Origin: an uncultured Ectothiorhodospiraceae bacterium
GTDB taxonomy: Bacteria; Pseudomonadota; Gammaproteobacteria; XJ16; Halofilaceae
Length of the DNA stretch: 64,000 bases
Direction: 5' to 3'
Assembly: GCA_913055615.1 (NCBI GenBank)
Contig: CAJXKK010000006.1
Coordinates: 1 to 64,000, forward strand
Shown here: in pieces, positions 1 to 64,000 of the stretch
Layout: each line of letters starts with the position of its first letter
Numbering within the stretch: the stretch's first letter is position 1
The notes under the pieces: generated by a model
What the model saw: the letters and a program-made list of their open reading frames with translations, nothing else
Databases searched by the model: none
Told to the model about the DNA's origin: nothing
Made by a program: the position numbers and the translations under genes

Positions 1-73
1 CGGCTGTAACTTCCCATGCAACACCTCCCATATCCCGATCGGGTAAAGTGTTGCACTGCAAAGTTGAGACCAG

Positions 74-103
74 CTGTCCATCTTGTGTCCATTTTGTGGT
101 TCT
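74..103 (-). repeat. Decamer-periodic repeat, diverged copy
   Basis: The minus strand reads AGAACCACAAAATGGACACA and continues, a diverged copy of the dispersed repeat whose better copies lie at 4050, 15744 and 17181. The first 237 bases hold no credible gene; this copy and the next one, in the same orientation, are all I can recognise before the end of valS. Confidence 0.6.
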
Positions 104-170
104 GCCGCATCGCTTGCGCGCCAATCACACATCAGCGAAGCTCCCACGCGCTTCACTCAACTGAAGCCCC

Positions 171-205
171 TTTATCTGTGTCCATCTGTGTTTATCTGTG
201 GTTCT
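171..205 (-). repeat. Decamer-periodic repeat next to valS 3' end
   Basis: On the minus strand this reads GAACCACAGATAAACACAGA and continues with further ACACAGATG-type units, a clear family copy. The bases just outside it (GGTTCTAAAACGCC on the plus strand) are also found outside the copy ending at 4265. The short string TCAGCGAAGCTCCC at 132-145 recurs at 4203-4216. So this is a relative of the composite element at 3950-4265, again placed a few tens of bases beyond the stop codon of a minus-strand gene. Confidence 0.75.
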
Positions 206-237
206 AAAACGCCTGCTCTCACCCGATGACCCGGTCT

Positions 238-3012
238 CTATAGTTCAACGATACGCTCCCGCTGGGCGCGGAGTTCGGTGAGGGAGTGGGCCATTTCGGC
301 GCGTTTGTCGCGTTCTTTCTGGACGACGTCCGCCGGGGCGCGGTCGACGAAGTTGGCGTTTTCGAGTTTCTTGTCGACGCGTTCGATTTCCTGCTCCAGT
401 TTGCCGGTCTGCTTGTCGAGCCGGGCGAGTTCGGCGTCGCGGTCGATCAGGCCGCCGAGCTGGATGAGGAGTTTGAGTTCGCCCACCAGCGCCGTGACGT
501 TGCCGCTCACCGCCGATTCTTCATCGACCCATTGCAGCGATTCCAGGCGTGCCAGCGTGCGGATCGCGCCATCGAGTGACTGCATGCGGCGCTGATCCTC
601 GGGGCCGCCTGCCGTCATCGCCAGCGGCACGCGCTGCCCAGGCTTGAGGTTCATCTCCGAGCGCACGCGCCGGACCTCGAGTACCACCTTCTGCAGCCAG
701 TCGATGTCGGCCTCGGCGGTCGCGTCGATGCAGCCCTCGTCGGCCTCGGGCCAGGGCGCGAGCGAGATCGTCTCGCCGGACTTGCCGGCCAGCGGCGCGA
801 CGTTCTGCCACAGCTCTTCGGTGATATAGGGCATCAGTGGATGCATCAGGCGCAGCAGCGCCTCGAGCACGCGCACCAGCGTGCGCCGCGTGCCGCGCTT
901 GCGCTCGGCCGGGGCGTCGTCGTCGGTGAGCACCGTCTTGGCGAGTTCGACGTACCAGTCGCAGTACTCATCCCAGGTGAATTCGTAGACCGCCTGCGAC
1001 ATCAGATCGAAGCGGTAGGACTCGATGTGCTCGCGCGCGGCGCGCTCGGTGCGCTGCAGGCGCGAGATGATCCAGCGGTCGGCGACGGTGAGTTCCACGT
1101 CGCCGCCATCAGCGCCGGTGTGCTCGCCCTCGGTGTTCATCAGCACATAGCGCGAGGCGTTCCACAGCTTGTTGCAGAAGTTGCGGTAGCCCTCGACGCG
1201 GCCGAGGTCGAAGCGGATATCGCGGCCGGTGGAGGCGAGGGCGCCGAAGGTGAAGCGCACCGCGTCGGTGCCGAAGGCGGGGATGCCGTCGGGGAACGCA
1301 TTGCGTGTCATGCGCTCGATGCCCTCGCGCTTCTGCGGCTGCATCATCCCCGACGTGCGTTTGTTCACCAGGCTCTCGAGGTCGATGCCGTCGATCAGGT
1401 CGATGGGATCGAGCACGTTGCCCTTCGATTTCGACATCTTCTGGCCTTCGGAATCGCGCACGAGGCCATGGATGTAGACCTGATGGAAGGGCACATCGCC
1501 CATGAACTTGAGCCCGAACATGATCATCCGGGCGACCCAGAAGAAGATGATATCGAAGCCCGTCACCAGCACCGAAGTCGGGTAGAAGGTCTTCAGCGCG
1601 TCCGTCTGTTCCGGCCAGCCGAGCGTCGAGAAAGGCCACAGGGCAGAGGAATACCAGGTATCGAGGACGTCATCATCGCGGGTGAGCGCGGTGTCACTGC
1701 CGAGGCCGTACTTGTCACGCGCCTCCGCCTCGGTGCGGGCGACGTAGACATGGCCTTCGTCGTCATACCAGGCCGGTATCCGGTGCCCCCACCAGATCTG
1801 ACGCGAGATGCACCAGTCCTGGATCTCTTCCATCCAGTTGAAATAGGTCTTCGCCCAGTTGCCCGGCACGAAGTCGATCCGGCCGTCGCGCACGGCCTCT
1901 ATGGCCGGCTCGGCCAGCGGTTTCACGTGCACGAACCACTGGTCGGTCAGGTAGGGCTCGATGACCGCACCCGTGCGGTCACCGCGCGGGATCATCAGCT
2001 TGTGGTCGTCGACGCGGTCCAGCAGCCCGGCCGCCTCCAGATCCCCGACGACGCGCTTGCGGGCCTCGAAGCGGTCAAGCCCGCGGTAGGCGGCGGGGGC
2101 GTGCTCGTTCACCTTCGCGTCCGGTGTGAAGATGTTGATCGGCTCCATGCCATGGCGCTCGCCGACCGCGTAGTCGTTGAAATCGTGCGCGGGCGTGATC
2201 TTGAGGCAGCCGCTGCCGAACTCCGGATCGACGTACTCGTCGCCGACAATGGGGATCTTGCGGTTGGACAGTGGCAGATCGACGTAGTGGCCGATCAGGT
2301 GGGCGTAGCGACCGTCCTCCGGATGGACCGCGACCGCGGTGTCGCCAAGCATGGTCTCCGGGCGCGTGGTCGCAACCGACACGTGGCCGTCGATATCCGC
2401 CAGAGGGTAGCGGATATGCCAGATATGGCCCTGTTCCTCCTCGGATTCGACCTCGAGATCGGAGACCGCGGTGTGCAGCACCGGATCCCAGTTGACCAGC
2501 CGCTTGCCGCGGTATATGAGCCCCTCGTCATAGAGTTGCACGAAAGTCTCGACCACGGCCTGCGAGAGCCCATCGTCCATGGTGAAGCGTTCACGGCTCC
2601 AGTCCGGCGAAGCACCGAGGCGGCGCAGTTGCACCGAGATCTGGTTGCCGGATTCCTCCTTCCACTGCCAGACCCGGTCGATGAAGGTCTCGCGGCCCAG
2701 TTCATGGCGCGTCGAGCCCTCGGCGGCGAGCTGGCGCTCGACGACCATCTGGGTGGCGATGCCTGCATGGTCCGCGCCCGGCTGCCACAGGGTCTGCTCG
2801 CCGCGCATCCGGTGATAGCGGATGAGCGTGTCCATGATCGTGTCCTGGAACGCGTGGCCCATGTGCAGGGTGCCGGTCACGTTCGGCGGCGGGATCATTA
2901 TGCAAAAGGGCGGCCCCTCGCCCTGCGGCTGGAAATATCCGTTTTGCTCCCAGAAATCGTACCAGCGGCGTTCGATCGCTTGCGGGTCGTAGGTCTTTGC
3001 GAGCGTGGTCAT
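238..3012 (-). CDS. valS: Valyl-tRNA synthetase
   Basis: Cytoplasmic class I aminoacyl-tRNA synthetase that charges tRNA-Val and edits mischarged threonine. The 924-residue product has the usual bacterial ValRS length. The HIGH-type signature appears as [15 protein letters not shown] near residue 40 and the KMSKS loop as [14 protein letters not shown] in the middle. The C-terminal 60 residues, rich in Glu, Lys and Leu, fit the tRNA-binding coiled coil. The ATG start gives the expected N-terminus with [16 protein letters not shown]. In related bacteria valS usually follows pepA and holC directly; here a convergent gene and a repeat element lie between them. Confidence 0.98.
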
Positions 3013-3149
3013 AGGGCGGGTCCGCTTCGTTCCGAGGGAGTCATGAAAACCGTGAAAGATAGCATACCGGGCGCCTGCCTCCGACCGTTCGATGACCGCA
3101 GCGGGATGCGTCGGGTATCCTGTCGCGCCCCGCCCCGGAGACCAGAGCG

Positions 3150-3962
3150 ATGGATGATTACCCGCAACGGATCGTCTGCCTGACGGAAGAGACCACCGAG
3201 ACCCTCTACCGGATCGGCGAGGCCGACCGGATCGTGGGGATCTCCGGTTTCACGGTCCGCCCACCCCGGGCCCGCAAAGAAAAGCCGAAGGTCTCGGCCT
3301 TCACCAGCGCGAAGATCGACCGCATTCTCGAACTCGAACCGGACCTCGTGCTCGGCTTCTCCGACCTGCAGGCTGATATCGCCGCGGAACTGATCCGTGC
3401 CGGGGTAGAGGTCTACGTCTTCAACCACCGCTCGGTCGCGGGCATCCTCGGCATGATCCGTCGCCTCGGGGCCCTCGTCGGCGCTGACCGCAAGGCGGGG
3501 GCACTCATCAGCGAACTGGAGGAGGGCATGGAGCGTGTGCGGGTGGAGGCGGCCGACCTGCCATGCACGCCGCGGGTGTATTTCGAGGAATGGGACGATC
3601 CGATGATCACCGGCATCCGCTGGGTGCATGAACTGATCGCCGTAGCCGGCGGCGAGGACTGCTTCCAGGAGCGCGCCGCCTGCCCGGATGCCGCCAGCCG
3701 TATCATCGCCGACCCGCGCGAGGTCGTCGCGCGCGCCCCGGACCTGATCATCGGCTCCTGGTGCGGCAAACGCTTCCGCCCCGAAAAAGTCGCCGCCCGC
3801 CCGGGCTGGGACGCCATCCCGGCCGTGCGCAACGGCCACCTCTACGAGATCAAATCCCCCGAAATCCTCCAACCCGGCCCCGCCGCCCTCACTGACGGTC
3901 TTGCGCAGCTGGCGGCCTGCATCCGTTCCGCCGCTGTGGGCAGGGCGGAGAACCACGAATGA
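3150..3962 (+). CDS. Cobalamin-binding / periplasmic-binding-fold protein (BtuF-like)
   Basis: A 270-residue protein of the BtuF/FhuD fold, related to substrate-binding proteins of vitamin B12 and siderophore ABC transporters. It begins directly with [16 protein letters not shown], continues with [20 protein letters not shown] and ends with a second lobe including [17 protein letters not shown]. No signal peptide or lipobox is visible, so the product is probably cytoplasmic, as in the free-standing cobalamin-binding proteins of many proteobacteria. No permease or ATPase gene is adjacent. It runs convergent to valS's neighbours. The last four residues (ENHE) and the stop codon lie inside a dispersed repeat, so the original C-terminus may have been replaced. 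The ligand is inferred from family only. Confidence 0.8.
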
Positions 3963-4265
3963 ACACGAATGGACACGAATGCTGCCGCAGGGCGTATCAG
4001 GCGCTCCGGGAGCTTCGCTGAGAGGTACTGGCACTCGAACCGTTGATTAGAACCACAGATGGACACAGATGAACACAGATAAGGTCAAAACCTACCAGGG
4101 GAGATTGCGCGCTCGCCGTCAAATATCGACCGCCTTTGACTTTCATCTGTGTCCATCCGTGTCTATCTGTGGTTCGACTGAGACTCCATTCACGCAGACA
4201 TTTCAGCGAAGCTCCCGGAGCGCCTGATACGCCCTGCGGCAGCATTCGTGTCCATTCGTGGTTCT
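3950..4265. repeat. Composite element: nested inverted decamer repeats
   Basis: A perfect 58-bp inverted repeat (3964-4021 against 4203-4260) encloses a second, imperfect inverted pair (4050-4080 against 4141-4175). The outer arms carry the variant unit ACACGAATGG, the inner arms ACACAGATGG. The whole could fold into a long cruciform of about 316 bp. It starts inside the 3' end of the upstream gene and stops 20 bp short of the next gene's stop codon. No reading frame inside it looks coding. The layout suggests one copy of the element nested within another. Confidence 0.85.
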
Positions 4266-4284
4266 AAAACGCCCCCCGAATCGG

Positions 4285-4578
4285 TCAGCTCTGATCGTCG
4301 TCCCCGTCATTGCCGTCGGATTGCCGTTCGCGGTTTTTGGCGTCGATGGCCGCGTGGACGGCTTCGATGATGGCTTTGCGCAGATGTTCGGTGTGTTGCT
4401 CGATGACGCGGTGGGCGATGGCCTCGATTTCGGCATCGGTGAGGGAGATGTTGTCGGCTTCGCCGTAATGGCCGGGCCCGGTTTCCGGCGCCCCTTCCGG
4501 GCGGCTCGCGGGGGCGCCGTCGCCAGGGCGCAGGATGTCGTGCAGCGTCGGGATCCTGTCGTCGTCTTCTTCGGCCAT
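4285..4578 (-). CDS. Conserved hypothetical protein downstream of holC
   Basis: A 97-residue acidic protein beginning MAEEDDDRIPTLHDIL. The middle (DAEIEAIAHRVIEQHTEHLR, then KAIIEAVHAAIDAKN) is an amphipathic helix region, and the tail is Asp-rich. I chose the internal ATG at 4578 because it sits one base from the end of holC and gives the N-terminus typical of small proteins at this locus; a longer reading frame would overlap holC. Its place in the pepA-holC transcription unit suggests a link to the DNA polymerase III clamp-loader gene only by position. Function unknown. Confidence 0.7.
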   Translation of the reverse strand: MAEEDDDRIPTLHDILRPGDGAPASRPEGAPETGPGHYGEADNISLTDAEIEAIAHRVIEQHTEHLRKAIIEAVHAAIDAKNRERQSDGNDGDDDQS

Positions 4579-4579
4579 G

Positions 4580-5029
4580 TCACTCCACCCGGTGATAGTG
4601 CAGCTCGAAGCCCTGATCCCGATAGTACGCGTAATGCGCGCGGCCGCGGCGTCGGATCGCGTCATCATGGTTGATGACCTCCGCGATGCGCGCGAAGCGG
4701 TCCGCGAACGGCGGTATCTCCGCGTCCTCGTTGATCAGCAGCTTGCGGTCGCTGTCCGGTTCTTCGCCGTCACCGATGACCACGGGCGCGGCCAGGGCGG
4801 TCTCCCCGCCGCTGCGGTCATGGGCCACGAAGCTCTCCTGGTTGAATGTCCACAGGCGCTCGTCCAGGGCCGCGGCGCGGCCATTCACGGGCGCATGGAT
4901 CCAGATGCGGTGACCGAGGCGATAGGCCTTGTCGACGATCCGGCACAGGTAGACCTGGCGCCTGTCCTCGTCGGCATCGGGCAGGATGTAGAAATCGACG
5001 CGCGTCACCGGGGCGCCCTCAACGGCCAT
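4580..5029 (-). CDS. holC: DNA polymerase III chi subunit
   Basis: Clamp-loader accessory subunit that bridges DNA polymerase III and single-stranded-DNA-binding protein. The sequence TRVDFYILPDADEDRRQ at the N-terminus, the central IVDKAYRLGHRIWIH and the C-terminal DQGFELHYHRVE are family-typical, and 149 residues is the normal size. The ATG at 5029 overlaps the end of pepA by 11 bases; a GTG at 5008 (giving a start at VTRVDFY) is an alternative that matches most homologues better. The overlap indicates translational coupling with pepA. Confidence 0.93.
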   Translation of the reverse strand: MAVEGAPVTRVDFYILPDADEDRRQVYLCRIVDKAYRLGHRIWIHAPVNGRAAALDERLWTFNQESFVAHDRSGGETALAAPVVIGDGEEPDSDRKLLINEDAEIPPFADRFARIAEVINHDDAIRRRGRAHYAYYRDQGFELHYHRVE

Positions 5030-6518
5030 CGTGATGGTCGAGCAGATACTGGAGCATCAACGGTACCGGCCTGCCGGTCGCGCCCTTGTTGTCGCCGCGT
5101 GTCCATGCGGTACCGGCGATATCGATATGGCCCCAGCGTTTATAGTCCCGGGTGAAGCGCGACAGGAAGCAGGCCGCCGTGATCGTGCCGGCCGGCTGCC
5201 CGCCCACGTGCGAGAAATCCGCGAACGGGCTCTTGAGCTGTTCCTGATATTCGTCCCAGAGGGGCAGTTGCCACGCCCGGTCGCCCGCCCGCTCGCCGGC
5301 CTGCATGAGCTGGCGCGCGAGCTGGTCGTTCGGCGACACCAGGGCGGACGCGTGATGGCCAAGGGCGACGATGCAGGCGCCGGTCAGGGTCGCGATATCG
5401 ATGATAGTGTCCGGGGAGAAGCGCTGGGCGTAGGTCAGCGCGTCGCACAGCAGGAGGCGACCCTCGGCATCCGTGTTGATGATCTCGACGGTCTGCCCCG
5501 ACATCGTGCGCAGGATATCGCCCGGGCGATAGGCGGCACCGTCCGGCATGTTCTCGGCCGCGGGGACCAGCCCGACCACGTTGGCCTCGATGCCCAGTTC
5601 GGCGCAGGCGCGGATCAGGCCGAACACGCTGGCCGCCCCGCCCATGTCGTATTTCATCTCGTCCATGGCGGCGGCGGGTTTGATCGATATGCCGCCCGTG
5701 TCGAACGTAACACCCTTGCCCACGAAGACTACGGGCGCCCTGTCGGGCCCGGCGCCCTGATACGACATGGTGATCAGCTTGGCCGGTTCGCGACTGCCCC
5801 GGCTGACCGCGAGCATGGCGCCCATCCCGAGTTGCTCCATGTCGGATTCCTCGAGCACCGTCGCGTGGACACGGTCGTATTCGCTGTCGAGCGCGCGCGC
5901 CTGCTCGGCGAGATGGGTCGGGGTGCACACGTTCGCCGGGCGGTTGGCGAGATCGCGCGCGAGATGTACGCCCGCGGCCAGTGACCGGGCGTACGCGATC
6001 CCGGCCTCGGCCGCCGCCTTGTCTTCCCGGCTCCCCGCATGAAGCGTAAGGCGGTTGAGCGGATGCTTTGGTGCATTCGGTTCGCTGCGGAATTCGTCAA
6101 AGCGGTACAGCCGGTTTGCGGTCGCCTCGACCGTCACGCGGGCGCGATCGTCGGCGTCGACGCCACGGACCGAAATGCCCGGCAGGCAGGTCAGCGCGTC
6201 TGTCGCGCGGCTGCCTTCGAGCAGGCCGGCGACGTGCGCGTTGACCTTGCGGTACGCACGCCGATCGAATGCGCTCAGCTTGCCGCAGCCGACCAGCAGC
6301 ACGCGGCGCGCGCGGATCCCGGGTACGTCATAGAGCAGCAGCGAGGTGTTCGCTTCGCCGTCCAGATCGCCATTGGCGAGAACGCCGCGCAGGTACCCAT
6401 CGGTGGCGTGGTCGATGCGGGCGCCTATATCCGACAGCCGGCGGCGCTCGAAAACGCCGATGACGAGCATGCCGGCCTTTTTCTCGGCCGGGTTCGTGGT
6501 GGTGACAGTGAATTCCAT
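5019..6518 (-). CDS. pepA: Leucyl aminopeptidase (M17)
   Basis: Cytosolic two-metal aminopeptidase removing N-terminal residues; in enteric bacteria PepA is also a DNA-binding architectural factor for Xer recombination. The 499-residue protein has the M17 pattern: VFVGKGVTFDTGGISIKP, the signature NTDAEGRLLLCDAL, and metal ligands in GVTFDTGG and MKYDMGGAASV. It heads the minus-strand unit pepA-holC-hypothetical and is divergent from lptF, an arrangement conserved in many gammaproteobacteria. The 246-bp divergent spacer should carry promoters for both directions. Confidence 0.97.
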   Translation of the reverse strand: MEFTVTTTNPAEKKAGMLVIGVFERRRLSDIGARIDHATDGYLRGVLANGDLDGEANTSLLLYDVPGIRARRVLLVGCGKLSAFDRRAYRKVNAHVAGLLEGSRATDALTCLPGISVRGVDADDRARVTVEATANRLYRFDEFRSEPNAPKHPLNRLTLHAGSREDKAAAEAGIAYARSLAAGVHLARDLANRPANVCTPTHLAEQARALDSEYDRVHATVLEESDMEQLGMGAMLAVSRGSREPAKLITMSYQGAGPDRAPVVFVGKGVTFDTGGISIKPAAAMDEMKYDMGGAASVFGLIRACAELGIEANVVGLVPAAENMPDGAAYRPGDILRTMSGQTVEIINTDAEGRLLLCDALTYAQRFSPDTIIDIATLTGACIVALGHHASALVSPNDQLARQLMQAGERAGDRAWQLPLWDEYQEQLKSPFADFSHVGGQPAGTITAACFLSRFTRDYKRWGHIDIAGTAWTRGDNKGATGRPVPLMLQYLLDHHDGR

Positions 6519-6764
6519 CGATGGGCCTCGCGCATGCGTGGAGGGGCCAATCCCGAAGAAGCCGGTGACGCCGCGGCGGCCCGCCGCATATCCGGTTAGG
6601 ATTGCCGGCGGATTTTAGGCAAAATCCGCACGGGTTGCAGCCGTACCGTGCACGGGACCCTTCCGGGATTCCATGAGTGTGCTGCATGCAACACACAGTC
6701 GCCGTTCCGGGTATCGCTCCTGTCTCACCTGTGGGCGAGCCCGGAAGCCATTGTAAGGCCATGT

Positions 6765-7874
6765 ATGCGCCTCAGCCTCGTCGATCGCTACATACTCCGG
6801 GAGGCCGCCCAGGTCTGGGTGGCCGTTACGGCGATCCTGATCCTCGTCCTGGCGAGCAACTCGCTCGTGCATCTGCTCGGCAAGGTGGTCGAGGGGGAGT
6901 TGACGGGCCACGTGGTCCTGCCATTCTTCCTCCTCCATCTGACGAGCTACTTCGTTACGCTGATCCCGCTGGGTCTTTTCCTCGCGCTGCTGCTTGCGTT
7001 CGGGCGCCTCTACGCGGAGAGCGAGATGGCGGCGCTCGGGGCCTGCGGCATCGGTCTGGCGAAACTGTTCCGGCCGGTCGTAATCCTCGGCCTGGTTGCC
7101 GCCGGGATCACGGCCGCGCTCACGCTGTGGGCGTCGCCGTGGGCCGAGCGCGCGAGCTCGGAGATCACGGCCCGCGTCGCCGCCGAATCGGAATTCGCCG
7201 GGCTCGCGCCCGGGCGCTTTAACCGCGTTGGCGATGGCGTCGTACTGTTCGCCGAGACGCGATCGGATGGCGGGGGGTTGCGCGAGGTGTTTGTCGTGTC
7301 GCCCGCGGATGAGGGCGGGGAGCATATCGTCCGCGCGCGCGCCGCCGAGGAGCGGGTCGACCGGGAATCCGGGCGCCGCTATCTCGAATTTACCGACGGC
7401 CACCGCTATACGGCCCGACCCGGTTCCGATGTTGCCCGATCAATCACCTTCGCCGAGCACGGTATCCACATCCCGGGGCAGCGTGTCGAACCAGGTGGCC
7501 CGGATGCCGACGGCATGTCGCTTTGGCGTCTGCTCGAGCGGGGGCAGCCGAAGCATATCGCCGAGTTCCAGTGGCGGATATCGCTGCCGATCGCCTGCTT
7601 CCTGCTCGCGCTGGCCGCATTGCCGTTGAGCCACACCACCCCGCGCAAAGGCCGCTACGGCAAGATCGCGATCGCGCTGCTGCTCTACCTGGCGTACTCG
7701 AATCTGTTGGTTTTCGCGCGCGATATGGTTGAGGAAGAGACCGTGCCGGCGGCGATCGGGATGTGGTGGACCCACGTCGCCACGATTGTGGCCGTTGGGG
7801 CGCTGATCGCCCATCGTGCCGGCTGGCGTTGGGCGTATGCGGTGATCTTCAACCGTGGCGGGGTCGGGGCATGA
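6765..7874 (+). CDS. lptF: LPS export permease LptF
   Basis: Inner-membrane subunit of the LptB2FG transporter that pulls lipopolysaccharide out of the membrane and feeds it to LptC-LptA. The 369-residue product begins MRLSLVDRYILREAAQVWVA, which is characteristic, has three N-terminal membrane segments, a large periplasmic jellyroll domain (about residues 115-265) and three C-terminal membrane segments. I rejected an upstream ATG at 6648 because the added 39 residues look non-coding. The stop codon overlaps the start of lptG (ATGA), so the two are translated together. Confidence 0.94.
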   Translation: MRLSLVDRYILREAAQVWVAVTAILILVLASNSLVHLLGKVVEGELTGHVVLPFFLLHLTSYFVTLIPLGLFLALLLAFGRLYAESEMAALGACGIGLAKLFRPVVILGLVAAGITAALTLWASPWAERASSEITARVAAESEFAGLAPGRFNRVGDGVVLFAETRSDGGGLREVFVVSPADEGGEHIVRARAAEERVDRESGRRYLEFTDGHRYTARPGSDVARSITFAEHGIHIPGQRVEPGGPDADGMSLWRLLERGQPKHIAEFQWRISLPIACFLLALAALPLSHTTPRKGRYGKIAIALLLYLAYSNLLVFARDMVEEETVPAAIGMWWTHVATIVAVGALIAHRAGWRWAYAVIFNRGGVGA

Positions 7875-8941
7875 CGACGCTGCTGGGCCGCTACATCGCG
7901 CGCACGGTGATCGCGGGCTCGGTGCTGGTGCTCGCCGTGCTGTTGTCGCTCAATACGCTGTTCGCGGTCACGCGCGAATTCGGCAGCACGGGCGAGGGCG
8001 ATTACGGGATCGCGGCCGCTCTGCTTTACGTCCTGCTGACGATGCCGGCGGATATCTATGAACTCTTCCCCGCGGCGGTCGCGATCGGCGGCGTGGTCGG
8101 CCTCGGGGCATTGGCCGCCAACTCCGAACTCCTCGTCATGCGAGCGGCCGGCGTCTCCAATGCGCGTATCGTCGGCATGGTCATGCAGGGAGGCATCGTA
8201 CTGATGGCGGCGATCGTCTTCGTAGGTGAGGTCGTTGCGCCCCCGAGTCAGCAATATGCCGAACGCATGCGTTCGAGCGCCATCGCCGGGCAGAGTGATG
8301 TGCAGGGACCGGGCGGTCTGTGGTTGCGGGATGAAAACCGTTTCGTCAACGTGGGTGAGGTCCTGCCGGGCTATGTGCTGCGCGATGTCGCCGTCTATGA
8401 GTTCGACGGGCGGCGACTGCAGCGGACGCTGCATGCGGAGCGTGCCCACTACGAGCGCCGTGAAGACCGTTGGCGGCTCCTCGACGTGCGCAGCACGCGC
8501 CTGGACGGCGACCGCATTGCCACGCAACGCGAGGCCGAGACCATCTGGCCGCGCCTGGTGCCGCCGGATCTGTTCGAGGTGCTCACGGTCAGTCCCGAGA
8601 CCCTGCCGGGTTGGCGGCTATTCAGTTATGTCGGTTATCTGAGCGACAACGATCTCGAGTCCGCCCGTTTCGCGCTGGCCTTCTGGAAGAAGATCGCCAC
8701 ACCGCTGTCGACCCTCGTCATGCTCCTGCTCGCACTGCCCATGGTGTTCGGCTCGATCCGCTCGACCGGTGCCGGCCAGCGGGTTTTCATCGGCAGCGTG
8801 ATCGGCGTCGGCTATCTGCTGCTGGCCGAACTGTTCTCCCATGTCGGCATCGTGTACGGCCTGGCGGCACCGATCGCCGTGATGGCCCCCGCCATCCTGT
8901 TCACGATCACCGGCCTGCTGCTTTTGCGCCGCATGCGCTGA
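7871..8941 (+). CDS. lptG: LPS export permease LptG
   Basis: Partner of LptF in the LPS exporter. The 356-residue sequence starts MTTLLGRYIARTVIAGSVLV, shows the MRAAGVSNARIVGMVM coupling-helix region that contacts LptB, a periplasmic beta domain, and a final three membrane helices beginning FWKKIATPLSTLVMLLLALP. It overlaps lptF by four bases. LptB and the rest of the pathway are outside this window, as is usual. Confidence 0.95.
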   Translation: MTTLLGRYIARTVIAGSVLVLAVLLSLNTLFAVTREFGSTGEGDYGIAAALLYVLLTMPADIYELFPAAVAIGGVVGLGALAANSELLVMRAAGVSNARIVGMVMQGGIVLMAAIVFVGEVVAPPSQQYAERMRSSAIAGQSDVQGPGGLWLRDENRFVNVGEVLPGYVLRDVAVYEFDGRRLQRTLHAERAHYERREDRWRLLDVRSTRLDGDRIATQREAETIWPRLVPPDLFEVLTVSPETLPGWRLFSYVGYLSDNDLESARFALAFWKKIATPLSTLVMLLLALPMVFGSIRSTGAGQRVFIGSVIGVGYLLLAELFSHVGIVYGLAAPIAVMAPAILFTITGLLLLRRMR

Positions 8942-8988
8942 ATGGGCCGGGCACGCCGCAGTGTTCTGTGCCGCGCGGTCAAGGCCGT

Positions 8989-9411
8989 TTACGCATCCCT
9001 GATCAGGCGGGTATGGGAGGCGATGTCATGCCATGTGCGGCGTTCGCGGTCGAACAGGCTCCACGCGAAACCGAGCCCCAGAACCGCCCAGGAGACGATC
9101 GCCACGAGGTAACGCAGCGCCGCATCCCGCCAGCGCAGGGGCTCGCCGTTGTCCCGTATGACGCGGATCCGCCATGCCCGCATCCCGATCGTCTGCCCGC
9201 CGGTGCGCCAGAATCCGCCGAAGAACGCGAAGGCGACGAGCAACTCGTATGCCTGCAGTACGGTGCGATAGAGGAGCGATTCTTCGAGTGCGCCGCCGGT
9301 GAGAAACACCACCGGCACGGTTGCGATGAACAGGATCGCGAGGACCACGATCGAGTCATAGAGTATGGCGAGCAGCCGGCGGCCAAGGCCACAATGGTTC
9401 CATTCGGTCAT
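8989..9411 (-). CDS. RDD family membrane protein
   Basis: A 140-residue inner-membrane protein with the RDD signature: LGRRLLAILYDSIVVLAILF at the N-terminus supplies the conserved Arg and Asp, and GGQTIGMRAWRIRVI plus the third segment follow. RDD proteins are linked to ion or solute movement in some bacteria, but this one cannot be assigned a substrate. The start at 9411 (MTEWNHCGLG) places the first membrane helix at the usual distance; a longer N-terminus is unlikely. It lies convergent to lptG and divergent from the lysine-rich gene. Confidence 0.88.
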   Translation of the reverse strand: MTEWNHCGLGRRLLAILYDSIVVLAILFIATVPVVFLTGGALEESLLYRTVLQAYELLVAFAFFGGFWRTGGQTIGMRAWRIRVIRDNGEPLRWRDAALRYLVAIVSWAVLGLGFAWSLFDRERRTWHDIASHTRLIRDA

Positions 9412-9565
9412 GATCGGATCGATCCCGGTCGGTCGTCTTTGAAGGGTGTTGATTGGCCTTTTCGAGGACGCATATCGCAACGGCAGGGGGATATTACACC
9501 TTCATTCAGGCGTTGCATGTGCCCGGGTTGTTGCGATGCTTGCACTGATGCGCGAGTATTGGTAA

Positions 9566-9593
9566 TTGCAAACGAGCTACGCAATCCTATAAT
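9566..9593 (+). promoter_or_regulatory. Sigma-70-type promoter of the lysine-rich gene
   Basis: TTGCAA at 9566-9571 and a perfect TATAAT at 9588-9593 are separated by 16 bp, in an AT-rich patch unusual for this genome, and lie 36 bp upstream of the chosen start codon at 9629. Confidence 0.65.
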
Positions 9594-9599
9594 GCGTAG
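9577..9599. promoter_or_regulatory. Palindrome over the -10 box (candidate operator)
   Basis: CTACGCA (9577-9583) and its exact complement TGCGTAG (9593-9599) flank a 9-bp centre that contains most of the TATAAT box. A protein bound here would block RNA polymerase, so this is a candidate repressor site; no regulator is identified. Confidence 0.5.
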
Positions 9600-9628
9600 T
9601 GCATTGCCACTCACGGGAGTCACAACGT

Positions 9629-10189
9629 ATGCCCCGCATGAAAGATAACGCGTCGTCGGATACGACAGTCGCCGCCGCAATGTCTCCTTCGGGGACGGCG
9701 AGCGTAACCTCGAAGAAGACCGCGTCCAAGAAGAAGTCTTCGGGTCGCAAGAAAGCCGCCTCGAAGAAGAAATCCTCCGGCAAGAAGGCCGCTTCGAAGA
9801 AGAAAGCGGGTTCGAAGAAGAAGGCCGCCTCGAAGAAGAAGGCGGGCTCCAAGAAGAAGTCTTCGGCAACCGCAATATCCCAGCGACTGCGCGAGCAGGT
9901 CCGCGAACTCAAGGCCGAACTCAAGCAGACGGCCGACGAGTTGAAGGACGCGCAGAAGCGGGAAGCGGCCCTGCGCAAGCTCAACGAGAAGCGCGACAAG
10001 GCGATGGCTCAGGCCGCCTCGAAGTTCGAGCGGTCGGAACTCGCGCGGATCGACAAGCTGGGCACTTCGAAGAAGCGTCGTTCGAAGAAGAAGGCGGCTT
10101 CGAAGAAAAAGGCCGGCTCGACGAAGAAAGCGGCCAGCAAAAAGCGCGCCAGCAAGAAGAAAGCCAGCAGCGGTACCGCATCGACCTGA
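9629..10189 (+). CDS. Lysine/alanine/serine-rich histone-H1-like protein
   Basis: A 186-residue very basic protein made of three parts. Residues about 25-75 are a run of SKKKA-type repeats; residues about 80-140 are a charged, heptad-like helix (QRLREQVRELKAELKQTADE and onward) that should form a coiled coil; the C-terminus returns to KKKAASKKKAGSTKKAASKK-type repeats. Such tails resemble histone H1-like and AlgP-like proteins that bind DNA through lysines. The start at 9629 gives MPRMKDNAS and leaves out ten improbable residues. The DNA repeats show a matching 15-18 bp period, so copy number may vary between strains. DNA binding is inferred from composition. Confidence 0.75.
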   Translation: MPRMKDNASSDTTVAAAMSPSGTASVTSKKTASKKKSSGRKKAASKKKSSGKKAASKKKAGSKKKAASKKKAGSKKKSSATAISQRLREQVRELKAELKQTADELKDAQKREAALRKLNEKRDKAMAQAASKFERSELARIDKLGTSKKRRSKKKAASKKKAGSTKKAASKKRASKKKASSGTAST

Positions 10190-10213
10190 TATGGGGGGTT
10201 GAGTGGTGTATCC

Positions 10214-10239
10214 ATGGGGCGGCCTGCGGGCCGCCCCAT
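10214..10239 (+). terminator. Hairpin after the lysine-rich gene
   Basis: An 11-bp perfect stem (ATGGGGCGGCC and its complement) with a 4-base loop begins 24 bp after the stop codon. There is no U-rich tail, so it may act as a processing or partial termination signal. Confidence 0.5.
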
Positions 10240-10376
10240 CCGTTTGCGGGCCGTGTCAGGTGCCCGTGAGCTGAGTTCCCGAGGCGCTCACGCGGTGGTT
10301 CACAGCCGCTTTTACCGCTTCCCTTCCATCGGCCGGCGGGCGCACGGCCGGTCAGCCGTTGTACACTGCGCACACC

Positions 10377-11309
10377 ATGATTGGCGACGCCGAAAATCGC
10401 AGCAGCGGTCCCGCGGATACCGATACGGCGACCATCGACGCGTTCCTCGACGGCCTCTGGATGGAGCGCGGCCTCAGCGCGAATACCCTGAGCGCCTATG
10501 GCACCGATCTGCGTAGCCTCGCGGGCTGGCTCGCCGCGCATGACCGGACCCTCCACGGTGCCCGCCGACAGGACCTGCAGGCGTATGTAGCGGATCGGAT
10601 TGCCGACGGCATGCGCTGGCGCAGCATCCGGCGCATGCTGTCGACCATCAAGCGCTTCTACCGGTTCCAGGTCCGTTCGGGACGCATGGCGGAAGACCCG
10701 AGCGCGCGTATCGACACGCCCCGTCTGGGGCGGTCACTGCCCGACTCCCTTTCCGAGAGCGAGGTCAACGCACTGTTGTCCGCACCCGATAACGGGACCG
10801 ACCGGGGACTGCGCGATCGCGCGATGCTCGAGCTGCTGTATGCCAGCGGTCTGCGCGTGAGCGAACTGGTCGGCCTGCGGGCGGGCTCGCTCAATCGCAC
10901 GCACGGTGTACTGCGCCTGCGCGGCAAGGGCGACAAGGAGCGGCTGGTGCCGGTCGGGGAGGAGGCGCTGGACTGGATCAATCGCTATCTTGAAACGGCC
11001 AGGCCGGCTCTTCTGAAAGGCTGCAATGATACCGATGCGCTGTTCGTTACGACCCGTGGTGGTGCGATGACCCGCCAGGCGTTCTGGTATATTGTTAAAC
11101 GCTATGCGAAACAGGTTGGTATCGAACGACCGCTGTCTCCGCATACGCTGCGACATGCCTTTGCGACGCACCTGCTGAATCATGGGGCGGATCTGCGGGC
11201 GGTCCAGATGCTGCTCGGACACAGCGATCTGTCGACTACGCAGATCTATACCCATGTCGCACGGGCACGGCTACAGGAGGTGCACGCGCGCCACCACCCG
11301 CGGGGCTGA
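10377..11309 (+). CDS. xerD: Tyrosine recombinase XerD
   Basis: Site-specific recombinase that with XerC resolves chromosome dimers at dif during division, under FtsK control. The 310-residue protein has the N-terminal SAM-like core-binding domain and a C-terminal catalytic domain with the full set of residues: Arg160 (SGLRVSEL), Lys184, His256 and Arg259 (HTLRHAFATH), His282 (LLGHSD) and Tyr291 (TTQIYTHV). The order xerD-dsbC is conserved in gammaproteobacteria, which favours XerD over XerC. The ATG at 10377 is preferred over one 18 bases upstream. Confidence 0.92.
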   Translation: MIGDAENRSSGPADTDTATIDAFLDGLWMERGLSANTLSAYGTDLRSLAGWLAAHDRTLHGARRQDLQAYVADRIADGMRWRSIRRMLSTIKRFYRFQVRSGRMAEDPSARIDTPRLGRSLPDSLSESEVNALLSAPDNGTDRGLRDRAMLELLYASGLRVSELVGLRAGSLNRTHGVLRLRGKGDKERLVPVGEEALDWINRYLETARPALLKGCNDTDALFVTTRGGAMTRQAFWYIVKRYAKQVGIERPLSPHTLRHAFATHLLNHGADLRAVQMLLGHSDLSTTQIYTHVARARLQEVHARHHPRG

Positions 11310-11408
11310 TATCCTCCATTGTCGCGTTGTCTGAACCCCGATCCATGATCGCTGTCGAAGAGCCCGATGATCGGCGCGATCGCCCGTTTACTCTGGAGTC
11401 CCTTGTCC

Positions 11409-12239
11409 ATGCCGTTGAAAACCACGCTGTTCGCCGCCGTCTGTCTGTTGGCGCTGGCCCCGATCGCCTGTACGGCGGAAGAAAACGCCGATGCGGGCGA
11501 TTCCGGCACATCCACGTCGAATGATTCCGCCTCGAGCGCCACGATGGATGGTGATGCGGGCGCCAGCGCTGACACGAGGGAAAGCCTGCGTTCGCGACTC
11601 AAGGAGGCGCGTCCGCAACTCGATATCTCCTCGATCCGGGATACGCCCGTGTCGGGGATCTACGAGGTCATATCCGGTGGCGGCGTGTATTACGTGAGCG
11701 CCGATGCGCGTTATCTGTTCAGCGGCGATCTGATCAACCTGGAGGAGGGCCGGAATCTCACGGATGACCGCCGGGCCGACCTCGCGCATGAGGTCGTGGG
11801 CGAACTCGACCGCAGCGATATGGTCGTATTCGAACCGAGCAACGGCCCCGCGGAGAATCACCTGACGGTGTTCACGGATCACACCTGCCCATATTGTCAG
11901 CGTCTGCACGAGGATGTCCTGACGATGGTGCAGGACCATCCGGTCGAGGTGCGTTACGCCATGTTCCCGCGGGCGGGGGGCGATTCCTCGGCGGCCGACA
12001 CGATGCGCGATATCTGGTGCGCGGACGACCCGGCCGGCGCGATGACCGCGGCCAAGGCGGGACGCAGCGTGCCGTCGAGTGGATCGGATTGCAGCACGCC
12101 GCTTGATGCGCACCTGCAGGCCGCCAAGGCAATCGGCGTCCGCGGCACGCCCTATATCGTCGTCGGCGACGACGGCCCGATCGTGCCGGGCTATCGCCCG
12201 CAGAAAGAGCTGCTGTCGATGATGGGGGTTTTCGAGTAA
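11409..12239 (+). CDS. dsbC: DsbC-like periplasmic disulfide isomerase
   Basis: Thiol:disulfide interchange protein that reshuffles wrong disulfides in the periplasm. The 276-residue product has an export signal ending LALAPIAC, then an extended Ser/Asp/Ala linker (about residues 23-55), a DsbC dimerisation domain (IYEVISGGGVYYVSADARYL) and a thioredoxin fold with active site CPYC at 160-163 and cis-proline in RGTPYIVV. DsbC proteins more often carry CGYC, so the motif is a variant. Cys21 in the signal could be a lipidation site, although Pro at -3 is unusual. It follows xerD at 100 bp, the usual order. Confidence 0.88.
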   Translation: MPLKTTLFAAVCLLALAPIACTAEENADAGDSGTSTSNDSASSATMDGDAGASADTRESLRSRLKEARPQLDISSIRDTPVSGIYEVISGGGVYYVSADARYLFSGDLINLEEGRNLTDDRRADLAHEVVGELDRSDMVVFEPSNGPAENHLTVFTDHTCPYCQRLHEDVLTMVQDHPVEVRYAMFPRAGGDSSAADTMRDIWCADDPAGAMTAAKAGRSVPSSGSDCSTPLDAHLQAAKAIGVRGTPYIVVGDDGPIVPGYRPQKELLSMMGVFE

Positions 12240-12565
12240 TCCCTGTTCTTCGGGCGGTGGTTGACCAGTAGACGATATCGGGCCTGGATCGGGTTCTCGC
12301 CATGGCGGGGAGTACGCCAAGGCACGCAAAGAAGGCAATGAAGACGACGACCGTTTGTCCTCGTGGCGTCTCTCGCCATCGCCGACTGTATGCCGGCTTG
12401 CGACCAAAGGGAGCCAGCCGGCAGCCTCGGCAATCGTAAGCGTGTCTTCGCCGAAGGTGACTGCGCGCACGCATCAGCACGGCATTGATCGATATTCGCG
12501 GTCAGGGGTTTGATGAGGATTCTGGACCCGAGGGGTCCTTGCGCGGTTCGCGGGCAAGCCCGCTC
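12240..12565. other. Intergenic region with palindromic repeats, no gene
   Basis: The 326 bases between the converging dsbC-like and PepSY genes contain no reading frame with coding character. They hold the REP-like hairpin at 12392-12422 and end in another at 12547. Confidence 0.6.
12392..12422 (-). repeat. REP-like hairpin, family 1
   Basis: A 31-bp unit with 7-bp palindromic ends (GCCGGCT / AGCCGGC) around TGCGACCAAAGGGAGCC. Its reverse complement recurs almost unchanged at 58988-59018, showing it is a dispersed repeat and not a chance hairpin. Confidence 0.75.
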
Positions 12566-12573
12566 TTACGAAG
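12547..12573. repeat. REP-like hairpin overlapping a stop codon
   Basis: TCGCGGGCAAGCCCGCTC followed by TTACGAA forms a short GC stem. It closely matches the core of repeated extragenic palindromes known from Pseudomonas. It covers the stop codon of the neighbouring PepSY gene and may protect its transcript end. Confidence 0.5.
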
Positions 12574-13705
12574 GGCGATCGAGCCTCTTCGCCCGCCGTC
12601 TGTTCGCCGCATCGCGCTTATGGCGCCAGATCAGGAATCCGGTGACCAGCAGCGCAAGCGGCAACAGGCCCGTTACGAACACGACCAGCCGCCCGATCAG
12701 CCCGAACGCCTCGCCGTTATGCAGCGGCAACTGCCAGTCCAGAAACCGATCCGCGGCCGTCATCCCGGCCCAGGTCCGGGTCGCGCGCACCTCGCCGGTA
12801 TGGCGGTCCACGCGCACGTAGGATCGGCCAGCGCTGTCGCGCGGATGGGCCGGCTCGCTCAGGGCCACGCGGTACGTCCCGGCCTCGGGACGTGGGAGGC
12901 CGATACCCGTTACGGTGGCGCCCGGCAGGCGGTTGCGCGCGATCCCGACGGCCGTGTCCACATCGATATCGCCCGAGTCAGAGGCGCCGTTCGACGCGAT
13001 CGTGCCGATCCGTGGCGTAATAGGGCTGACGAGCTCGACCGCCGGTTCGGTGTAATCCGGCAGCGCCATAAAGATGCCGGTCGCGCTAATCACCAGCAGC
13101 AGCGCAACGCCGTAGATTCCGCTCACGCGATGCAGATCGAAATCCCGCCGCTCGGGTCGCGCACCCCTGCGAACGGTCAGCCCAGTCCGCCAGTGGCGTT
13201 TGCGCGGCCACCACAGATACAGACCGGATCCCAGCGACAACAGCATCAGCACACCCCCGATCCCGACCACCGTCTGGCCGCCGGCGCCGAGCTGCAGCTG
13301 GAAATGCAGGTCGTATATAAAGCGCAGCAATCCGGCATCGCCGGCGCGTGAGCCGAGGATTTCGCCGGTCGCGGGATCGACCGCCACGAGTCGGCCGAAT
13401 CGGTCATCGGGCGGTCCGCCGTACGCGCGGAACACATCGCGGGCATCACTGGGCCACGACAGCCACGCCACTTGTTGCCCTGCGGGCAGGGCCTCCTCCG
13501 CGGCGGCGATCGCCGTGCCCGGACCCAGCACGCTCGACTCGGCGCCGGAGGCGAGCATCGAGGGGTGCAGCACGGCATCGAGTTCGTGGTCGAACACGAG
13601 TACGCTGCCGGTCAGCCCGAGCAGGGCAAAGACCGCGCCGGCGCTGAGACCCAGCCACAGATGCAGGCGTACCCACCAGGCGCGTGCGCGGTTCCGCTGT
13701 GCCAT
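12566..13705 (-). CDS. PepSY-associated membrane protein
   Basis: A 379-residue inner-membrane protein of the PepSY_TM (PiuB-like) family, linked to iron or siderophore reduction in several bacteria. It has four membrane segments: near residues 12-35 (WWVRLHLWLGLSAGAVFALL), 150-170, 200-220 and 340-365, with periplasmic PepSY domains between. Conserved His residues in RLHLWLG, FIYDLHFQ, DLHRVSGIYG and WQLPLHNGE could ligate haem. The start at 13705 gives MAQRNRARAWW. No siderophore receptor lies next to it, so the substrate stays open. Confidence 0.85.
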   Translation of the reverse strand: MAQRNRARAWWVRLHLWLGLSAGAVFALLGLTGSVLVFDHELDAVLHPSMLASGAESSVLGPGTAIAAAEEALPAGQQVAWLSWPSDARDVFRAYGGPPDDRFGRLVAVDPATGEILGSRAGDAGLLRFIYDLHFQLQLGAGGQTVVGIGGVLMLLSLGSGLYLWWPRKRHWRTGLTVRRGARPERRDFDLHRVSGIYGVALLLVISATGIFMALPDYTEPAVELVSPITPRIGTIASNGASDSGDIDVDTAVGIARNRLPGATVTGIGLPRPEAGTYRVALSEPAHPRDSAGRSYVRVDRHTGEVRATRTWAGMTAADRFLDWQLPLHNGEAFGLIGRLVVFVTGLLPLALLVTGFLIWRHKRDAANRRRAKRLDRPS

Positions 13706-13825
13706 GTGCACCTGTACTCCGGCGGGTCCACTGGATCGGGCCGACACGTAACGGCCCCGGGTCGGTTACAATATCCTGGGTCTACCAGCCAGAAAACCAC
13801 CGCATATGGAGTCTCGACCGATCCC

Positions 13826-15721
13826 ATGACCACAGCCGCCTACGACTCGTCCGCGATCGAGGTCCTCTCCGGCCTCGAGCCCGTGCGCAAGCGCCCGGGC
13901 ATGTATACCGACACCATGAGACCGAATCACCTCGCCCAGGAGGTGATCGACAATGCCGTCGATGAGGCGCTCGCCGGCCACGCCAAACGCATCGATGTGA
14001 CCCTCGGCGCCGACGGCTCGATCGAGGTCATCGACGATGGTCGTGGCATGCCGGTGGATAACCACCCGCAACTGAAAAAACCCGGTGTCGAGGTCATCCT
14101 CACCACGCTGCACTCGGGCGGCAAGTTCTCCGAGGGCCATTACCGCTTCTCGGGCGGCCTGCACGGCGTTGGCGTCTCCGTGGTCAACGGTCTCTCGCGC
14201 CATCTCGAGATCGCGGTGAAGCGTGGCGGCAAGGAATACGCCATGTCCTTCGCCGGCGGCGAGAAGAAGACCGAGCTCGAGGTCGTCGGCAAAGTCGGCC
14301 AGCGCAACACCGGCACGCGCCTGAAGTTCCTGCCGGATGCGAAATACTTCGACAGCGTCAAGTTCAACAGGCAACGCCTGACCCAGCTCCTGCGCGCCAA
14401 GGCTGTGCTTTGCCCGGGCCTGCTCGTCACCTGGCACGATGAAGCGGCGCAGGAAAAGACCGAGTGGCAGTACGAAGACGGCATGGCCGACTACCTGGTC
14501 CAGGCCGTCAGCGGCTACCCGCGTACGCCCGAGCAGCCCTTCGTCGGCCACATGACGGGCGAGCACGAGGCCGCGGACTGGGCCGTGACCTGGCTGCCGG
14601 ATGGCGGTGAGGGCTTCAGCGAGAGCTACGTGAATCTGGTGCCGACACCCGCCGGCGGTGCCCACGTGAACGGCATGCGCAGCGGCCTCACCGAGGCCCT
14701 GCGCGAATTCGCCGATCGGCGCGGGCTGCTGCCACGGGGCGTGAAGATCACCGCTGACGACGTCGGCGAGAACGCGAGCTGGGTCCTGTCGGTGAAACTG
14801 CAGGATCCGCAGTTCGCCGGCCAGACCAAGGAAAAGCTCTCTTCACGTTCCTGCCAGGCGTTCGTCTCCGGTGTCGTCAGCGATCACTTCGAGCAGTGGC
14901 TCAACCGCCATCCGCAGTCCGGCGATGCGCTCGCCCAGCTCGCGGTCAGTACCGCCCAGAGCCGCCAGCAAAAGGCGCGCAAGGTCCAGCGCAAGAAGGT
15001 CGCCAGCGGCCCCGCGCTGCCCGGCAAACTCGCTGACTGCACCAGCCAGGACGTCAGCCGCACCGAACTCTTTCTGGTCGAGGGCGACTCCGCAGGCGGC
15101 TCCGCCAAGCAGGCACGCGACCGCGAGTTCCAGGCCGTCATGCCGCTCAGAGGCAAGATCATGAACACCTGGGAGATCAAGCCCGAAGAGGTTTTCGGCA
15201 GCCAGGAAGTGCACGACATCACCGTCGCCCTCGGCGTCGACCCGGGCAACGCGGATCTCAGCAAGTTGCGCTACAACAAGCTCTGCATCCTGGCGGACGC
15301 GGATTCGGATGGCGCCCATATCGCGACGCTGCTGTGCGCCCTGTTCGTGCGCCACTTCCGCCCCCTCGTCGCCGCCGGCCACGTCTACGTCGCCATGCCG
15401 CCGCTGTATCGTATCGACATCGGCAAGAACATCTACTACGCCATCGACGACGAGGAGAAAGACGGGGTCCTGGATCGCATCGCCGCCGAGAAACAGAAAG
15501 GCAAACCCCAGGTCACCCGCTTCAAGGGCCTCGGCGAAATGGACCCGCTCCAGCTCCGCGAGACAACCATGGCCCCCGACACCCGCCGCCTCGTCCAACT
15601 CACCGTCGAAGACGGCGACGACACCAACACCCTGCTCGACATGATGCTCGGCAAAAAACGCGTCGCCGATCGCCGCGCCTGGCTGGAACAACGCGGCAAC
15701 CTGGCGGAGATCCTGGGGTGA
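13826..15721 (+). CDS. parE: DNA topoisomerase IV subunit B
   Basis: ATPase subunit of topoisomerase IV, which decatenates daughter chromosomes. The 631-residue length, typical of ParE and shorter than GyrB, and the nearby parC support ParE. Visible features are the GHKL ATP site (DNAVDEALAGHAKRIDV, GRGMPVD, GGLHGVGVSVVN), the transducer lysine region and a Toprim domain with FLVEGDSAGGSAKQARDREF and LADADSDGAHI. The ATG at 13826 gives MTTAAYDSSAIEVLSGLEPV, the expected N-terminus. A TACAAT box at 13767 may be its promoter. Confidence 0.95.
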   Translation: MTTAAYDSSAIEVLSGLEPVRKRPGMYTDTMRPNHLAQEVIDNAVDEALAGHAKRIDVTLGADGSIEVIDDGRGMPVDNHPQLKKPGVEVILTTLHSGGKFSEGHYRFSGGLHGVGVSVVNGLSRHLEIAVKRGGKEYAMSFAGGEKKTELEVVGKVGQRNTGTRLKFLPDAKYFDSVKFNRQRLTQLLRAKAVLCPGLLVTWHDEAAQEKTEWQYEDGMADYLVQAVSGYPRTPEQPFVGHMTGEHEAADWAVTWLPDGGEGFSESYVNLVPTPAGGAHVNGMRSGLTEALREFADRRGLLPRGVKITADDVGENASWVLSVKLQDPQFAGQTKEKLSSRSCQAFVSGVVSDHFEQWLNRHPQSGDALAQLAVSTAQSRQQKARKVQRKKVASGPALPGKLADCTSQDVSRTELFLVEGDSAGGSAKQARDREFQAVMPLRGKIMNTWEIKPEEVFGSQEVHDITVALGVDPGNADLSKLRYNKLCILADADSDGAHIATLLCALFVRHFRPLVAAGHVYVAMPPLYRIDIGKNIYYAIDDEEKDGVLDRIAAEKQKGKPQVTRFKGLGEMDPLQLRETTMAPDTRRLVQLTVEDGDDTNTLLDMMLGKKRVADRRAWLEQRGNLAEILG

Positions 15722-15743
15722 TCCATAGTATCGAGGTGAGACG

Positions 15744-15777
15744 GGAACCACAGATGGACACGGATGAACACAGATGA
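15744..15777 (+). repeat. Decamer repeat, left flank of the GxxExxY gene
   Basis: GGAACCACAGATGGACACGG continuing to 15777. It is a near-exact inverted match of the copy at 16181-16214, and it begins 22 bp after the parE stop. Confidence 0.9.
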
Positions 15778-15810
15778 GGGACGCACTGCTACAGGGAGAG
15801 GTGAGCGACA

Positions 15811-16176
15811 ATGGATGTCTGCAAGGACGAAACCCGGCAGATCATTTCGTGTGCTCACGAAGTGCTGAACACGCTTGGGCACGGGTTGTTGGAGAAGCCT
15901 TACGAGAATGCACTGGTTCGCGAATTCGGGTTGCGGGAGCTACCGTATCGTCAGCAGCCCAGATATCCCGTTGAGTACAAGAATTGTCGTGTTGGAGAGT
16001 TCGTGCCGGATCTTGTCGTCTTTCAGCGCGTGATCGTGGATACCAAGGTGGTCGACCGAATCGGAGATCCGGAAGCGGGGCAGATGCTCAACTACCTTCG
16101 CATCACAGGGTTGCGCCTCGGCCTGATACTCAATTTCCGCCGCCCGCGGCTGGATTGCCGGCGAATCGCCCTATGA
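15811..16176 (+). CDS. GxxExxY protein (PD-(D/E)XK nuclease-like)
   Basis: A 121-residue protein of the GxxExxY family, which is related to the PD-(D/E)XK nuclease superfamily. The name motif is at residues 25-31 in GHGLLEKPYENAL. A nuclease-like core follows: GEFVPDLVVFQRVIVDTKVV, with Asp67 and D-T-K at 77-79, where relatives usually show E-x-K. A good ribosome site (GGGAGAGG) precedes the ATG. The gene is enclosed by inverted copies of the decamer repeat, only 33 and 4 bp away. Activity is not proven for this family; cleavage of nucleic acid is an inference from fold. Confidence 0.88.
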   Translation: MDVCKDETRQIISCAHEVLNTLGHGLLEKPYENALVREFGLRELPYRQQPRYPVEYKNCRVGEFVPDLVVFQRVIVDTKVVDRIGDPEAGQMLNYLRITGLRLGLILNFRRPRLDCRRIAL

Positions 16177-16180
16177 CGCA

Positions 16181-16214
16181 TTATCTGTGTTCATCTGTGT
16201 CCATCTGTGGTTCT
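16181..16214 (-). repeat. Decamer repeat, right flank of the GxxExxY gene
   Basis: On the minus strand it reads AGAACCACAGATGGACACAG and continues, matching the left flank at all but about three positions. It ends 14 bp before the start codon of the 5'-nucleotidase gene and must lie in that gene's leader. Confidence 0.9.
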
Positions 16215-16228
16215 ACAGGAGCCCGAAA

Positions 16229-17161
16229 ATGGCGGTAGACCTCAGCCAATACCTCGTCGTAGGGATCTCTTCCAGAGCCCTGTTCGATCTTTCGGACGAG
16301 GATCATCTGTTCAATACGCAGGGTCTCGAAGCTTACCGGCAGTATCAGCTCGACCATGAGGCGGATATCCTCCCGCCGGGCACCGGCTTCCCGCTGGTCA
16401 AGGCCCTGCTGCGGCTGAACACGCTGGAGCCCGAGCGCCGGCGGGTGGAGGTGGTGATCATGTCGCGCAACTCGTCCGAGACGAGTCTGCGCATCTTCAA
16501 CTCGATCAACCACTACGGCCTCGACATCTCGCGCGCGGCCCTCACTGGCGGCAACCCGCTGGCGGCCTATCTGCACGCCTTCGACGTCGACCTATTCCTC
16601 TCCCAGGACCCGGCGGATGTCGAGCGCGGCCTCACCTCGGGTGTCGCCTCGGCGCTGCTGTACTCGGTGCCGACTGAGCCCTACGAAGAGATCGAAGAGA
16701 TCCGCATCGCCTTCGATGGCGATTCCGTCCTGTTCTCCGACGAAGCCGACCGCGTCTATCGCGAGCACGGCCTCGAGGCCTTCCAGGCCCACGAGATCGA
16801 ACACGCGCGCCGCCCGTTGCCCGAAGGCCCGTTCGCCAAGCTGCTCAAGAGCCTCGCGGATGTCCGCAAGAGCGCGGACCCCAACAGCCCGAGCATCCGC
16901 ACCGCGCTCGTCACCGCCCGCAACAGCCCGGCCCACGAGCGCGTCATCCGCACGCTGATGGAGTGGGGCGTGTCGGTCGACGAGACCTTCTTCCTCGGCG
17001 GCATGGCCAAACGCAACGTCCTGCGCGCCTTCCGCCCCCACATGTACTTCGACGACCAGCCCCGCCACTGCGACGAGGCCGCCGGCGGCGTCCCCACCGG
17101 CCGCGTCCCCAACATCGACGACCCCGAAGCCGAGGGCATCGACGGAGGGTACAACGAGTGA
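16229..17161 (+). CDS. Cytosolic 5'-nucleotidase (PF06189 type)
   Basis: A 310-residue protein of the cytosolic 5'-nucleotidase family that dephosphorylates nucleoside monophosphates. It starts MAVDLSQYLVVGISSRALFD, with a central ALTGGNPLAAYLHAFDVDLF, an acidic IRIAFDGDSVLFSDEADRVY resembling the HAD Asp motif, and a C-terminal FLGGMAKRNVLRAFRPHMYF with FDDQ. Usual length for the family. It sits between parE and parC, separated from each by decamer repeats, so its tie to topoisomerase IV looks positional rather than functional. Confidence 0.88.
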   Translation: MAVDLSQYLVVGISSRALFDLSDEDHLFNTQGLEAYRQYQLDHEADILPPGTGFPLVKALLRLNTLEPERRRVEVVIMSRNSSETSLRIFNSINHYGLDISRAALTGGNPLAAYLHAFDVDLFLSQDPADVERGLTSGVASALLYSVPTEPYEEIEEIRIAFDGDSVLFSDEADRVYREHGLEAFQAHEIEHARRPLPEGPFAKLLKSLADVRKSADPNSPSIRTALVTARNSPAHERVIRTLMEWGVSVDETFFLGGMAKRNVLRAFRPHMYFDDQPRHCDEAAGGVPTGRVPNIDDPEAEGIDGGYNE

Positions 17162-17180
17162 AGGCGCTGGATCGCAAACA

Positions 17181-17213
17181 GGAACCACAAATGGACACAG
17201 ATGAACACAGATT
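17181..17213 (+). repeat. Decamer repeat, left member of an empty pair
   Basis: GGAACCACAAATGGACACAG continuing to 17213. It begins 20 bp after the stop of the 5'-nucleotidase gene and faces the copy at 17292-17328. The 78 bp between them have no reading frame with gene character. Confidence 0.85.
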
Positions 17214-17291
17214 GATCGGGTCTGCTTCCAGTCAGTATGAACGACGATCCGGGTCGCTTGTTCGTGCGCGTTCGCGCAGCCTCCTCAGTGG

Positions 17292-17328
17292 TTTTTATCT
17301 GTGTCCATCTGTGTCCATCTGTGGTTCC
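17292..17328 (-). repeat. Decamer repeat, right member of an empty pair
   Basis: On the minus strand GGAACCACAGATGGACACAG, then a second GACACAG unit. It ends 30 bp before the parC start codon. Confidence 0.85.
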
Positions 17329-17357
17329 CGAACCGAATCGGAAGAAAACACGACCCC

Positions 17358-19613
17358 ATGACCGAATCCACCGACGACCTCTTCGACGCCCGATCCGAGA
17401 GCCAGCCACTCTCCCAGTTCGCCGAGAAGGCGTACCTCGACTACTCGATGTACGTCATCCTCGACCGCGCGCTGCCGCACATCGCCGACGGCTTGAAGCC
17501 CGTGCAGCGGCGTATCGTCTACGCCATGTCCGAGCTCGGGCTGTCGTCGAGCTCCAAGCACAAGAAATCCGCCCGCACGGTCGGCGACGTCCTCGGCAAG
17601 TTCCACCCGCACGGCGACAGCGCCTGCTACGAGGCCATGGTCCTCATGGCGCAGCCGTTCACCTACCGCTACCCGCTGGTGGACGGGCAGGGCAACTGGG
17701 GCTCGCCGGACGATCCCAAGTCCTTCGCCGCCATGCGCTACACCGAGGCGCGCCTGTCCGCCTTCTCGGCCGTGCTGCTGGATGAACTGGCCCAGGGCAC
17801 GGTCGACTGGCAGCCGAACTTCGACGGCGCCCTCAACGAGCCGACGCTGCTGCCCGCACAGGTGCCGCATGTGCTGCTGAACGGCACCACCGGCATCGCG
17901 GTCGGCATGGCCACCGACGTCCCACCACACAACCTGCAGGAGGTCGTGAACGCCTGCGTCATGCTGCTCGAGAAGCCGAGCACGACCATCGACGAACTGG
18001 TCGAGGCGCTGCCCGGCCCGGATTATCCGACGGCCGCCGAAGTCATCACCACGCGCGCGGACCTGAAGAATATCTACGAGACCGGCGGCGGCCAGTTGCG
18101 CGCCCGCGCCCGCTGGGAGCGCGAGAACGGCGACGTCGTCATCACCGCGCTGCCGTACCAGGTCTCCGGCAGCCGCGTACTCGCGCAGATCGCCGAGCAG
18201 ATGCAGGCGAAGAAGCTGCCGATGGTCGAGGACCTGCGCGACGAGTCCGACCACGAGAACCCGGTGCGCCTGGTCATCACTCCGCGCTCCAACCGCGTGG
18301 ATATCGAACAGCTCATGGATCACCTGTTCGCCACCACCGAGCTCGAGCGCAGCTACCGCGTCAACATGAACCTCATCGGCACGGATGGCCGCCCGGGTGT
18401 GCGCAACCTGCGTGACCTGCTCAGGGAATGGCTCGACTGGCGCACCGAGACCACGCGCAACCGCCTGCAGTGGCGCCTCGACAAGGTCAGCGACCGCCTG
18501 CACGTCCTCGAAGGCCTGCTCACGGCCTACCTCAACATCGACGAGGTCATCCGCATCATCCGCGAGGAGGACATGCCCAAGGTCGCGCTCATGAAGCGCT
18601 TCAACCTGTCCGACCGCCAGGCCGAGGCCATCCTCGAACTGCGCCTGCGCCACCTCGCCAAGCTCGAGGAGATGAAAATCCGCGGCGAGCAGGACGAGCT
18701 CGAAAAGGAGAAGGCGGACATCGAGAAGACCCTCGGTTCGCAGAACCGCCTCAAGACGCTGGTCAAAAAGGAACTCAAAGCCGCCGGCGACAAATTCGGC
18801 GACGAACGCCGCTCACCCATCACCGAGCGCGGACCGGCCAAGGCCCTGCAGGAGACCGACCTCGTCCCGAGCGAACCGGTCACCGTTGTCCTCTCGAAGC
18901 AGGGCTGGGTCCGAGCCGCCAAGGGCCACGACGTCGACCCCGAAAAGCTCAACTACAAGGCCGGCGACGGCTTCCAGGACGCCGCGTGGGGCAAGACCAA
19001 CCAGAGCGTCATGTTCCTCGACAGCACCGGCCGCGTGTACACGCTGCCCGCCCACAAACTCCCGAGCGCGAGAAGCCACGGCGAACCCCTCTCCGGCAAA
19101 CTCAAGCCGCCGGACGGTGCCACCTTCCTCGCCACGCTGATGGGGCGGGACGACCAGCCGTACCTGTTCGCCACCGACTCCGGCAATGGCTTTATCACCA
19201 CGCTCGGCGAGATCCAGGCCCGCACCCGCACTGGCAAGGCCGTGCTCACCGTGCCGAAGAGCAGCAACCCCCTGATCCCGAGCCCCATCTACAACATGGA
19301 AACCGATTGGATCTGCGCGATCCATTCGAACGGGAATCTGCTGGTGTTCGCGGCCGCAGAAATCCCGCTCATGGCACGAGGCAAGGGTTCAAGAATCCTC
19401 GGCATCCCGGCCAAGAAGTTCTCCAGCGGCGAAGAGCGAATGGTGGCGCTGGCGTCCGTGCCGGAGAAGGGTAAACTGACGGTCTACGCCGGCAAGCGCC
19501 ACACCACGCTCAGAAGACAGGAACTCGAAGAATACTGGAGCGAACGCGGCAAACGCGGCGCCCGCCTGCCGCGCGGCTTCCAGAAAGTCGATGGCGTCGA
19601 AGTGGACGTCTGA
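17358..19613 (+). CDS. parC: DNA topoisomerase IV subunit A
   Basis: DNA-cleaving subunit of topoisomerase IV. The 751-residue protein shows [20 protein letters not shown], the quinolone-determining region [15 protein letters not shown] (Ser and Glu at the two classic resistance positions, hence a susceptible-type sequence) and the catalytic tyrosine in [11 protein letters not shown] coiled-coil gate and a reduced C-terminal beta-propeller follow, as in ParC rather than GyrA. The ATG at 17358 gives [20 protein letters not shown]. The leader carries a decamer repeat. Confidence 0.96.
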
Positions 19614-19889
19614 CCAACGTAGCCCAGATGAAGCCGATCCCGGATTCCGGCTTTATGCAATTACTGGATCGGGCTTGATCCGCGGCACCGTGATTGCGGC
19701 AGGCTCAGGGACCGAAAGTTCGTCTACGGTGGATCCTGGCATCCGCCAGCGCGAGCATGATTTCAAAGCAGCCGGTTCGCCCGGATCCTGTTCGGGGAAA
19801 AGTGTGGGCCGGCGTAAATCCAGCACGCCCTTGACCGCCGTCTAACGCGCAGCGGATATCCGCGATCGCACTGCCTCGGAGGACAGCGC

Positions 19890-20774
19890 ATGCCGACCAT
19901 CAGCCTTGGCACACCACCGCCGCCCCAGAGCCTCGGCCTGGAGGGTGGTCGCGAACAGGCGCAGGATCTACGTGAGCGGCTTGCCGGCACGCGCCTGCGC
20001 GAGGCCCTCGACAGCCTGTTTGTGCCGATGCTGATCGACGAGGACAGCTTCCGTCCGGGCGAATTCATCGAGCATGAGGACCCGCTCGACTACCAGGCCG
20101 CCCTGGCGCACGAGTTGCCGAGCCTCGATGCCATCGTCGCCCAGGTGACACCGTTCTCACCCACGACCGAGTTGGAGCGACGCGTTGCCCGGGCGCGCCA
20201 GCAGTGCATCGAGCGCATGGTGTTTATCGGCGTGCCACGCGAGTACGCTGCATCCGAACTCGTCGGCCTGTTCCCTGACCAGGCCCTGATCCATTTCCGG
20301 GATCAACTGGATGGGTGCGGCGTGATCACCATCCCATCGCGCGCAAACGAGCGCGACCGACTCGGCGCAAAGGTCCGTTCCGGTGCCAATTTCATGATCA
20401 CGCAGCTGCTCTACGGTGACGCGATCATCGACGTCGCCCGTGGCCTCGCGCTCGAGTTCGAGCGGCCCCCGGAGCTCATTCTTTCGTTCGGGTACGTGCC
20501 CGCGATCGAGGCGGAGAAAGGTCTGATCCAGTGGCTGATCCAGGATGCGAACACGACCGACGAAATGCAGTGGGTGAAAGAGACCGCAGCCCAGAGCCAT
20601 AACGAGCGACAGGATCGCCTGTTTGATCTCTACCGCCGTATTACGGATCGCGTGTGCGAGCTCGGCCTTGCCCCCGGTATCAACTTCGAGGCCCCCTACG
20701 GCCTGTCCCGGGGTGCAGTCGAGACCTTCGAGCGCATGCTCGGGCACTATGATCCCCGCACGCCCGGGCGCTGA
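19890..20774 (+). CDS. Methylenetetrahydrofolate reductase-like protein
   Basis: A 294-residue TIM-barrel-type protein. The segment RLGAKVRSGANFMITQLLYG resembles the MTHFR motif in which the substrate-facing strand ends in a Thr-Gln pair, and it is followed by the ELILSFGYVPAIEAEKGLIQWL section. The N-terminus is atypical, so it may be one of the MTHFR-related proteins acting with other one-carbon enzymes instead of the MetF of methionine synthesis. GGAGGACAGCGC upstream is a fitting ribosome site for the ATG at 19890. No methionine or corrinoid gene is intact next to it. Family assignment is moderate. Confidence 0.55.
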   Translation: MPTISLGTPPPPQSLGLEGGREQAQDLRERLAGTRLREALDSLFVPMLIDEDSFRPGEFIEHEDPLDYQAALAHELPSLDAIVAQVTPFSPTTELERRVARARQQCIERMVFIGVPREYAASELVGLFPDQALIHFRDQLDGCGVITIPSRANERDRLGAKVRSGANFMITQLLYGDAIIDVARGLALEFERPPELILSFGYVPAIEAEKGLIQWLIQDANTTDEMQWVKETAAQSHNERQDRLFDLYRRITDRVCELGLAPGINFEAPYGLSRGAVETFERMLGHYDPRTPGR

Positions 20775-20863
20775 AAAAGCGGGGTGGAATAGGTGGTGGG
20801 CAGAACAGGCGTTCCGCGGACGGTATACGGGCGAACGGTCAACCGGGACGAGGTCGTGTCTCG

Positions 20864-20965
20864 ATGCACAAGGCCGACGAGACGCTCGGCGGCTTCTACA
20901 AGGCCATCGCCGAATGTTTCGGCGAGATTCACGGCATGAAGGGCATGCAGATGGTGGACGCGTAA
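20864..20965 (+). CDS. Very small reading frame, possible gene remnant
   Basis: An uninterrupted 33-codon frame, MHKADETLGGFYKAIAECFG and onward to GMKGMQMVDA, reads like the C-terminal end of a soluble protein. The phrase VPRTVYGRTVNRDEVVS in a different frame just upstream looks like its continuation, which would mean a frameshifted fragment. I do not recognise the parent protein. It could equally be a chance frame. Confidence 0.25.
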   Translation: MHKADETLGGFYKAIAECFGEIHGMKGMQMVDA

Positions 20966-21069
20966 GCCCCGGCGCCCGGGGAGCCCTGCCGGCGACCCGG
21001 GCGCGCCGTCTTGCCAGCCTCCGCCCAGACCCGATTGCTACCGAAGGCGACCAGGCGGGCGCGCGGCGA

Positions 21070-21462
21070 TCAGTCCATCGGTGCTTCCCGCTGCACGGCG
21101 AGATAATGGGCCACGCCATCGACCTCGCCCAGCGGCATCACCTTCCACTCCATCTCGAAGGACGAGCCGTCCTTGCGGTAGTTGGTGGCTCGCCCGTGAA
21201 ACGTCTCGCCCTGCTTCACCGTTTCGTCCAGCCGCTTCAGGACGGCGGAATCCGTCTGAGAACCCTGGAGCATGCCGGGGGTCTGTCCAATGACCTCTTC
21301 GTAGGGGTATCCGGTGAGTTGCGTGAAAGCATCGTTCACGTAGACGATCTCCGGGCCGCTTGATTCGCTGGAACGGGTGATTGTAATTGCGTTGAAGGAA
21401 AGATCAGCAACGCCGTGGATCAGATGGGGCAACATCGACTCTGGTACATCGGCTAGTGACAT
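21070..21462 (-). CDS. Single-domain PAS/PAC sensory protein
   Basis: A 130-residue protein that is little more than one PAS domain with its PAC tail: EIVYVNDAFTQLTGYPYEEV, then GQTPGMLQGSQTD, then RATNYRKDGSSFEMEWKVMP. It is LOV-like in layout, but the flavin-binding cysteine motif is absent (Pro-Gly in its place), so blue-light adduct chemistry is not expected. No output domain is present, so it probably acts through a partner protein. A diguanylate cyclase lies about 1 kb away. I chose the start at 21462 (MSLADVPES). Confidence 0.8.
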   Translation of the reverse strand: MSLADVPESMLPHLIHGVADLSFNAITITRSSESSGPEIVYVNDAFTQLTGYPYEEVIGQTPGMLQGSQTDSAVLKRLDETVKQGETFHGRATNYRKDGSSFEMEWKVMPLGEVDGVAHYLAVQREAPMD

Positions 21463-21852
21463 GGGAATCTCCAATGGTCGGTGAGGTCGTAGAGCGCAGG
21501 CGGGTTCGACTGCAAGTGTATGAAGTGAACCCTTCAGCATGGGTTCGATGTCTCCGCGTCCCAAGATTCAGCGCGCGCTCGATCATCGCCGGGTGGGGCG
21601 ATTGACGGTAACCCTCGGAGGCTCGACCGGCCTCTCGATCGATTCGGGGGTGGGATCACGCTCATATCGACTCGACCAACGAGCGATCAGGCTGGGCCCG
21701 GGATCGTCCCGATGGGGGAGCCTGAGAGCCAACGGGCGATCCCGCTCCCGTAATGGGATGTTCGGGGGCGGCTGAAAACCAGCGGGACTGGCGGCGATCC
21801 GTCGGATTGTTACCTGGACTCCGGAGATGTGTGCCGCCACCGTTTGATCGTT
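21463..21852. other. Intergenic stretch, no gene recognised
   Basis: Reading frames exist on both strands over this 390-bp stretch, but they are rich in Arg and Pro, mirror each other and lack ribosome sites. I see no repeat or clear hairpin here. Confidence 0.4.
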
Positions 21853-22290
21853 TTATCCCCCGGCTTCCACGCGCAGGCCCAGTCTTTCGGCCAGCGCGGC
21901 GCGGCGTGCGTCCACGTCCGCATCTTTATATCGCTGCTCCGTCGCGAGCCGTCCCCAGACCACACCGGGCCAGCACGGGTCGTGTTCGTGGCGGGCGATT
22001 ATGTGGACGTGCAGTTGCGGTACCTGGTTACCGATGGTCGCGATGTTGAGCCGGTCAGGGTTGTGTTCCTCGCGCACGAATTTACCGAGGTGATGGATCT
22101 CCGTGTGTAACCGGTCCCGCTCGCCGCGGGGCAGGTCGATCGATTCGGCAGCGTCGACAATTGGCACAAGCAGATACCAGGGTACGCCGGCATCGCGGTG
22201 CAGGAGAACCAGACTGAGGTCGAGCCGGCCCAGCCGGTGGGTGTCAGCGGCCAGTCGTGGATGCAGTTCGAAGCCGTTCATGTCAGGCAC
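21853..22290 (-). CDS. HIT family hydrolase
   Basis: A 145-residue histidine-triad protein that likely cleaves dinucleoside polyphosphates or nucleoside phosphoramidates. The triad sits in QLHVHIIARHEHDPCWPG, where the H-x-H-x pattern is complete apart from a substitution at the last histidine position common in this subgroup. LVLLHRDAGVPWYLLVPIVD forms the first core strands. ATG at 22290 or an internal one at 22281 are both possible. Stand-alone gene between the PAS protein and the diguanylate cyclase. Confidence 0.85.
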   Translation of the reverse strand: MPDMNGFELHPRLAADTHRLGRLDLSLVLLHRDAGVPWYLLVPIVDAAESIDLPRGERDRLHTEIHHLGKFVREEHNPDRLNIATIGNQVPQLHVHIIARHEHDPCWPGVVWGRLATEQRYKDADVDARRAALAERLGLRVEAGG

Positions 22291-22486
22291 GATACGGCAA
22301 GGAGTGTGTACGCGGAAGGGAGGCGGGGAAATTGCTGGCCATGCGGTTTACCTTCGGATTGGGCAGGCCTGCGTGGGCTCGTCGCGTGCGCGGTCAACGA
22401 TCGCCGTTGCATGGAACGCGTGCTCGAAAAGGAGGTCGAGCGCGCGGCGTGGGCGGCGGTTATACCATTACGATGCCGCAAGGGGA

Positions 22487-24418
22487 TTACATGGCTTCGG
22501 GGTCGCATTCCACCAGCCCCCTTCCCGCCGCTTTCGCCTGATACATGGCCTTGTCGGCTCGCTTCATAAGCTCCGGGATCTGCACATACCCGCCTTCAAG
22601 GACGCTGATCCCGATGCTGCACGTGGGCGGCTCCGACAGCGGTTCGGGCGCGGGTGTGGAGGCGATGGAGTCACGCAGCCGCATGGCCAGGCTGCAGGCA
22701 GCCGCTCGGTCGGAGTCGGGCAACAGGATGGCGAATTCATCCCCTCCGACGCGGGCAAAGATATCCTTGTCCCGGATCTGTTGCTGACCAACATCGACCA
22801 GGCTCTGGAGGACGCTGTCGCCGACGGCGTGACCGCACGAGTCATTGATCGACTTGAACCTGTCCAGATCGAAGATAAGGATCGCAACGGGCTTGCCGGT
22901 GGAGCGGGCGTTCGCGGCGATGGTATCGGCGGCCTTTTCGAATGCTCGCCGGTTGAGTGCGCCGGTGAGGGCATCGCTGTGGGCCATGCTTTCCAAAGAG
23001 TCGCGCTCCTCCATCTCCCGGGTGACATCGATGAGGAAGCCTTCGATCTCGAAGTCGGCCGAGCCTTGCGGGGACGACTCGCCCGGGCCGTCGCCGCTGG
23101 TGTCGATGTGAGCGGTCATGGATATCCATATGGTCTCGCCCGTCTTCCTGCGGAACCGGATCTTCCGGTTCCGGACCTCGCCGTGGTCGACGAGTTCCTT
23201 GAGAAAGCCTCTTCGGTCCTCAAAGTCCTCGTAGAGATCCCATACGGAGGCGAGTTCTTCCTGTGCATCCTGCTGCGTGTAACCCAGTATTTCCGCGCAG
23301 CGCGGGTTGATGTACAGGAGGGCCCCAGCCCGGTTCGTCCGGAAGAACCCCACCGGTGCCTGTTCCACCAGGAAACGGAAGCTGCGTTCCCGGGCGATCT
23401 TTTCCTCCTCGGCGCCGCGGGCCTTTGCAACGGCCCGGTTGAAATGGTGGTTGAGAAAAGAGAACTCATCACGGGTCTGGAAGAGATTGCGCAGGGGCGA
23501 GGCATGTTCCAGGCTCTCCCGGAAATAATGGGCGAGTCGCGAGGTACGCCAGGCCGTGCGGACCCCGAGTATCGCGACGATGGCGGTGCCGGCGAGCAGG
23601 ATCAGAGCGGATGCGCTAACGATGGGCCAGCGAAGCGCCGCGAAGGATTCCGCCATCGCCGTGCGCGGCACGATTACGCTGACGCGCCACCCGTTGGATA
23701 GCGGGGCGCTTGACTCCGTGAAGGACTTGTCAGCGCTCGCGGGTAAGCGGTCCCGGCCCACGTATTCCGCTTTCGTGCCGATGAAGGGCCGGCCGTCCGG
23801 GTCGAGCAAAAACACCGAGCTGCCGGGTGGGAGCTGGACCTGACCGAGGATCGCCTCCAGCCCGTCGAAGGTGATGTCGGTGGACATCACTCCGACCTTT
23901 CGTTCGTCCCGCTGGATGGGGGCGACCGTGCTCACGACCATCTCGCCGGTGATCGCCTCCGCGTAGGGGGTCGTCCAGGCGGGTTCGCCCCCGGATTGCA
24001 TGCCCGCCTTGTACCAGGGGCGGTCCCGCGGGTCGTAGTCCTGCGGGAGCTCGCCGTCGGGGTAGTATTCAATGGTGCCGTCACGCAGGCCGTAGTAAAT
24101 GAAGAAGTATCCCTCCAGCATCCTGCTGGTGATCGCCCATTCGCGGGCGAGTTCGTCGAAGTTTGGCTCTCCCTCCAGCCGGCGCTGTAGGCGGTCGCTG
24201 TGCGCGAGCGCCTGGACCGTCTTGTTGCGTGGCGCGATCCACAGTCGCTCGATGGAACCGGCCGTGAGTTCTACCAGTTCCTCGATAGCCTGCTCCTGCT
24301 CTTCGACGGCGACACCACGCGCCGCCTCGAACGCGACGACTACGAGGGTGAACATCAGGAGCCCGACGAGGACGGGAACAAATATGGTCAACAGCAGGGG
24401 TAGCGAGGGGCGGGTCAT
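22487..24418 (-). CDS. Membrane diguanylate cyclase (Cache-PAS-GGDEF)
   Basis: A 643-residue sensor that makes cyclic di-GMP. It has an N-terminal membrane helix (residues 8-32), a periplasmic dCache-type domain with YYPDGELPQDYDPRDRPWYK, a second membrane helix near 280-300, a PAS domain (about 345-465; FRTNRAGALLYINPRCAEIL) and a GGDEF domain with GGDEF at 558-562. The RxxD product-inhibition site (RDKD, five residues before GGDEF) is intact, so the enzyme should be active and feedback-controlled. No EAL domain. The Cache ligand is unknown. Confidence 0.93.
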   Translation of the reverse strand: MTRPSLPLLLTIFVPVLVGLLMFTLVVVAFEAARGVAVEEQEQAIEELVELTAGSIERLWIAPRNKTVQALAHSDRLQRRLEGEPNFDELAREWAITSRMLEGYFFIYYGLRDGTIEYYPDGELPQDYDPRDRPWYKAGMQSGGEPAWTTPYAEAITGEMVVSTVAPIQRDERKVGVMSTDITFDGLEAILGQVQLPPGSSVFLLDPDGRPFIGTKAEYVGRDRLPASADKSFTESSAPLSNGWRVSVIVPRTAMAESFAALRWPIVSASALILLAGTAIVAILGVRTAWRTSRLAHYFRESLEHASPLRNLFQTRDEFSFLNHHFNRAVAKARGAEEEKIARERSFRFLVEQAPVGFFRTNRAGALLYINPRCAEILGYTQQDAQEELASVWDLYEDFEDRRGFLKELVDHGEVRNRKIRFRRKTGETIWISMTAHIDTSGDGPGESSPQGSADFEIEGFLIDVTREMEERDSLESMAHSDALTGALNRRAFEKAADTIAANARSTGKPVAILIFDLDRFKSINDSCGHAVGDSVLQSLVDVGQQQIRDKDIFARVGGDEFAILLPDSDRAAACSLAMRLRDSIASTPAPEPLSEPPTCSIGISVLEGGYVQIPELMKRADKAMYQAKAAGRGLVECDPEAM

Positions 24419-24914
24419 ATACGTATCAGGGTGTGCCTTGTCATCGGCGCCGCCGAATCTTTCGCAAAGGCCGGTTGATCGTGGCGGCTGGAGGCGCTCG
24501 TCCCATTTGCGGACACGATTGTGCCCGCCGGGAGATCAGCGGTCGACCCGGTGTAAGCGTCCTGGCGGGGAGCAGGAAACGGTTCAGGTCTCGCGTTTTA
24601 CCGCTGGCGGCCTCCTTGACCCTGTCAAGGAGGCGGCCGCAGTACCTGTCCGTGCCTGATCGTGTTGGCGGCGGACCTGCGGTATCGGGAGGGCGGGGCC
24701 AGGCCTTGAGGTTATCCGGCCCGCCTCTAACGGCCAGGCCGTCCCGAGTACGCGGTCCAGATCGACTCTCTCCGGCGAGAACAGGTGGCAATGATCCCGC
24801 TCGGTGTGCGCGATGCCCAGCGCCACGGCGCGCACGCCCTCCGGCAGGGGTAACCTTGAGCTGGATTGATCGGGCTCAGTAGATTATCGGGGTAACCGCC
24901 AGTCGCCGGCCGGC
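24419..24914. other. Intergenic region with strong hairpin and possible gene scrap
   Basis: About 500 bases without an assignable gene. A 10-bp perfect palindrome (CCTCCTTGAC at 24611-24620 and its complement at 24624-24633) with a 3-base loop stands in the middle. On the minus strand, 24850 to about 24720 reads LPEGVRAVALGIAHTERDHC and then HLFSPERVDLDRVLG, which has protein character but ends without a known match. It may be the remains of a lost gene. Confidence 0.4.
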
Positions 24915-26216
24915 CTACTCCCAGTAATCCGGATACTCCACGTCGGACTGCGGGGTGCGGTAGATGCTCGATCGGATTGTGCGCTCACCCTGTATGAGTT
25001 CGGGCACGGTGGCGGCGCTGATCCACAGCTGCAGCAGCATGACGCCGGCGGCGGTAAGGTCGCCCTCGCGGATTTCGTCGTCGGGGTTCTTCATGTGCCG
25101 AATGAGCACGCCTTCTTCCTGCTCCAGGCGCTCGACATAGTCGTAATCGAGGATGTCGGCGACCCGGCCCGCCTCCTTGCCGGTGATCAGAACGACAAGG
25201 GTATACGCGTGGTCCGCGCCTGCGCGCCATTGGTGCCATGGCGTGTCCCCGCCCGGACGATCGCCGGCGGCGAGCAGGAGGTTATCCGCGAAGAGTTCAT
25301 TACCGAACGAGTACAGGTAGTTGTAGTGGTAGGAGTGGGCGGCCCGGGGGTTGATCTCGGTAAGGTTGATCGAGCCGTCCGGCATGATCCAGAACTCGAG
25401 ATTGAAGAACTGGTTGCGATACCCGAGATCGACGAGTCTGCGCATGTATCCCTCGACCCAGGCCTCGATCCGGTCGGCCATATGCCCGGAGATGGACATG
25501 GGCGGGGTCAGGTACCCCAGGGCCTGGTGGTCCGAGAAATAGATCTCCTCGGTCAGGGCGTAGTGCACGATCCGCCCGTCGGCGGTCACGTAGCCCTCGT
25601 AGCAGTATTCGACGCACTGGTTGAGGTCGACATAATGTTCGGCGATGAACGGGGGGGCGATCGCCGGCACGGATTCGCGGTCGACGCCGTCGAGCCAGGA
25701 GGCCGTCTGGCTGGCGATGAGGTTCTGCAGTTCCCAGTCCTCGCGGTAGGACGCGAGAACGTGGCGGAGCTTGTCGGCATCGCTGATCTTGAAGATGCCG
25801 CGGCCGAGCGACAGCGACGTGTTCTTGAGCATGAACGGCCATTCCTCATCGGGGATGCGTGCGATGATCGCGTCATCCGATTCGTGCATCGGGTCGACCG
25901 GCGCGAAGAAGAAGGGCCGCTGCTCGAGCGTGCGCATCAGGTACTTGTTCATGCAGTAAAAGAAGGCGAGGCGCGACGGAACCATGTTACCCAGCTGCTC
26001 GTTGATGAGCAGGTGCTGGAAGGCGTCCTTCTGGGCGAATCCACCGACCGCCCGGATCCCGCGCGCCCGACAGTCGTCGGCGAGTGCGCTCATCTCGGCC
26101 GGGTACCAGCCCAGCGGGTGGATCGCATGGATGGCCAGGTGCTCGTTCAGTCGCTCGATCGCATCGGCCATGTAGGGTTGCGGGTTGATGAATCCAAACG
26201 CCGGCTTGTCAGCCAT
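24915..26216 (-). CDS. ATP-grasp domain protein
   Basis: A 433-residue protein of the ATP-grasp superfamily, enzymes that join a carboxylate to an amine or thiol using ATP. LKNTSLSLGRGIFKI marks the nucleotide-binding loop, and FWIMPDGSINLTEINPRAAH supplies the Glu, Asn and Arg of the Mg-ATP site. An N-terminal pre-ATP-grasp-like domain (GFINPQPYMADAIERLNEHL) comes first. The ATG at 26216 gives MADKPAFGF; a longer upstream frame is Arg/Pro-rich and non-coding. It is divergent from a CocE-type hydrolase gene, suggesting a shared substrate class. Product unknown. Confidence 0.85.
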   Translation of the reverse strand: MADKPAFGFINPQPYMADAIERLNEHLAIHAIHPLGWYPAEMSALADDCRARGIRAVGGFAQKDAFQHLLINEQLGNMVPSRLAFFYCMNKYLMRTLEQRPFFFAPVDPMHESDDAIIARIPDEEWPFMLKNTSLSLGRGIFKISDADKLRHVLASYREDWELQNLIASQTASWLDGVDRESVPAIAPPFIAEHYVDLNQCVEYCYEGYVTADGRIVHYALTEEIYFSDHQALGYLTPPMSISGHMADRIEAWVEGYMRRLVDLGYRNQFFNLEFWIMPDGSINLTEINPRAAHSYHYNYLYSFGNELFADNLLLAAGDRPGGDTPWHQWRAGADHAYTLVVLITGKEAGRVADILDYDYVERLEQEEGVLIRHMKNPDDEIREGDLTAAGVMLLQLWISAATVPELIQGERTIRSSIYRTPQSDVEYPDYWE

Positions 26217-26424
26217 GATCGAAGCTCCTGGATGGCCGGGACTCGGGCGGCGCCTGCGCGGGGGAGGCCGGATCCGGTCGCCGGGAAAATGCCCGCCGGC
26301 GTCGCGGCAGGCATGGTCGCCGGGCCGGCAGCCGTGTACCGTCCCTTTTTTGCGGGAGGCGCCTTCCCGGGGCGCGCGAGTATCGACCCACGCCCGGCCC
26401 GAGTCAACGCAGCAGAGGTGACGC

Positions 26425-28461
26425 ATGAAGACGGTAACGGACACGCCGCACGCGGTTCGGATCGAGGAGAATGTCTGGATCCGCCTGCGCGATGGCACGC
26501 ATCTCGCCGCGCGTGTGTGGTTGCCCGCGGAACCGCCCGCGGCGGGCGTACCGGCGATCCTCGAGTCGATCCCCTACCGCAAGCGTGACATCAAACGCAT
26601 CCGCGATGCCCGCATCCATGGGTACTTCGCCGCGCACGGCTACGCCTCCGTGCGCGTGGATGCGCGCGGCAGCGGCGACTCGGAGGGCGTGCTCACCGAC
26701 GAGTACACGGAACAGGAGCTGTGCGACGGCGAGGACGTGCTGGCCTGGCTCGCCGCCCAGCCCTGGTGCAACGCCCGGGTGGGCATGATCGGGATCAGCT
26801 GGGGCGGTTTCCATGCGCTGCAGCTCGCGGCCCGTCGCCCCCCGGCGCTGCAGGCGGTGGTTACCGTCTGCGCCAGCGACGATCGCTACCGCGACGATGT
26901 CCACTACATGGGCGGCTGCCTGCTGTCGGACAATCTCTCCTGGGCGTCGACGATGTTCGCCTATGCCTCGCTGCCCCCGGATCCCGCGATCGTGGGGGAT
27001 CGCTGGCGCGAGCTCTGGCGGCAGCGCCTGGCGGGCAGCGGACCGTGGCTGACCGAGTGGATGCGCCATGCCCACCGCGATGACTACTGGCGTCACGGTT
27101 CGGTCTGCGAGGACTACAGCGCGATCCGCTGCCCGGTGATGGCGGTCAGCGGCTGGGCGGATGGCTATTCCAACGCCGTGTTCCGCCTGGTGGAGCACCT
27201 CGATGCGCCTTGCAAGGGACTGATCGGGCCCTGGAGCCACCTGTATCCACACCTCGGCCAGCCCGGCCCGGCCATCGGATTCCTGCAGGAGTGCGTGCGC
27301 TGGTGGGACGAGTGGCTGGGGGAGGGCGACACCGGGGTCATGGACGAGCCCACGCTCCGGGTCTGGCTGCAGGACGGCGTCCAGCCGCAGGCGGCCGCCT
27401 ATCGCTACCGGCCAGGGCGCTGGGTCGCCGAGTCCCGCTGGCCGTCGCCGCATGTGCGGTTCGCGCCCTGGGCGCTGGATGCCCAGCGCCGGCTGGTGCC
27501 TACTGAGGAGGTGGACGCGCCGCCGGAGGGCCCCCTGGACCTGCAATCGCCGCTCTCGGTGGGACTGCTGGCCGGCAAGTGGTGCTCGTTCGGCTCCGCG
27601 CCCGATCACCCCTACGATCAGCGCGAGGAGGACGGTGGCTCGCTGGTCTACGACTGCCGGCCCCTGTCGGAGCGCCTGGAGATCCTCGGTGCGCCCGAAC
27701 TCGAGCTGGAGATCGCCGTCGACCAGCCCGTTGCCATGCTCGCGGTGCGCCTGTCCGACATCGCCTCCGATGGCAAGGCGACGCGTGTGACCTACGGTCT
27801 GCTCAACCTCTGCCACCGTGACGGCCATGAGGCGCCCACGCCGCTCGAGCCGGGCGAACGCTATCGTGTCCGGGTGCCCTTGAACCACGCCGCCCACGGG
27901 TTCGCGGCCGAGCATCGCCTGCGCGTGTCGCTGTCGACCTCGTACTGGCCGCTCGCGTGGGCGCCGCCGAGGCCCGTGACATTGACAGTGTGGCCGCAGA
28001 CCCTGCGGCTGCACCTGCCCGTGCGTGCCGCCGATCCCGCGATCGACGCGCAGCTGCCAGACTTCGACGAGGCCGAGAGCGCGGCCGCGCCGGCGTGGGA
28101 GACGCTGCGCCGCGGCGAGTCGAAATGGCTTATCGAACGCGACCTTGGGCGCGAGTCCACGACCCTGCACATCATCAACGATCAGGGGCGCTGGTACATC
28201 CCCGAGGTCGATCTGGGCGTGACCGTCCATGGCGAGGAGTGGTATGGGTACCGCGGCGACGATTTCGGCTCGCTGCACAGCGAGGTCCGTGGCCGACGCG
28301 AACTCGAGCGCGGCGACTGGCGGATCCGCACCGACACCCGCACGCTGATCAGCTGCGACGCGGATCACTTCCATGTCCATGCCACGCTCGACGCCTGGGA
28401 AGGCGAGGAGCGCGTCTTCAGCCGCATCTGGAAGGAATCGGTCCCGCGCCTGCTGCGCTGA
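26425..28461 (+). CDS. CocE/NonD family hydrolase
   Basis: A 678-residue alpha/beta hydrolase with a C-terminal jelly-roll, related to cocaine esterase and X-Pro dipeptidyl peptidase (S15). The N-terminal IRLRDGTHLAARVWLP and VRVDARGSGDSEGVL are typical; the nucleophile Ser lies in GMIGISWGGFHAL, the acid in SGWADGYSNA and the His in GPWSHLYPH. The beta domain covers roughly residues 330-560, and about 100 extra residues follow. No signal peptide. It likely cleaves an ester or amide; the natural substrate is unknown. It shares a 208-bp divergent spacer with the ATP-grasp gene. Confidence 0.92.
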   Translation: MKTVTDTPHAVRIEENVWIRLRDGTHLAARVWLPAEPPAAGVPAILESIPYRKRDIKRIRDARIHGYFAAHGYASVRVDARGSGDSEGVLTDEYTEQELCDGEDVLAWLAAQPWCNARVGMIGISWGGFHALQLAARRPPALQAVVTVCASDDRYRDDVHYMGGCLLSDNLSWASTMFAYASLPPDPAIVGDRWRELWRQRLAGSGPWLTEWMRHAHRDDYWRHGSVCEDYSAIRCPVMAVSGWADGYSNAVFRLVEHLDAPCKGLIGPWSHLYPHLGQPGPAIGFLQECVRWWDEWLGEGDTGVMDEPTLRVWLQDGVQPQAAAYRYRPGRWVAESRWPSPHVRFAPWALDAQRRLVPTEEVDAPPEGPLDLQSPLSVGLLAGKWCSFGSAPDHPYDQREEDGGSLVYDCRPLSERLEILGAPELELEIAVDQPVAMLAVRLSDIASDGKATRVTYGLLNLCHRDGHEAPTPLEPGERYRVRVPLNHAAHGFAAEHRLRVSLSTSYWPLAWAPPRPVTLTVWPQTLRLHLPVRAADPAIDAQLPDFDEAESAAAPAWETLRRGESKWLIERDLGRESTTLHIINDQGRWYIPEVDLGVTVHGEEWYGYRGDDFGSLHSEVRGRRELERGDWRIRTDTRTLISCDADHFHVHATLDAWEGEERVFSRIWKESVPRLLR

Positions 28462-28675
28462 CTCTGCGTGCCCCATCCAAACGCGCGAGATATTGCGAAA
28501 CGGGACTAGGTTCTGATTGCGCGTTGGGGCGGCCGGCCTTGCCGTCGAGGTCCCGTTTGCTATGAGCGAGCCACCGCGGCGATACTGCGCGGCTCGCACG
28601 CGGCTGCGTCGGTATTGATTATCTGCAGGCGTATTTCGAGGCGCCTTGATCCATCTGCACGAGGAGACAGCAACC

Positions 28676-28924
28676 ATGGCCCACACCCCGCACGAGCTCG
28701 CCGAAGAGTTTCCGCAGGAGAGTGAACTCATCCATCGGCTCAAAATGAATGACGCACATTTTGAAAAGCTTGTGGACGAGTACCACTCGGTCAATCGCCA
28801 GATCCACCGCATGGAGACCGAGGTCGAGCCGGTGGACAGCGACACCGAGAAACACGCCCGCGAGCGGCGCGTCCATCTCAAGGATCAGATTGCCGATCAC
28901 CTTGAACGCCACCGCGGCGACTGA
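28676..28924 (+). CDS. YdcH family protein (DUF465)
   Basis: An 82-residue helical protein with HELAEEFPQESELIHRLKMN and then HFEKLVDEYHSVNRQIHRME, the DUF465 pattern found in small stand-alone proteins of proteobacteria. The role is unknown. The GAGGAGACAG ribosome site supports the ATG at 28676. No partner gene is linked. Confidence 0.88.
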   Translation: MAHTPHELAEEFPQESELIHRLKMNDAHFEKLVDEYHSVNRQIHRMETEVEPVDSDTEKHARERRVHLKDQIADHLERHRGD

Positions 28925-29137
28925 GCGGTTCAGCAATCTTGTGCGGCTGCGACGACCTGCAAAAGGTGGTTGGCAGGTGGTGGGTATGGAGGGATGAAGT
29001 AAGCGCACGACGTTGCGCTGCCGATACCTCGGCCACATCGCCATCGCGCTCACTTGGTAAGAGTCACTATCCGGTCAACGGCGGCTACGGGGCGCGTTGA
29101 GAAGCGGTGGTCAGGGCAATAAACAAGGATTTGTGGA

Positions 29138-29433
29138 TCACGGTCGAGACTTCCCGGGTTCTGCTGCGGCGTCCTGGTTGGTGAGCCAGACCGCTACCGC
29201 GCGGATGTCTTTATCGCTCATGCGACTGGCGATGAATCCCATCAGGTCCTGGCGATCATTGCTTCGGGAGTTGGCTTTCCACGCCTGCAGCTGGGACTTG
29301 ATATAGCCCGCGTGCGGACCGGTAATGCCCGGGAACACATCCTGGCAATGTAGGCGGCGTTCATTGCGGCCAGTCTGGGCCAGGATTCGCCCCCTTCGAT
29401 AGGTTTGCCGCTGCCATCGTCCTGAGCCACGGC
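29138..29433 (-). pseudogene. Remnant of a di-haem cytochrome c
   Basis: One frame shows QDDGSGKPIEGGESWPRLAA and then MNAAYIA, the region after the first haem in cytochrome c4-like proteins; another frame gives FPGITGPHAGYIKSQLQAWK, then RMSDKDIRAVAVWLTNQDAA, the C-terminal end. The CxxCH haem sites and the segment between the two pieces are lost, and the frame changes. So this is a decayed gene. Its 5' end runs into the desaturase remnant. Confidence 0.75.
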
Positions 29434-29459
29434 ATCCGGCCGGCTCGCATGAACCCGAA

Positions 29460-29765
29460 CGGGGGACGAACATGGAGCAGGAACACCCAGGCCGGTCCGA
29501 TCCCGAACAGGACGATCGGATGGCGATACAGGCGATAGCGCCACCGCTTCCATCGCGGCAGGGCCTGGAACTCGCGCACGGTCAGGCTGTTGACACCGCC
29601 TACATGCGGGTGGTCGAGGCTGCCTGAGGTCGCGTGATGGGGCTTGTGCGTGTGGCGCCAGAAGTCGTGGGTCGTGAGCGTCAACACGCCGATGACCCGT
29701 CCGATCCAGTCATTCGCGCGTTGCGAGGCGAAAAACGAGCGATGGCCACAATGCCCGCATGAGCG
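29460..29765 (-). pseudogene. Remnant of a fatty acid desaturase
   Basis: The frame reads CGHCGHRSFFASQRANDWIG, then LTLTTHDFWRHTHKPHHATS and onward to WVFLLHVRPP. Two of the histidine boxes of membrane desaturases (a form of HDCGH, and HTHKPHHA) are recognisable. Both the N-terminal third and everything after the second half of the protein are missing, and the first box has changed. Clearly a fragment, fused directly to the cytochrome remnant. Confidence 0.78.
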
Positions 29766-29860
29766 GGTTCGGTTTGGACCAGGCGGGAATAAGGAGAGGG
29801 TTATTCCGAATTCCCGAAGGCGCCGACAGCTGCCGGCTGCTGCAGCGCACCCTCTCCTGG

Positions 29861-31102
29861 TCAGGCTGAGCTGTGTCGTGGTGTTGCCCGCCGGCGCGGG
29901 TCGGGTGCGAACACGGCCAGAACGGCGAAGCTGATGGTACCTGTCGCGAGCATGACACCGATGCTCGCGGCCCCAATCCCCATATCCAGCAGCGCGCCGA
30001 GCGTAATCGGCGCAATGGCCGTGGAGATCACCATCATCGCCTGGGCGACGGCGCGGATGGCTCCGAGGTGGCGCACGCCGTAGCGCTCCGCCCAGAGGGA
30101 CCCGCCCACCGTCGCTACAAGCCCCGTGGTCACTCCGATCAGTCCCAGGTAGAGGAAGGCGACCCAGGCGGGCCCGCCGATGGCCAGGGTGATCAGCCCG
30201 AGCGCCATGGGCACAAGCGCCAGCGGCAGCACGCGCTGGGCACCCATGCGATCCACCAGGGGCCCGGCCAGCAGCAGCGCGGCCACATGCCCCAGCGCAT
30301 AGCCGGTGAAGGCCGAGGCGATCAGTTCAACGGACCAGCCGCTGGCATCCGCCAGTGCCGCCTGGTGGAAGAGGACGGCGGTGACGATGAATGGGGTCAT
30401 CAGCGCCGCGGGCAGCAGGACGTAGAAGCCCGGATCGCGCAGGGCCTCGCCGCGGGTGAAACTGATGGGCTCGTTCAGGTTGTATTCGGTGTCCGTCTCC
30501 GGGGACGACGTCACCGGCGGGCGGATACGGCGGGCCAGCAGCGTCATTACCGGTATCGCGATCACGACCAGTATGCCGGTCGCGCCCCACCACGGCATGC
30601 GCCAGCCTCCGAATCCGAGCAGGACAATGGCCGTCAGGGGCAGTATGGCCTCGGCGATGGGCATGCCCATCGCCGTCAGCGCAATCGCCTTGCCGCGGTG
30701 CCAATGGAAATGGCGCCCGGCGGTCGTAATCCCGATATGGGCGATCAGCCCCTGGCCACCGAAGCGCACCAGCAGGAAACCGGCGGCAAGCACGGCGACG
30801 TGCGGCGCAAAGCCGATGAGCGCGCAGCCGAGCGCCAACAGGCCGAGCGCGGTGACGGTCACGCGCGCGAGCGGCCAGTGATCCACCCAGTGGCCCACCC
30901 GCAGCAGCAACAACGCCGACAGCAGAGTCGCGGCACTGTAGATGCCGCCATAAAAGGAATGCGAGAGATCGAAGGCCGCGCGGATGTCGGCGCCGAGTAC
31001 CGCGACAAAGAAAGTCTGGCCAAAGCCCGACAGCATCATGGCCAGCAGACCGAAGGCGACGATGTGGCGTCCAGCCCAGAGGGACTCGGGAGAATGCGTC
31101 AT
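29861..31102 (-). CDS. MFS transporter
   Basis: A 413-residue membrane protein with 12 predicted helices and MFS features: DLSHSFYGGIYSAATLLSAL early, the loop motif GHWVDHWPLARV, and a repeat of it in the second half (GPLVDRMGAQRVLP). WAERYGVRHLGAIRA is shared with exporters of the monocarboxylate/oxalate-formate type. The central loop holds ETDTEYNLNEPIS. Intact, in contrast to the decayed MFS gene beside it. Substrate not predictable. Confidence 0.88.
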   Translation of the reverse strand: MTHSPESLWAGRHIVAFGLLAMMLSGFGQTFFVAVLGADIRAAFDLSHSFYGGIYSAATLLSALLLLRVGHWVDHWPLARVTVTALGLLALGCALIGFAPHVAVLAAGFLLVRFGGQGLIAHIGITTAGRHFHWHRGKAIALTAMGMPIAEAILPLTAIVLLGFGGWRMPWWGATGILVVIAIPVMTLLARRIRPPVTSSPETDTEYNLNEPISFTRGEALRDPGFYVLLPAALMTPFIVTAVLFHQAALADASGWSVELIASAFTGYALGHVAALLLAGPLVDRMGAQRVLPLALVPMALGLITLAIGGPAWVAFLYLGLIGVTTGLVATVGGSLWAERYGVRHLGAIRAVAQAMMVISTAIAPITLGALLDMGIGAASIGVMLATGTISFAVLAVFAPDPRRRATPRHSSA

Positions 31103-31271
31103 TTCGGTCTCGTTCAGACCTTGACTGGCCCGTGCACGCGCAGTTCACCGCGAGGCGGCGGTAGGTGAAAGGGCGCGAAGGATAACACGCCGCGCCTGCG
31201 CCTTTCTCCGCAGTCGGATCGAACCGCCTGTTGCGTCTGACGAGCACGCATAGGCGCGGCCGCATGGCCCA

Positions 31272-31834
31272 CTAGGCCTGCGCGGGCGAATCAGCGACCC
31301 GCTGGGCCATGATGACGCGTGCCGGCAGCGGATACAGGCGCGCACTGCCGGCCGCGAGCCCGGCCAGCACGGCGAAGGCACCGAACGCCTCGACATAGTC
31401 GTGGCGTTCGATCGCCCAGCCGGCGACGGGGGAGCCCACCGCCTGTCCGACGGTGATCGATACGAATGGCAGGACCGGGCCGAGAGAGGGCCGCCTGGGC
31501 AGCAGGCGCACCCCGGTCACGAGCAGTTGTCCGCTCAGGTGCCCCGCCTGACTGATCAGCGCGAGGCCCCCGAAGCCGATACCACTCGCCACCATCGCGG
31601 CCTTGCGTGCGCCCAGGCGATTGGCCACCACGGGTGCGAGCAGGCTTGTGCCGACGAAACTGACAAAAGGCAGTGAGCTGACAATGCCGATGATGTCCGA
31701 GCCGGCCCGAGATCGGCCCGGATCGACGGCACGAAGAGGCCGAACGCGTACCGGGCCAGGCCGAACGCTATGGCTGTCAATGCGGCGCCGAGGATGGCGT
31801 AGCCGGTTGCGCCGACCGTCCTCACGACCTGCAC
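31272..31834 (-). pseudogene. Remnant of a second MFS transporter
   Basis: An N-terminal piece (ILGAALTAIAFGLARYAFGL, then FVPSIRADLG) is followed, after a frame change, by VANRLGARKAAMVASGIGFG and, past a large internal deletion, by AVGSPVAGWAIERHDYVEAF near the C-terminus. The pieces match YbfB/YjiJ-type MFS proteins of about 400 residues, of which fewer than 200 remain. The 264 bp between this remnant and the next gene hold nothing I can name. Confidence 0.75.
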
Positions 31835-32098
31835 CCCGCTGGATGCGTGCGTCGTATCACCGTCGGGGCCATTGTCCCGGTGGCTGGGGCGCGCTCCACG
31901 GGGGCCGGTGCGAGCACCAGGGCCGCTACTTCGACGGCCTCCTCCGAAGCCCCAGGGGATATGCGCGTGGTGGCCTGGTTCGACGGCGTTATCGCCGGAA
32001 TACGACAGCCCAGGCCGGACTTCGATTGCGGTTGCTGCTCTCACTACAGCCTTCGGTTGCGGTGATCGCGGCGGCTCCGGATCAAGCCAGCGGTGCGC

Positions 32099-33304
32099 TC
32101 AGACCTCGTTCGGTACCTCGGGCAGTTCCGTTGCGCGGCCGCGGGGGATGTCGCCGGCCTTGTCGTAGAAAGGCAATTCGCACAGCTCGCCAGTGTGCGT
32201 CTGCCCGTCCATGCAGGCCACGTCGAAGACGGTGCCGGGTCCGTGATCGGGGTCATCCACGCGCACGAAGGCCACACCGCACTGCATGGTGGGGGACCAC
32301 GCGCTGCTGGTGACGCGCCCGACATGGTTGCCATCGATATACACGGCCTCGCCGTGGCACGCGATACCGGCGTCGACCTTCAGGCCCCAGGTCCGGTTCC
32401 GGCGGTCCGCGGTTTCCAGCGCCGAGCGCCCGATGAAGTCGCCTTTGTTGAAGTCGACCAGTGCCCCGAAGCCGGCGTCGAACGGCGTCGTATCCTGGTT
32501 GAAATCGGTACCGGAGAACAGCAGGCCGCCCTCGATGCGCCGTGCGTTGGTCACTTCGGCGGGCGTGGTGTGGATGCCCCATTCCTCACCGGCGAACATG
32601 ATGTGGTCGCCGATCGCGGCTGCATCGACATCGGATTCCAGGTAGAACTCCCAACCGAGCTCATTGGTGAAGCCGGTCCGGGTGATAATCACGCGCTGGC
32701 CGCCGATGCGGATCTCGGCCATGTCGAAGTAGCGGAATGGCTCCGGCATTCCATCGTCCGCGACCGCTTCCAGCACGTCCATCGAGCGCGGGCCCTGGAT
32801 CTGGCTGACCCACACGTGCGGGTTGAAGATCTCGACATCAAGCCCCGCCCCCTGCGCGCGCAGCCAGCTGTAGAATTCGCCGTCGCCCTGCACGTACCAG
32901 AACCGGTTGGCATCGAGGCGCATGAGCACACCGTCCATGATCGTGCCGCCATCCGGGTAGCAGGCGATCTGGTAGCTGCAGCGTCCGACGCGTACCTTGG
33001 CCACGCTGCGCGTGAATACCCGCTCCAGCAGGGCCTCCGCGTCGTTGCCGCGGATCTCGATCGGCAACTCGCCCGTGTGCGAGACCATCACCTGACGGCG
33101 CAGGCGCCAATACAGAGCGCGCGTATCGGTGTTGGCGTAAGCGAGCGAGCGCAGGCGATTGTTGTAGACCCCGAACTTCGGGTCGTAAGGCAACTCTTGG
33201 TAAATCAGCGGATGCGGCGCCATGCTCTGCTGGAACTCGGTCGCACCGCCACCGAACGGGACCGCCTTCACCACGAATTCAATGTCGGTCAATGCCTCGG
33301 ACAC
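32099..33304 (-). CDS. Aminomethyltransferase family protein (GcvT/DmdA fold)
   Basis: A 401-residue folate-dependent enzyme related to the glycine cleavage T-protein and to DMSP demethylase. Seen are GVYNNRLRSLAYANTDTRAL, QVMVSHTGELPIEIRG, TRTGFTNELGWEFYL (family folate-site motif) and ARRIEGGLLFSGTDFNQDTT. No other glycine cleavage gene is present, so it probably demethylates a small N- or S-methyl compound. I chose GTG at 33304, with GGAG six bases upstream; the longer frame adds 21 unlikely residues. A LysR gene is divergent from it and probably controls it. Confidence 0.82.
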   Translation of the reverse strand: MSEALTDIEFVVKAVPFGGGATEFQQSMAPHPLIYQELPYDPKFGVYNNRLRSLAYANTDTRALYWRLRRQVMVSHTGELPIEIRGNDAEALLERVFTRSVAKVRVGRCSYQIACYPDGGTIMDGVLMRLDANRFWYVQGDGEFYSWLRAQGAGLDVEIFNPHVWVSQIQGPRSMDVLEAVADDGMPEPFRYFDMAEIRIGGQRVIITRTGFTNELGWEFYLESDVDAAAIGDHIMFAGEEWGIHTTPAEVTNARRIEGGLLFSGTDFNQDTTPFDAGFGALVDFNKGDFIGRSALETADRRNRTWGLKVDAGIACHGEAVYIDGNHVGRVTSSAWSPTMQCGVAFVRVDDPDHGPGTVFDVACMDGQTHTGELCELPFYDKAGDIPRGRATELPEVPNEV

Positions 33305-33368
33305 GTCTTCTCCAACCACGCTCGAGAGGGGAAATAATCGAGCCGGGAGAATAGCTCGGCTCGGCATA

Positions 33369-33382
33369 TGTCACCAATGACA
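33369..33382. promoter_or_regulatory. Candidate LysR-type operator
   Basis: TGTCA-CCAA-TGACA, a perfect 5-4-5 dyad, lies in the 117-bp spacer between the aminomethyltransferase and LysR genes, 40 bp upstream of the LysR start. This is where a LysR protein would bind to control itself and its divergent target. Confidence 0.45.
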
Positions 33383-33421
33383 ATTATTCGCGACCGTAGA
33401 GAATTCTGTCATCATCGCTGG

Positions 33422-34279
33422 ATGAGACTGGATACGGAATCACTGCGAGCCCTCAAGCTGGTGGCCGAGGTCGGCGGAGTGACCGAGGCGGCGGCGCGCC
33501 TGTGCCTGACGCAGTCGGCGGTCAGTTGGAAACTGCGCCGCCTGGAGGAACGCGTCGGGCGGACCCTGCTGCGCCGTGAAGGGCGCACGCTGAGACCGAC
33601 CCGGCAGGGCCGCGAGCTGATCGAATTCGCGGATCGTATCCTGTCCGCGCACGACGCCGCGGTGCAGCGCTTCCGGGGTTCGGCGCTCAGCGGTTCCATT
33701 CGTCTCGGGGCCACGGACGATGTGGCCGTAAACCGGGTGGCAGGCATCGCCGGGCGGTTCCGCTGGGCACATCCGGCTATCCGCCTGCAGATCCGGGTCG
33801 AGTCCTCACTCAAGGTTGCAGAGTGGGTCGATGCCGGCGAGGTCGACCTGGGGGTTATGCCGGTCGAGGACCACGAAGTGCGCTTCGACGATTTCGTGCT
33901 CTGGCAGGACGAACTGCGGTTCGTGCAGGCCGCGGACGCCCAGTTCTCCGCGGATGATCCGCTGCCGCTGGTAACCTTCGGTTCGCGATGCTTTTATGGG
34001 CGTGTCGCGGGCGGGCTGCTCGATGCGGCCGGGATCGCTTACGAGGAGGTGCTGCAGAGCGCGAGCATCGCCGGCGTCCGCGCCGCCGTCAGTGCCGGGT
34101 TTGGTGTTGCGCTGATGAACCGCGGCTTCATGACCGAGGACCAGTGCACCTGGCCGGGCACGACTGCGATCGCCACAGCGCCGGATATCAACTATGTCCT
34201 GCGCGCCGCGGAAGGCCCCCTGACGGACGCGCAAAAGACACTCGTGGGCGAACTCCGCGGCTCGGTTCCGCCCGAGTAG
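33422..34279 (+). CDS. LysR family transcriptional regulator
   Basis: A 285-residue regulator with an N-terminal winged helix (LRALKLVAEVGGVTEAAARL, then LTQSAVSWKLRRLEERVGRT) and a C-terminal ligand-binding domain. The start at 33422 places the helix-turn-helix at the usual distance. It is divergent from the aminomethyltransferase gene, its likely target, and convergent with tex. The inducer is probably that enzyme's substrate. Confidence 0.9.
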   Translation: MRLDTESLRALKLVAEVGGVTEAAARLCLTQSAVSWKLRRLEERVGRTLLRREGRTLRPTRQGRELIEFADRILSAHDAAVQRFRGSALSGSIRLGATDDVAVNRVAGIAGRFRWAHPAIRLQIRVESSLKVAEWVDAGEVDLGVMPVEDHEVRFDDFVLWQDELRFVQAADAQFSADDPLPLVTFGSRCFYGRVAGGLLDAAGIAYEEVLQSASIAGVRAAVSAGFGVALMNRGFMTEDQCTWPGTTAIATAPDINYVLRAAEGPLTDAQKTLVGELRGSVPPE

Positions 34280-34306
34280 TCACCCTCGTTCCCGGCGGTA
34301 TGACCG

Positions 34307-36640
34307 CTAATTCCTTTTCATCCCGGCCAGCGCGTCGGCAAATGGGTTGTTGGCCGTTTCAGGCTGCTGCGGTTGGCGCGATTTCTGACGCTGGCGGTCG
34401 CTGTTCCCTTTTGATGCTTTTGCGTCTTCCTTCGCTTCATCCGTGTCTTCACTGCGCATGGTCAACGCAATCCGTTTGCGTTTCAGATCGACGTCGAGGA
34501 CGCGGACCGAGACGACATCACCGGTTTTCACTTCGTGGTGCGGATCCTTCACGAACCGGTCGGCGATCTGCGAGATGTGGACCAGACCATCCTGGTGGAC
34601 GCCGACATCCACGAAGGCGCCGAAGTTGGCCACGTTGGTGACGACACCCTGCAGGCGCATGCCTTCGCGCAGATCTTTCATCTCGTTGACGTCCGGGCGG
34701 AACTCGGCCGTGCGGAATTCGGGTCGCGGGTCGCGGCCGGGTTTCTCGAGTTCCGCGAGGATGTCCCGGACCGTCGGCTCACCGAATCGTTCGTCGGTGA
34801 AGTCGTTCGCGGCGAGGCCGCGCAGGAAGCCCGCATCGCCGACGAGCTGGCGGATATCACGCTCGGTTGATTCCAGGATTCGTTCGACGACGGGGTAGGC
34901 CTCCGGGTGCACGGCGGAGGAGTCGAGCGGATTGTCGCCGTTCATGATCCGCAGGAAGCCGGCGCACTGCTCGAAGGCCTTGTCGCCCAGGCGCGAGACC
35001 TTGCGCAGTTCGCGGCGATTGCGGAACGCGCCGTGTTCCTCGCGGTAGCGCACGACGTTGTCCGCGAGCCCCGCACCCAGGCCCGATACGCGCGACAGCA
35101 ACGGCGCCGAGGCCGTATTGATGTCGACGCCGACGCCATTTACGCAGTCCTCGACGACGGCATCCAGCATGCGGGCGAGCTTTACCTGTGACACATCGTG
35201 CTGGTACTGGCCGACGCCGATGGATTTCGGGTCGATCTTCACCAGTTCCGCGAGCGGGTCCTGCAGACGGCGCGCGATGGATACGGCGCCGCGCAGGGAT
35301 ACGTCCACGTCGGGGAATTCGCGTGATGCGATCTCGGATGCCGAGTATACGGACGCGCCGGCCTCGGAAACGACGATTTTGTTCGCCTGGATATTCGGGT
35401 GGCGCTTGAGCAGGTCGGCCGCGAGCTGGTCGGTCTCGCGCGAGCCGGTGCCGTTGCCGATCGCGATGAGCTCCACGCCGTGCCTTTCGCACAGCGCCGC
35501 GAGCGTGGCGATGCTGCCGTCCCGGTCTTTTTTCGGCGGCAGCGGGTGGATGGTGGCGGTGTCGACCAGCTTGCCCGTGGCATCGACCACGGCGACCTTT
35601 ACGCCGGTGCGGATGCCCGGATCGAGGCCGATGGTCGGGCGCGGGCCGGCGGGTGCGGCCAGCAGCAGGTCTTTCAGGTTGGTCGCGAAGACCTTGATGG
35701 CTTCCTGCTCGGCGCCCTCGCGCAGCTGTTTCTTGATCTCCATCTCGATGTGCCATTGCAGCTTGACGCGCCAGGCCCGGCGCACCGTTTCCAGCAGCCA
35801 GTGGTCGCCCGGGCGGCCGCGGTCGATAATGTCGAACTGCTCGGCGATCATGACTTCGCCGGTGGAACGCTCGGCCTTGAGGTTGCCGTTTTCGTCGAGC
35901 TCGTCGATGACGAGGTTGAGGGACAGGATTTCTTCGGTCTGGCCCCGGAACATCGCGAGCGCACGATGCGAGGGGATCTTCCGTACGTGCTCGATGGCGT
36001 CGTGGTAGTCAGAGAACTTCTCCGCGAGTTCTTCTTTGTCCTTGTCGAGCCGGCTGCGCAGTTTCGACTGCAGCCGGCCCTGCGCCCACGCGTATTCACG
36101 CAGCCGCCCGTTCATTTCCGGTTCCTCGGCGAAGGTCTCCATCAGGATCTGGCGGGCGCCGTCCAGTGCCGCTGCGGCGTCGGCTACGCCGTTGTCCGCG
36201 TCGATGAATCGCTCCGCCTCCGTTTCCGGGGTCAGCGACGGGTCGGCGAGCAGCGATTGCGCCAGTGGTTCGAGCCCGGCCTCGCGCGCGATCTGCGCTT
36301 TGGTACGGCGTTTCTTGACGTACGGGCGATACAGATCCTCCAGGCGCGTTTTCGTGTCCGCGGCCTCGATCCGCTGGCGCAGCTCATCGGTCAGTTTGCC
36401 CTGTTCTTCGATCGAGGCGATGACCGTCGCGCGCCGCGTTTCCAGTTCGCGGTGGTAGCGCAGCCGCTCTTCGAGCTGGCGCAACTGCATGTCGTCCAGC
36501 CCGCCGGTGGCTTCCTTGCGGTAGCGCGCGATGAACGGGACGGTGGCGCCACTGTCCAGCAGTTCGACCGCCGCGGCGATCTGTTGCGTCCGGGCGCCGG
36601 TTTCATCGGCAAGGCGGGGGAGGATGCGTTCGAGAGTCAT
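34307..36640 (-). CDS. tex: Tex-type RNA-binding transcription accessory protein
   Basis: A 777-residue cytoplasmic protein of the Tex family, which acts on transcription and RNA-linked processes. It has the N-terminal helical region (VPFIARYRKEATGGLDDMQL), a YqgF-like RNase H fold (IGLDPGIRTGVKVAVVDATG), helix-hairpin-helix motifs (NGVGVDINTASAPLLSRVSG) and a C-terminal S1 domain (GMRLQGVVTNVANFGAFVDV). Length and all domains are complete. Single gene, convergent with the LysR gene. Confidence 0.95.
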   Translation of the reverse strand: MTLERILPRLADETGARTQQIAAAVELLDSGATVPFIARYRKEATGGLDDMQLRQLEERLRYHRELETRRATVIASIEEQGKLTDELRQRIEAADTKTRLEDLYRPYVKKRRTKAQIAREAGLEPLAQSLLADPSLTPETEAERFIDADNGVADAAAALDGARQILMETFAEEPEMNGRLREYAWAQGRLQSKLRSRLDKDKEELAEKFSDYHDAIEHVRKIPSHRALAMFRGQTEEILSLNLVIDELDENGNLKAERSTGEVMIAEQFDIIDRGRPGDHWLLETVRRAWRVKLQWHIEMEIKKQLREGAEQEAIKVFATNLKDLLLAAPAGPRPTIGLDPGIRTGVKVAVVDATGKLVDTATIHPLPPKKDRDGSIATLAALCERHGVELIAIGNGTGSRETDQLAADLLKRHPNIQANKIVVSEAGASVYSASEIASREFPDVDVSLRGAVSIARRLQDPLAELVKIDPKSIGVGQYQHDVSQVKLARMLDAVVEDCVNGVGVDINTASAPLLSRVSGLGAGLADNVVRYREEHGAFRNRRELRKVSRLGDKAFEQCAGFLRIMNGDNPLDSSAVHPEAYPVVERILESTERDIRQLVGDAGFLRGLAANDFTDERFGEPTVRDILAELEKPGRDPRPEFRTAEFRPDVNEMKDLREGMRLQGVVTNVANFGAFVDVGVHQDGLVHISQIADRFVKDPHHEVKTGDVVSVRVLDVDLKRKRIALTMRSEDTDEAKEDAKASKGNSDRQRQKSRQPQQPETANNPFADALAGMKRN

Positions 36641-36764
36641 GCGTTCGGTACCGGTTCAGTGACAAATTGCCGCCGCCATTGAGCGAGCGCCGGGGGGTAA
36701 ATCGGGGTGCGAAGTATACGGATTTGCGGGGGGGTGGAAATATCGATCCCGCGGTCCACGGGTA

Positions 36765-37409
36765 TCAGCCAGCGCTCCCATCGGCGGACCACGCGCCCCG
36801 AACTCCATTGGCGATGCCGGCCACGATATTTGTCCAGGCGTCTTTCAGGCTTCCCACGAGCGCGGGGTAACCATCGTGCGATAAAACCGCCTCGCGCTGG
36901 AACCGCTGACCCGCCTCGACCTCGCCCGCGCTATCCAGAAGCTGCCATCTGCCGCCAACGATGGCGTAACCGTCGAACCGGCCCTGGAACCGGTCGACCG
37001 TCACCGTCAGTTCCATGATCTCGCGCTGCGGTGCGTGGAGTCGCTCATCCGGTCCCAGCACCCGGACACCGTCGAGCCGCTCCGCCAGCCGCTGGCGCAG
37101 ATCGCGGTGCAGCTGTGCGGCGAGATCTTCCGCCCAGAGGTGGTTTCGGGCCGCTCGAACCGCGACGTCGCTGGTCTGCATCACGACACCCTCGACATCC
37201 AGATAGCCTGCGAGTTCGATGCGCTGGACGCGCAATAACCGCTGGCCACCCGTCGGCTCCGCGGCCGAGGGCTCGTCAGTGAGCAGGTAATGCGTCGGGC
37301 CTTCACTCGGCTGGCGGGTGCTGCACCCGGCGATCAGTACCGTGGCCGCTAACGCGGTTACCGGCAACCACCACCGCCGCCGCGGGGGCTTGCGAGCGTG
37401 GCGTCTCAT
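36765..37409 (-). CDS. pqiC: PqiC-like outer-membrane lipoprotein
   Basis: A 214-residue lipoprotein with a signal peptide ending in the lipobox LIAGC (Cys29 in the reading frame used). The ABC-transporter-auxiliary domain (RLLRVQRIELAGYLDVEGVV and [20 protein letters not shown]) is that of PqiC/YmbA. It is thought to dock the PqiB needle to the outer membrane. Its start overlaps the end of pqiB (ATGA), completing the pqiABC operon. Confidence 0.88.
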   Translation of the reverse strand: MRRHARKPPRRRWWLPVTALAATVLIAGCSTRQPSEGPTHYLLTDEPSAAEPTGGQRLLRVQRIELAGYLDVEGVVMQTSDVAVRAARNHLWAEDLAAQLHRDLRQRLAERLDGVRVLGPDERLHAPQREIMELTVTVDRFQGRFDGYAIVGGRWQLLDSAGEVEAGQRFQREAVLSHDGYPALVGSLKDAWTNIVAGIANGVRGAWSADGSAG

Positions 37410-39046
37410 TGTTGTGGAGCCCTGGGTTCGGGGTCCTCGACATCCTTCTGGTCGAAGATCAGTGCATTGGGCTGCTCGCGGAGCGTGCGCACCAGGGGCT
37501 GGAGATCCTGCATGACCGACTCCATCTGGCCGAGGACGCCATGGAACTGCTGGTAGAGCTGAGAATCCTTGTTGAAGCCTTCCAATGTCCTGCGGAGCTC
37601 GCCCAGTGTCTCGTCCATCTGACGTGGCAACTCGCGCGTCGCCGAGTCGTCGAGCAGGCCCTGTATGGATGTCGCCGTACGCTCGACGCTGCGGGACGTC
37701 GCCTCGAAGCTCTCGGCAGTACCCTCCACGCTGGTCAGTACCGATTGGATTTCGAGCTTATTGAGTTTCTCGAGCAGCTGACCCGTCTGGTCCTGGAGCC
37801 GGCCCATCCGGCCGCTGATCGCCGGGATCACCGGGCGTTCGACATAGCTCGTCCCGGCGACGGAGTCCGCGCCGGTGCGCATATCCAGCGCGACGTAGCT
37901 GGCGCCGGTGATCAGGCTCTCGCTCCTGACCGAGGCCCTGAGACCTTCATCGATCAGGCCGCTGATGCGCTCGCGCCAGGCATCGAGGTCGGTCATTTCC
38001 GTCGCGCCGGTCAATCGTTGGGGCTCGATGCGCACGAGCACCGGCACGGCGAGACTCCCCTCGGCGTCCGGCCGGGGTCCTTCGAAGCGCCAGGCGACGG
38101 TATCCACGGTCCCGATACGCACGCCCCGATAGCGGACAGGCGAACCCTCGTTGACCCCCTGGACGCTTTCTTCGAGGAGGATCACGTACTCCAGGTACTG
38201 GTCCATCGCCGCATCGCGCGCGGCCGCCTGGCTGCGATACACCCGGAATCTGTGGTCCGCATCGACCGGTTCGCCGGCTCCGGTTTCCGGGACGCCGAGG
38301 GTGATCCCACCGCCCAGCAGTGTTTCCAGGGACTGGACGTCGGCACTGAACCCATCGGCGGTGTAGCTCACGCTGAAACCCGCCGAGCTCCAGAAGTGGC
38401 TCTGCTCGGTGACAAGATCGGTGTACGGCGCCTCGATGAAGACCCCGTGCTCCACCTGCCCGGTACTCGTGTCCAGCTGAACCGAAGTCACACGGCCCAC
38501 CGTCTTGCCGTGGTAGGTCACGGGCGCGCCTTCCGAGAGGCTCATTTCCGGCCCACTGAGCAGCGTGATCCGCAGGCCGCCATCGCCGAGACCGGTAACG
38601 GGGGGATTCTCCAGCACCTCGAAACGACGCCGGGGTTCGGATGCGTCGCCCGGTTGCAGCGCGATGTAGACGCCGGAGAGGGCGGTGTCCAGCCCGGTGA
38701 TGCCGCGGCTGCCGACGCGCGGTTTGACGACCCAGAATTTCGTGTCCTCGTTGAGCATGCGCTCGGCGCCCTGACGCAGTTGGGCTTCCACCACCGTGTG
38801 GTCGAGATCGTCGGAGAGCCGGACGTCCTTGACCTGGCCGATCTCGACATTGCGCGTCTTCACCAGGGTTTTGCCCGCCTTGATCCCCTCGGCTTCCGGC
38901 ATGCTGAGGGTCACGGTCGGTCCGAGGCCGGCCAAGTGGTCGTAGGCGATCCAGGCGCCGAGCGCTGCGGCCACCAGCGGCAACAGCCAAAGCGGCGAGA
39001 TGCGCAGTTGACGACGGCGGATGGCCCGTTCCCCGGTGTCAGTCAT
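37406..39046 (-). CDS. pqiB: PqiB, MCE-domain intermembrane transport protein
   Basis: A 546-residue protein with one N-terminal membrane helix (LWLLPLVAAALGAWIAYDHL) followed by three MCE domains and a long C-terminal helix region. PqiB forms a hollow periplasmic needle that carries lipids between the two membranes. MCE signatures include GPTVTLSMPEAEGIKAGKT, GAPVTYHGKTVGRVTSV and GSPVRYRGVRIGTVDTV. It overlaps pqiA by 8 bp and pqiC by 4 bp. Confidence 0.93.
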   Translation of the reverse strand: MTDTGERAIRRRQLRISPLWLLPLVAAALGAWIAYDHLAGLGPTVTLSMPEAEGIKAGKTLVKTRNVEIGQVKDVRLSDDLDHTVVEAQLRQGAERMLNEDTKFWVVKPRVGSRGITGLDTALSGVYIALQPGDASEPRRRFEVLENPPVTGLGDGGLRITLLSGPEMSLSEGAPVTYHGKTVGRVTSVQLDTSTGQVEHGVFIEAPYTDLVTEQSHFWSSAGFSVSYTADGFSADVQSLETLLGGGITLGVPETGAGEPVDADHRFRVYRSQAAARDAAMDQYLEYVILLEESVQGVNEGSPVRYRGVRIGTVDTVAWRFEGPRPDAEGSLAVPVLVRIEPQRLTGATEMTDLDAWRERISGLIDEGLRASVRSESLITGASYVALDMRTGADSVAGTSYVERPVIPAISGRMGRLQDQTGQLLEKLNKLEIQSVLTSVEGTAESFEATSRSVERTATSIQGLLDDSATRELPRQMDETLGELRRTLEGFNKDSQLYQQFHGVLGQMESVMQDLQPLVRTLREQPNALIFDQKDVEDPEPRAPQQ

Positions 39047-40352
39047 GAGCGCTCCGCGGTTCGCGGTGGGCGGGTTCCCAGAGGAGTCTCGAGTCGAAAC
39101 GCATGGCCGCGATCATACTCACGATGACCATCCCCGCGAAGGCCAGCGCTGCAGGGCCCGGGGTGATGGACATCAGCGACTCGGCCCGTACCAGAGCGAC
39201 CAGGATGGCGACCACGAAGACATCGATCATGGACCAGCGCCCGATGAAGTCGACGATGCGATACATACGGGCGCCCACCCGCGAATCGATCTGCTCCGGC
39301 CGATGCGCCCACCAGCAGAGCCAGGCCAGGGCCAGCATCTTGCCGATCGGCACCAGGACGCTGGCCACGAAGATCACGATGGCGATGGGGATATCGCCCC
39401 CCTGAAGGAAGTCGAAGACACCGCCGATGATGGTGGAACCCTGCTCGGCGCCAAAACGCGTGGTATGCATGATCGGCAGCGTATTGGCGGGGATGTAGAG
39501 CAGGCCCGCGAGCACAAGCAGGGCCAGCGTATTCTGCAGGCTGGTCGGGAGGCGCGTGTGCACACGCTCGCCGCAGCGCCGGCAGTGGCCCCGTCCCGCG
39601 GCGTCGACACGGTTGATCAGGCCACACGCATGGCAGCCGGTCATGTCCTGCCCGCGGGCGTTGGCGCCCAGCAGTATGCCCGCCGGCGCCGGCGGCTCCC
39701 CCGCGAGCCGGAACCAGAGCCAGTCGGTATCCAGGGCCAGTTGCGTCTTCACCAGCGCCAGCATGAACACGCAGTAGGCCCAGAAGGCCGGTCCGATATC
39801 CAGTGTGGCCATGCCGGCGATCTTGCTCAGGCTGACCAGCAATGCGACGAGGAAGACATCGGCCATGATCCACGGGCCGATATGACTGATCGCCCGCGTC
39901 AGAAGTTCGTCCCAATGCCCGCCAGGCGAGCGCGCGATACGGGCGTGGAGGATGATGAAGCCGACCAGATAGACGAGCGGCAGGATCACGATGCCGAGCA
40001 GCACCATGGCCGCCACCAGTGGCGCACCGTATCGGGCCAGGGCCGAACCGGTGTCGGTCAGGGTGATGGTATTGCCTATTCCCCGCACATCGAAGCCGAT
40101 GAACGGCAACACCATCGCCATGATGAGGAACAGCAGGGCAGTGACCGCATACGCCAGCCCGCGCTGGACCGGCAGCCGGTGGCGACGGACCAGGACATGA
40201 CCGCAGCGCGGGCAATCCGCGCGCTCGCGGGGTCGCAGGGGCGGCAGCGCGACAACCCGATCGCAGTCGGGGCAGGCGCGCAGGCGGCGGCGACGTGACC
40301 GTTTGGCCGCGCCGTCAGTATCGGGACTTCGACTGGTCATCACGCCAGCCAT
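39039..40352 (-). CDS. pqiA: PqiA, paraquat-inducible integral membrane protein
   Basis: A 437-residue inner-membrane protein with two PqiA domains. Each begins with a zinc-ribbon-like motif: CPDCDRVVALPPLRPRERAD with a following CPRCG, and CHACGLINRVDAAGRGHC with CRRCG. Each is followed by four membrane helices. It is first in pqiABC and is presumed to hand lipids to the PqiB needle. An ATG at 40340 (MTSRSPDTDG) is an alternative start. In enteric bacteria the operon answers to superoxide stress through SoxRS; no such box could be verified here. Confidence 0.93.
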   Translation of the reverse strand: MAGVMTSRSPDTDGAAKRSRRRRLRACPDCDRVVALPPLRPRERADCPRCGHVLVRRHRLPVQRGLAYAVTALLFLIMAMVLPFIGFDVRGIGNTITLTDTGSALARYGAPLVAAMVLLGIVILPLVYLVGFIILHARIARSPGGHWDELLTRAISHIGPWIMADVFLVALLVSLSKIAGMATLDIGPAFWAYCVFMLALVKTQLALDTDWLWFRLAGEPPAPAGILLGANARGQDMTGCHACGLINRVDAAGRGHCRRCGERVHTRLPTSLQNTLALLVLAGLLYIPANTLPIMHTTRFGAEQGSTIIGGVFDFLQGGDIPIAIVIFVASVLVPIGKMLALAWLCWWAHRPEQIDSRVGARMYRIVDFIGRWSMIDVFVVAILVALVRAESLMSITPGPAALAFAGMVIVSMIAAMRFDSRLLWEPAHREPRSAHD

Positions 40353-40405
40353 GGTAGCTTTTCAGGCGGTGTGCTGCCGATCCGGGCCGCCGCCCCCGGC
40401 TGTGA

Positions 40406-41344
40406 CTACGGGACGAGCCGTGCGGCGCGCTCCGGGGTCTGAGTCCACTCGTGCAGTGAGCCGTCGTAGAGGGCCGTATCGTCGTGACCGCCCACCTCGC
40501 TGATGGCGAACCACGCCATCGCCGAGACATGGCCGGAGTTGCAGTAGGTAATCACGGCCTCGTCCCCGGCGATACCCATAGCGGTGAGCACGCGCTGGAC
40601 CTCGCCGGGGGAGCGCCAGTAATGGATGCCGTCGCGCGCCGTCGAGAACAGGGCAAACGGCACGGGCACGGCCCCCGGCAGATGACCGCTCGCCTGCACA
40701 TAGTCTTTCGTGAACAGCCCCGTAAACTGCTCAAGCGGGCGATTGTCGGTCAGTGTTGCGGAGCCATCCTCGAGGATCGTGTCGATATCCCCGGCGGAGA
40801 CGTGGATCTCCGGTCGGGCCGTGCGGGCAGTGAAATCGCCGGCCTCGACGGCCTGCGCTGGTGCGGCGACGGTCTCGCCACCGGCCTGCCGCCAGGCGGC
40901 GACACCACCGTCGAGTAGCACCACGTCGTCGTGACCGTAATAGCGCATGGCCCAGTAGAGCCGGGCGGCGACGGTCATATCCCCGTTAACGCGGGTCCCG
41001 GACGGCGCAATGACCACACGGTCATCGCTGTTAACGCCAGCTTCCCGCATGACGTCAGTGAACGCCTCCCGTTTGGGCAGTAGATAGCGGATGCTCCCCG
41101 TCGCCGTGTCATGCTCGACCGCCACGCGCGCGTAGGGAATAAAAGGAGCACCCGCAATATGGCCACTGCTTTCAAAGGCCTCATCAGATTTGGCGGTCTC
41201 GATTACCTGAACGTCATCGCGATTGGCTAGCAGCCAGTCCGCGGAGACCAATGCCGCAGGGCTGGCCAGGCTCAGGCAGGGGACCAGTGCGAGCGTGGCC
41301 AGTGCCATACCGCGAACGGTGAATAAAAGTACGTTTGGCATCAT
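40406..41344 (-). CDS. Periplasmic thiosulfate sulfurtransferase (tandem rhodanese)
   Basis: A 312-residue exported enzyme with two rhodanese domains. An N-terminal signal peptide (MALATLALVPCLSLA) predicts the periplasm. The first domain (VQVIETAKSDEAFESSGHIA) lacks the active cysteine; the second carries it in ITYCNSGHVSAMAWFAI. It moves sulfur from thiosulfate or a similar donor to a thiol acceptor. Typical cytoplasmic SseA has no signal, so this is an exported relative. A DsrE-like exported protein gene lies 50 bp upstream in the same direction. Confidence 0.9.
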   Translation of the reverse strand: MMPNVLLFTVRGMALATLALVPCLSLASPAALVSADWLLANRDDVQVIETAKSDEAFESSGHIAGAPFIPYARVAVEHDTATGSIRYLLPKREAFTDVMREAGVNSDDRVVIAPSGTRVNGDMTVAARLYWAMRYYGHDDVVLLDGGVAAWRQAGGETVAAPAQAVEAGDFTARTARPEIHVSAGDIDTILEDGSATLTDNRPLEQFTGLFTKDYVQASGHLPGAVPVPFALFSTARDGIHYWRSPGEVQRVLTAMGIAGDEAVITYCNSGHVSAMAWFAISEVGGHDDTALYDGSLHEWTQTPERAARLVP

Positions 41345-41394
41345 GACAACACCTCCAGATGCACGGGAGTAAGAGTGCCGATTATTGGTGACGC

Positions 41395-41829
41395 TCAGAA
41401 GGTGAACAGCCGTGTGGTCGGGTCCGCCATCACCTCACCGATGTCCGGCGGCGTGGCCACGCCGATCCCTTCGCGCAGGTCCGAGCGATCCATGCCGCCG
41501 GTGGGCAGATAGATTGCACAGACGTCCACCCGGATGCCCGCCTCGATGAGTCCGCCGAGCATCTGCCTTGGGCTCATGTCCGGAGGCTGCACGGATTCAA
41601 TGCCCTCGTCGGAATCGGTGACTGCCATTCCCCCGGCAGCGTCGCAGAGCAGGATCCGGGCGCTGCCGCCATCCTTCACCCACTGACGGGTGAGAATCAT
41701 TGCCATGGCCTGGGTCTGGGGAGCGTCGTCGGTGATGACCGTGAGCAGGTGGCGGTCGTTATGCTCGGCGGCGCCGGCTGTTCCGACAAGAAAGGGAATG
41801 AATACAAGGGCGATGAGGAAGCGTTTCAT
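41395..41829 (-). CDS. Exported DsrE-like protein
   Basis: A 144-residue protein with a signal peptide (MKRFLIALVFIPFLVGTAGA) and a DsrE/DsrF-like fold: LLTVITDDAPQTQAMAMILT, then RILLCDAAGGMA and MLGGLIEAGIRVDVCAIYLP. Cysteines in LLCDA and DVCAIY could carry sulfur. It probably forms an operon with the rhodanese gene and may accept its persulfide. I chose the ATG at 41829; a start four codons earlier is possible. Confidence 0.85.
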   Translation of the reverse strand: MKRFLIALVFIPFLVGTAGAAEHNDRHLLTVITDDAPQTQAMAMILTRQWVKDGGSARILLCDAAGGMAVTDSDEGIESVQPPDMSPRQMLGGLIEAGIRVDVCAIYLPTGGMDRSDLREGIGVATPPDIGEVMADPTTRLFTF

Positions 41830-41841
41830 GGGCATCTCCAA

Positions 41842-42165
41842 TGTCTGCTTCGGCGGTCGACCGCGTGGGCAAATCAGTGTTCACAGTGCGCACTATGGGC
41901 GCGGAGCGCTCGGATCTCAGTGACAAAGTCACGCTGCTCGCCGCCCGCTTCGATCACCGGTGCTGCATCCGCGCAGGACCGGGCAATGCACTGCTGCCCG
42001 ATGGTGCCGATGATGCCGGTGTCGTCGGCGATCGGATGAATTTCTCGGGCGGGATGGGGCCCTACTCCGGGTGCGTCCGGGGTCGTGGCAATGGGCCGCG
42101 GGCGTGTGGTCGTCCTCCTGGGGATTTACACCGGGTTTGCGCAAGCGTCGGGTTTTGCCCGCAGG
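41842..42165. other. Intergenic stretch without recognised gene
   Basis: The 324 bases between the DsrE-like gene and the DUF418-like gene hold only short frames without start sites or family resemblance. No repeat was found. The DsrE-rhodanese promoter should lie at the left end. Confidence 0.4.
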
Positions 42166-43245
42166 TCAGTGCAAGGACCTCCAGCGCTGGGCGACGTTCC
42201 GCGGCAATTGCAGCAGGATCTCCAGGGGCCCCCGCGCGTGCAGCCTGCGCCAGCCGACCATGAGTGCGGCGAAGGCTGCGGTGAACGCGAGCGTGATCCC
42301 GAGTGCCTGGAGCGGTTGCTCCGCGGTCAGTGTCCGCGGCCATAGTGCGAGCGCGATCAGGTGGCCGACATAGAAGGTCAGGGCGGCCTGGCCGGTCGCG
42401 ACGAGCGGCCAGAGACGGTGGCCGCCGCGATCGGCGATCATGAGGGTGAGGCCGAGTACCGCCACGGCCGAGGCGGTGGAGCCCGCGAGCCACAGCGGCA
42501 TCTGACTGTGCGGCTCCATCAGGATCAGCTGATCCCAGCCGGGTTGGACCCGGGGCTCCTGCAACCACGCCTGCAGGGCGCCGGCGGTGACGGCGGTGGC
42601 GATAGCCACACCGCAACCGGCAAGCACCATCCGCGAACGGATCGGCTGCGCGTGCAGATCGTGCCGGCCAAGCCACAGTCCAAGCGCAAAGGGCACAATC
42701 CATGTAATCAATGGATAAGGCCCGGACAGAACGAGGCCATGGAGGATCCCGCCGGGCGATTGGTCAAGCCCGATCCCGACGCGGCTGAATGTGACCGGAT
42801 CGAGGAGCTTGCCGTACAGATACCCGATCGGGCCCCCTACCGCCATTACGCCGACCACGCAAAGCAATACGCGATCCGGTAACCGGTGCGCGCCGATCGC
42901 GAGCAGGAACATGAGCGCGTAGGTCTGCAGGATCACCAGTCGGCCGTCGTCGAGTGATTGCAGCGCCAGACCGAGCGGCAGGAGCAGCAGCGCGCGCCAT
43001 GCCAGCTGCGCCGCGGTGCCGGCCACCGTCGCTTGAGGTGAACCGGCCAGCAGGGAGACACCCACACCGGCGACGAGCATGAACAGCACCGATGCGTGGC
43101 CGTGGGGCAGCGCGTAAAGGCGCCCGAGTGGATCATCCCCGCCGGTCGGGCCCACGTGCACCATGAGCATGCCGATCATTGCCACGGCGCGTGCCAGATC
43201 GATGCCTTCGAGCCTGCCCGTGCGGCTGGTGGGGACCGCCGTCAT
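42166..43245 (-). CDS. DUF418/DUF1624-type membrane acyltransferase-like protein
   Basis: A 359-residue membrane protein with about ten helices. The N-terminal RLEGIDLARAVAMIGMLMVH is the signature of the DUF418/heparan-alpha-glucosaminide acetyltransferase-like clan, and the C-terminal GQAALTFYVGHLIALALWP matches too. These proteins are thought to transfer acyl groups across the membrane, but the substrate is unknown. The ATG at 43245 avoids overlap with the next gene. It follows the M20 deacetylase gene by 7 bp, suggesting joint transcription. Confidence 0.8.
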   Translation of the reverse strand: MTAVPTSRTGRLEGIDLARAVAMIGMLMVHVGPTGGDDPLGRLYALPHGHASVLFMLVAGVGVSLLAGSPQATVAGTAAQLAWRALLLLPLGLALQSLDDGRLVILQTYALMFLLAIGAHRLPDRVLLCVVGVMAVGGPIGYLYGKLLDPVTFSRVGIGLDQSPGGILHGLVLSGPYPLITWIVPFALGLWLGRHDLHAQPIRSRMVLAGCGVAIATAVTAGALQAWLQEPRVQPGWDQLILMEPHSQMPLWLAGSTASAVAVLGLTLMIADRGGHRLWPLVATGQAALTFYVGHLIALALWPRTLTAEQPLQALGITLAFTAAFAALMVGWRRLHARGPLEILLQLPRNVAQRWRSLH

Positions 43246-43252
43246 CGCTCGA

Positions 43253-44464
43253 TCAAGTGGAATCGTGAGCGCACAGGCCGGCGGCAATCAGTCGCTGCCG
43301 CGCCTGGGGCCCTGACAAGGCGTCGATCAACCGGTCAAGGAAGGCCCCGCAGCGCGCCAGCTGGTCGCGGGTCACGAACTCGTCGGGCTGGTGGCCCTGG
43401 GCCATGCTGCCGGGGCCGCAGACCAGGGCAGGGATGTCCAGTTCACGCTGGAAGAGGCCGCCCTCGGTGCCGTAGCCGATGCGCTCCAGGCTCCGGTCAT
43501 CGAGCAGTGCGAGCACGAAGTCCACAAGGGCATGGTCGTCGGCCATCGATAGACCGGGGTAATCGTTGAGGCGTTCGAGGTGGACGCCGGCGTCCGGGTG
43601 CCTCGCACGCATCTCCGCTTCCAGTGAGGCGGCAAAGCGCATCAGCTCGCCGAGCAGTTCTTCGGGGTCGTCTTCGGGGACGTTGCGGATCTCGAAATCG
43701 AGCCGGCAGTCCTGGGGCACGATGTTGAGCACCGTGCCCCCCTGGATGGTGCCCACCTGCAGCGTGGTGTGGGGAATCCGGAAGCGTTCGTCGAACGGGC
43801 CGCGGGTGGCCTTGCCCGCGGCCATGGCTTCGATCCTGCCGGTCAGGCGTGCGGCGGCGTGGATAGCGTTGACGCCCTCGGGGGCCATGCCGGAGTGGCA
43901 GGCCTTGCCGCGGACGTGCAGGCGCGCGCCGAGCTTGCCCTTGTGGGCCGTGGCCACGTGCATGGAGGTCGGTTCGCCGATCAGGCAGGCGGCCGGGCGC
44001 ACCGGCTGCTCGGCGAGGTCGGCGAGCAGCGTGCGTACGCCGACGCAGCCGATCTCCTCGTCGTGGGAGAAGGCGATGTGCACGGGTACGGCGAGGTCGG
44101 CCTCGACCAGCTTCGGCACTGCGGCCAGCACCGCGGCGAGGAAGCCCTTCATGTCGGCCGCGCCGCGTCCGTACAGCCGTTCGCCGTCGGCGGTCACGCG
44201 AAACGGTTCGACCGTCCAGGCCTGGCCGGTGACCGGTACAGTGTCCGTGTGACCGGAGAGCATCACGCCGGGGCGATCTGGCGGGCCGATGGTGGCGTAG
44301 AGGTTGGCCTTCTCGCCGGAGGCGTCGGGCACGCGTCGCGAGGTTACGCCATGGCGGTTGAGCCAGTCCTCGACGAAGGCGATCAGCGCCAGGTTGGAGC
44401 GATGGCTGGTGGTGTCGAACGCCAGCAGTTCGGTTAGCAGATCGACGGCCGTGTCTTCGGACAT
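43253..44464 (-). CDS. argE: Acetylornithine deacetylase-type M20 metallohydrolase
   Basis: A 403-residue di-zinc amidohydrolase that removes acyl groups from amino acids. Zinc-site motifs are complete: SGHTDTVPVTG, GRGAADMKGFLAAVLAAVP, FSHDEEIGCVGV and CLIGEPTS, with the C-terminal GPGSMAQGHQPDEFV. The sequence is closest in style to ArgE. Its company (DUF1028, RidA-like and a flavin monooxygenase) points to breakdown of an N-acylated compound rather than arginine synthesis. The ATG at 44464 gives MSEDTAVDLLTELLAFDTTS. Confidence 0.88.
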   Translation of the reverse strand: MSEDTAVDLLTELLAFDTTSHRSNLALIAFVEDWLNRHGVTSRRVPDASGEKANLYATIGPPDRPGVMLSGHTDTVPVTGQAWTVEPFRVTADGERLYGRGAADMKGFLAAVLAAVPKLVEADLAVPVHIAFSHDEEIGCVGVRTLLADLAEQPVRPAACLIGEPTSMHVATAHKGKLGARLHVRGKACHSGMAPEGVNAIHAAARLTGRIEAMAAGKATRGPFDERFRIPHTTLQVGTIQGGTVLNIVPQDCRLDFEIRNVPEDDPEELLGELMRFAASLEAEMRARHPDAGVHLERLNDYPGLSMADDHALVDFVLALLDDRSLERIGYGTEGGLFQRELDIPALVCGPGSMAQGHQPDEFVTRDQLARCGAFLDRLIDALSGPQARQRLIAAGLCAHDST

Positions 44465-44481
44465 GCGGACTCCAGGCGGGT

Positions 44482-45156
44482 TCAGCGGTCGTCTCCGGGG
44501 ACCCCGTAGGACGGCGACTGGTCGGGGCGTGCCGCACGCAGCACATAGGTATCGCGCTGAGGCCGATAGTGTTTCCAGATCATACGCAGTTCCGTGAGCG
44601 GTGCGATGTGCCAGTCGACGCGCAGGTCGACCACCGGCCAGCTCGCCTGGTCCGCGACCTTCAGCCCCGCCGAGTAGACCGGCCCCATCTCGCCGCCAGC
44701 GTCCAGCGCGGCGTCCATCGCCGCCAGCAGCCGCTCGGCCAGCTCGCCGTGATGGGCTTCGAAGGCGGTGACCATGGCATCGATCACGCCGGTATCGCCC
44801 AGCATATTGCCACCGGCGACGCAGTCGCGCCCCTGACGGGTGGCGTGGGTGCCCAGGGTCTCGGCGCCGCTGTGCATGGCACTGTGTCCTTCGCCGTCGA
44901 GCACCAGCAGCTGGCGCCACTCCGGGTATTCCTCGTGCTCGCGGAGCTTTGTCAGCACACCCTCGGCGTCGCCCCCTTGCTCGAGCAGCTGCACGCCGAT
45001 CTGCCCCAACTCGGGGTTGGTGACGTTCTGGGTCAGCACCGCGCCCTTGCCGGGTGCGATGAAGGGACAGCGGCTGGCCACGCAGATGCTGGAGGAACTG
45101 ATGGCGGTACCGAACTGGCCGGTCTCGCGGCAAAAGCCGGCTACGGAAAAGGTCAT
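44482..45156 (-). CDS. DUF1028 family Ntn-hydrolase-like protein
   Basis: A 224-residue DUF1028 protein. The N-terminus MTFSVAGFCRETGQFGTAIS is characteristic, with SVAG as the start of a possible Ntn-type nucleophile site, followed by GAVLTQNVTNPELGQIGVQL and the conserved GRDCVAGGNMLGDTGVIDAM. Function unknown; homologues often lie near RidA and M20-peptidase genes, as here. It is 17 bp upstream of the M20 gene, so they form one unit. Confidence 0.9.
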   Translation of the reverse strand: MTFSVAGFCRETGQFGTAISSSSICVASRCPFIAPGKGAVLTQNVTNPELGQIGVQLLEQGGDAEGVLTKLREHEEYPEWRQLLVLDGEGHSAMHSGAETLGTHATRQGRDCVAGGNMLGDTGVIDAMVTAFEAHHGELAERLLAAMDAALDAGGEMGPVYSAGLKVADQASWPVVDLRVDWHIAPLTELRMIWKHYRPQRDTYVLRAARPDQSPSYGVPGDDR

Positions 45157-45205
45157 TTGTTGCTCTCCTGACCCGCCAGGGAACGTCTGAGTATCGGGAG
45201 TCCTG

Positions 45206-45393
45206 TAGGTCGGGCTTATAGAGCCTGTGTAAAAACCCCGACGCCTACTGCGGAAGCGCCACAGCGGGCGCTTTTGCCGATCCTTGTCGTCACATAAGAC
45301 CCACTATGTTCCTCGAACGATCGGCAAAATCGCCTCGCTGTGCCACTTCCTCGCTACTGCGCGGGGTTTTTACACAGGCTCTTTTAGCCCGAC
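45206..45393. mobile_element. MITE-like palindrome inside a REP-like hairpin
   Basis: AGAGCCTGTGTAAAAACCCC begins a 21-bp perfect terminal inverted repeat (45220-45240 against 45362-45382). The two 63-bp halves (45220-45282 and 45319-45382) are imperfect mirror images around a 36-base loop. There is no transposase. Outside, GTCGGGCT on the left and AGCCCGAC on the right also pair, as in the widespread GTAGGTCGGGCTT-type intergenic hairpin. The element therefore seems to have jumped into its loop. A target duplication is not clear. Confidence 0.75.
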
Positions 45394-45427
45394 ACTCGCA
45401 AGCGCTTGATCTGTCGGCCGGCCGGTT

Positions 45428-45853
45428 TTAATCAGAGTGTCCCTGGCCGGGGATCACGGCGATCACGTCGATCTCCATCAGCCACTCCGGCTGAGCGAGC
45501 CCAGCCACGACCAGACCGGTGGAGACCGGGAAAACGCCGCGCAGCCACTTGCCCACTTCCTGATACACCGGTTCGCGAAAGCGTGGATCGGTGATATAGG
45601 TCGTCGTTTTGACGATGTGGCTGAGATCGGAACCGGCTTCACCGAGCAGTTGTTTCACGTTTTTCATCGCCTGCTCCGCCTGAGCGCGGGGGTCACCGAG
45701 GCCGACGAGATTGCCCTCGAAATCGGTACCGACCTGGCCGCGCACGTAAACGGTATTGCCGGTGCGCACCGCCTGACAGAGATCGTTGTCCAGAGACTGG
45801 TCCGGATACGTGTCCTTCGTGTTGAACATGCGGATTCGGGTATGGGTAGGCAT
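45428..45853 (-). CDS. RidA/YjgF family protein lacking the catalytic arginine
   Basis: A 141-residue member of the Rid family. The core TYPDQSLDNDLCQAVRTGNT, VYVRGQVGTDFEGNLVGLGD and SHIVKTTTYITDPRFRE is clear. Classical RidA deaminates reactive imines using an Arg in a P-A-R-S-C context; here that place reads FPVSTGLVVAG, with Ser where Arg is needed. This fits the Rid subgroups (Rid4-7) without imine deaminase activity. It lies between the flavin monooxygenase and the MITE-like element, on the same strand as the DUF1028 and M20 genes. Confidence 0.87.
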   Translation of the reverse strand: MPTHTRIRMFNTKDTYPDQSLDNDLCQAVRTGNTVYVRGQVGTDFEGNLVGLGDPRAQAEQAMKNVKQLLGEAGSDLSHIVKTTTYITDPRFREPVYQEVGKWLRGVFPVSTGLVVAGLAQPEWLMEIDVIAVIPGQGHSD

Positions 45854-45905
45854 CAATGGACTCTCATCATGATGACGTTCGGTGCGGATCGCGGTGTACT
45901 CGCCG

Positions 45906-47210
45906 TCAGGCCTGGCGTTTCGATGTGCCCGCTGTCTGGCGTTTGCGGTCACGATGATGGATGAGGTATTTGCGCTGTTTCCCGATATGATCGGCGATAT
46001 GTTTCGCATCGTGCCACACACCCCAGATGAAGCTGGAACTGCGGTTCGATAACCATGGCAGGCCAAGGAAATAGATACCCGGGTCGGGGGAAATTCCGCG
46101 CCGGTGCCGCGGCTGGCCGTCTTTGTCCAGACCGTTGCCATTGAGCCAGCTGAAATCGTTGTTGAAGCCGGTCGCCCAGATGATCGTGCGGACACCGGCC
46201 GCGGTCAGATCCAGATCCCGAAGGGGGTGGGTTACGCATTCGGGGTCCGCCGGGATCCTGCGGGCTGCAGGTTCCTGCGGCAGGTCGAGACCGTTGCGGG
46301 CGGCGTAGTCGTCCGCCGCATCCAGCAGTGAGAGATAGTTCTCGTCGCCGGCCGCGATGTTGTCCGCCAAGTCTGCCTCGAAGGTGGCGGTGCCGTCATG
46401 GATTGCCTTCGTCCGGCCCACCAGCGTCATGCCGGCGAGGGCCAGCGTACGGAAATCCACCGTGTGGCCGCCCCGGGCACCGCTGACGGCGATGGTTACG
46501 TGTTCCGTGCCCGGCTTGATGGCCTCGGCTTCCCACTCGCCGAGCACGCCCAGCCACCAGGTGAAGTCGCGGCTGCGATAGGCGCGCGGCGGGCGGTGGT
46601 GCGGCCCGACCGAGAGATACACCTTGCGCCCGCCACGCTGCAGGTCGTCCGCGATCTGCGCCCCGGATGATCCCGCGCCGACCACCAGGACGGCCCCCTC
46701 GGGCAACTGGCCGGGGTTACGGTACTCAGCAGAGTGGATCTGCGTGATGCCGCTATCCGCGGGCGCGATCGGCGGGATTACGGGATTCTGGAAAGGCCCC
46801 GTCGCGGCCACCACGCGATTGGCTTCGAGCTCGCCGTCGGAGGTCTCGATCGCAAAGCCCGGGCGGCGGGCATTGCGCTCGATCTTTTTGACCTCCACGC
46901 CGGTGCGGATTGGGGCCTCGAATCGCTCGGCATAGGCCTCGAAATAATCCGCGACCCGCTCTTTTCCGGGGAAGGCGTCGGGATCGAAGCCGTCGAATTC
47001 CAGTCCCGGGAATCGATCGTGCCAGGCCGGGCCATTGGCGACCAGAGAATCCCATCGTGCCGTACGCCAGCGCGCCGCGATACGGTCGCGCTCCAGCACT
47101 ACATGGGGCACGCCGAGGGCACTCAGATGTTCGCTCATGGCCACGCCTGCCTGGCCGCCGCCAACGACGAGCGTATCGATATCCGTTTTCTCACCAGCGG
47201 GCGTGATCAT
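45906..47210 (-). CDS. Flavin-dependent monooxygenase / oxidoreductase
   Basis: A 434-residue two-dinucleotide-fold flavoprotein like the FMO/CzcO group. The FAD site is DTLVVGGGQAGVAMSEHLSA; the NADPH site is AVLVVGAGSSGAQIADDLQR. The C-terminal GIYFLGLPWLSNRSSSFIWG is typical of soluble flavin monooxygenases that hydroxylate N- or S-containing small molecules. No membrane helix. It is 52 bp upstream of the RidA-like gene in the same direction, and the pair suggests oxidation of an amine followed by handling of its imine-type product. Confidence 0.88.
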   Translation of the reverse strand: MITPAGEKTDIDTLVVGGGQAGVAMSEHLSALGVPHVVLERDRIAARWRTARWDSLVANGPAWHDRFPGLEFDGFDPDAFPGKERVADYFEAYAERFEAPIRTGVEVKKIERNARRPGFAIETSDGELEANRVVAATGPFQNPVIPPIAPADSGITQIHSAEYRNPGQLPEGAVLVVGAGSSGAQIADDLQRGGRKVYLSVGPHHRPPRAYRSRDFTWWLGVLGEWEAEAIKPGTEHVTIAVSGARGGHTVDFRTLALAGMTLVGRTKAIHDGTATFEADLADNIAAGDENYLSLLDAADDYAARNGLDLPQEPAARRIPADPECVTHPLRDLDLTAAGVRTIIWATGFNNDFSWLNGNGLDKDGQPRHRRGISPDPGIYFLGLPWLSNRSSSFIWGVWHDAKHIADHIGKQRKYLIHHRDRKRQTAGTSKRQA

Positions 47211-47499
47211 GGAGATGTCCCCAGTGGCCTTATGTTCCGCACCTTACGGACGTTTCCTCGTTAACTAAAATACGTTCATTCGTTTCCTGTTATCAATTGG
47301 ACCTACGAAATCACCGTGGTCGCGCGGGATAACGCCCCCTTGACGTCTGCGACCGTGAACGACTTCCTGGACGTCGACTCCGCGCGGGACCGAACGGCGC
47401 GCGTTTTGTGTGCAGGCCGCGATGGCCCACTACCGTTCTTGGATTATTCCGTTATGGCGTAGCTGCAGGAAACCACGGTAGACGTGCCTGGAACGGCAT

Positions 47500-48162
47500 T
47501 CAGGCGAAGAGGTAGAGCAGCAGCCAGTGGGTCGGGAGATACACGCCAACGGGCAATGCGACCATCAACAGGGCGATCCAGGCCTGCGGGTGCAGCGTGC
47601 TCTGGCGTACACCCTCGCCCCCCGGTCCGTGTACCCAGTTGATGTTTCTGTACGGGGCGGTGATCGCCCGGGTCAGCGGCAGTGCGATCCAGCAGATCGC
47701 CGTCATGATGAGCAGGGCGCGGGGATCGTAACCCAGGACCCACACGAGCCAGACCAGGATCAGCGGCATCGGGATGTGGAACAGTGAGAGCAGTTTGAGG
47801 TGTAGCGGGCGCTCCGGCTCGAACATGTAATCGACAATGCCGGTGATGCGCAGGCCGAGCAGCAGGCGGCTGACGAGACTCGCGTTCCAGAGGAGTTCCG
47901 GCAGCAGGCTCCCTATCAGCATTGTGCTGGCCAGCAGGTCGCTCTCCAGCCACAGCGCCACGACGCTTCCGATCAGTGCGATATCGGAGAACCACAGGTA
48001 GTTGGCGGGACCATATCGAAACCAGTAGACGATCAGGATACCGATCACGACGACCGTCCAGGTCAGGCTGAGCCAAAGCGGAACCACCGCAGGTTCAGCC
48101 CGTGGGCCGGAGCAGGCGCGGATGTGGGGTCCGCATCTCCGGAACGGGCATTGGGCGCGCAC
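47500..48162 (-). CDS. Hypothetical membrane protein
   Basis: A protein of up to 220 residues with five or six membrane helices, including PLWLSLTWTVVVIGILIVYW and MPLILVWLVWVLGYDPRALL. The segments FRYGPANYLWFSDIALIG and PYRNINWVHGPGG are strongly patterned and probably conserved. I do not recognise a named family. The first 25 residues look non-membrane and could be over-called; GTG starts near 48087 are an alternative. Stands alone. Confidence 0.65.
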   Translation of the reverse strand: MRAQCPFRRCGPHIRACSGPRAEPAVVPLWLSLTWTVVVIGILIVYWFRYGPANYLWFSDIALIGSVVALWLESDLLASTMLIGSLLPELLWNASLVSRLLLGLRITGIVDYMFEPERPLHLKLLSLFHIPMPLILVWLVWVLGYDPRALLIMTAICWIALPLTRAITAPYRNINWVHGPGGEGVRQSTLHPQAWIALLMVALPVGVYLPTHWLLLYLFA

Positions 48163-48229
48163 CGGGACGGCATACCGGCCCCGGGATAAACGGGGGTCGG
48201 TACGCCGTACCGGCGTCGGTGCTCATGCG

Positions 48230-49483
48230 TTACCCGTTCGCGTCCGTGTCGGGCTTGGCCGAGCCCTGGTGTGCCAGCGGGGTCGCCTGGTCCAGGCGGG
48301 GGTGATTGTCCCGGAACGCCTGGTGCGGATCGGGCAGGGTGTCGAGTGCCTGGATCGTACCCGCGAGGGCGTGTGCCGCGGCGAGTACGTCGCGTGTGTT
48401 CCCGGTCTCGGAGATGGTGTGCATGTTGCGGATCGGGAAGCCGATGGAGGTCGCGGCGCAGTCCACGCCGGCGAGCACGCCCGCCATGCCGTCCGTGCCC
48501 GTGTCCACCCCGGCCACGTCCCGCTGCATGGGGATGCCCTGCTCATGGGCGGTGGTCTCGATGATGCGGTTGAGCTGCTCGCTGGCGATCGAGCCCACGC
48601 ACATGGTGAAGCCCTTGCCCATCTCCAGCCGCGGCAGGCGACGGTCCCCCACGCCGGGGGCGGCGGTGTAGTCGTGGTTCACGTCCACACCGATGAGCAC
48701 GTCGGGCTCGAGTTCACCCGCAAGTACGCGGCTGCCCATGCGTCCAATCTCCTCGTAGCTCGCGATGGCGAACAGCACGCGCACCTGGCTGGTGCCGCCG
48801 CGCTCGGCGATCAGCCGCGCCACCTCGGCCGTCGTGAAACAGCCGAGTCCGTTGTCCAGATAGGCGCCGTAGAAGGTGTCGGGGCTGAACCCGCGCCGGA
48901 TCGGGCGGTTCAGGATGATGCTGTCGCCCGGGCGCACGCCCAGGTTCTCGATCTGCTGCTTCTTGTTCTCGCCGTGGATCTGCAGTTCGAGGTAGAGCTG
49001 TTCCTTCTTGACGCCCTTGTCACCCGTGCGCACGGCGTTGTCCGCGAAATGGATGGCCCCCAGCGCCTCCACTGTGCCACCCTCGATGACGCGGTAGTTC
49101 CCCGGGTCGGCCGGGTCCTCGCTGAACAGCTTGACCTCGTGGCCGATGAGCGTGGTCGGCAGGAACGAATCGCTGTTGATCCAGATCTTGCCGTCGTCAC
49201 CGATCGAGCGGACCTGCATGCGGATCTTGTCGGCGTGTCCGATGAGCATGATCTTGAACAGATCGTCCCGGCCCGGATGCGTGTCCATCACGATGCCGGC
49301 GTGGCCCTGAAACTGGTGGACGTGCCAGCCGGATGGCGCATGGCTCTCCAGCCAGGGCTTGAGCACGCCATAGGTCATTGCGCCCTCGATCCCGACCGGG
49401 CTCGGGGCCGACAGGATGTCGCGCATGAATCCGAACTGTTCGTCCGGCATGGGCCGGTTCCAGGGCTGATCGGTTGCACTCAT
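48230..49483 (-). CDS. M42 family metallopeptidase
   Basis: A 417-residue di-zinc aminopeptidase of family M42 (glutamyl aminopeptidase/endoglucanase-like). Metal-binding landmarks are IGHADKIRM, AYLDNGLGCFTT, ASYEEIGRMGS, GVDVNHDY and IGFPIRNMHTISETGN. One subgroup of M42 enzymes works with the osmolyte N-acetylglutaminylglutamine amide; the other genes of that pathway are not in the window, although such a role would suit a halophile. The ATG at 49483 gives MSATDQPWN. Confidence 0.9.
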   Translation of the reverse strand: MSATDQPWNRPMPDEQFGFMRDILSAPSPVGIEGAMTYGVLKPWLESHAPSGWHVHQFQGHAGIVMDTHPGRDDLFKIMLIGHADKIRMQVRSIGDDGKIWINSDSFLPTTLIGHEVKLFSEDPADPGNYRVIEGGTVEALGAIHFADNAVRTGDKGVKKEQLYLELQIHGENKKQQIENLGVRPGDSIILNRPIRRGFSPDTFYGAYLDNGLGCFTTAEVARLIAERGGTSQVRVLFAIASYEEIGRMGSRVLAGELEPDVLIGVDVNHDYTAAPGVGDRRLPRLEMGKGFTMCVGSIASEQLNRIIETTAHEQGIPMQRDVAGVDTGTDGMAGVLAGVDCAATSIGFPIRNMHTISETGNTRDVLAAAHALAGTIQALDTLPDPHQAFRDNHPRLDQATPLAHQGSAKPDTDANG

Positions 49484-49652
49484 GGGGTGGTCTGACTCCG
49501 TTGCGGGTAGGTAAACGCCCAGTCTGCCACGATCCGCGCCCGTTTGGCATGTGGTCGAATACATATAGGTACGTGTAACTGAAAGGAGGCGGTTGCCCGG
49601 TTATCCTCGAAACGACCGGGTCTTTGGTGATAAGGGGACTGTCCTGATATCC

Positions 49653-51173
49653 ATGAATGCATGCCGAAACGCGATCGTGCTTGCCCTGGCGCTTTCAGGG
49701 GGTGCCCCGGGGCTGTCCGCCGCCGCTGGTGCCGACGTCGAGCGGCGCGGCTGGGGCGATCCGTGCCGGCCCGGAGACGCCGAACGATCGGCGGCCATCC
49801 ATGAGCTGTATGAGCGACGCGACCAGGCGCCGGTCTGGCTCACCCGCGATGGCAAAACCCCCGCCGGCTGGCACCTGGTGCGCCTGCTGCGGACCGCCGA
49901 CGACGGGGTGATGACCGACTGTCTGGCGCAGGCACTGGGTGAGCCCGGTGGCCGCTACTCGCGCGGCGCGCTCGACGTCATGCTCACCGATGCCTGGCTC
50001 GAACTCCGAGCGCGCCATGGCGACAGTGATGCCGATGTGGGCGACCACCTGGCGGCGCTGCTGCCCGGCGGGCGCGACCGGAGACAGCGCGAGCTCGATC
50101 GGCTCGCGGTGAGCGCGGACGGATCGGATCAGGCACCGAGCGCGGATGCCGGCGCGCGCATGGCGGCCGCGCTGCAGCGGTATCGGCGCATCGCAGCGCA
50201 GGGCGGCTGGCCGGAAGTGGGCGCGGGACCGCCACTGCGAGCGGGGGATCGCGATTCCAGGGTGCCGGCCCTGCGTGAGCGGCTTGCGGCAACGGGCGAT
50301 CTCGAAAACGGCGTACGGAAAAGCGACGGCAACCGGTACGGGGACCGATTGGTCAAAGCGGTCACCGTCTTCCAGCAACGCCACGGCCTGGAGCCGGATG
50401 GCGTGGTGGGCGCGGCGACCCGCCAGGCCCTCGATGTCCCCGCCGATCAACGGGTCGCCCGTATGGAGATCAATCTGCGGCGGATCGAAGCGAAGGCGAT
50501 CGATGGTGAAGAGCCCGTCGTGCGCGTCAATATCCCGGACTTCCGGGTTACGCTGCATGATAAGGGGCGGATCACTTTCAGCACGCGTGCCATCGTGGGG
50601 CGCCCCGGGAACCCGACGCCGCAACTGCAGGGGCGGATCACCGCCCTCACGCTCAACCCACCCTGGAACGTGCCCCGCACGGTCCTGCGCGAAGATCTCG
50701 CGCAACGCTTCGCGGAAGACGATGACTATGCCCGTCGTCACGGATTCCACGCCGCCAACAGCGACCGCCCACTGGACGCGTTCGACTGGAACGGGACGCC
50801 GTCGGTGGCGGTGCGCCAGAAGCCCGGGCCAAGCAACGCGCTCGGGCGGATCAAATTCGAGATGCCCAATCGGCGGGCGATCTACCTCCACGATACGCCC
50901 TCCAGGCACCTTTTCGAATCGCGTGAGCGGGCGTTCAGTGCCGGCTGCGTACGCGTCGAGGAACCGATGGAGCTCGCGGCGCGGCTGACGGGGGTCGATG
51001 CCGAGCGGCTCGATGAGATGGCACGCGGCGGCGATACGCGGACGATTGGGCTGGGGTGGCGGATTCCGGTGCAACTGGTCTATTTCACCACCTGGGTTGA
51101 TCCCGATGGACGCGTCCAGTTTCGGCCTGATATCTATGGGTGGGACGATGCCGACCGCGGCCCGAGCGCCTGA
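49653..51173 (+). CDS. L,D-transpeptidase (YcbB-like)
   Basis: A 506-residue exported enzyme that makes 3-3 crosslinks in peptidoglycan. A signal peptide (residues 1-25) precedes a scaffold region, a peptidoglycan-binding domain (about 200-265; DRLVKAVTVFQQRHGLEPDG, VVGAATRQALD) and a YkuD catalytic domain with NPPWNVPRTVLREDLAQ. The catalytic His413 and Cys432 lie in YLHDTPSRHLFESRERAFSA plus GCVRV. The ATG at 49653 is preferred because it begins the signal sequence. It is followed by an ABC-transporter remnant on the other strand. Confidence 0.92.
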   Translation: MNACRNAIVLALALSGGAPGLSAAAGADVERRGWGDPCRPGDAERSAAIHELYERRDQAPVWLTRDGKTPAGWHLVRLLRTADDGVMTDCLAQALGEPGGRYSRGALDVMLTDAWLELRARHGDSDADVGDHLAALLPGGRDRRQRELDRLAVSADGSDQAPSADAGARMAAALQRYRRIAAQGGWPEVGAGPPLRAGDRDSRVPALRERLAATGDLENGVRKSDGNRYGDRLVKAVTVFQQRHGLEPDGVVGAATRQALDVPADQRVARMEINLRRIEAKAIDGEEPVVRVNIPDFRVTLHDKGRITFSTRAIVGRPGNPTPQLQGRITALTLNPPWNVPRTVLREDLAQRFAEDDDYARRHGFHAANSDRPLDAFDWNGTPSVAVRQKPGPSNALGRIKFEMPNRRAIYLHDTPSRHLFESRERAFSAGCVRVEEPMELAARLTGVDAERLDEMARGGDTRTIGLGWRIPVQLVYFTTWVDPDGRVQFRPDIYGWDDADRGPSA

Positions 51174-51506
51174 AGCGCACCGGATGGTCATACCCTCGCG
51201 GGCGAGCTCATGCACCACGTCGAGCACCTCGCCGATCCGCTCCGAATCCAGCGCCGAAGTGGGTTGCTTGAAGAGCATCACCCTGGGAGCCATGGCCAGT
51301 GATCGCGCGATGGCCACGATGCTGGCGGTGATCTTGTCGACGGGCCCGCCCTGGATCCGGGGCATTCGGTAGAAAATGAACAACACCTGCAACAGGACCG
51401 GCGTGGCGCGGAAGATCTTGATACAGGCGACGGCCGTGGCCCGCACGCGCCGTGACAATGCAATCGCCCCGGATACTTGGGGCCTATGCGCTGAGTGCTC
51501 CGGCAC
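51173..51506 (-). pseudogene. Remnant of a polar amino-acid ABC transporter
   Basis: One frame first reads KIFRATPVLLQVLFIFYRMP, a HisM-type permease piece, and then switches without interruption to AIARSLAMAPRVMLFKQPTS and onward to ALDSERIGEVLDVVHELARE, the Walker B region of the ATPase. The Walker B aspartate and the catalytic glutamate are replaced (KQ in place of DE). So an internal deletion has joined two genes and the result has decayed. Binding protein and remaining domains are absent. Confidence 0.8.
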
Positions 51507-51524
51507 TTTCTATGGCCCGGATGC

Positions 51525-52550
51525 ATGATGCCCCGAATCATGCTGTTTGTACTGATGCTCGCGCCGCTTTCGGCGGCCGCTGATGCCGGCGCGGTCGCGA
51601 GCGGTGGCCGCGTGCTCAGTGACTCCCGGGAGCAGCGGCTCATCGACGCATTCGCGGATCTGGAGCGTACGCGCAATGTGCTCATTACCGTCGATGAGGA
51701 GCCAGTCGTCGAGCATGTCTACAGCGCCCCCGGGATCGACCAGCCGGCGAACATAAAGTCGGTCGCGAAAATCGTGATTTCCGCCCTGGTGGGAGCCGGC
51801 ATTGAACGCGGCGTCATCGATAGCGCCGACCAGCCGGTCGTCGAGCTGCTCGGTGACGCCGTACCGCCGGATGCCGATGCCCGTGTCGCCAGCATTACGG
51901 TGGGCAACCTCCTGTCCATGCAGGCGGGTCTGGAGCGCACGTCCGGGCGCAACTACGGGGAATGGGTCAACAGCGATGACTGGGTCGCATATGCGCTGTC
52001 ACGGGCGTTCGTCGATGAGCCGGGTGGCGACATGCTGTACTCCACGGGCAATTCACATATCCTGTCGGCCGCGCTGACGCACGCGAGTGGTCGCAGCACG
52101 CTGGAACTGGCCCGCGAGTGGCTGGGAGAGCCCCTGGATATCCGGATCCCCGCCTGGGATACCGACCCGCAGGGCATCTACTTCGGGGGCAATAACATGC
52201 GCCTGTCGGCTCGTGCCCTTGCGCGCATCGGCATGCTTTATCAGGGCGGTGGCGTCTTCGACGGCAAACGCGTGTTCGGTCCTGAATGGATCAAGAAGAG
52301 CTGGACCGGTCACACGCGTTCACGCTACACGGGAGACGCCTATGGCTATGGCTGGTTCACCACGGAACTCGCCGGCCAGACCGTCCGTTATGGCTGGGGG
52401 TATGGGGGACAGTTCCTGTACGTGGTACCCCGCCTGGATCTGATCGTGGTCCTGGTGTCCGATCCGACCCCACCGTCACCGCAATCCGAACTGGTGCGCC
52501 GGGTCCATGCGCTCGTCGCGAAAGAGGTCATTCCGGCCATACGTGATTGA
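51525..52550 (+). CDS. Serine beta-lactamase-like hydrolase (class C fold)
   Basis: A 341-residue exported protein of the beta-lactamase/D-Ala-D-Ala peptidase clan. A signal peptide (PRIMLFVLMLAPLSAAADA) leads into a domain with the SxxK nucleophile in SVAKIV (Ser79, Lys82), a tyrosine motif in MLYSTGNSHILS and a late RYGWGYGGQFLYV in place of the K-T-G motif. It could be an esterase or a peptidoglycan peptidase; true beta-lactamase activity is uncertain. Next to the L,D-transpeptidase, an envelope role is plausible. Confidence 0.85.
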   Translation: MMPRIMLFVLMLAPLSAAADAGAVASGGRVLSDSREQRLIDAFADLERTRNVLITVDEEPVVEHVYSAPGIDQPANIKSVAKIVISALVGAGIERGVIDSADQPVVELLGDAVPPDADARVASITVGNLLSMQAGLERTSGRNYGEWVNSDDWVAYALSRAFVDEPGGDMLYSTGNSHILSAALTHASGRSTLELAREWLGEPLDIRIPAWDTDPQGIYFGGNNMRLSARALARIGMLYQGGGVFDGKRVFGPEWIKKSWTGHTRSRYTGDAYGYGWFTTELAGQTVRYGWGYGGQFLYVVPRLDLIVVLVSDPTPPSPQSELVRRVHALVAKEVIPAIRD

Positions 52551-52702
52551 ACGATAGCGATGGGGGTTGTCGGTGCGCCCCGGGGCCATCGCCGTTTGCA
52601 GGGGCGAAAGCCTGAACAATCGGGCAACGTGGTCGGCAGGTTTGCCCGAACGGTAACCGCACGGCGTTTCGATACCGTAAACGATATACGAGGAAACGTT
52701 GG

Positions 52703-53263
52703 ATGAACGACCCGCATGACCCGGTCCCGGACGACATGCGCCCGAGGGCGCCGAAAATCGATGGCCTGGACGCGCAGCAGAAGACGCATGGGCGACGGCT
52801 GGCGCTGATCCACGACATGCATCTGCGTCAATTGGCCGCGGTCCGGAACGTGATGGAACAGGTTGCCGCGGGCCAAGCCTCGACGAAGAGGCTGAACGAG
52901 GCGGTTTCCTCCATCCAGATGACGCACAACTATCGCCAGTTCGGGGCGCTGTGCGGGCAGGAGTGTGCGGTCCTGACTTCCCATCACACGATCGAGGATG
53001 AATCCATCTTCCCGGCCCTGTCAGGATGTGACGAGGGCCTGCAGAGCGTTATCGAGCGCCTGATCGTGGAGCACGGGGTCATTCACGAACTCCTGGAGCA
53101 ACTGCAAGCCGCGGCAAGGCAGCTGGTCGATCGGCCAGCGGATGAGGCGTTCGCGCGTGTACAGAAGCATTTTTCGCGGATCGAAAGCGCCGTCCGCTCG
53201 CACTTCGGATACGAGCAGGAAGAGCTTGCCGATGCGCTTGGCTACTGGAATATCGCGGTGTAG
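52703..53263 (+). CDS. Hemerythrin-domain protein
   Basis: A 186-residue four-helix protein with the hemerythrin HHE-type iron ligands: HTIEDESIFPAL (His and Glu), IVEHGVIHELLEQL and, near the C-terminus, SHFGYEQEELADALGYWN. Such cytoplasmic proteins bind oxygen or nitric oxide or sense iron. The N-terminal extension of some 30 residues is polar. It precedes cidA/lrgB at 67 bp in the same direction. Confidence 0.88.
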   Translation: MNDPHDPVPDDMRPRAPKIDGLDAQQKTHGRRLALIHDMHLRQLAAVRNVMEQVAAGQASTKRLNEAVSSIQMTHNYRQFGALCGQECAVLTSHHTIEDESIFPALSGCDEGLQSVIERLIVEHGVIHELLEQLQAAARQLVDRPADEAFARVQKHFSRIESAVRSHFGYEQEELADALGYWNIAV

Positions 53264-53330
53264 CTTGATTGATCTCCAGGGCCCTGGGCGGTCGCCCCCG
53301 CTCCGCAGCCCGGCAACGCGAGGTAACGAG

Positions 53331-53687
53331 ATGATCGGCACGATTGCCCTGCTGCTCGGATTCCAGTTGGCCGGCGAAGTGGCCGTGCGCCTGCTTGGCG
53401 TGCCCGTGCCCGGGCCGGTCGCCGGTATGCTGATGCTGTTCGCGGCGCTGGCGATCCGCGGGGCCGTACCGGAGGAGGTCGCGACGGTGGCCAACGGCCT
53501 GCTCGCCCACCTCGCGCTGCTGTTCGTGCCGGCCGGCGTCGGCATTATCGCCCACACCGGGCGTCTCGAAGGGCTGTGGCCGGTCCTGCTGGTCGTGCTG
53601 ATCGCCAGCACGCTCATGGCCGTCGCCGTGACGGCCGTCACGCTGTCCGCCATGCGGCGCCTGCAGCGGGGGCGGGGCGGGTCATGA
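53331..53687 (+). CDS. cidA: CidA/LrgA family holin-like protein
   Basis: A 118-residue inner-membrane protein with four helices; FQLAGEVAVRLLGVPVPGPV, AGMLMLFAAL and LAHLALLFVPAGVGIIAH are family hallmarks. CidA/LrgA proteins act with LrgB-type partners in murein hydrolase control or transport of small metabolites such as pyruvate. The start ATG follows GGTAACGAG. The stop overlaps the start of the next gene (ATGA). Confidence 0.9.
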   Translation: MIGTIALLLGFQLAGEVAVRLLGVPVPGPVAGMLMLFAALAIRGAVPEEVATVANGLLAHLALLFVPAGVGIIAHTGRLEGLWPVLLVVLIASTLMAVAVTAVTLSAMRRLQRGRGGS

Positions 53688-54412
53688 GCGAACTGTTCGA
53701 GATCTGGGTGTATCTGGCCGAGCGGCCGCTGGTGTGGCTGACGGTGACGGTGCTCGTGTACTGGGCGGCGCACCGCCTGTACCTTCAGTGCAACGAACTG
53801 GCCCTGCTCAACCCGGTGCTGATCGCGGTGGTGGCGCTGGTGGGCATACTCGTCGCCACCGACACCGAGTACGGGACTTATTTCGAAGGCGCCCAGTTCG
53901 TGCATTTCCTGCTCGGGCCCGCGACCGTCGCGCTGGCCGTGCCGCTGTACGGCCAGGCGCATCGGCTGCGGCGCATGGGCCTGCCTCTCGCGCTGGCCCT
54001 GATTGCCGGATCAGTGACGGCGGTGGTAAGCGCGCTCGGGATCGGCTGGCTGCTGGGGCTCGAGTCGGACGTTCTGCGCTCGCTGATGCCGAAATCCGTC
54101 ACGACCCCGGTGGCGATGGGAATCTCGGAGCAGATCGGCGGTCTGCCGTCGCTGACCGCCGTGCTCGTGATCCTGACCGGGATCACCGGCGCGGTGCTCG
54201 CGATGCCGCTGCTGCATCTGCTCGGCTACGGCCCGGAAGACGCCACGGCCAAGGGGTTTGCGCTGGGTGTCAGTGCGCACGGGATCGGCACCGCGCGCGC
54301 CTTCCAGCACAGTGAGGAGGCGGGCGCGTTCGCCGGCCTCGGCATGGGACTCAACGCGCTCCTCACGGCCCTGCTGGTGCCTTTGATCGACGCGCTCGTC
54401 GTGGCGTTTTGA
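53684..54412 (+). CDS. lrgB: LrgB/CidB family membrane protein
   Basis: A 242-residue membrane protein, usual partner of CidA. MPKSVTTPVAMGISEQIGGL and AKGFALGVSAHGIGTARAFQ are the strongly conserved LrgB motifs. About seven helices. Translationally coupled to cidA, so the two form one complex. Confidence 0.93.
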   Translation: MSELFEIWVYLAERPLVWLTVTVLVYWAAHRLYLQCNELALLNPVLIAVVALVGILVATDTEYGTYFEGAQFVHFLLGPATVALAVPLYGQAHRLRRMGLPLALALIAGSVTAVVSALGIGWLLGLESDVLRSLMPKSVTTPVAMGISEQIGGLPSLTAVLVILTGITGAVLAMPLLHLLGYGPEDATAKGFALGVSAHGIGTARAFQHSEEAGAFAGLGMGLNALLTALLVPLIDALVVAF

Positions 54413-54518
54413 CGCTGTCGAGTCCGGACTCGACAGTATGGTCGCGCGCGCGAGTGCGGTACGCTGCGCAGTTGCCGGCCGGCCTGAGCGAGCGCGCGGC
54501 AAAGCCCCCTTGCGCGGG

Positions 54519-55649
54519 ATGATCACTGACGACGGGAGCACGACACCGGTGTCCGATTTCGGCTTCGAGCTTGAACCCAATACCCATCCGGCGAGCGACG
54601 ACGCGCGCGCGGGGATCCTGGCCGATCCGGGCTTCGGGCGTTACTTCACCGACCACATGGCCCACGTCCGCTGGACGCAGGATGGGGGTTGGCACGGTGC
54701 CGCCGTTCGTCCCTACGCGCCGCTCCAGCTCGATCCGGCGACCGCAGTGCTGCACTACGCCCAGGAGATATTCGAGGGCATCAAGGCCTACCGCCATGCC
54801 GACGGCTCCGTCTGGGCCTTCCGCCCGGAGAAGAATGCCGAGCGCTTCCGCAACTCGGCCCGCCGCCTGGCGCTGCCGGAACTCGACACCGGAACGTTCG
54901 TCAACTCGCTCAAGGCGCTGGTCAGCCAGGACGCCGATTGGGTTCCGACACCCCGCAACGCCGCCGATGAATCCAGCCTGTATCTGCGGCCGTTCATGAT
55001 CGCCCGCGAACCGTTTCTCGGCGTGCGCCCATCGACCGAGGTCGATTATTTCGTCATCGCCTCGCCGGCCGCGGCGTATTTCCGCGGCGGCGTCCAGCCG
55101 GTTTCGATCTGGCTGTCGTCCGCGTATACGCGGGCCGCGCCCGGCGGTACGGGCGCCGCCAAGTGTGGCGGCAACTACGCGGCGTCGCTGGCGGCGCAGA
55201 AGGAGGCGGCGGCCCACGACTGTGACCAGGTCGCGTTCCTGGACGCCGTCGAGCACCGCTGGGTCGAGGAACTCGGCGGCATGAACCTGTTCTTCGTGTT
55301 CCGCGACGGGCGCATCGTGACGCCGGCGCTGACCGGCACCATCCTGGAAGGCGTGACCCGCGATTCCGTCCTGCAGCTCGCGCGTGACGCGGGCTACGAG
55401 ACCGAGGAGCGGCCGATCAGCATCGATGAATGGCGGGAAACCGCCGCCTCCGGTGAGCTCTGCGAAGTGTTCGCCTGCGGCACCGCCGCGGTGATCACGC
55501 CGATCGGCGTCCTTTGCAGTGAAGATGAGCGGATCGTCTGCACGCCGGACAGCGGTGGCGAGGTCGGGCTGACGCTCCGCACGCGCCTGCTGGATCTGCA
55601 GTACGGCCGCAGCAAAGATCCCAGGGGCTGGCTGACGCGCCTGGCCTGA
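54519..55649 (+). CDS. ilvE: Branched-chain amino acid aminotransferase
   Basis: A 376-residue fold-type IV PLP enzyme that interconverts leucine, isoleucine and valine with their 2-oxo acids. The PLP lysine is Lys215 in TGAAKCGGNYAASLAAQ. Further motifs are HYAQEIFEGIKAYRH, FRPEKNAERFRNSARRL and GMNLFFVF. Length and type match the BCAT-II group of eukaryotic-like enzymes. I took the ATG at 54519; the upstream frame is Arg/Ala-rich. Not linked to other ilv genes here. Confidence 0.93.
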   Translation: MITDDGSTTPVSDFGFELEPNTHPASDDARAGILADPGFGRYFTDHMAHVRWTQDGGWHGAAVRPYAPLQLDPATAVLHYAQEIFEGIKAYRHADGSVWAFRPEKNAERFRNSARRLALPELDTGTFVNSLKALVSQDADWVPTPRNAADESSLYLRPFMIAREPFLGVRPSTEVDYFVIASPAAAYFRGGVQPVSIWLSSAYTRAAPGGTGAAKCGGNYAASLAAQKEAAAHDCDQVAFLDAVEHRWVEELGGMNLFFVFRDGRIVTPALTGTILEGVTRDSVLQLARDAGYETEERPISIDEWRETAASGELCEVFACGTAAVITPIGVLCSEDERIVCTPDSGGEVGLTLRTRLLDLQYGRSKDPRGWLTRLA

Positions 55650-55720
55650 GCGCCGTCACCCGGATTCCGCCAGCGCTCCGTCCGGGGCGACTGCAGCGGT
55701 CCGGCGTACCGTGACCTGCC

Positions 55721-56011
55721 TTATTCTTCATCGCGCCCACCGCTGTCGTCACCGCGGATCAGCGCGAGCTTGCGGCGGCGGTATTCGTCCTCGTCGATCT
55801 CGCCGCGCCGCCGCTGCTCCTCGAGGCGGCCCAGATCCACGGTGCTCATATCGAGGTCCTGCCCACAGCGTGGGCAGGCCGGTGTCCCGGGGTGCGCCGC
55901 GAAGCCGCAGCGGGCGCAGACCGGGCCGCCCCGGCGTCTTGGCCGGAACAGGTACCAGGCGGCCGCGATGAGCGCGACCAGCACGATGATGCGCCATATG
56001 CCGGAATCCAT
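55721..56011 (-). CDS. Zinc-ribbon and SHOCT-domain membrane protein
   Basis: A 96-residue protein with an N-terminal membrane helix (IWRIIVLVALIAAAWYLF), a double-cysteine ribbon (CARCGFAAHPGTPACPRCG) and a C-terminal SHOCT motif (DLGRLEEQRRRGEIDEDEYR). The ribbon probably binds zinc; SHOCT domains help oligomerisation. Function unknown. Stands alone between the BCAT gene and a LysR gene. Confidence 0.82.
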   Translation of the reverse strand: MDSGIWRIIVLVALIAAAWYLFRPRRRGGPVCARCGFAAHPGTPACPRCGQDLDMSTVDLGRLEEQRRRGEIDEDEYRRRKLALIRGDDSGGRDEE

Positions 56012-56074
56012 GGTGATTCCCCGTATCGTCTCGCGACTGCTTCAGTCTGGCATCGATGCCGTCCCACTTGGGAT

Positions 56075-57004
56075 TCACGGCGGGATGCGCTTGTCGCCGG
56101 TCGTGGTTGTCGCCACCGCCGCTCGGATGATCTCGACCAGCCGCCTCGCGCCGGGGCCGACCGTATCCGGATCCGCCGTGGCCAGGTAGAGGGTCGCCCG
56201 GAATTCGGCGCCCTCGTTGAGCGGCAGGGGGCGGAGCTGGTCCGAGGCCAGTTCCTCGCGGATCAGGTCTTCAGCGAACCATGCGAAGCCGAGACCCATG
56301 CAGGCGGCGCGGATCGAGGTCGCCTTGTGGCTCACGGTCCAGCGTTGTTCCGTAACCCCCTGACCTTTGTCCGGCTCCCGTCGGGTCGCCGTGTCGCGGA
56401 CGAACAGATGGCGGTACTCGCGCAGATCCTGGTGGGTCAGGGTGCGGCCGAGCCGGTGGAGAGGGTGAGAGGGTGCCGCCACGGCCATGAAGCGGACATG
56501 CATCAGCGGGTCGCCGACGTAGCCGGGCGGGACCCGCGAGCAGATCGCGAGCTGCACCTGGCCTTGGCCGAGCAGCTCTTCGGTGCCCCCGAGGACCGAC
56601 TCGTAGAGTTCGATCCGGGTCTCCGGACGCTCTTCCGCGAATCGCTGCAGGCATTGCAGCAGCAGCCATGTCGGGAAGACGATCTCCACCGCCAGGCGCA
56701 GCTCCGCCTCCTGGCCTTCGGCGAGTGCGGCGGCGGCGCGCTCGACGCGCTCGGATTCCCGCAGCAGCGCCTTGCCGCGGCGATACAGGACCCGGCCGCC
56801 CTCGGTCAGGGCCGCCCGCCGCCCTTCCAGTTCGAAGACATCGACACCGAGTTGTTCCTCGATCTTGTGCACGGCGTAGCTGATTGTCGACTGGGTGCGG
56901 TGCAGTTCTTCGGCGGCCTGGGCGTAACCGCCGGCGTCGACCACGGCGACGAGTGCCTGCCACTGATCGAGGGTGACGCGCGAGCGGTGCATGGATCGAA
57001 CCAT
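56075..57004 (-). CDS. LysR family transcriptional regulator
   Basis: A 309-residue regulator. The helix-turn-helix is in LVAVVDAGGYAQAAEELHRT, followed by STISYAVHKIEEQLGVDVFE; the effector-binding domain follows (EIVFPTWLLLQCLQRFAEER). It is divergent from the azoreductase gene with an 86-bp spacer, so it probably controls that gene in response to a quinone or electrophile. Confidence 0.9.
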   Translation of the reverse strand: MVRSMHRSRVTLDQWQALVAVVDAGGYAQAAEELHRTQSTISYAVHKIEEQLGVDVFELEGRRAALTEGGRVLYRRGKALLRESERVERAAAALAEGQEAELRLAVEIVFPTWLLLQCLQRFAEERPETRIELYESVLGGTEELLGQGQVQLAICSRVPPGYVGDPLMHVRFMAVAAPSHPLHRLGRTLTHQDLREYRHLFVRDTATRREPDKGQGVTEQRWTVSHKATSIRAACMGLGFAWFAEDLIREELASDQLRPLPLNEGAEFRATLYLATADPDTVGPGARRLVEIIRAAVATTTTGDKRIPP

Positions 57005-57090
57005 TCGATGGAATATGGCGAAAGAATCCGCTTTTTTATCGTCTTTATCAATCGTTTAATGCGCACACATCGAACGAGGAGGAGCACCAC

Positions 57091-57693
57091 ATGAAAACGA
57101 TCCTGCAACTCAACAACAGCGTGTTCAGTGATGAAGGGCAGTCGTCGCAGCTCGCGGACCAGTTTGTCGCACGCGTGCGTGGAGAAGATCCCGAGGCCCG
57201 CGTGATCCGCCGTGACCTCGCCGAACATCCGGTACCACACCTCAACCAGGCGACGTTCTTCGCCGGCCTGACGGCCGCCGATGAGCGCACTGCGGAGCAG
57301 GCGCAGGCGGCTGCTCATGCGGATACGCTGGTGGCTGAGCTGCAGAGCGCGGACACGGTGGTGATCGGGGTCCCCGTCTACAATTTCCTGATCCCGTCGA
57401 CACTCAAGGCATGGTTCGACCACGTGGCTCGCGCGGGTACCACCTTCCGGTATACCGAGAATGGCCCCGAGGGGCTGCTCGAGGGCAAGCGCGCGCACAT
57501 CTTCGTGACCAGTGGTGGCCAGTACGCGGGCACCGATATCGATTTCGCCGCGCCGTACGTCAAATATATGCTCGGCTTTCTCGGGATCACCGATGTCACC
57601 GTCACGCGCGCCGAGGGCCTCGCCATGGGCGAGGAAACCAGCCTGGCGGCGCTGGAATCGGCCCGCGAGCGGGTCGATGGTCTCGCGGCGTAA
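57091..57693 (+). CDS. azoR: FMN-dependent NADH:quinone/azo reductase
   Basis: A 200-residue flavodoxin-like reductase that uses NADH to reduce quinones and azo compounds, giving protection from electrophiles. QLNNSVFSDEGQSSQLADQF, GVPVYNFLIPSTLKAWFDHV and the C-terminal VTRAEGLAMGEE match AzoR. GAGGAGGAG upstream of the ATG is a strong ribosome site. Regulated by the divergent LysR gene, by position. Confidence 0.93.
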   Translation: MKTILQLNNSVFSDEGQSSQLADQFVARVRGEDPEARVIRRDLAEHPVPHLNQATFFAGLTAADERTAEQAQAAAHADTLVAELQSADTVVIGVPVYNFLIPSTLKAWFDHVARAGTTFRYTENGPEGLLEGKRAHIFVTSGGQYAGTDIDFAAPYVKYMLGFLGITDVTVTRAEGLAMGEETSLAALESARERVDGLAA

Positions 57694-57842
57694 TCGGCGC
57701 GCCCTCTCGGGATATCGTGGGGCAGCACGTGCGCGTGCCGCTCCAAGCCCCGAACAGGGCCGGAATCCGGATCCCGATTGGGGTGCGAGTGGTCAACCCA
57801 TGTATCCTTGTCGGCCCAGTCAATCTACCCCGGGAGACCTTT

Positions 57843-58973
57843 ATGGCCGCTGAACCGCATACCTGCGTGGATCCGGACGGACTGCTCGAATATTCGGTCG
57901 TCTATACCGACCGTTCACTCAACCACATGTCCGCGGCCTTCCAGGGCGTGATGCGCGATCTCTCCGCGGCGCTGAAGCGCGTTTATCACGCCCATTCGGC
58001 CGTGATCATCCCCGGCAGCGGCACGTTCGGGATGGAGGCCGTGGCGCGCCAGTTCGCTACCGGGCGCAACTGCATGGTGATCCGCAACGGCTGGTTCAGT
58101 TACCGCTGGACCCAGATCTTCGAGATGGGTGACATCCCCGGCCAGGCTACCGTCGTGAAGGCCCGTCAGACGGGCGCGGACTCGCGCGCGCCCTTCGCGC
58201 CGGCGCCGATCGAGGAGGTCGAGGCCCGGATCCGGGACGAGCGCCCGGGAGTGGTCTGCGCGCCGCATGTCGAGACCTCCGCCGGCATCATGCTGCCCGA
58301 CGACTACATCCGGCGCGTTGCCGCCGCCGTGCACGAAGTCGGTGGCCTGTTCGTGCTCGATTGCATCGCCTCCGGCACGCTCTGGGTCGATATGCAGGCA
58401 ACCGGCGTGGACGTGCTCATCACCGCCCCACAGAAGGGCTGGACCGGGACCCCGTGCTGCGCGATGGTCATGCTCAGCGAGACCGCCCGGCAACGGATCG
58501 AGGAGACGACCAGCACAAGCTTCTCGATCGATCTGCGCAAGTGGCTGCAGATCATGGAGACCTACGAAGGCGGTGGTCACGCCTATCACGCGACCATGCC
58601 CACCGATGGCCTGCGCCGTCTGCGCGAGGTCATGGAAGAGACCGAGAAAGATGGACTCGACAACGTACGCGCGGCACAGCAGAAACTGGGCGATCGCGTG
58701 CGCTCGCTGCTGGTTCGCCATGGCTATAAAAGCGTCGCCGCGGAGGGTTTCCAGGCACCCAGCGTCGTGGTCAGCTACGCGGACGATGGCGGTATCGTCG
58801 GGCGTTTCGCCGGCGCAGGGCTGCAGGTTGCCGGCGCCGTGGCGCTGATGTGTGATGAACCCGATGACTACCAGGCCTTCCGGATCGGTCTTTTCGGTCT
58901 CGACAAGCTCGAGCACATCGACCGCACCGTCGAGCGCCTCGAGCACGCCCTGGAGCGGCTCGAACGCGAGTAG
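57843..58973 (+). CDS. Class V aminotransferase
   Basis: A 376-residue PLP enzyme of the alanine-glyoxylate/serine-pyruvate transaminase type. VIIPGSGTFGMEAVARQFAT forms the phosphate-binding region, Asp173 lies in LFVLDCIASGTLWVDM, and the PLP lysine is Lys198 in VLITAPQKGWTGTPCCA. It likely makes glycine or an amino acid from an oxo acid. A remnant of a D-2-hydroxyacid dehydrogenase, a common partner in glyoxylate/hydroxypyruvate use, follows. Confidence 0.9.
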   Translation: MAAEPHTCVDPDGLLEYSVVYTDRSLNHMSAAFQGVMRDLSAALKRVYHAHSAVIIPGSGTFGMEAVARQFATGRNCMVIRNGWFSYRWTQIFEMGDIPGQATVVKARQTGADSRAPFAPAPIEEVEARIRDERPGVVCAPHVETSAGIMLPDDYIRRVAAAVHEVGGLFVLDCIASGTLWVDMQATGVDVLITAPQKGWTGTPCCAMVMLSETARQRIEETTSTSFSIDLRKWLQIMETYEGGGHAYHATMPTDGLRRLREVMEETEKDGLDNVRAAQQKLGDRVRSLLVRHGYKSVAAEGFQAPSVVVSYADDGGIVGRFAGAGLQVAGAVALMCDEPDDYQAFRIGLFGLDKLEHIDRTVERLEHALERLERE

Positions 58974-58987
58974 ACCTCTGGCGGGGC

Positions 58988-59018
58988 GCCGGCTGGCTCC
59001 CTTCGGTCGCAAGCCGGC
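58988..59018 (+). repeat. REP-like hairpin, family 1
   Basis: A 31-bp palindrome-ended unit (GCCGGCT ... AGCCGGC) that is the near-exact reverse complement of 12392-12422, placed 15 bp after the aminotransferase stop codon. Confidence 0.8.
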
Positions 59019-59062
59019 CTGCGGGGAGACTGGCTTTGGGCGTTCGGGGTGCTGGACCGTAG

Positions 59063-59091
59063 GCCGGCTCTTGCCGAAGGCAACAGCCGGC
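59063..59091 (+). repeat. REP-like hairpin, related second unit
   Basis: GCCGGCTCTTGCCGAAGGCA continuing to AGCCGGC: the same 7-bp ends, but here the inside also pairs (TTGCC/GGCAA), making a long stem with a 3-base loop. Together with the unit at 58988 it forms a two-hairpin cluster. Confidence 0.75.
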
Positions 59092-59165
59092 GCCTCCTGG
59101 TCGTTTTCCGATTATCCCCAGCGATTGCCTGCGTCCGGACCACTAAACGCAACGGGGTAGTTCCA

Positions 59166-59897
59166 ATGAAGGTGCTGTTGACCTGGCAGGCCCACGCCGA
59201 CGAAATCGAGCGCGCGCGCGCCGCTCTTCCGGCCGGGACGGATGTCTTGGCGCATGCGCAGATCCCGTCGTTTTCGCGCTTCGATGCCTCGTACGAAGGG
59301 CTGGCCGTCGAGGCGCGCGATGCCGATGTCCTGATGGGCTTTTGTCTGCCGCCCGGCATCCTGGATGTTGCTGAAAACCTCAAGCTCATCTGCTGGATGC
59401 ATGCCGGCGTCAATCGACTCGATTCCGCGAAGCCCATGGAGAAGGGCATCCGCGTGTGCAACTCGAGTGGCGCCAACGGCGCGGCCGTCGCCGAGCATGG
59501 GATGGCGCTGCTGCTGGGCAGCGCGAAGCGCCTGGTCATGAAACAGCAGGCCATGCGCGAGGCGGAGTATTTCCCGCTGTATGAACCGGAAACCCGCTCG
59601 GCGATGCTGTCCGGGCGCACGCTGCTGGTCATCGGCCTGGGCAAAATCGGTACGGCCATCGCGAAATTCGCGCAGGCTTTCGATATGCATGTCATGGCGA
59701 TCCGCCGTCACCCCGAGCGCGGCGGCGATCAAGTCGACAGCGTGCATGGGCCGGATGAGCTGCTGGATCTGCTGCCACAGGCGGATTACGTCATGCTCGC
59801 GACGCCGATCACCGGCTAGACCGAGCACTTCTTCGGTGAGCGCGAACTCGGCGCGATGAAGCCGACGGCGTTCCTGATCAACATCGCGCGCGGCATG
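59166..59897 (+). pseudogene. D-2-hydroxyacid dehydrogenase, nonsense-mutated and truncated
   Basis: The frame encodes a good NAD-dependent D-2-hydroxyacid dehydrogenase for 217 codons, with LLVIGLGKIGTAIAKFAQAF as NAD site, then hits TAG at 59817 after LATPITG. The same frame goes on with TEHFFGERELGAMKPTAFLI and NIARG, exactly as the family continues, so one base change (GAG to TAG) explains the stop. After NIARG the catalytic Glu/His part is replaced by unrelated sequence. A recent and double loss of function. Confidence 0.88.
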
Positions 59898-59907
59898 AGA
59901 TCCACGG

Positions 59908-59933
59908 AAAAAAGGCCCCGCGCGCGCGGGGCC
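59908..59933 (-). terminator. Rho-independent terminator of the small basic gene
   Basis: On the minus strand GGCCCCGCGCGCGCGGGGCC (59914-59933) is followed by six T. A perfect GC stem with a U-tract, 72 bp beyond the stop of the minus-strand gene. Confidence 0.85.
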
Positions 59934-60004
59934 GAACAGGAGATGAACATACCGGGCTTACTACCCCGTTCGGCTCTGGAGGTAGGCCGAACGGTCATGC
60001 GCCG

Positions 60005-60259
60005 CTATGCCGGGCTGCCCCCGTGCGTAGCGGAGTGGCGCTGCGGGGCCGGGCCGGTCAGCGCCCGCATCCGGCGGCGCCAGCGACGTCGGGAGCGCAG
60101 CCACAGGGCCTGAAAGGCCCGGGCCCGCAGCATTCTTCCCCGCATGATCAGTCGTTCCATCTCGGCCTCGGTGCGGCCAGGCTCGATCGACTGTCGGTGC
60201 AGGTGTCGGGTTGCATTCCCATACCGTTCGAGACTCTCGGGACTTCGCAGATGCATCAT
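60005..60259 (-). CDS. Small basic hypothetical protein
   Basis: An 84-residue protein with a MMHLRSPESLERYGNATRHL start and a strongly basic helix, RARAFQALWLRSRRRWRRRM. GGGAGGACGAA before the ATG is a strong ribosome site, and a complete terminator follows, so it is a real, separately transcribed gene. The Arg-rich helix resembles small DUF1127-like proteins in feel, but I cannot place it in a family. It could bind RNA or the membrane. Confidence 0.7.
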   Translation of the reverse strand: MMHLRSPESLERYGNATRHLHRQSIEPGRTEAEMERLIMRGRMLRARAFQALWLRSRRRWRRRMRALTGPAPQRHSATHGGSPA

Positions 60260-60363
60260 TTCGTCCTCCCGTGCTCACGGGACGCATCCTGCTGCAATCA
60301 TATCCGTTGAAAAATGCATCAAATGGAATTGCACTTGTTCCATTCCGTTGAGAATATCCGGGT

Positions 60364-61278
60364 ATGGATACCGCCGATCTCGAACTGTTCGCACGGGTCG
60401 TGGCGCTGGGGAGTTTTTCCGAAGCCGCTCGTGCCTTCGATCTGACTCCGGCGGCCGTCAGCAAGCGTATGGCGCGGCTGGAACGACAATTCGATGTTCG
60501 CCTGTTTCAGCGTACGACCCGCCGGCTCCGTACCACCGCCGAGGGCGCCACGTTCCATCGCCACGCCTTGCGGATCCTTGCGGATGCCGAAGCCGCGCGC
60601 GAGGCGATGTCGCGGCGTTCAACCGAGCCGGCCGGTCTGCTGCGAATCACCGCGCCGGCCTCGTTTGGCCGGATGCACATCTCGCCGGTCGTGCCGGCAT
60701 TCATGGAACGCTACCCGGAGGTCGCACTCGATCTGTCCCTGACCGATGGTCTGGTCGATCTGGTCGAGGAGGGGCTCGATCTGGCGATCCGGATCGTGCA
60801 GCCGGCCGATTCGAGCATGATCGCCCGTCGTCTGGCCCCGAACCGGCGCGTGCTGTGCGCCGCGCCGAAGTATCTGGAGCGTTACGGCACGCCCTCGACA
60901 CCGGCCGAACTGGCCGATCACGACTGCCTGGTCATGCACCATCAGCATGTGTGGACGCTGGAGTCACCCGACGGTGCCGAGCGTGTGCGCGTGTCCGGTT
61001 CTCTGCAGACCAACAATGCCGAGGTCCTGCGCGATGCGGCCGTCGCCGGCATCGGTATCGCGCGCAAATCGACCTGGGATGTCGGTCATCTCCTCCAAAG
61101 TGGTGAACTCGTACCGGTCCTGCCCGAATATGCGGTCTCTACCCACGTGGCGATCCATGCGATGTACCCGAGCGCACGGTTCCTGGCGCCGCGCGTAGGC
61201 GCCTTTATCCGGTTCCTGCAGAACTGCTTCGGGGATCCGCCCTACTGGGACCGGAGCGATCAGGAGTCCGCGCTATAG
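60364..61278 (+). CDS. LysR family transcriptional regulator
   Basis: A 304-residue regulator of the CrgA-like type. FARVVALGSFSEAARAFDLT plus PAAVSKRMARLERQFDVRLF is the helix-turn-helix, RTTRRLRTTAEGATFHRHAL the linker, and DLVEEGLDLAIRIVQPADSS the effector domain. It precedes and runs in the same direction as the oxidoreductase and racemase-like genes and probably regulates them. Confidence 0.92.
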   Translation: MDTADLELFARVVALGSFSEAARAFDLTPAAVSKRMARLERQFDVRLFQRTTRRLRTTAEGATFHRHALRILADAEAAREAMSRRSTEPAGLLRITAPASFGRMHISPVVPAFMERYPEVALDLSLTDGLVDLVEEGLDLAIRIVQPADSSMIARRLAPNRRVLCAAPKYLERYGTPSTPAELADHDCLVMHHQHVWTLESPDGAERVRVSGSLQTNNAEVLRDAAVAGIGIARKSTWDVGHLLQSGELVPVLPEYAVSTHVAIHAMYPSARFLAPRVGAFIRFLQNCFGDPPYWDRSDQESAL

Positions 61279-61411
61279 CGTCCCCATTGTCATAACCACC
61301 CCGAGAACGCTCCGTCGTGCGTGCGCAGACAGGGGGACTGGGCCTGGTGCTGTCCGCATGCAGCGTGAATAATGGTGCATTCGATCGATTGTTACCCGGA
61401 TAGGCGAGGAG

Positions 61412-62581
61412 ATGGCCGTGAGCTCCGACAATATCCCTTCCACCATGGCGGCGATGCTGCTCATCGGCCATGGTGGCACCGATAAGCTGGTGTACCACGA
61501 GGATGTGCCCACACCCGAACCCGGACCGGGGCAAGTGCTCGTCAAGGTCACCGCTACCGCCAAGAACAATACCGACCGCAAGGCACGCGAGGGGCTGTAC
61601 CCGACCAAAGAAAAGGGCGATGTCACCTCGTTCGCGATGGGCGGGTCGCCAACATTCACGTTCCCGCGTATCCAGGGCGCGGACGTGGCCGGGCGTGTGG
61701 TCGCGGTGGGGGAAGGGGTTTGCGATGCGCGTATCGGTGAGCGCGGGCTGCTGGATTTCAACCTGTACGCGGACGAACGCCGCGATATCAACCTGACGCC
61801 GGATTACTACGGCCACGGTGCCGACGGCGGTTTCGCCGAATACATCGCCGTGCCGTCGGATCAGTTCCATTCGGTGCCCAATCCCGACCTCGCCGATGCC
61901 GAACTGGCCGCGATGGGCATGTGCTCCTGTCAGACCGCGGTGCACATGCTGAACGTGGCACATGTGCGGGCAGGGGAGCGTGTGCTCGTGACCGGTGCCA
62001 GCGGCGGCGTCGGCACGGCGCTGATCCAGCTCTGCCGGGTCGTGGGCGCGATCCCCTACGCGCTCAGTCAACAGGACAAGGCGGGTTCGCTGATCGAACT
62101 CGGTGCCGAGGCCGTGCTCGACCGTTCCGATATGGACGGGTTCGTCGATCGCGTGCGCGATGTGACCGGCGGTGAGCCAATCGATGCGGTGATGGATCTC
62201 GTCGGCGGCACCATGACTGATCGCTTCATCGATACGATGATCTTCGATATGCGACGCCGGACGACCTATCCGCGCCTGAGCATCGCCGGCGCGAGCGGCG
62301 GCAATCTCAGCGAGATCATGTGGACGCGGATTTATCTCTATCAGGTGCAGATCTTCGGCGTTTCGCACGGCACCCGGGCAGAGGCCGAACAGCTCATCGA
62401 GTGGATCCGTGGCGGCAGGCTTCGGCCGGTGCTGCATGCCGCGTTCCGGCTGTCGGATCTGCGCGCGGCCGAGGACTACTTCGTCAATCGCGGCAGCGGT
62501 TTCCTCGGCAAGATCGTGATTGTGCCGAATTCGGAATGGGAAGAGCATGGGGCCCCGTATGCACTGGAGGGCATGGTGTGA
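61412..62581 (+). CDS. MDR family (zinc-less) quinone/alcohol oxidoreductase
   Basis: A 389-residue NADPH-dependent oxidoreductase. GRVVAVGEGVCDARIGERGL gives the catalytic-domain turn, VLVTGASGGVGTALIQLCRV the nucleotide site, and RGSGFLGKIVIV the C-terminal strand. The structural zinc cysteines are missing, which points to a quinone- or enone-reductase type. It ends GTGTGA, overlapping the start of the racemase-like gene. The pair likely acts on one substrate. Confidence 0.88.
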   Translation: MAVSSDNIPSTMAAMLLIGHGGTDKLVYHEDVPTPEPGPGQVLVKVTATAKNNTDRKAREGLYPTKEKGDVTSFAMGGSPTFTFPRIQGADVAGRVVAVGEGVCDARIGERGLLDFNLYADERRDINLTPDYYGHGADGGFAEYIAVPSDQFHSVPNPDLADAELAAMGMCSCQTAVHMLNVAHVRAGERVLVTGASGGVGTALIQLCRVVGAIPYALSQQDKAGSLIELGAEAVLDRSDMDGFVDRVRDVTGGEPIDAVMDLVGGTMTDRFIDTMIFDMRRRTTYPRLSIAGASGGNLSEIMWTRIYLYQVQIFGVSHGTRAEAEQLIEWIRGGRLRPVLHAAFRLSDLRAAEDYFVNRGSGFLGKIVIVPNSEWEEHGAPYALEGMV

Positions 62582-63618
62582 GCGATGCGCTGACCCTGCA
62601 GTTGATCGACACGCATGCCGGCGGCGATGTCAGTCGCATCGTGGTCGGTGGCATCAAGGACCTGCCCGGGAACACCGTCCGCGAACGCATGGAGTATCTG
62701 CAGGCCGATGCCGATGGGCTGCGCAGGCTGCTCCTGTTTGAGCCCTACGGGATCCCCGAGATGTCGGTCGACCTGATCGTCCCCGCCAGTGACCCGGCGG
62801 CGGCCGCCGGCTACATCATCATGGAGGTGATGGGCTATCCAGTCTATTCCGGTTCCAACACCCTGTGTACCGCGATGGCGGTGTTGGAGAGCGGCATCGT
62901 GGGGAAACGCGAAGGGCTCCAGCGGTTCATGCTCGAGGCACCGGCCGGGCTGGTGCAGATCGAAGCGCGCGTGACCAACGGGGTCGTCGAGGCGGTGACC
63001 GCCGAGGGCCTGCCGAGCTATATCGATACCTATCGGGCCGTCATCGATGTGCCATCCATCGGCGAGGTGACCTACAGCATCGCCTACAGCGGCGGGTTCT
63101 ATGCGCTGGTCGACGCGACCGAACTCGGGTTCTCGCTGACCCGCGACGAAGAGTCGCGTATCGCCGCCTGCGCGTATGACATCGTGGAGGCGATCCGCGC
63201 CAAGAGCGTGTTTTCCCATTACAGTCTCGGGAATGTCGGCCCGCTGCCGTTCCTGCATTTCATGGGGCCGGTCGAGAAGGTGGCGGATGATTTCTATCGC
63301 TCGCGCTCGACGACCTACGTCCATCCGGGCGTGATCTGCCGCAGCACGACCGGTACCGGCACCTCCGCCCGGCTTGCGCTGATGCACTACGAGAACCGGA
63401 TCGTTCCGGGGGATCGACTCGAGACCGTATCCCTGCGCGATACCACGTTCATCGGCGAGTTGACCTGTATCAGTGAAGCCGGCGGCCATGACGTGGTCGA
63501 GAACACGATCACCGGCCGCAGTTATTTGCTCGCGCGCTCGGAGATCGTCGTCAACTGCGATGATCCGATGGTGGACTGTACGGGGCTGCGCCACATCCTG
63601 CGGGACGATTCGTTATAG
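62578..63618 (+). CDS. Proline racemase-family protein with Ser/Thr active site
   Basis: A 346-residue member of the proline racemase/hydroxyproline epimerase fold. Known enzymes use two cysteines (MCGHNT and SPCGTGT contexts) or, in trans-3-hydroxyproline dehydratase, Cys and Thr. Here the first place is YSGSNTLCTAM (Ser91) and the second STTGTGTSARLAL (Thr258). Both Cys are thus replaced, so racemase activity by the usual mechanism is unlikely and a dehydratase or other reaction must be considered. The GTG start at 62578 overlaps the previous stop and couples the genes. Confidence 0.85.
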   Translation: MSDALTLQLIDTHAGGDVSRIVVGGIKDLPGNTVRERMEYLQADADGLRRLLLFEPYGIPEMSVDLIVPASDPAAAAGYIIMEVMGYPVYSGSNTLCTAMAVLESGIVGKREGLQRFMLEAPAGLVQIEARVTNGVVEAVTAEGLPSYIDTYRAVIDVPSIGEVTYSIAYSGGFYALVDATELGFSLTRDEESRIAACAYDIVEAIRAKSVFSHYSLGNVGPLPFLHFMGPVEKVADDFYRSRSTTYVHPGVICRSTTGTGTSARLALMHYENRIVPGDRLETVSLRDTTFIGELTCISEAGGHDVVENTITGRSYLLARSEIVVNCDDPMVDCTGLRHILRDDSL

Positions 63619-63657
63619 CGAGCGGTGGTTTCCTGCCGCCGCGGCGCGATGGTCCGG

Positions 63658-63686
63658 CTGATAGGCGCATGCGTCTGGTCTATAAT
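63658..63686 (+). promoter_or_regulatory. Sigma-70-type promoter for the right-edge gene
   Basis: CTGATA at 63658 and a perfect TATAAT at 63681-63686, 17 bp apart, lie 41 bp upstream of the next start codon. It gives that gene a start of its own, separate from the racemase-like unit. Confidence 0.65.
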
Positions 63687-63726
63687 GTCTTACAGGCATG
63701 GTGACCACTGCAGAGAGGTCGTAGCG

Positions 63727-64000
63727 ATGGGTAAGACTGGAAAAGGCCAGGGCCCGGGCCCTGACCAAGAGGCGGGCGCGGCGGTCAGCGGATCGCGTGA
63801 AGCGATGCTCGGCTCGCACGGCCTGCGCGTGTCAAAGGCATCGGGGACCACGCCGGCGACGCGGCCGGACGATTCACGGCCCTCGGCGTACGCGGATGAT
63901 ACGCCCGAGCCGGTAGCCGATGACGAGGTGCACGCCTCGCGCGAGGCCAGCCTTGGCGGCACGGCGACCGGGAACCACCCCGCCGGCGGGCTCGCGCCCG
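63727..64000 (+). CDS. Partial gene at right edge, unknown polar protein
   Basis: An open frame that runs off the window. It begins MGKTGKGQGPGPDQEAGAAV and stays rich in Gly, Ala, Ser and Asp, with no recognisable fold in the 91 residues seen. GAGAGGTCGTAGCG before the ATG is a fair ribosome site, and a consensus promoter precedes it, so the frame is real although the rest lies outside. The start is compatible with a disordered N-terminal extension of a longer enzyme. Confidence 0.6.
   Translation, partial: MGKTGKGQGPGPDQEAGAAVSGSREAMLGSHGLRVSKASGTTPATRPDDSRPSAYADDTPEPVADDEVHASREASLGGTATGNHPAGGLAP

Follow-up and report, generated by a model that had tools for sequence, protein, structure and literature searches.

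A 121-codon gene of the GxxExxY family, enclosed by inverted arms of ~10-bp units, is on balance probably the protein-coding member of a two-part system resembling REPIN-RAYT, in which a protein of predicted PD-(D/E)XK fold would act in trans on its cognate arms. The many gene-free repeats that match the arms of their own genome's gene point to a so far unrecognised system, composed of a gene and its repeats, by which repeats are spread and maintained. The gene was detected in the window, i.e. the whole stretch of 64,000 nucleotides analysed, which is part of a 115-kb contig; the genome measures 3.0 Mb in 87 contigs.

The GxxExxY gene and the repeats around it

The gene occupies positions 15811 to 16176 (plus strand) between parE (TIGR01055) and a conserved open reading frame without NCBIfam match, which is followed by parC; it is intergenic, and no conserved gene harbours it in an intron or intein. 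The upstream arm (GAACCACAGATGGACACGGATGAACACAGAT, 15745 to 15775, plus strand) is made of GAAC and then three ~10-bp units with the pattern CACAGATGNA, and the downstream arm (16183 to 16213, minus strand) is its inverted copy. The arms are 97% complementary to each other and both point inward, with GAACC as the outer end. An earlier note on this DNA, which took the conserved open reading frame for a nucleotidase, had described a 121-codon GxxExxY gene between inverted repeats. The profiles given below and the complementarity of the arms confirm this description, and the enclosure stands, except for its measurements: the repeats of 34 bp are arms of 31 nt, and the gaps to the gene are of 35 and 6 bp instead of 33 and 4 bp.

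Judged by curated scores and conserved residues, the protein is a full member of the families TIGR04256 (GxxExxY; E 4e-35, 120.6 bits for a curated cut-off of 35) and PF13366 (PDDEXK_3; E 4e-33, 114.6 bits for a cut-off of 22), which are its sole matches in NCBIfam and Pfam, respectively. The residues E28, Y31, D67 and K79 are conserved in 63/63 GxxExxY proteins. Position 77 is a glutamate in 62/63 sequences and an aspartate in the window protein alone, so that an acid is found in all 63. An active nuclease of the PD-(D/E)XK superfamily would need such residues (E28, D67, the acid at position 77 and K79). The AlphaFold2 model displays a PD-(D/E)XK core (pLDDT 96, pTM 0.88). No relative of the protein was found in the PDB by sequence, and the closest solved fold to the model is the Cas4-like SSO0001 (VIA Z 9.8, rmsd 3.1, 98 residues). 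It is followed by a group of tied lower Z values, including Hjc (6.9) and LHK-Exo (6.8), which lie in the range (Z < 8) that the aligner's own guidance considers unsafe for inferring function. The sequence identity with SSO0001, LHK-Exo and Hjc is of 11-16%. From the predicted fold and the conserved catalytic residues, the GxxExxY protein is a putative nuclease. No function is on record for GxxExxY or PDDEXK_3. In the openly licensed PMC literature searched, only two papers name GxxExxY, neither of them in its title or abstract and one of them merely in passing, and nothing was found on PDDEXK_3.

The arms of this gene belong to a repeat family, CACAGAT, represented in the window genome by 114 copies at ≤3 mismatches, well above chance expectation (0 for the reversed control pattern). 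Most of them form gene-free pairs, a plus-strand arm followed by a minus-strand arm (38 pairs read, the gene's own counted), with spacers of 26 to about 400 nt. One such pair is found at 17182 to 17212 (plus strand) and 17297 to 17327 (minus strand), where the earlier note had correctly placed a gene-free pair (17181-17328), and a lone CACAGAT arm (174 to 200, minus strand) is located close to the contig end. The region 3950-4265 had also been taken for a pair of this repeat, which is not the case: its outer arms (3950 to 3980, plus strand; 4244 to 4264, minus strand, two units) belong to the sister family CACGAAT, and a CACAGAT pair (4050 to 4080, plus strand; 4145 to 4175, minus strand) is nested inside. 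CACAGAT and CACGAAT elements are nested in both orders, indicating that older and newer layers share the same sites. The genome contains only two GxxExxY genes, and they carry different arms. The second gene, which from its neighbourhood, as read in the flanking sequence, appears to sit in the trp region, has arms of the family CGCCAAG; its orthologue is retained in a sister species with similar arms. Nothing on these decamer sequences or on decamer repeats was found in the openly licensed PMC literature.

Two further features of the arms were observed. A third inverted motif (GGAGCTTCGCTG / CAGCGAAGCTCC; window positions 4011 and 4204; L235-L252) is located ~30-40 nt inward of many arms, giving concentric inverted repeats. 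The arms also lack stop codons in several frames, so that predicted open reading frames acquire false N-termini (18 residues) or tails (MDTDEHR) from them (window 16187, 17301 and similar starts); these extensions are likely an annotation artefact.

Distribution of arms among genes and genomes

A profile scan of named genomes gave 80 GxxExxY loci, in a sample drawn with GLLES-type patterns and biased to that clade. The controls were the neighbouring open reading frames of the same loci, analysed in identical windows. The earlier note had made its reading depend on an association of GxxExxY genes with arms elsewhere, and this association was found: an inverted arm pair (score ≥15) flanks 54/76 GxxExxY genes and 4/333 neighbouring open reading frames (p 2e-44). 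Among the four armed controls, one is another GxxExxY gene and two were identified by eye as four-helix-bundle (S23-type) genes. At least one armed locus is present in 13 of 16 phyla, including one archaeal phylum, and ~30% of the loci have no arms above the threshold. A motif test requiring ≥2 inward CRCNRAK units on each side was positive for 53/102 GxxExxY loci versus 2/329 controls, and for only 4/102 loci in the wrong orientation. The other intact GxxExxY genes of relatives all have inverted arms (9/9, one scoring just below 15), often of another sequence, and the best period lag is comprised between 8 and 11 in 77/82 loci. The association is thus with a class of ~10-bp periodic inverted arms, and not, as the earlier note had pictured, with a single sequence. 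At L191, a GxxExxY gene has arms of a very different unit, AATCCTGTTAATCCTAAAATCCTG, with a period that is still roughly 10 bp by eye. In one family (G160, G048, G128 and G192), partial GxxExxY matches are found beside intact genes, which suggests repeated gain and decay.

Although the arm sequence varies across elements, it goes with the protein clade. The median arm match is 19.5 within elements and 9.5 between elements (cross-pairs ≥15: 40/376). On the protein tree, T-ending units (CACAGAT, CACGAAT, CGCAGAT) and G-ending units are separated by one change (shuffled mean 7.7; 0/500), and the motif LEK[VP]YENA is present in 7/8 T-type proteins and in 0/76 G-type proteins. Unit distance and protein distance are correlated (Mantel r 0.48, and 0.24 within the G type; p about 0.0005 each). 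Gene and arms are therefore co-inherited or coevolving, a correlation that does not by itself show recognition.

The co-occurrence of repeats and genes was analysed with the pattern CRCRRAKN3CRCRRAKN3CRCRRAK (≥3 matches) in 200 genomes of one phylum and in 37 relatives, tests that represent few independent lineages. In the phylum sample, where the gene is present in 33/200 genomes, all 12 genomes with ≥3 matches carry it. Within one well-sampled family, ≥3 matches were found in 11/26 gene-bearing versus 0/21 gene-less genomes (p 0.0005). Among the 37 relatives, the pattern was detected in 3/8 gene-bearing genomes (123, 145 and 38 matches) and in 0/29 gene-less ones. The repeat could have been equally frequent in genomes lacking the family, a point on which the earlier note's reading hung; neither sample contains a gene-less genome with ≥3 arms. 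Many gene-bearing genomes have few or no matches, partly because the pattern allows only a fixed 10-bp spacing. The dominant arms are those of a resident GxxExxY gene in the three pattern-rich relatives (3/3). On this correspondence in three genomes, the gene-free pairs look like cognate non-autonomous partners of the gene, which is the part that holds of the earlier proposal that they are its non-autonomous derivatives.

These data bear on the possibility, which we consider improbable, that the arms are the termini of a non-autonomous element mobilised by a different enzyme (e.g. a RAYT), GxxExxY being a captured passenger. The window genome does contain 3-5 Y1 transposase (RAYT-like) genes (L183-L187), and gene-free pairs far outnumber GxxExxY genes. 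Against this, GxxExxY is what the elements recurrently contain in many phyla, the letter and the period of the arms go with the protein family, repeat abundance tracks gene presence, and the Y1 genes have no paired arms of the decamer kind at their own flanks. A RAYT as mobiliser of the decamer arms was rejected on this last ground, the flanks of the resident Y1 genes carrying other repeats. Some of the Y1 genes adjoin repeats such as GTAGCCCGGAT.

Since two of the controls had arms, the S23-type genes (TIGR02436, four-helix bundle) were also examined. Inverted arrays (score ≥15) were found at 17/30 of these genes and at 0/58 shifted controls, with a best lag of 7 in 15/19 loci and units such as (GTAGGCA)n, (GTGAGTA)n and (GGCGAAT)n (L253-L282; L127:3273-3650; L128:1091-1486). 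There is no TIGR02436 match in the window genome, and the window protein does not belong to TIGR02436. S23 genes have been described in intervening sequences of 23S rRNA (PMC4990558), which, together with the fact that inverted arms would fold in a transcript, is in favour of the arms acting around a small gene as an RNA stem, i.e. an IVS-like hairpin, a terminator or an mRNA stabiliser. We hold this to be very improbable: among the arm mismatches, G-U-compatible changes on the coding strand are no more frequent than A-C changes (94 versus 97, p 0.88), and it is not evident what a fixed ~10-bp period would contribute to such a stem.

Differences in genes, arms and interiors between sister species

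As in the window genome, the parE/nucleotidase locus contains a GxxExxY gene in the sister species G201, a member of the same genus. The proteins at the nucleotidase position are 97% identical between the two genomes and the GxxExxY proteins 60%; the arms of the locus are CACGAAT in G201 and CACAGAT in the window genome. In the more distant G200, this position is a short spacer without GxxExxY gene. At ≤2 mismatches, 113 CACAGAT arms were counted in the window genome, 39 in G201 and none in G200, and the corresponding numbers of CACGAAT arms are 26, 110 and 0. CACGAAT is the dominant family in G201, and CACAGAT in the window genome.

The flanks of 20 window-genome elements were all located in G201 (20/20); 18 of the sites bear an element there and the remaining two do not align through. 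At the chosen sites, there are 39 CACGAAT arms in G201 (82% with ≤1 mismatch) versus 18 in the window genome (56%), and 18 CACAGAT arms in G201 versus 40 in the window genome; as the sites were picked by their CACAGAT arms, the second difference is partly due to ascertainment and the first is unselected. Shuffled sequence gives no arms. At the 20 sites, the arm type of the resident gene is intact and the other type is both fewer and decayed. At the counterpart of the gene-free pair 17182-17327, between the nucleotidase-position open reading frame and parC, G201 (L233) has an unrelated AbiEii-like nucleotidyltransferase gene and its partner, identified from the translation by eye. Neither this counterpart nor the 20 further sites in G201 gave a clean empty site, and the insertion event was therefore not seen.

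Between elements, arms are 96% identical in G201 and 89% in the window genome, whereas interiors are 55% and 43% identical, for shuffled values of 50% and 41%, respectively. Where sites are orthologous, the flanks can be aligned at roughly 80-97%, and the interior often cannot. The ends are thus kept while the contents turn over, as would be expected if the system acts on the ends. The stretches located just inside both arms of one element match each other (reached by 1/5000 permutations in G201, more weakly in the window genome with 84/5000). Some G201 elements contain near-perfect 37-nt stems, which differ from element to element.

The earlier note considered repeat-gene-repeat as a mobile unit. 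A classical one (MITE or insertion sequence) was rejected: matches of ≥4 bases that could represent a target-site duplication are at chance level in 49 elements, most sites are common to sister species, and GxxExxY was recovered by tblastn (E 1e-5) from only 3/72,556 plasmid records and from 0/50,697 phage records. That the gene is hardly ever present on plasmids or phages agrees with a chromosomal system, inherited for the most part vertically.

For the REPIN-RAYT-like system favoured above, we infer arm binding, cleavage or nicking, and homing-like copying. The protein, probably multimeric, would bind its cognate arms in trans, cooperatively along one face of the helix, as suggested by the 10-bp phase of about one turn. 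A cut or nick, at or in the element, would follow, and its repair from a further copy would carry arm pairs into the same intergenic sites and refresh them, in a homing-like gene conversion. A change of resident gene would be followed by a genome-wide change of arm type. We prefer this conversion-based route to strand transfer, given that target duplications are absent, that the sites are shared and the interiors exchanged, and that PD-(D/E)XK nucleases are not known to join strands alone. A point against this explanation is that the S23-type genes, of unrelated fold, have the same architecture, which indicates that a nuclease is not required for such arms.

The S23-type architecture is also consistent with GxxExxY being a repeat-binding protein and the arms iteron-like operators, by which it would regulate its own gene and, via the gene-free pairs, neighbouring transcription or chromosome structure, without any movement by the protein. 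The helix-phased 10-bp units, which suggest cooperative binding, the intergenic placement and the conservation of sites between species agree with this proposal. It is nevertheless unlikely, because the nuclease catalytic residues are conserved, the gene-free pairs are found at very diverse loci, and the nesting and the switch of dominant family need a spreading process.

Comparison with known systems

The Cas4 and RecB-type nucleases (SSO0001, LHK-Exo) and Hjc are among the nearest solved folds, but the GxxExxY protein is much smaller and, as given above, hardly similar to them in sequence. A Cas4 of CRISPR adaptation was rejected, as there are no cas genes (cas1/cas2) beside the GxxExxY gene, whose neighbours are those of the parE-parC region, and an intron- or intein-borne homing endonuclease was rejected since the gene is intergenic. 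The Cas4/RecB-like fold could also suggest a self/non-self or defence nuclease, with the arms as self marks or decoys. The absence of a PADLOC match, of phage relatives and of any defence context at the locus (parE, parC) makes this extremely improbable.

GxxExxY elements share with MITEs the short gene-free form with terminal inverted repeats. They differ from them by the lack of target duplication, by their diverged interiors and by a product that is no known transposase.

The S23-type loci (TIGR02436) resemble the GxxExxY loci in having a small gene between inverted arrays, and differ by their 7-bp period and unrelated fold. Intergenic heptamer arrays have been published, namely GGGAATC in Xanthomonas, in convergent pairs (PMC4692102), and TAACTGA in Beggiatoaceae (PMC4679880). 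Neither publication states a source gene or mentions an S23 or four-helix protein (PMC4692102, PMC4679880). By analogy with the S23 loci described here, these arrays may be linked to S23 genes. We propose, tentatively, that GxxExxY and S23-type genes are two founders of a broad class of genome systems that has gone unrecognised. In such systems, a small protein would maintain and rewrite intergenic arrays of its own period (~10 bp and 7 bp) chromosome-wide, and arm types would be swapped in place upon a change of resident gene. If this were true, it would account for the decamer and heptamer repeats that many bacteria carry and whose origin is unknown. A published survey saw no evident way in which short-period intergenic repeats spread (PMC4679880). 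The present system offers a candidate cause for them, and also gives a widespread, so far uncharacterised family of nuclease-fold proteins a first lead to its function.

The closest parallel to our proposal is REPIN-RAYT (Pseudomonas and others; PMC3116915). In both cases, a dedicated chromosomal gene adjoins its own repeat, copies of which are scattered between genes as inverted pairs; each type of repeat goes with a type of gene; the ends are conserved and the interiors variable; elements are nested; and the system is chromosomal, hardly found on plasmids and phages. GxxExxY does not belong to REPIN-RAYT, since its gene does not encode a Y1 transposase and its arms are not REP palindromes: the protein has a predicted PD-(D/E)XK fold, whereas RAYT is a Y1 (HUH, PF01797) transposase, and the arms are direct arrays of ~10-bp units, whereas REPs are short imperfect palindromes with GTAG/CGTC heads. 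Moreover, the Y1 genes of the window genome stand apart from the decamer repeats. The matching of genes and arms makes the self-recognition of arms by the protein directly testable. If the protein does recognise its own arms, GxxExxY would represent, beside REPIN-RAYT, a second chemistry for repeat-enzyme pairs, with an in-place, genome-wide turnover of repeat type.
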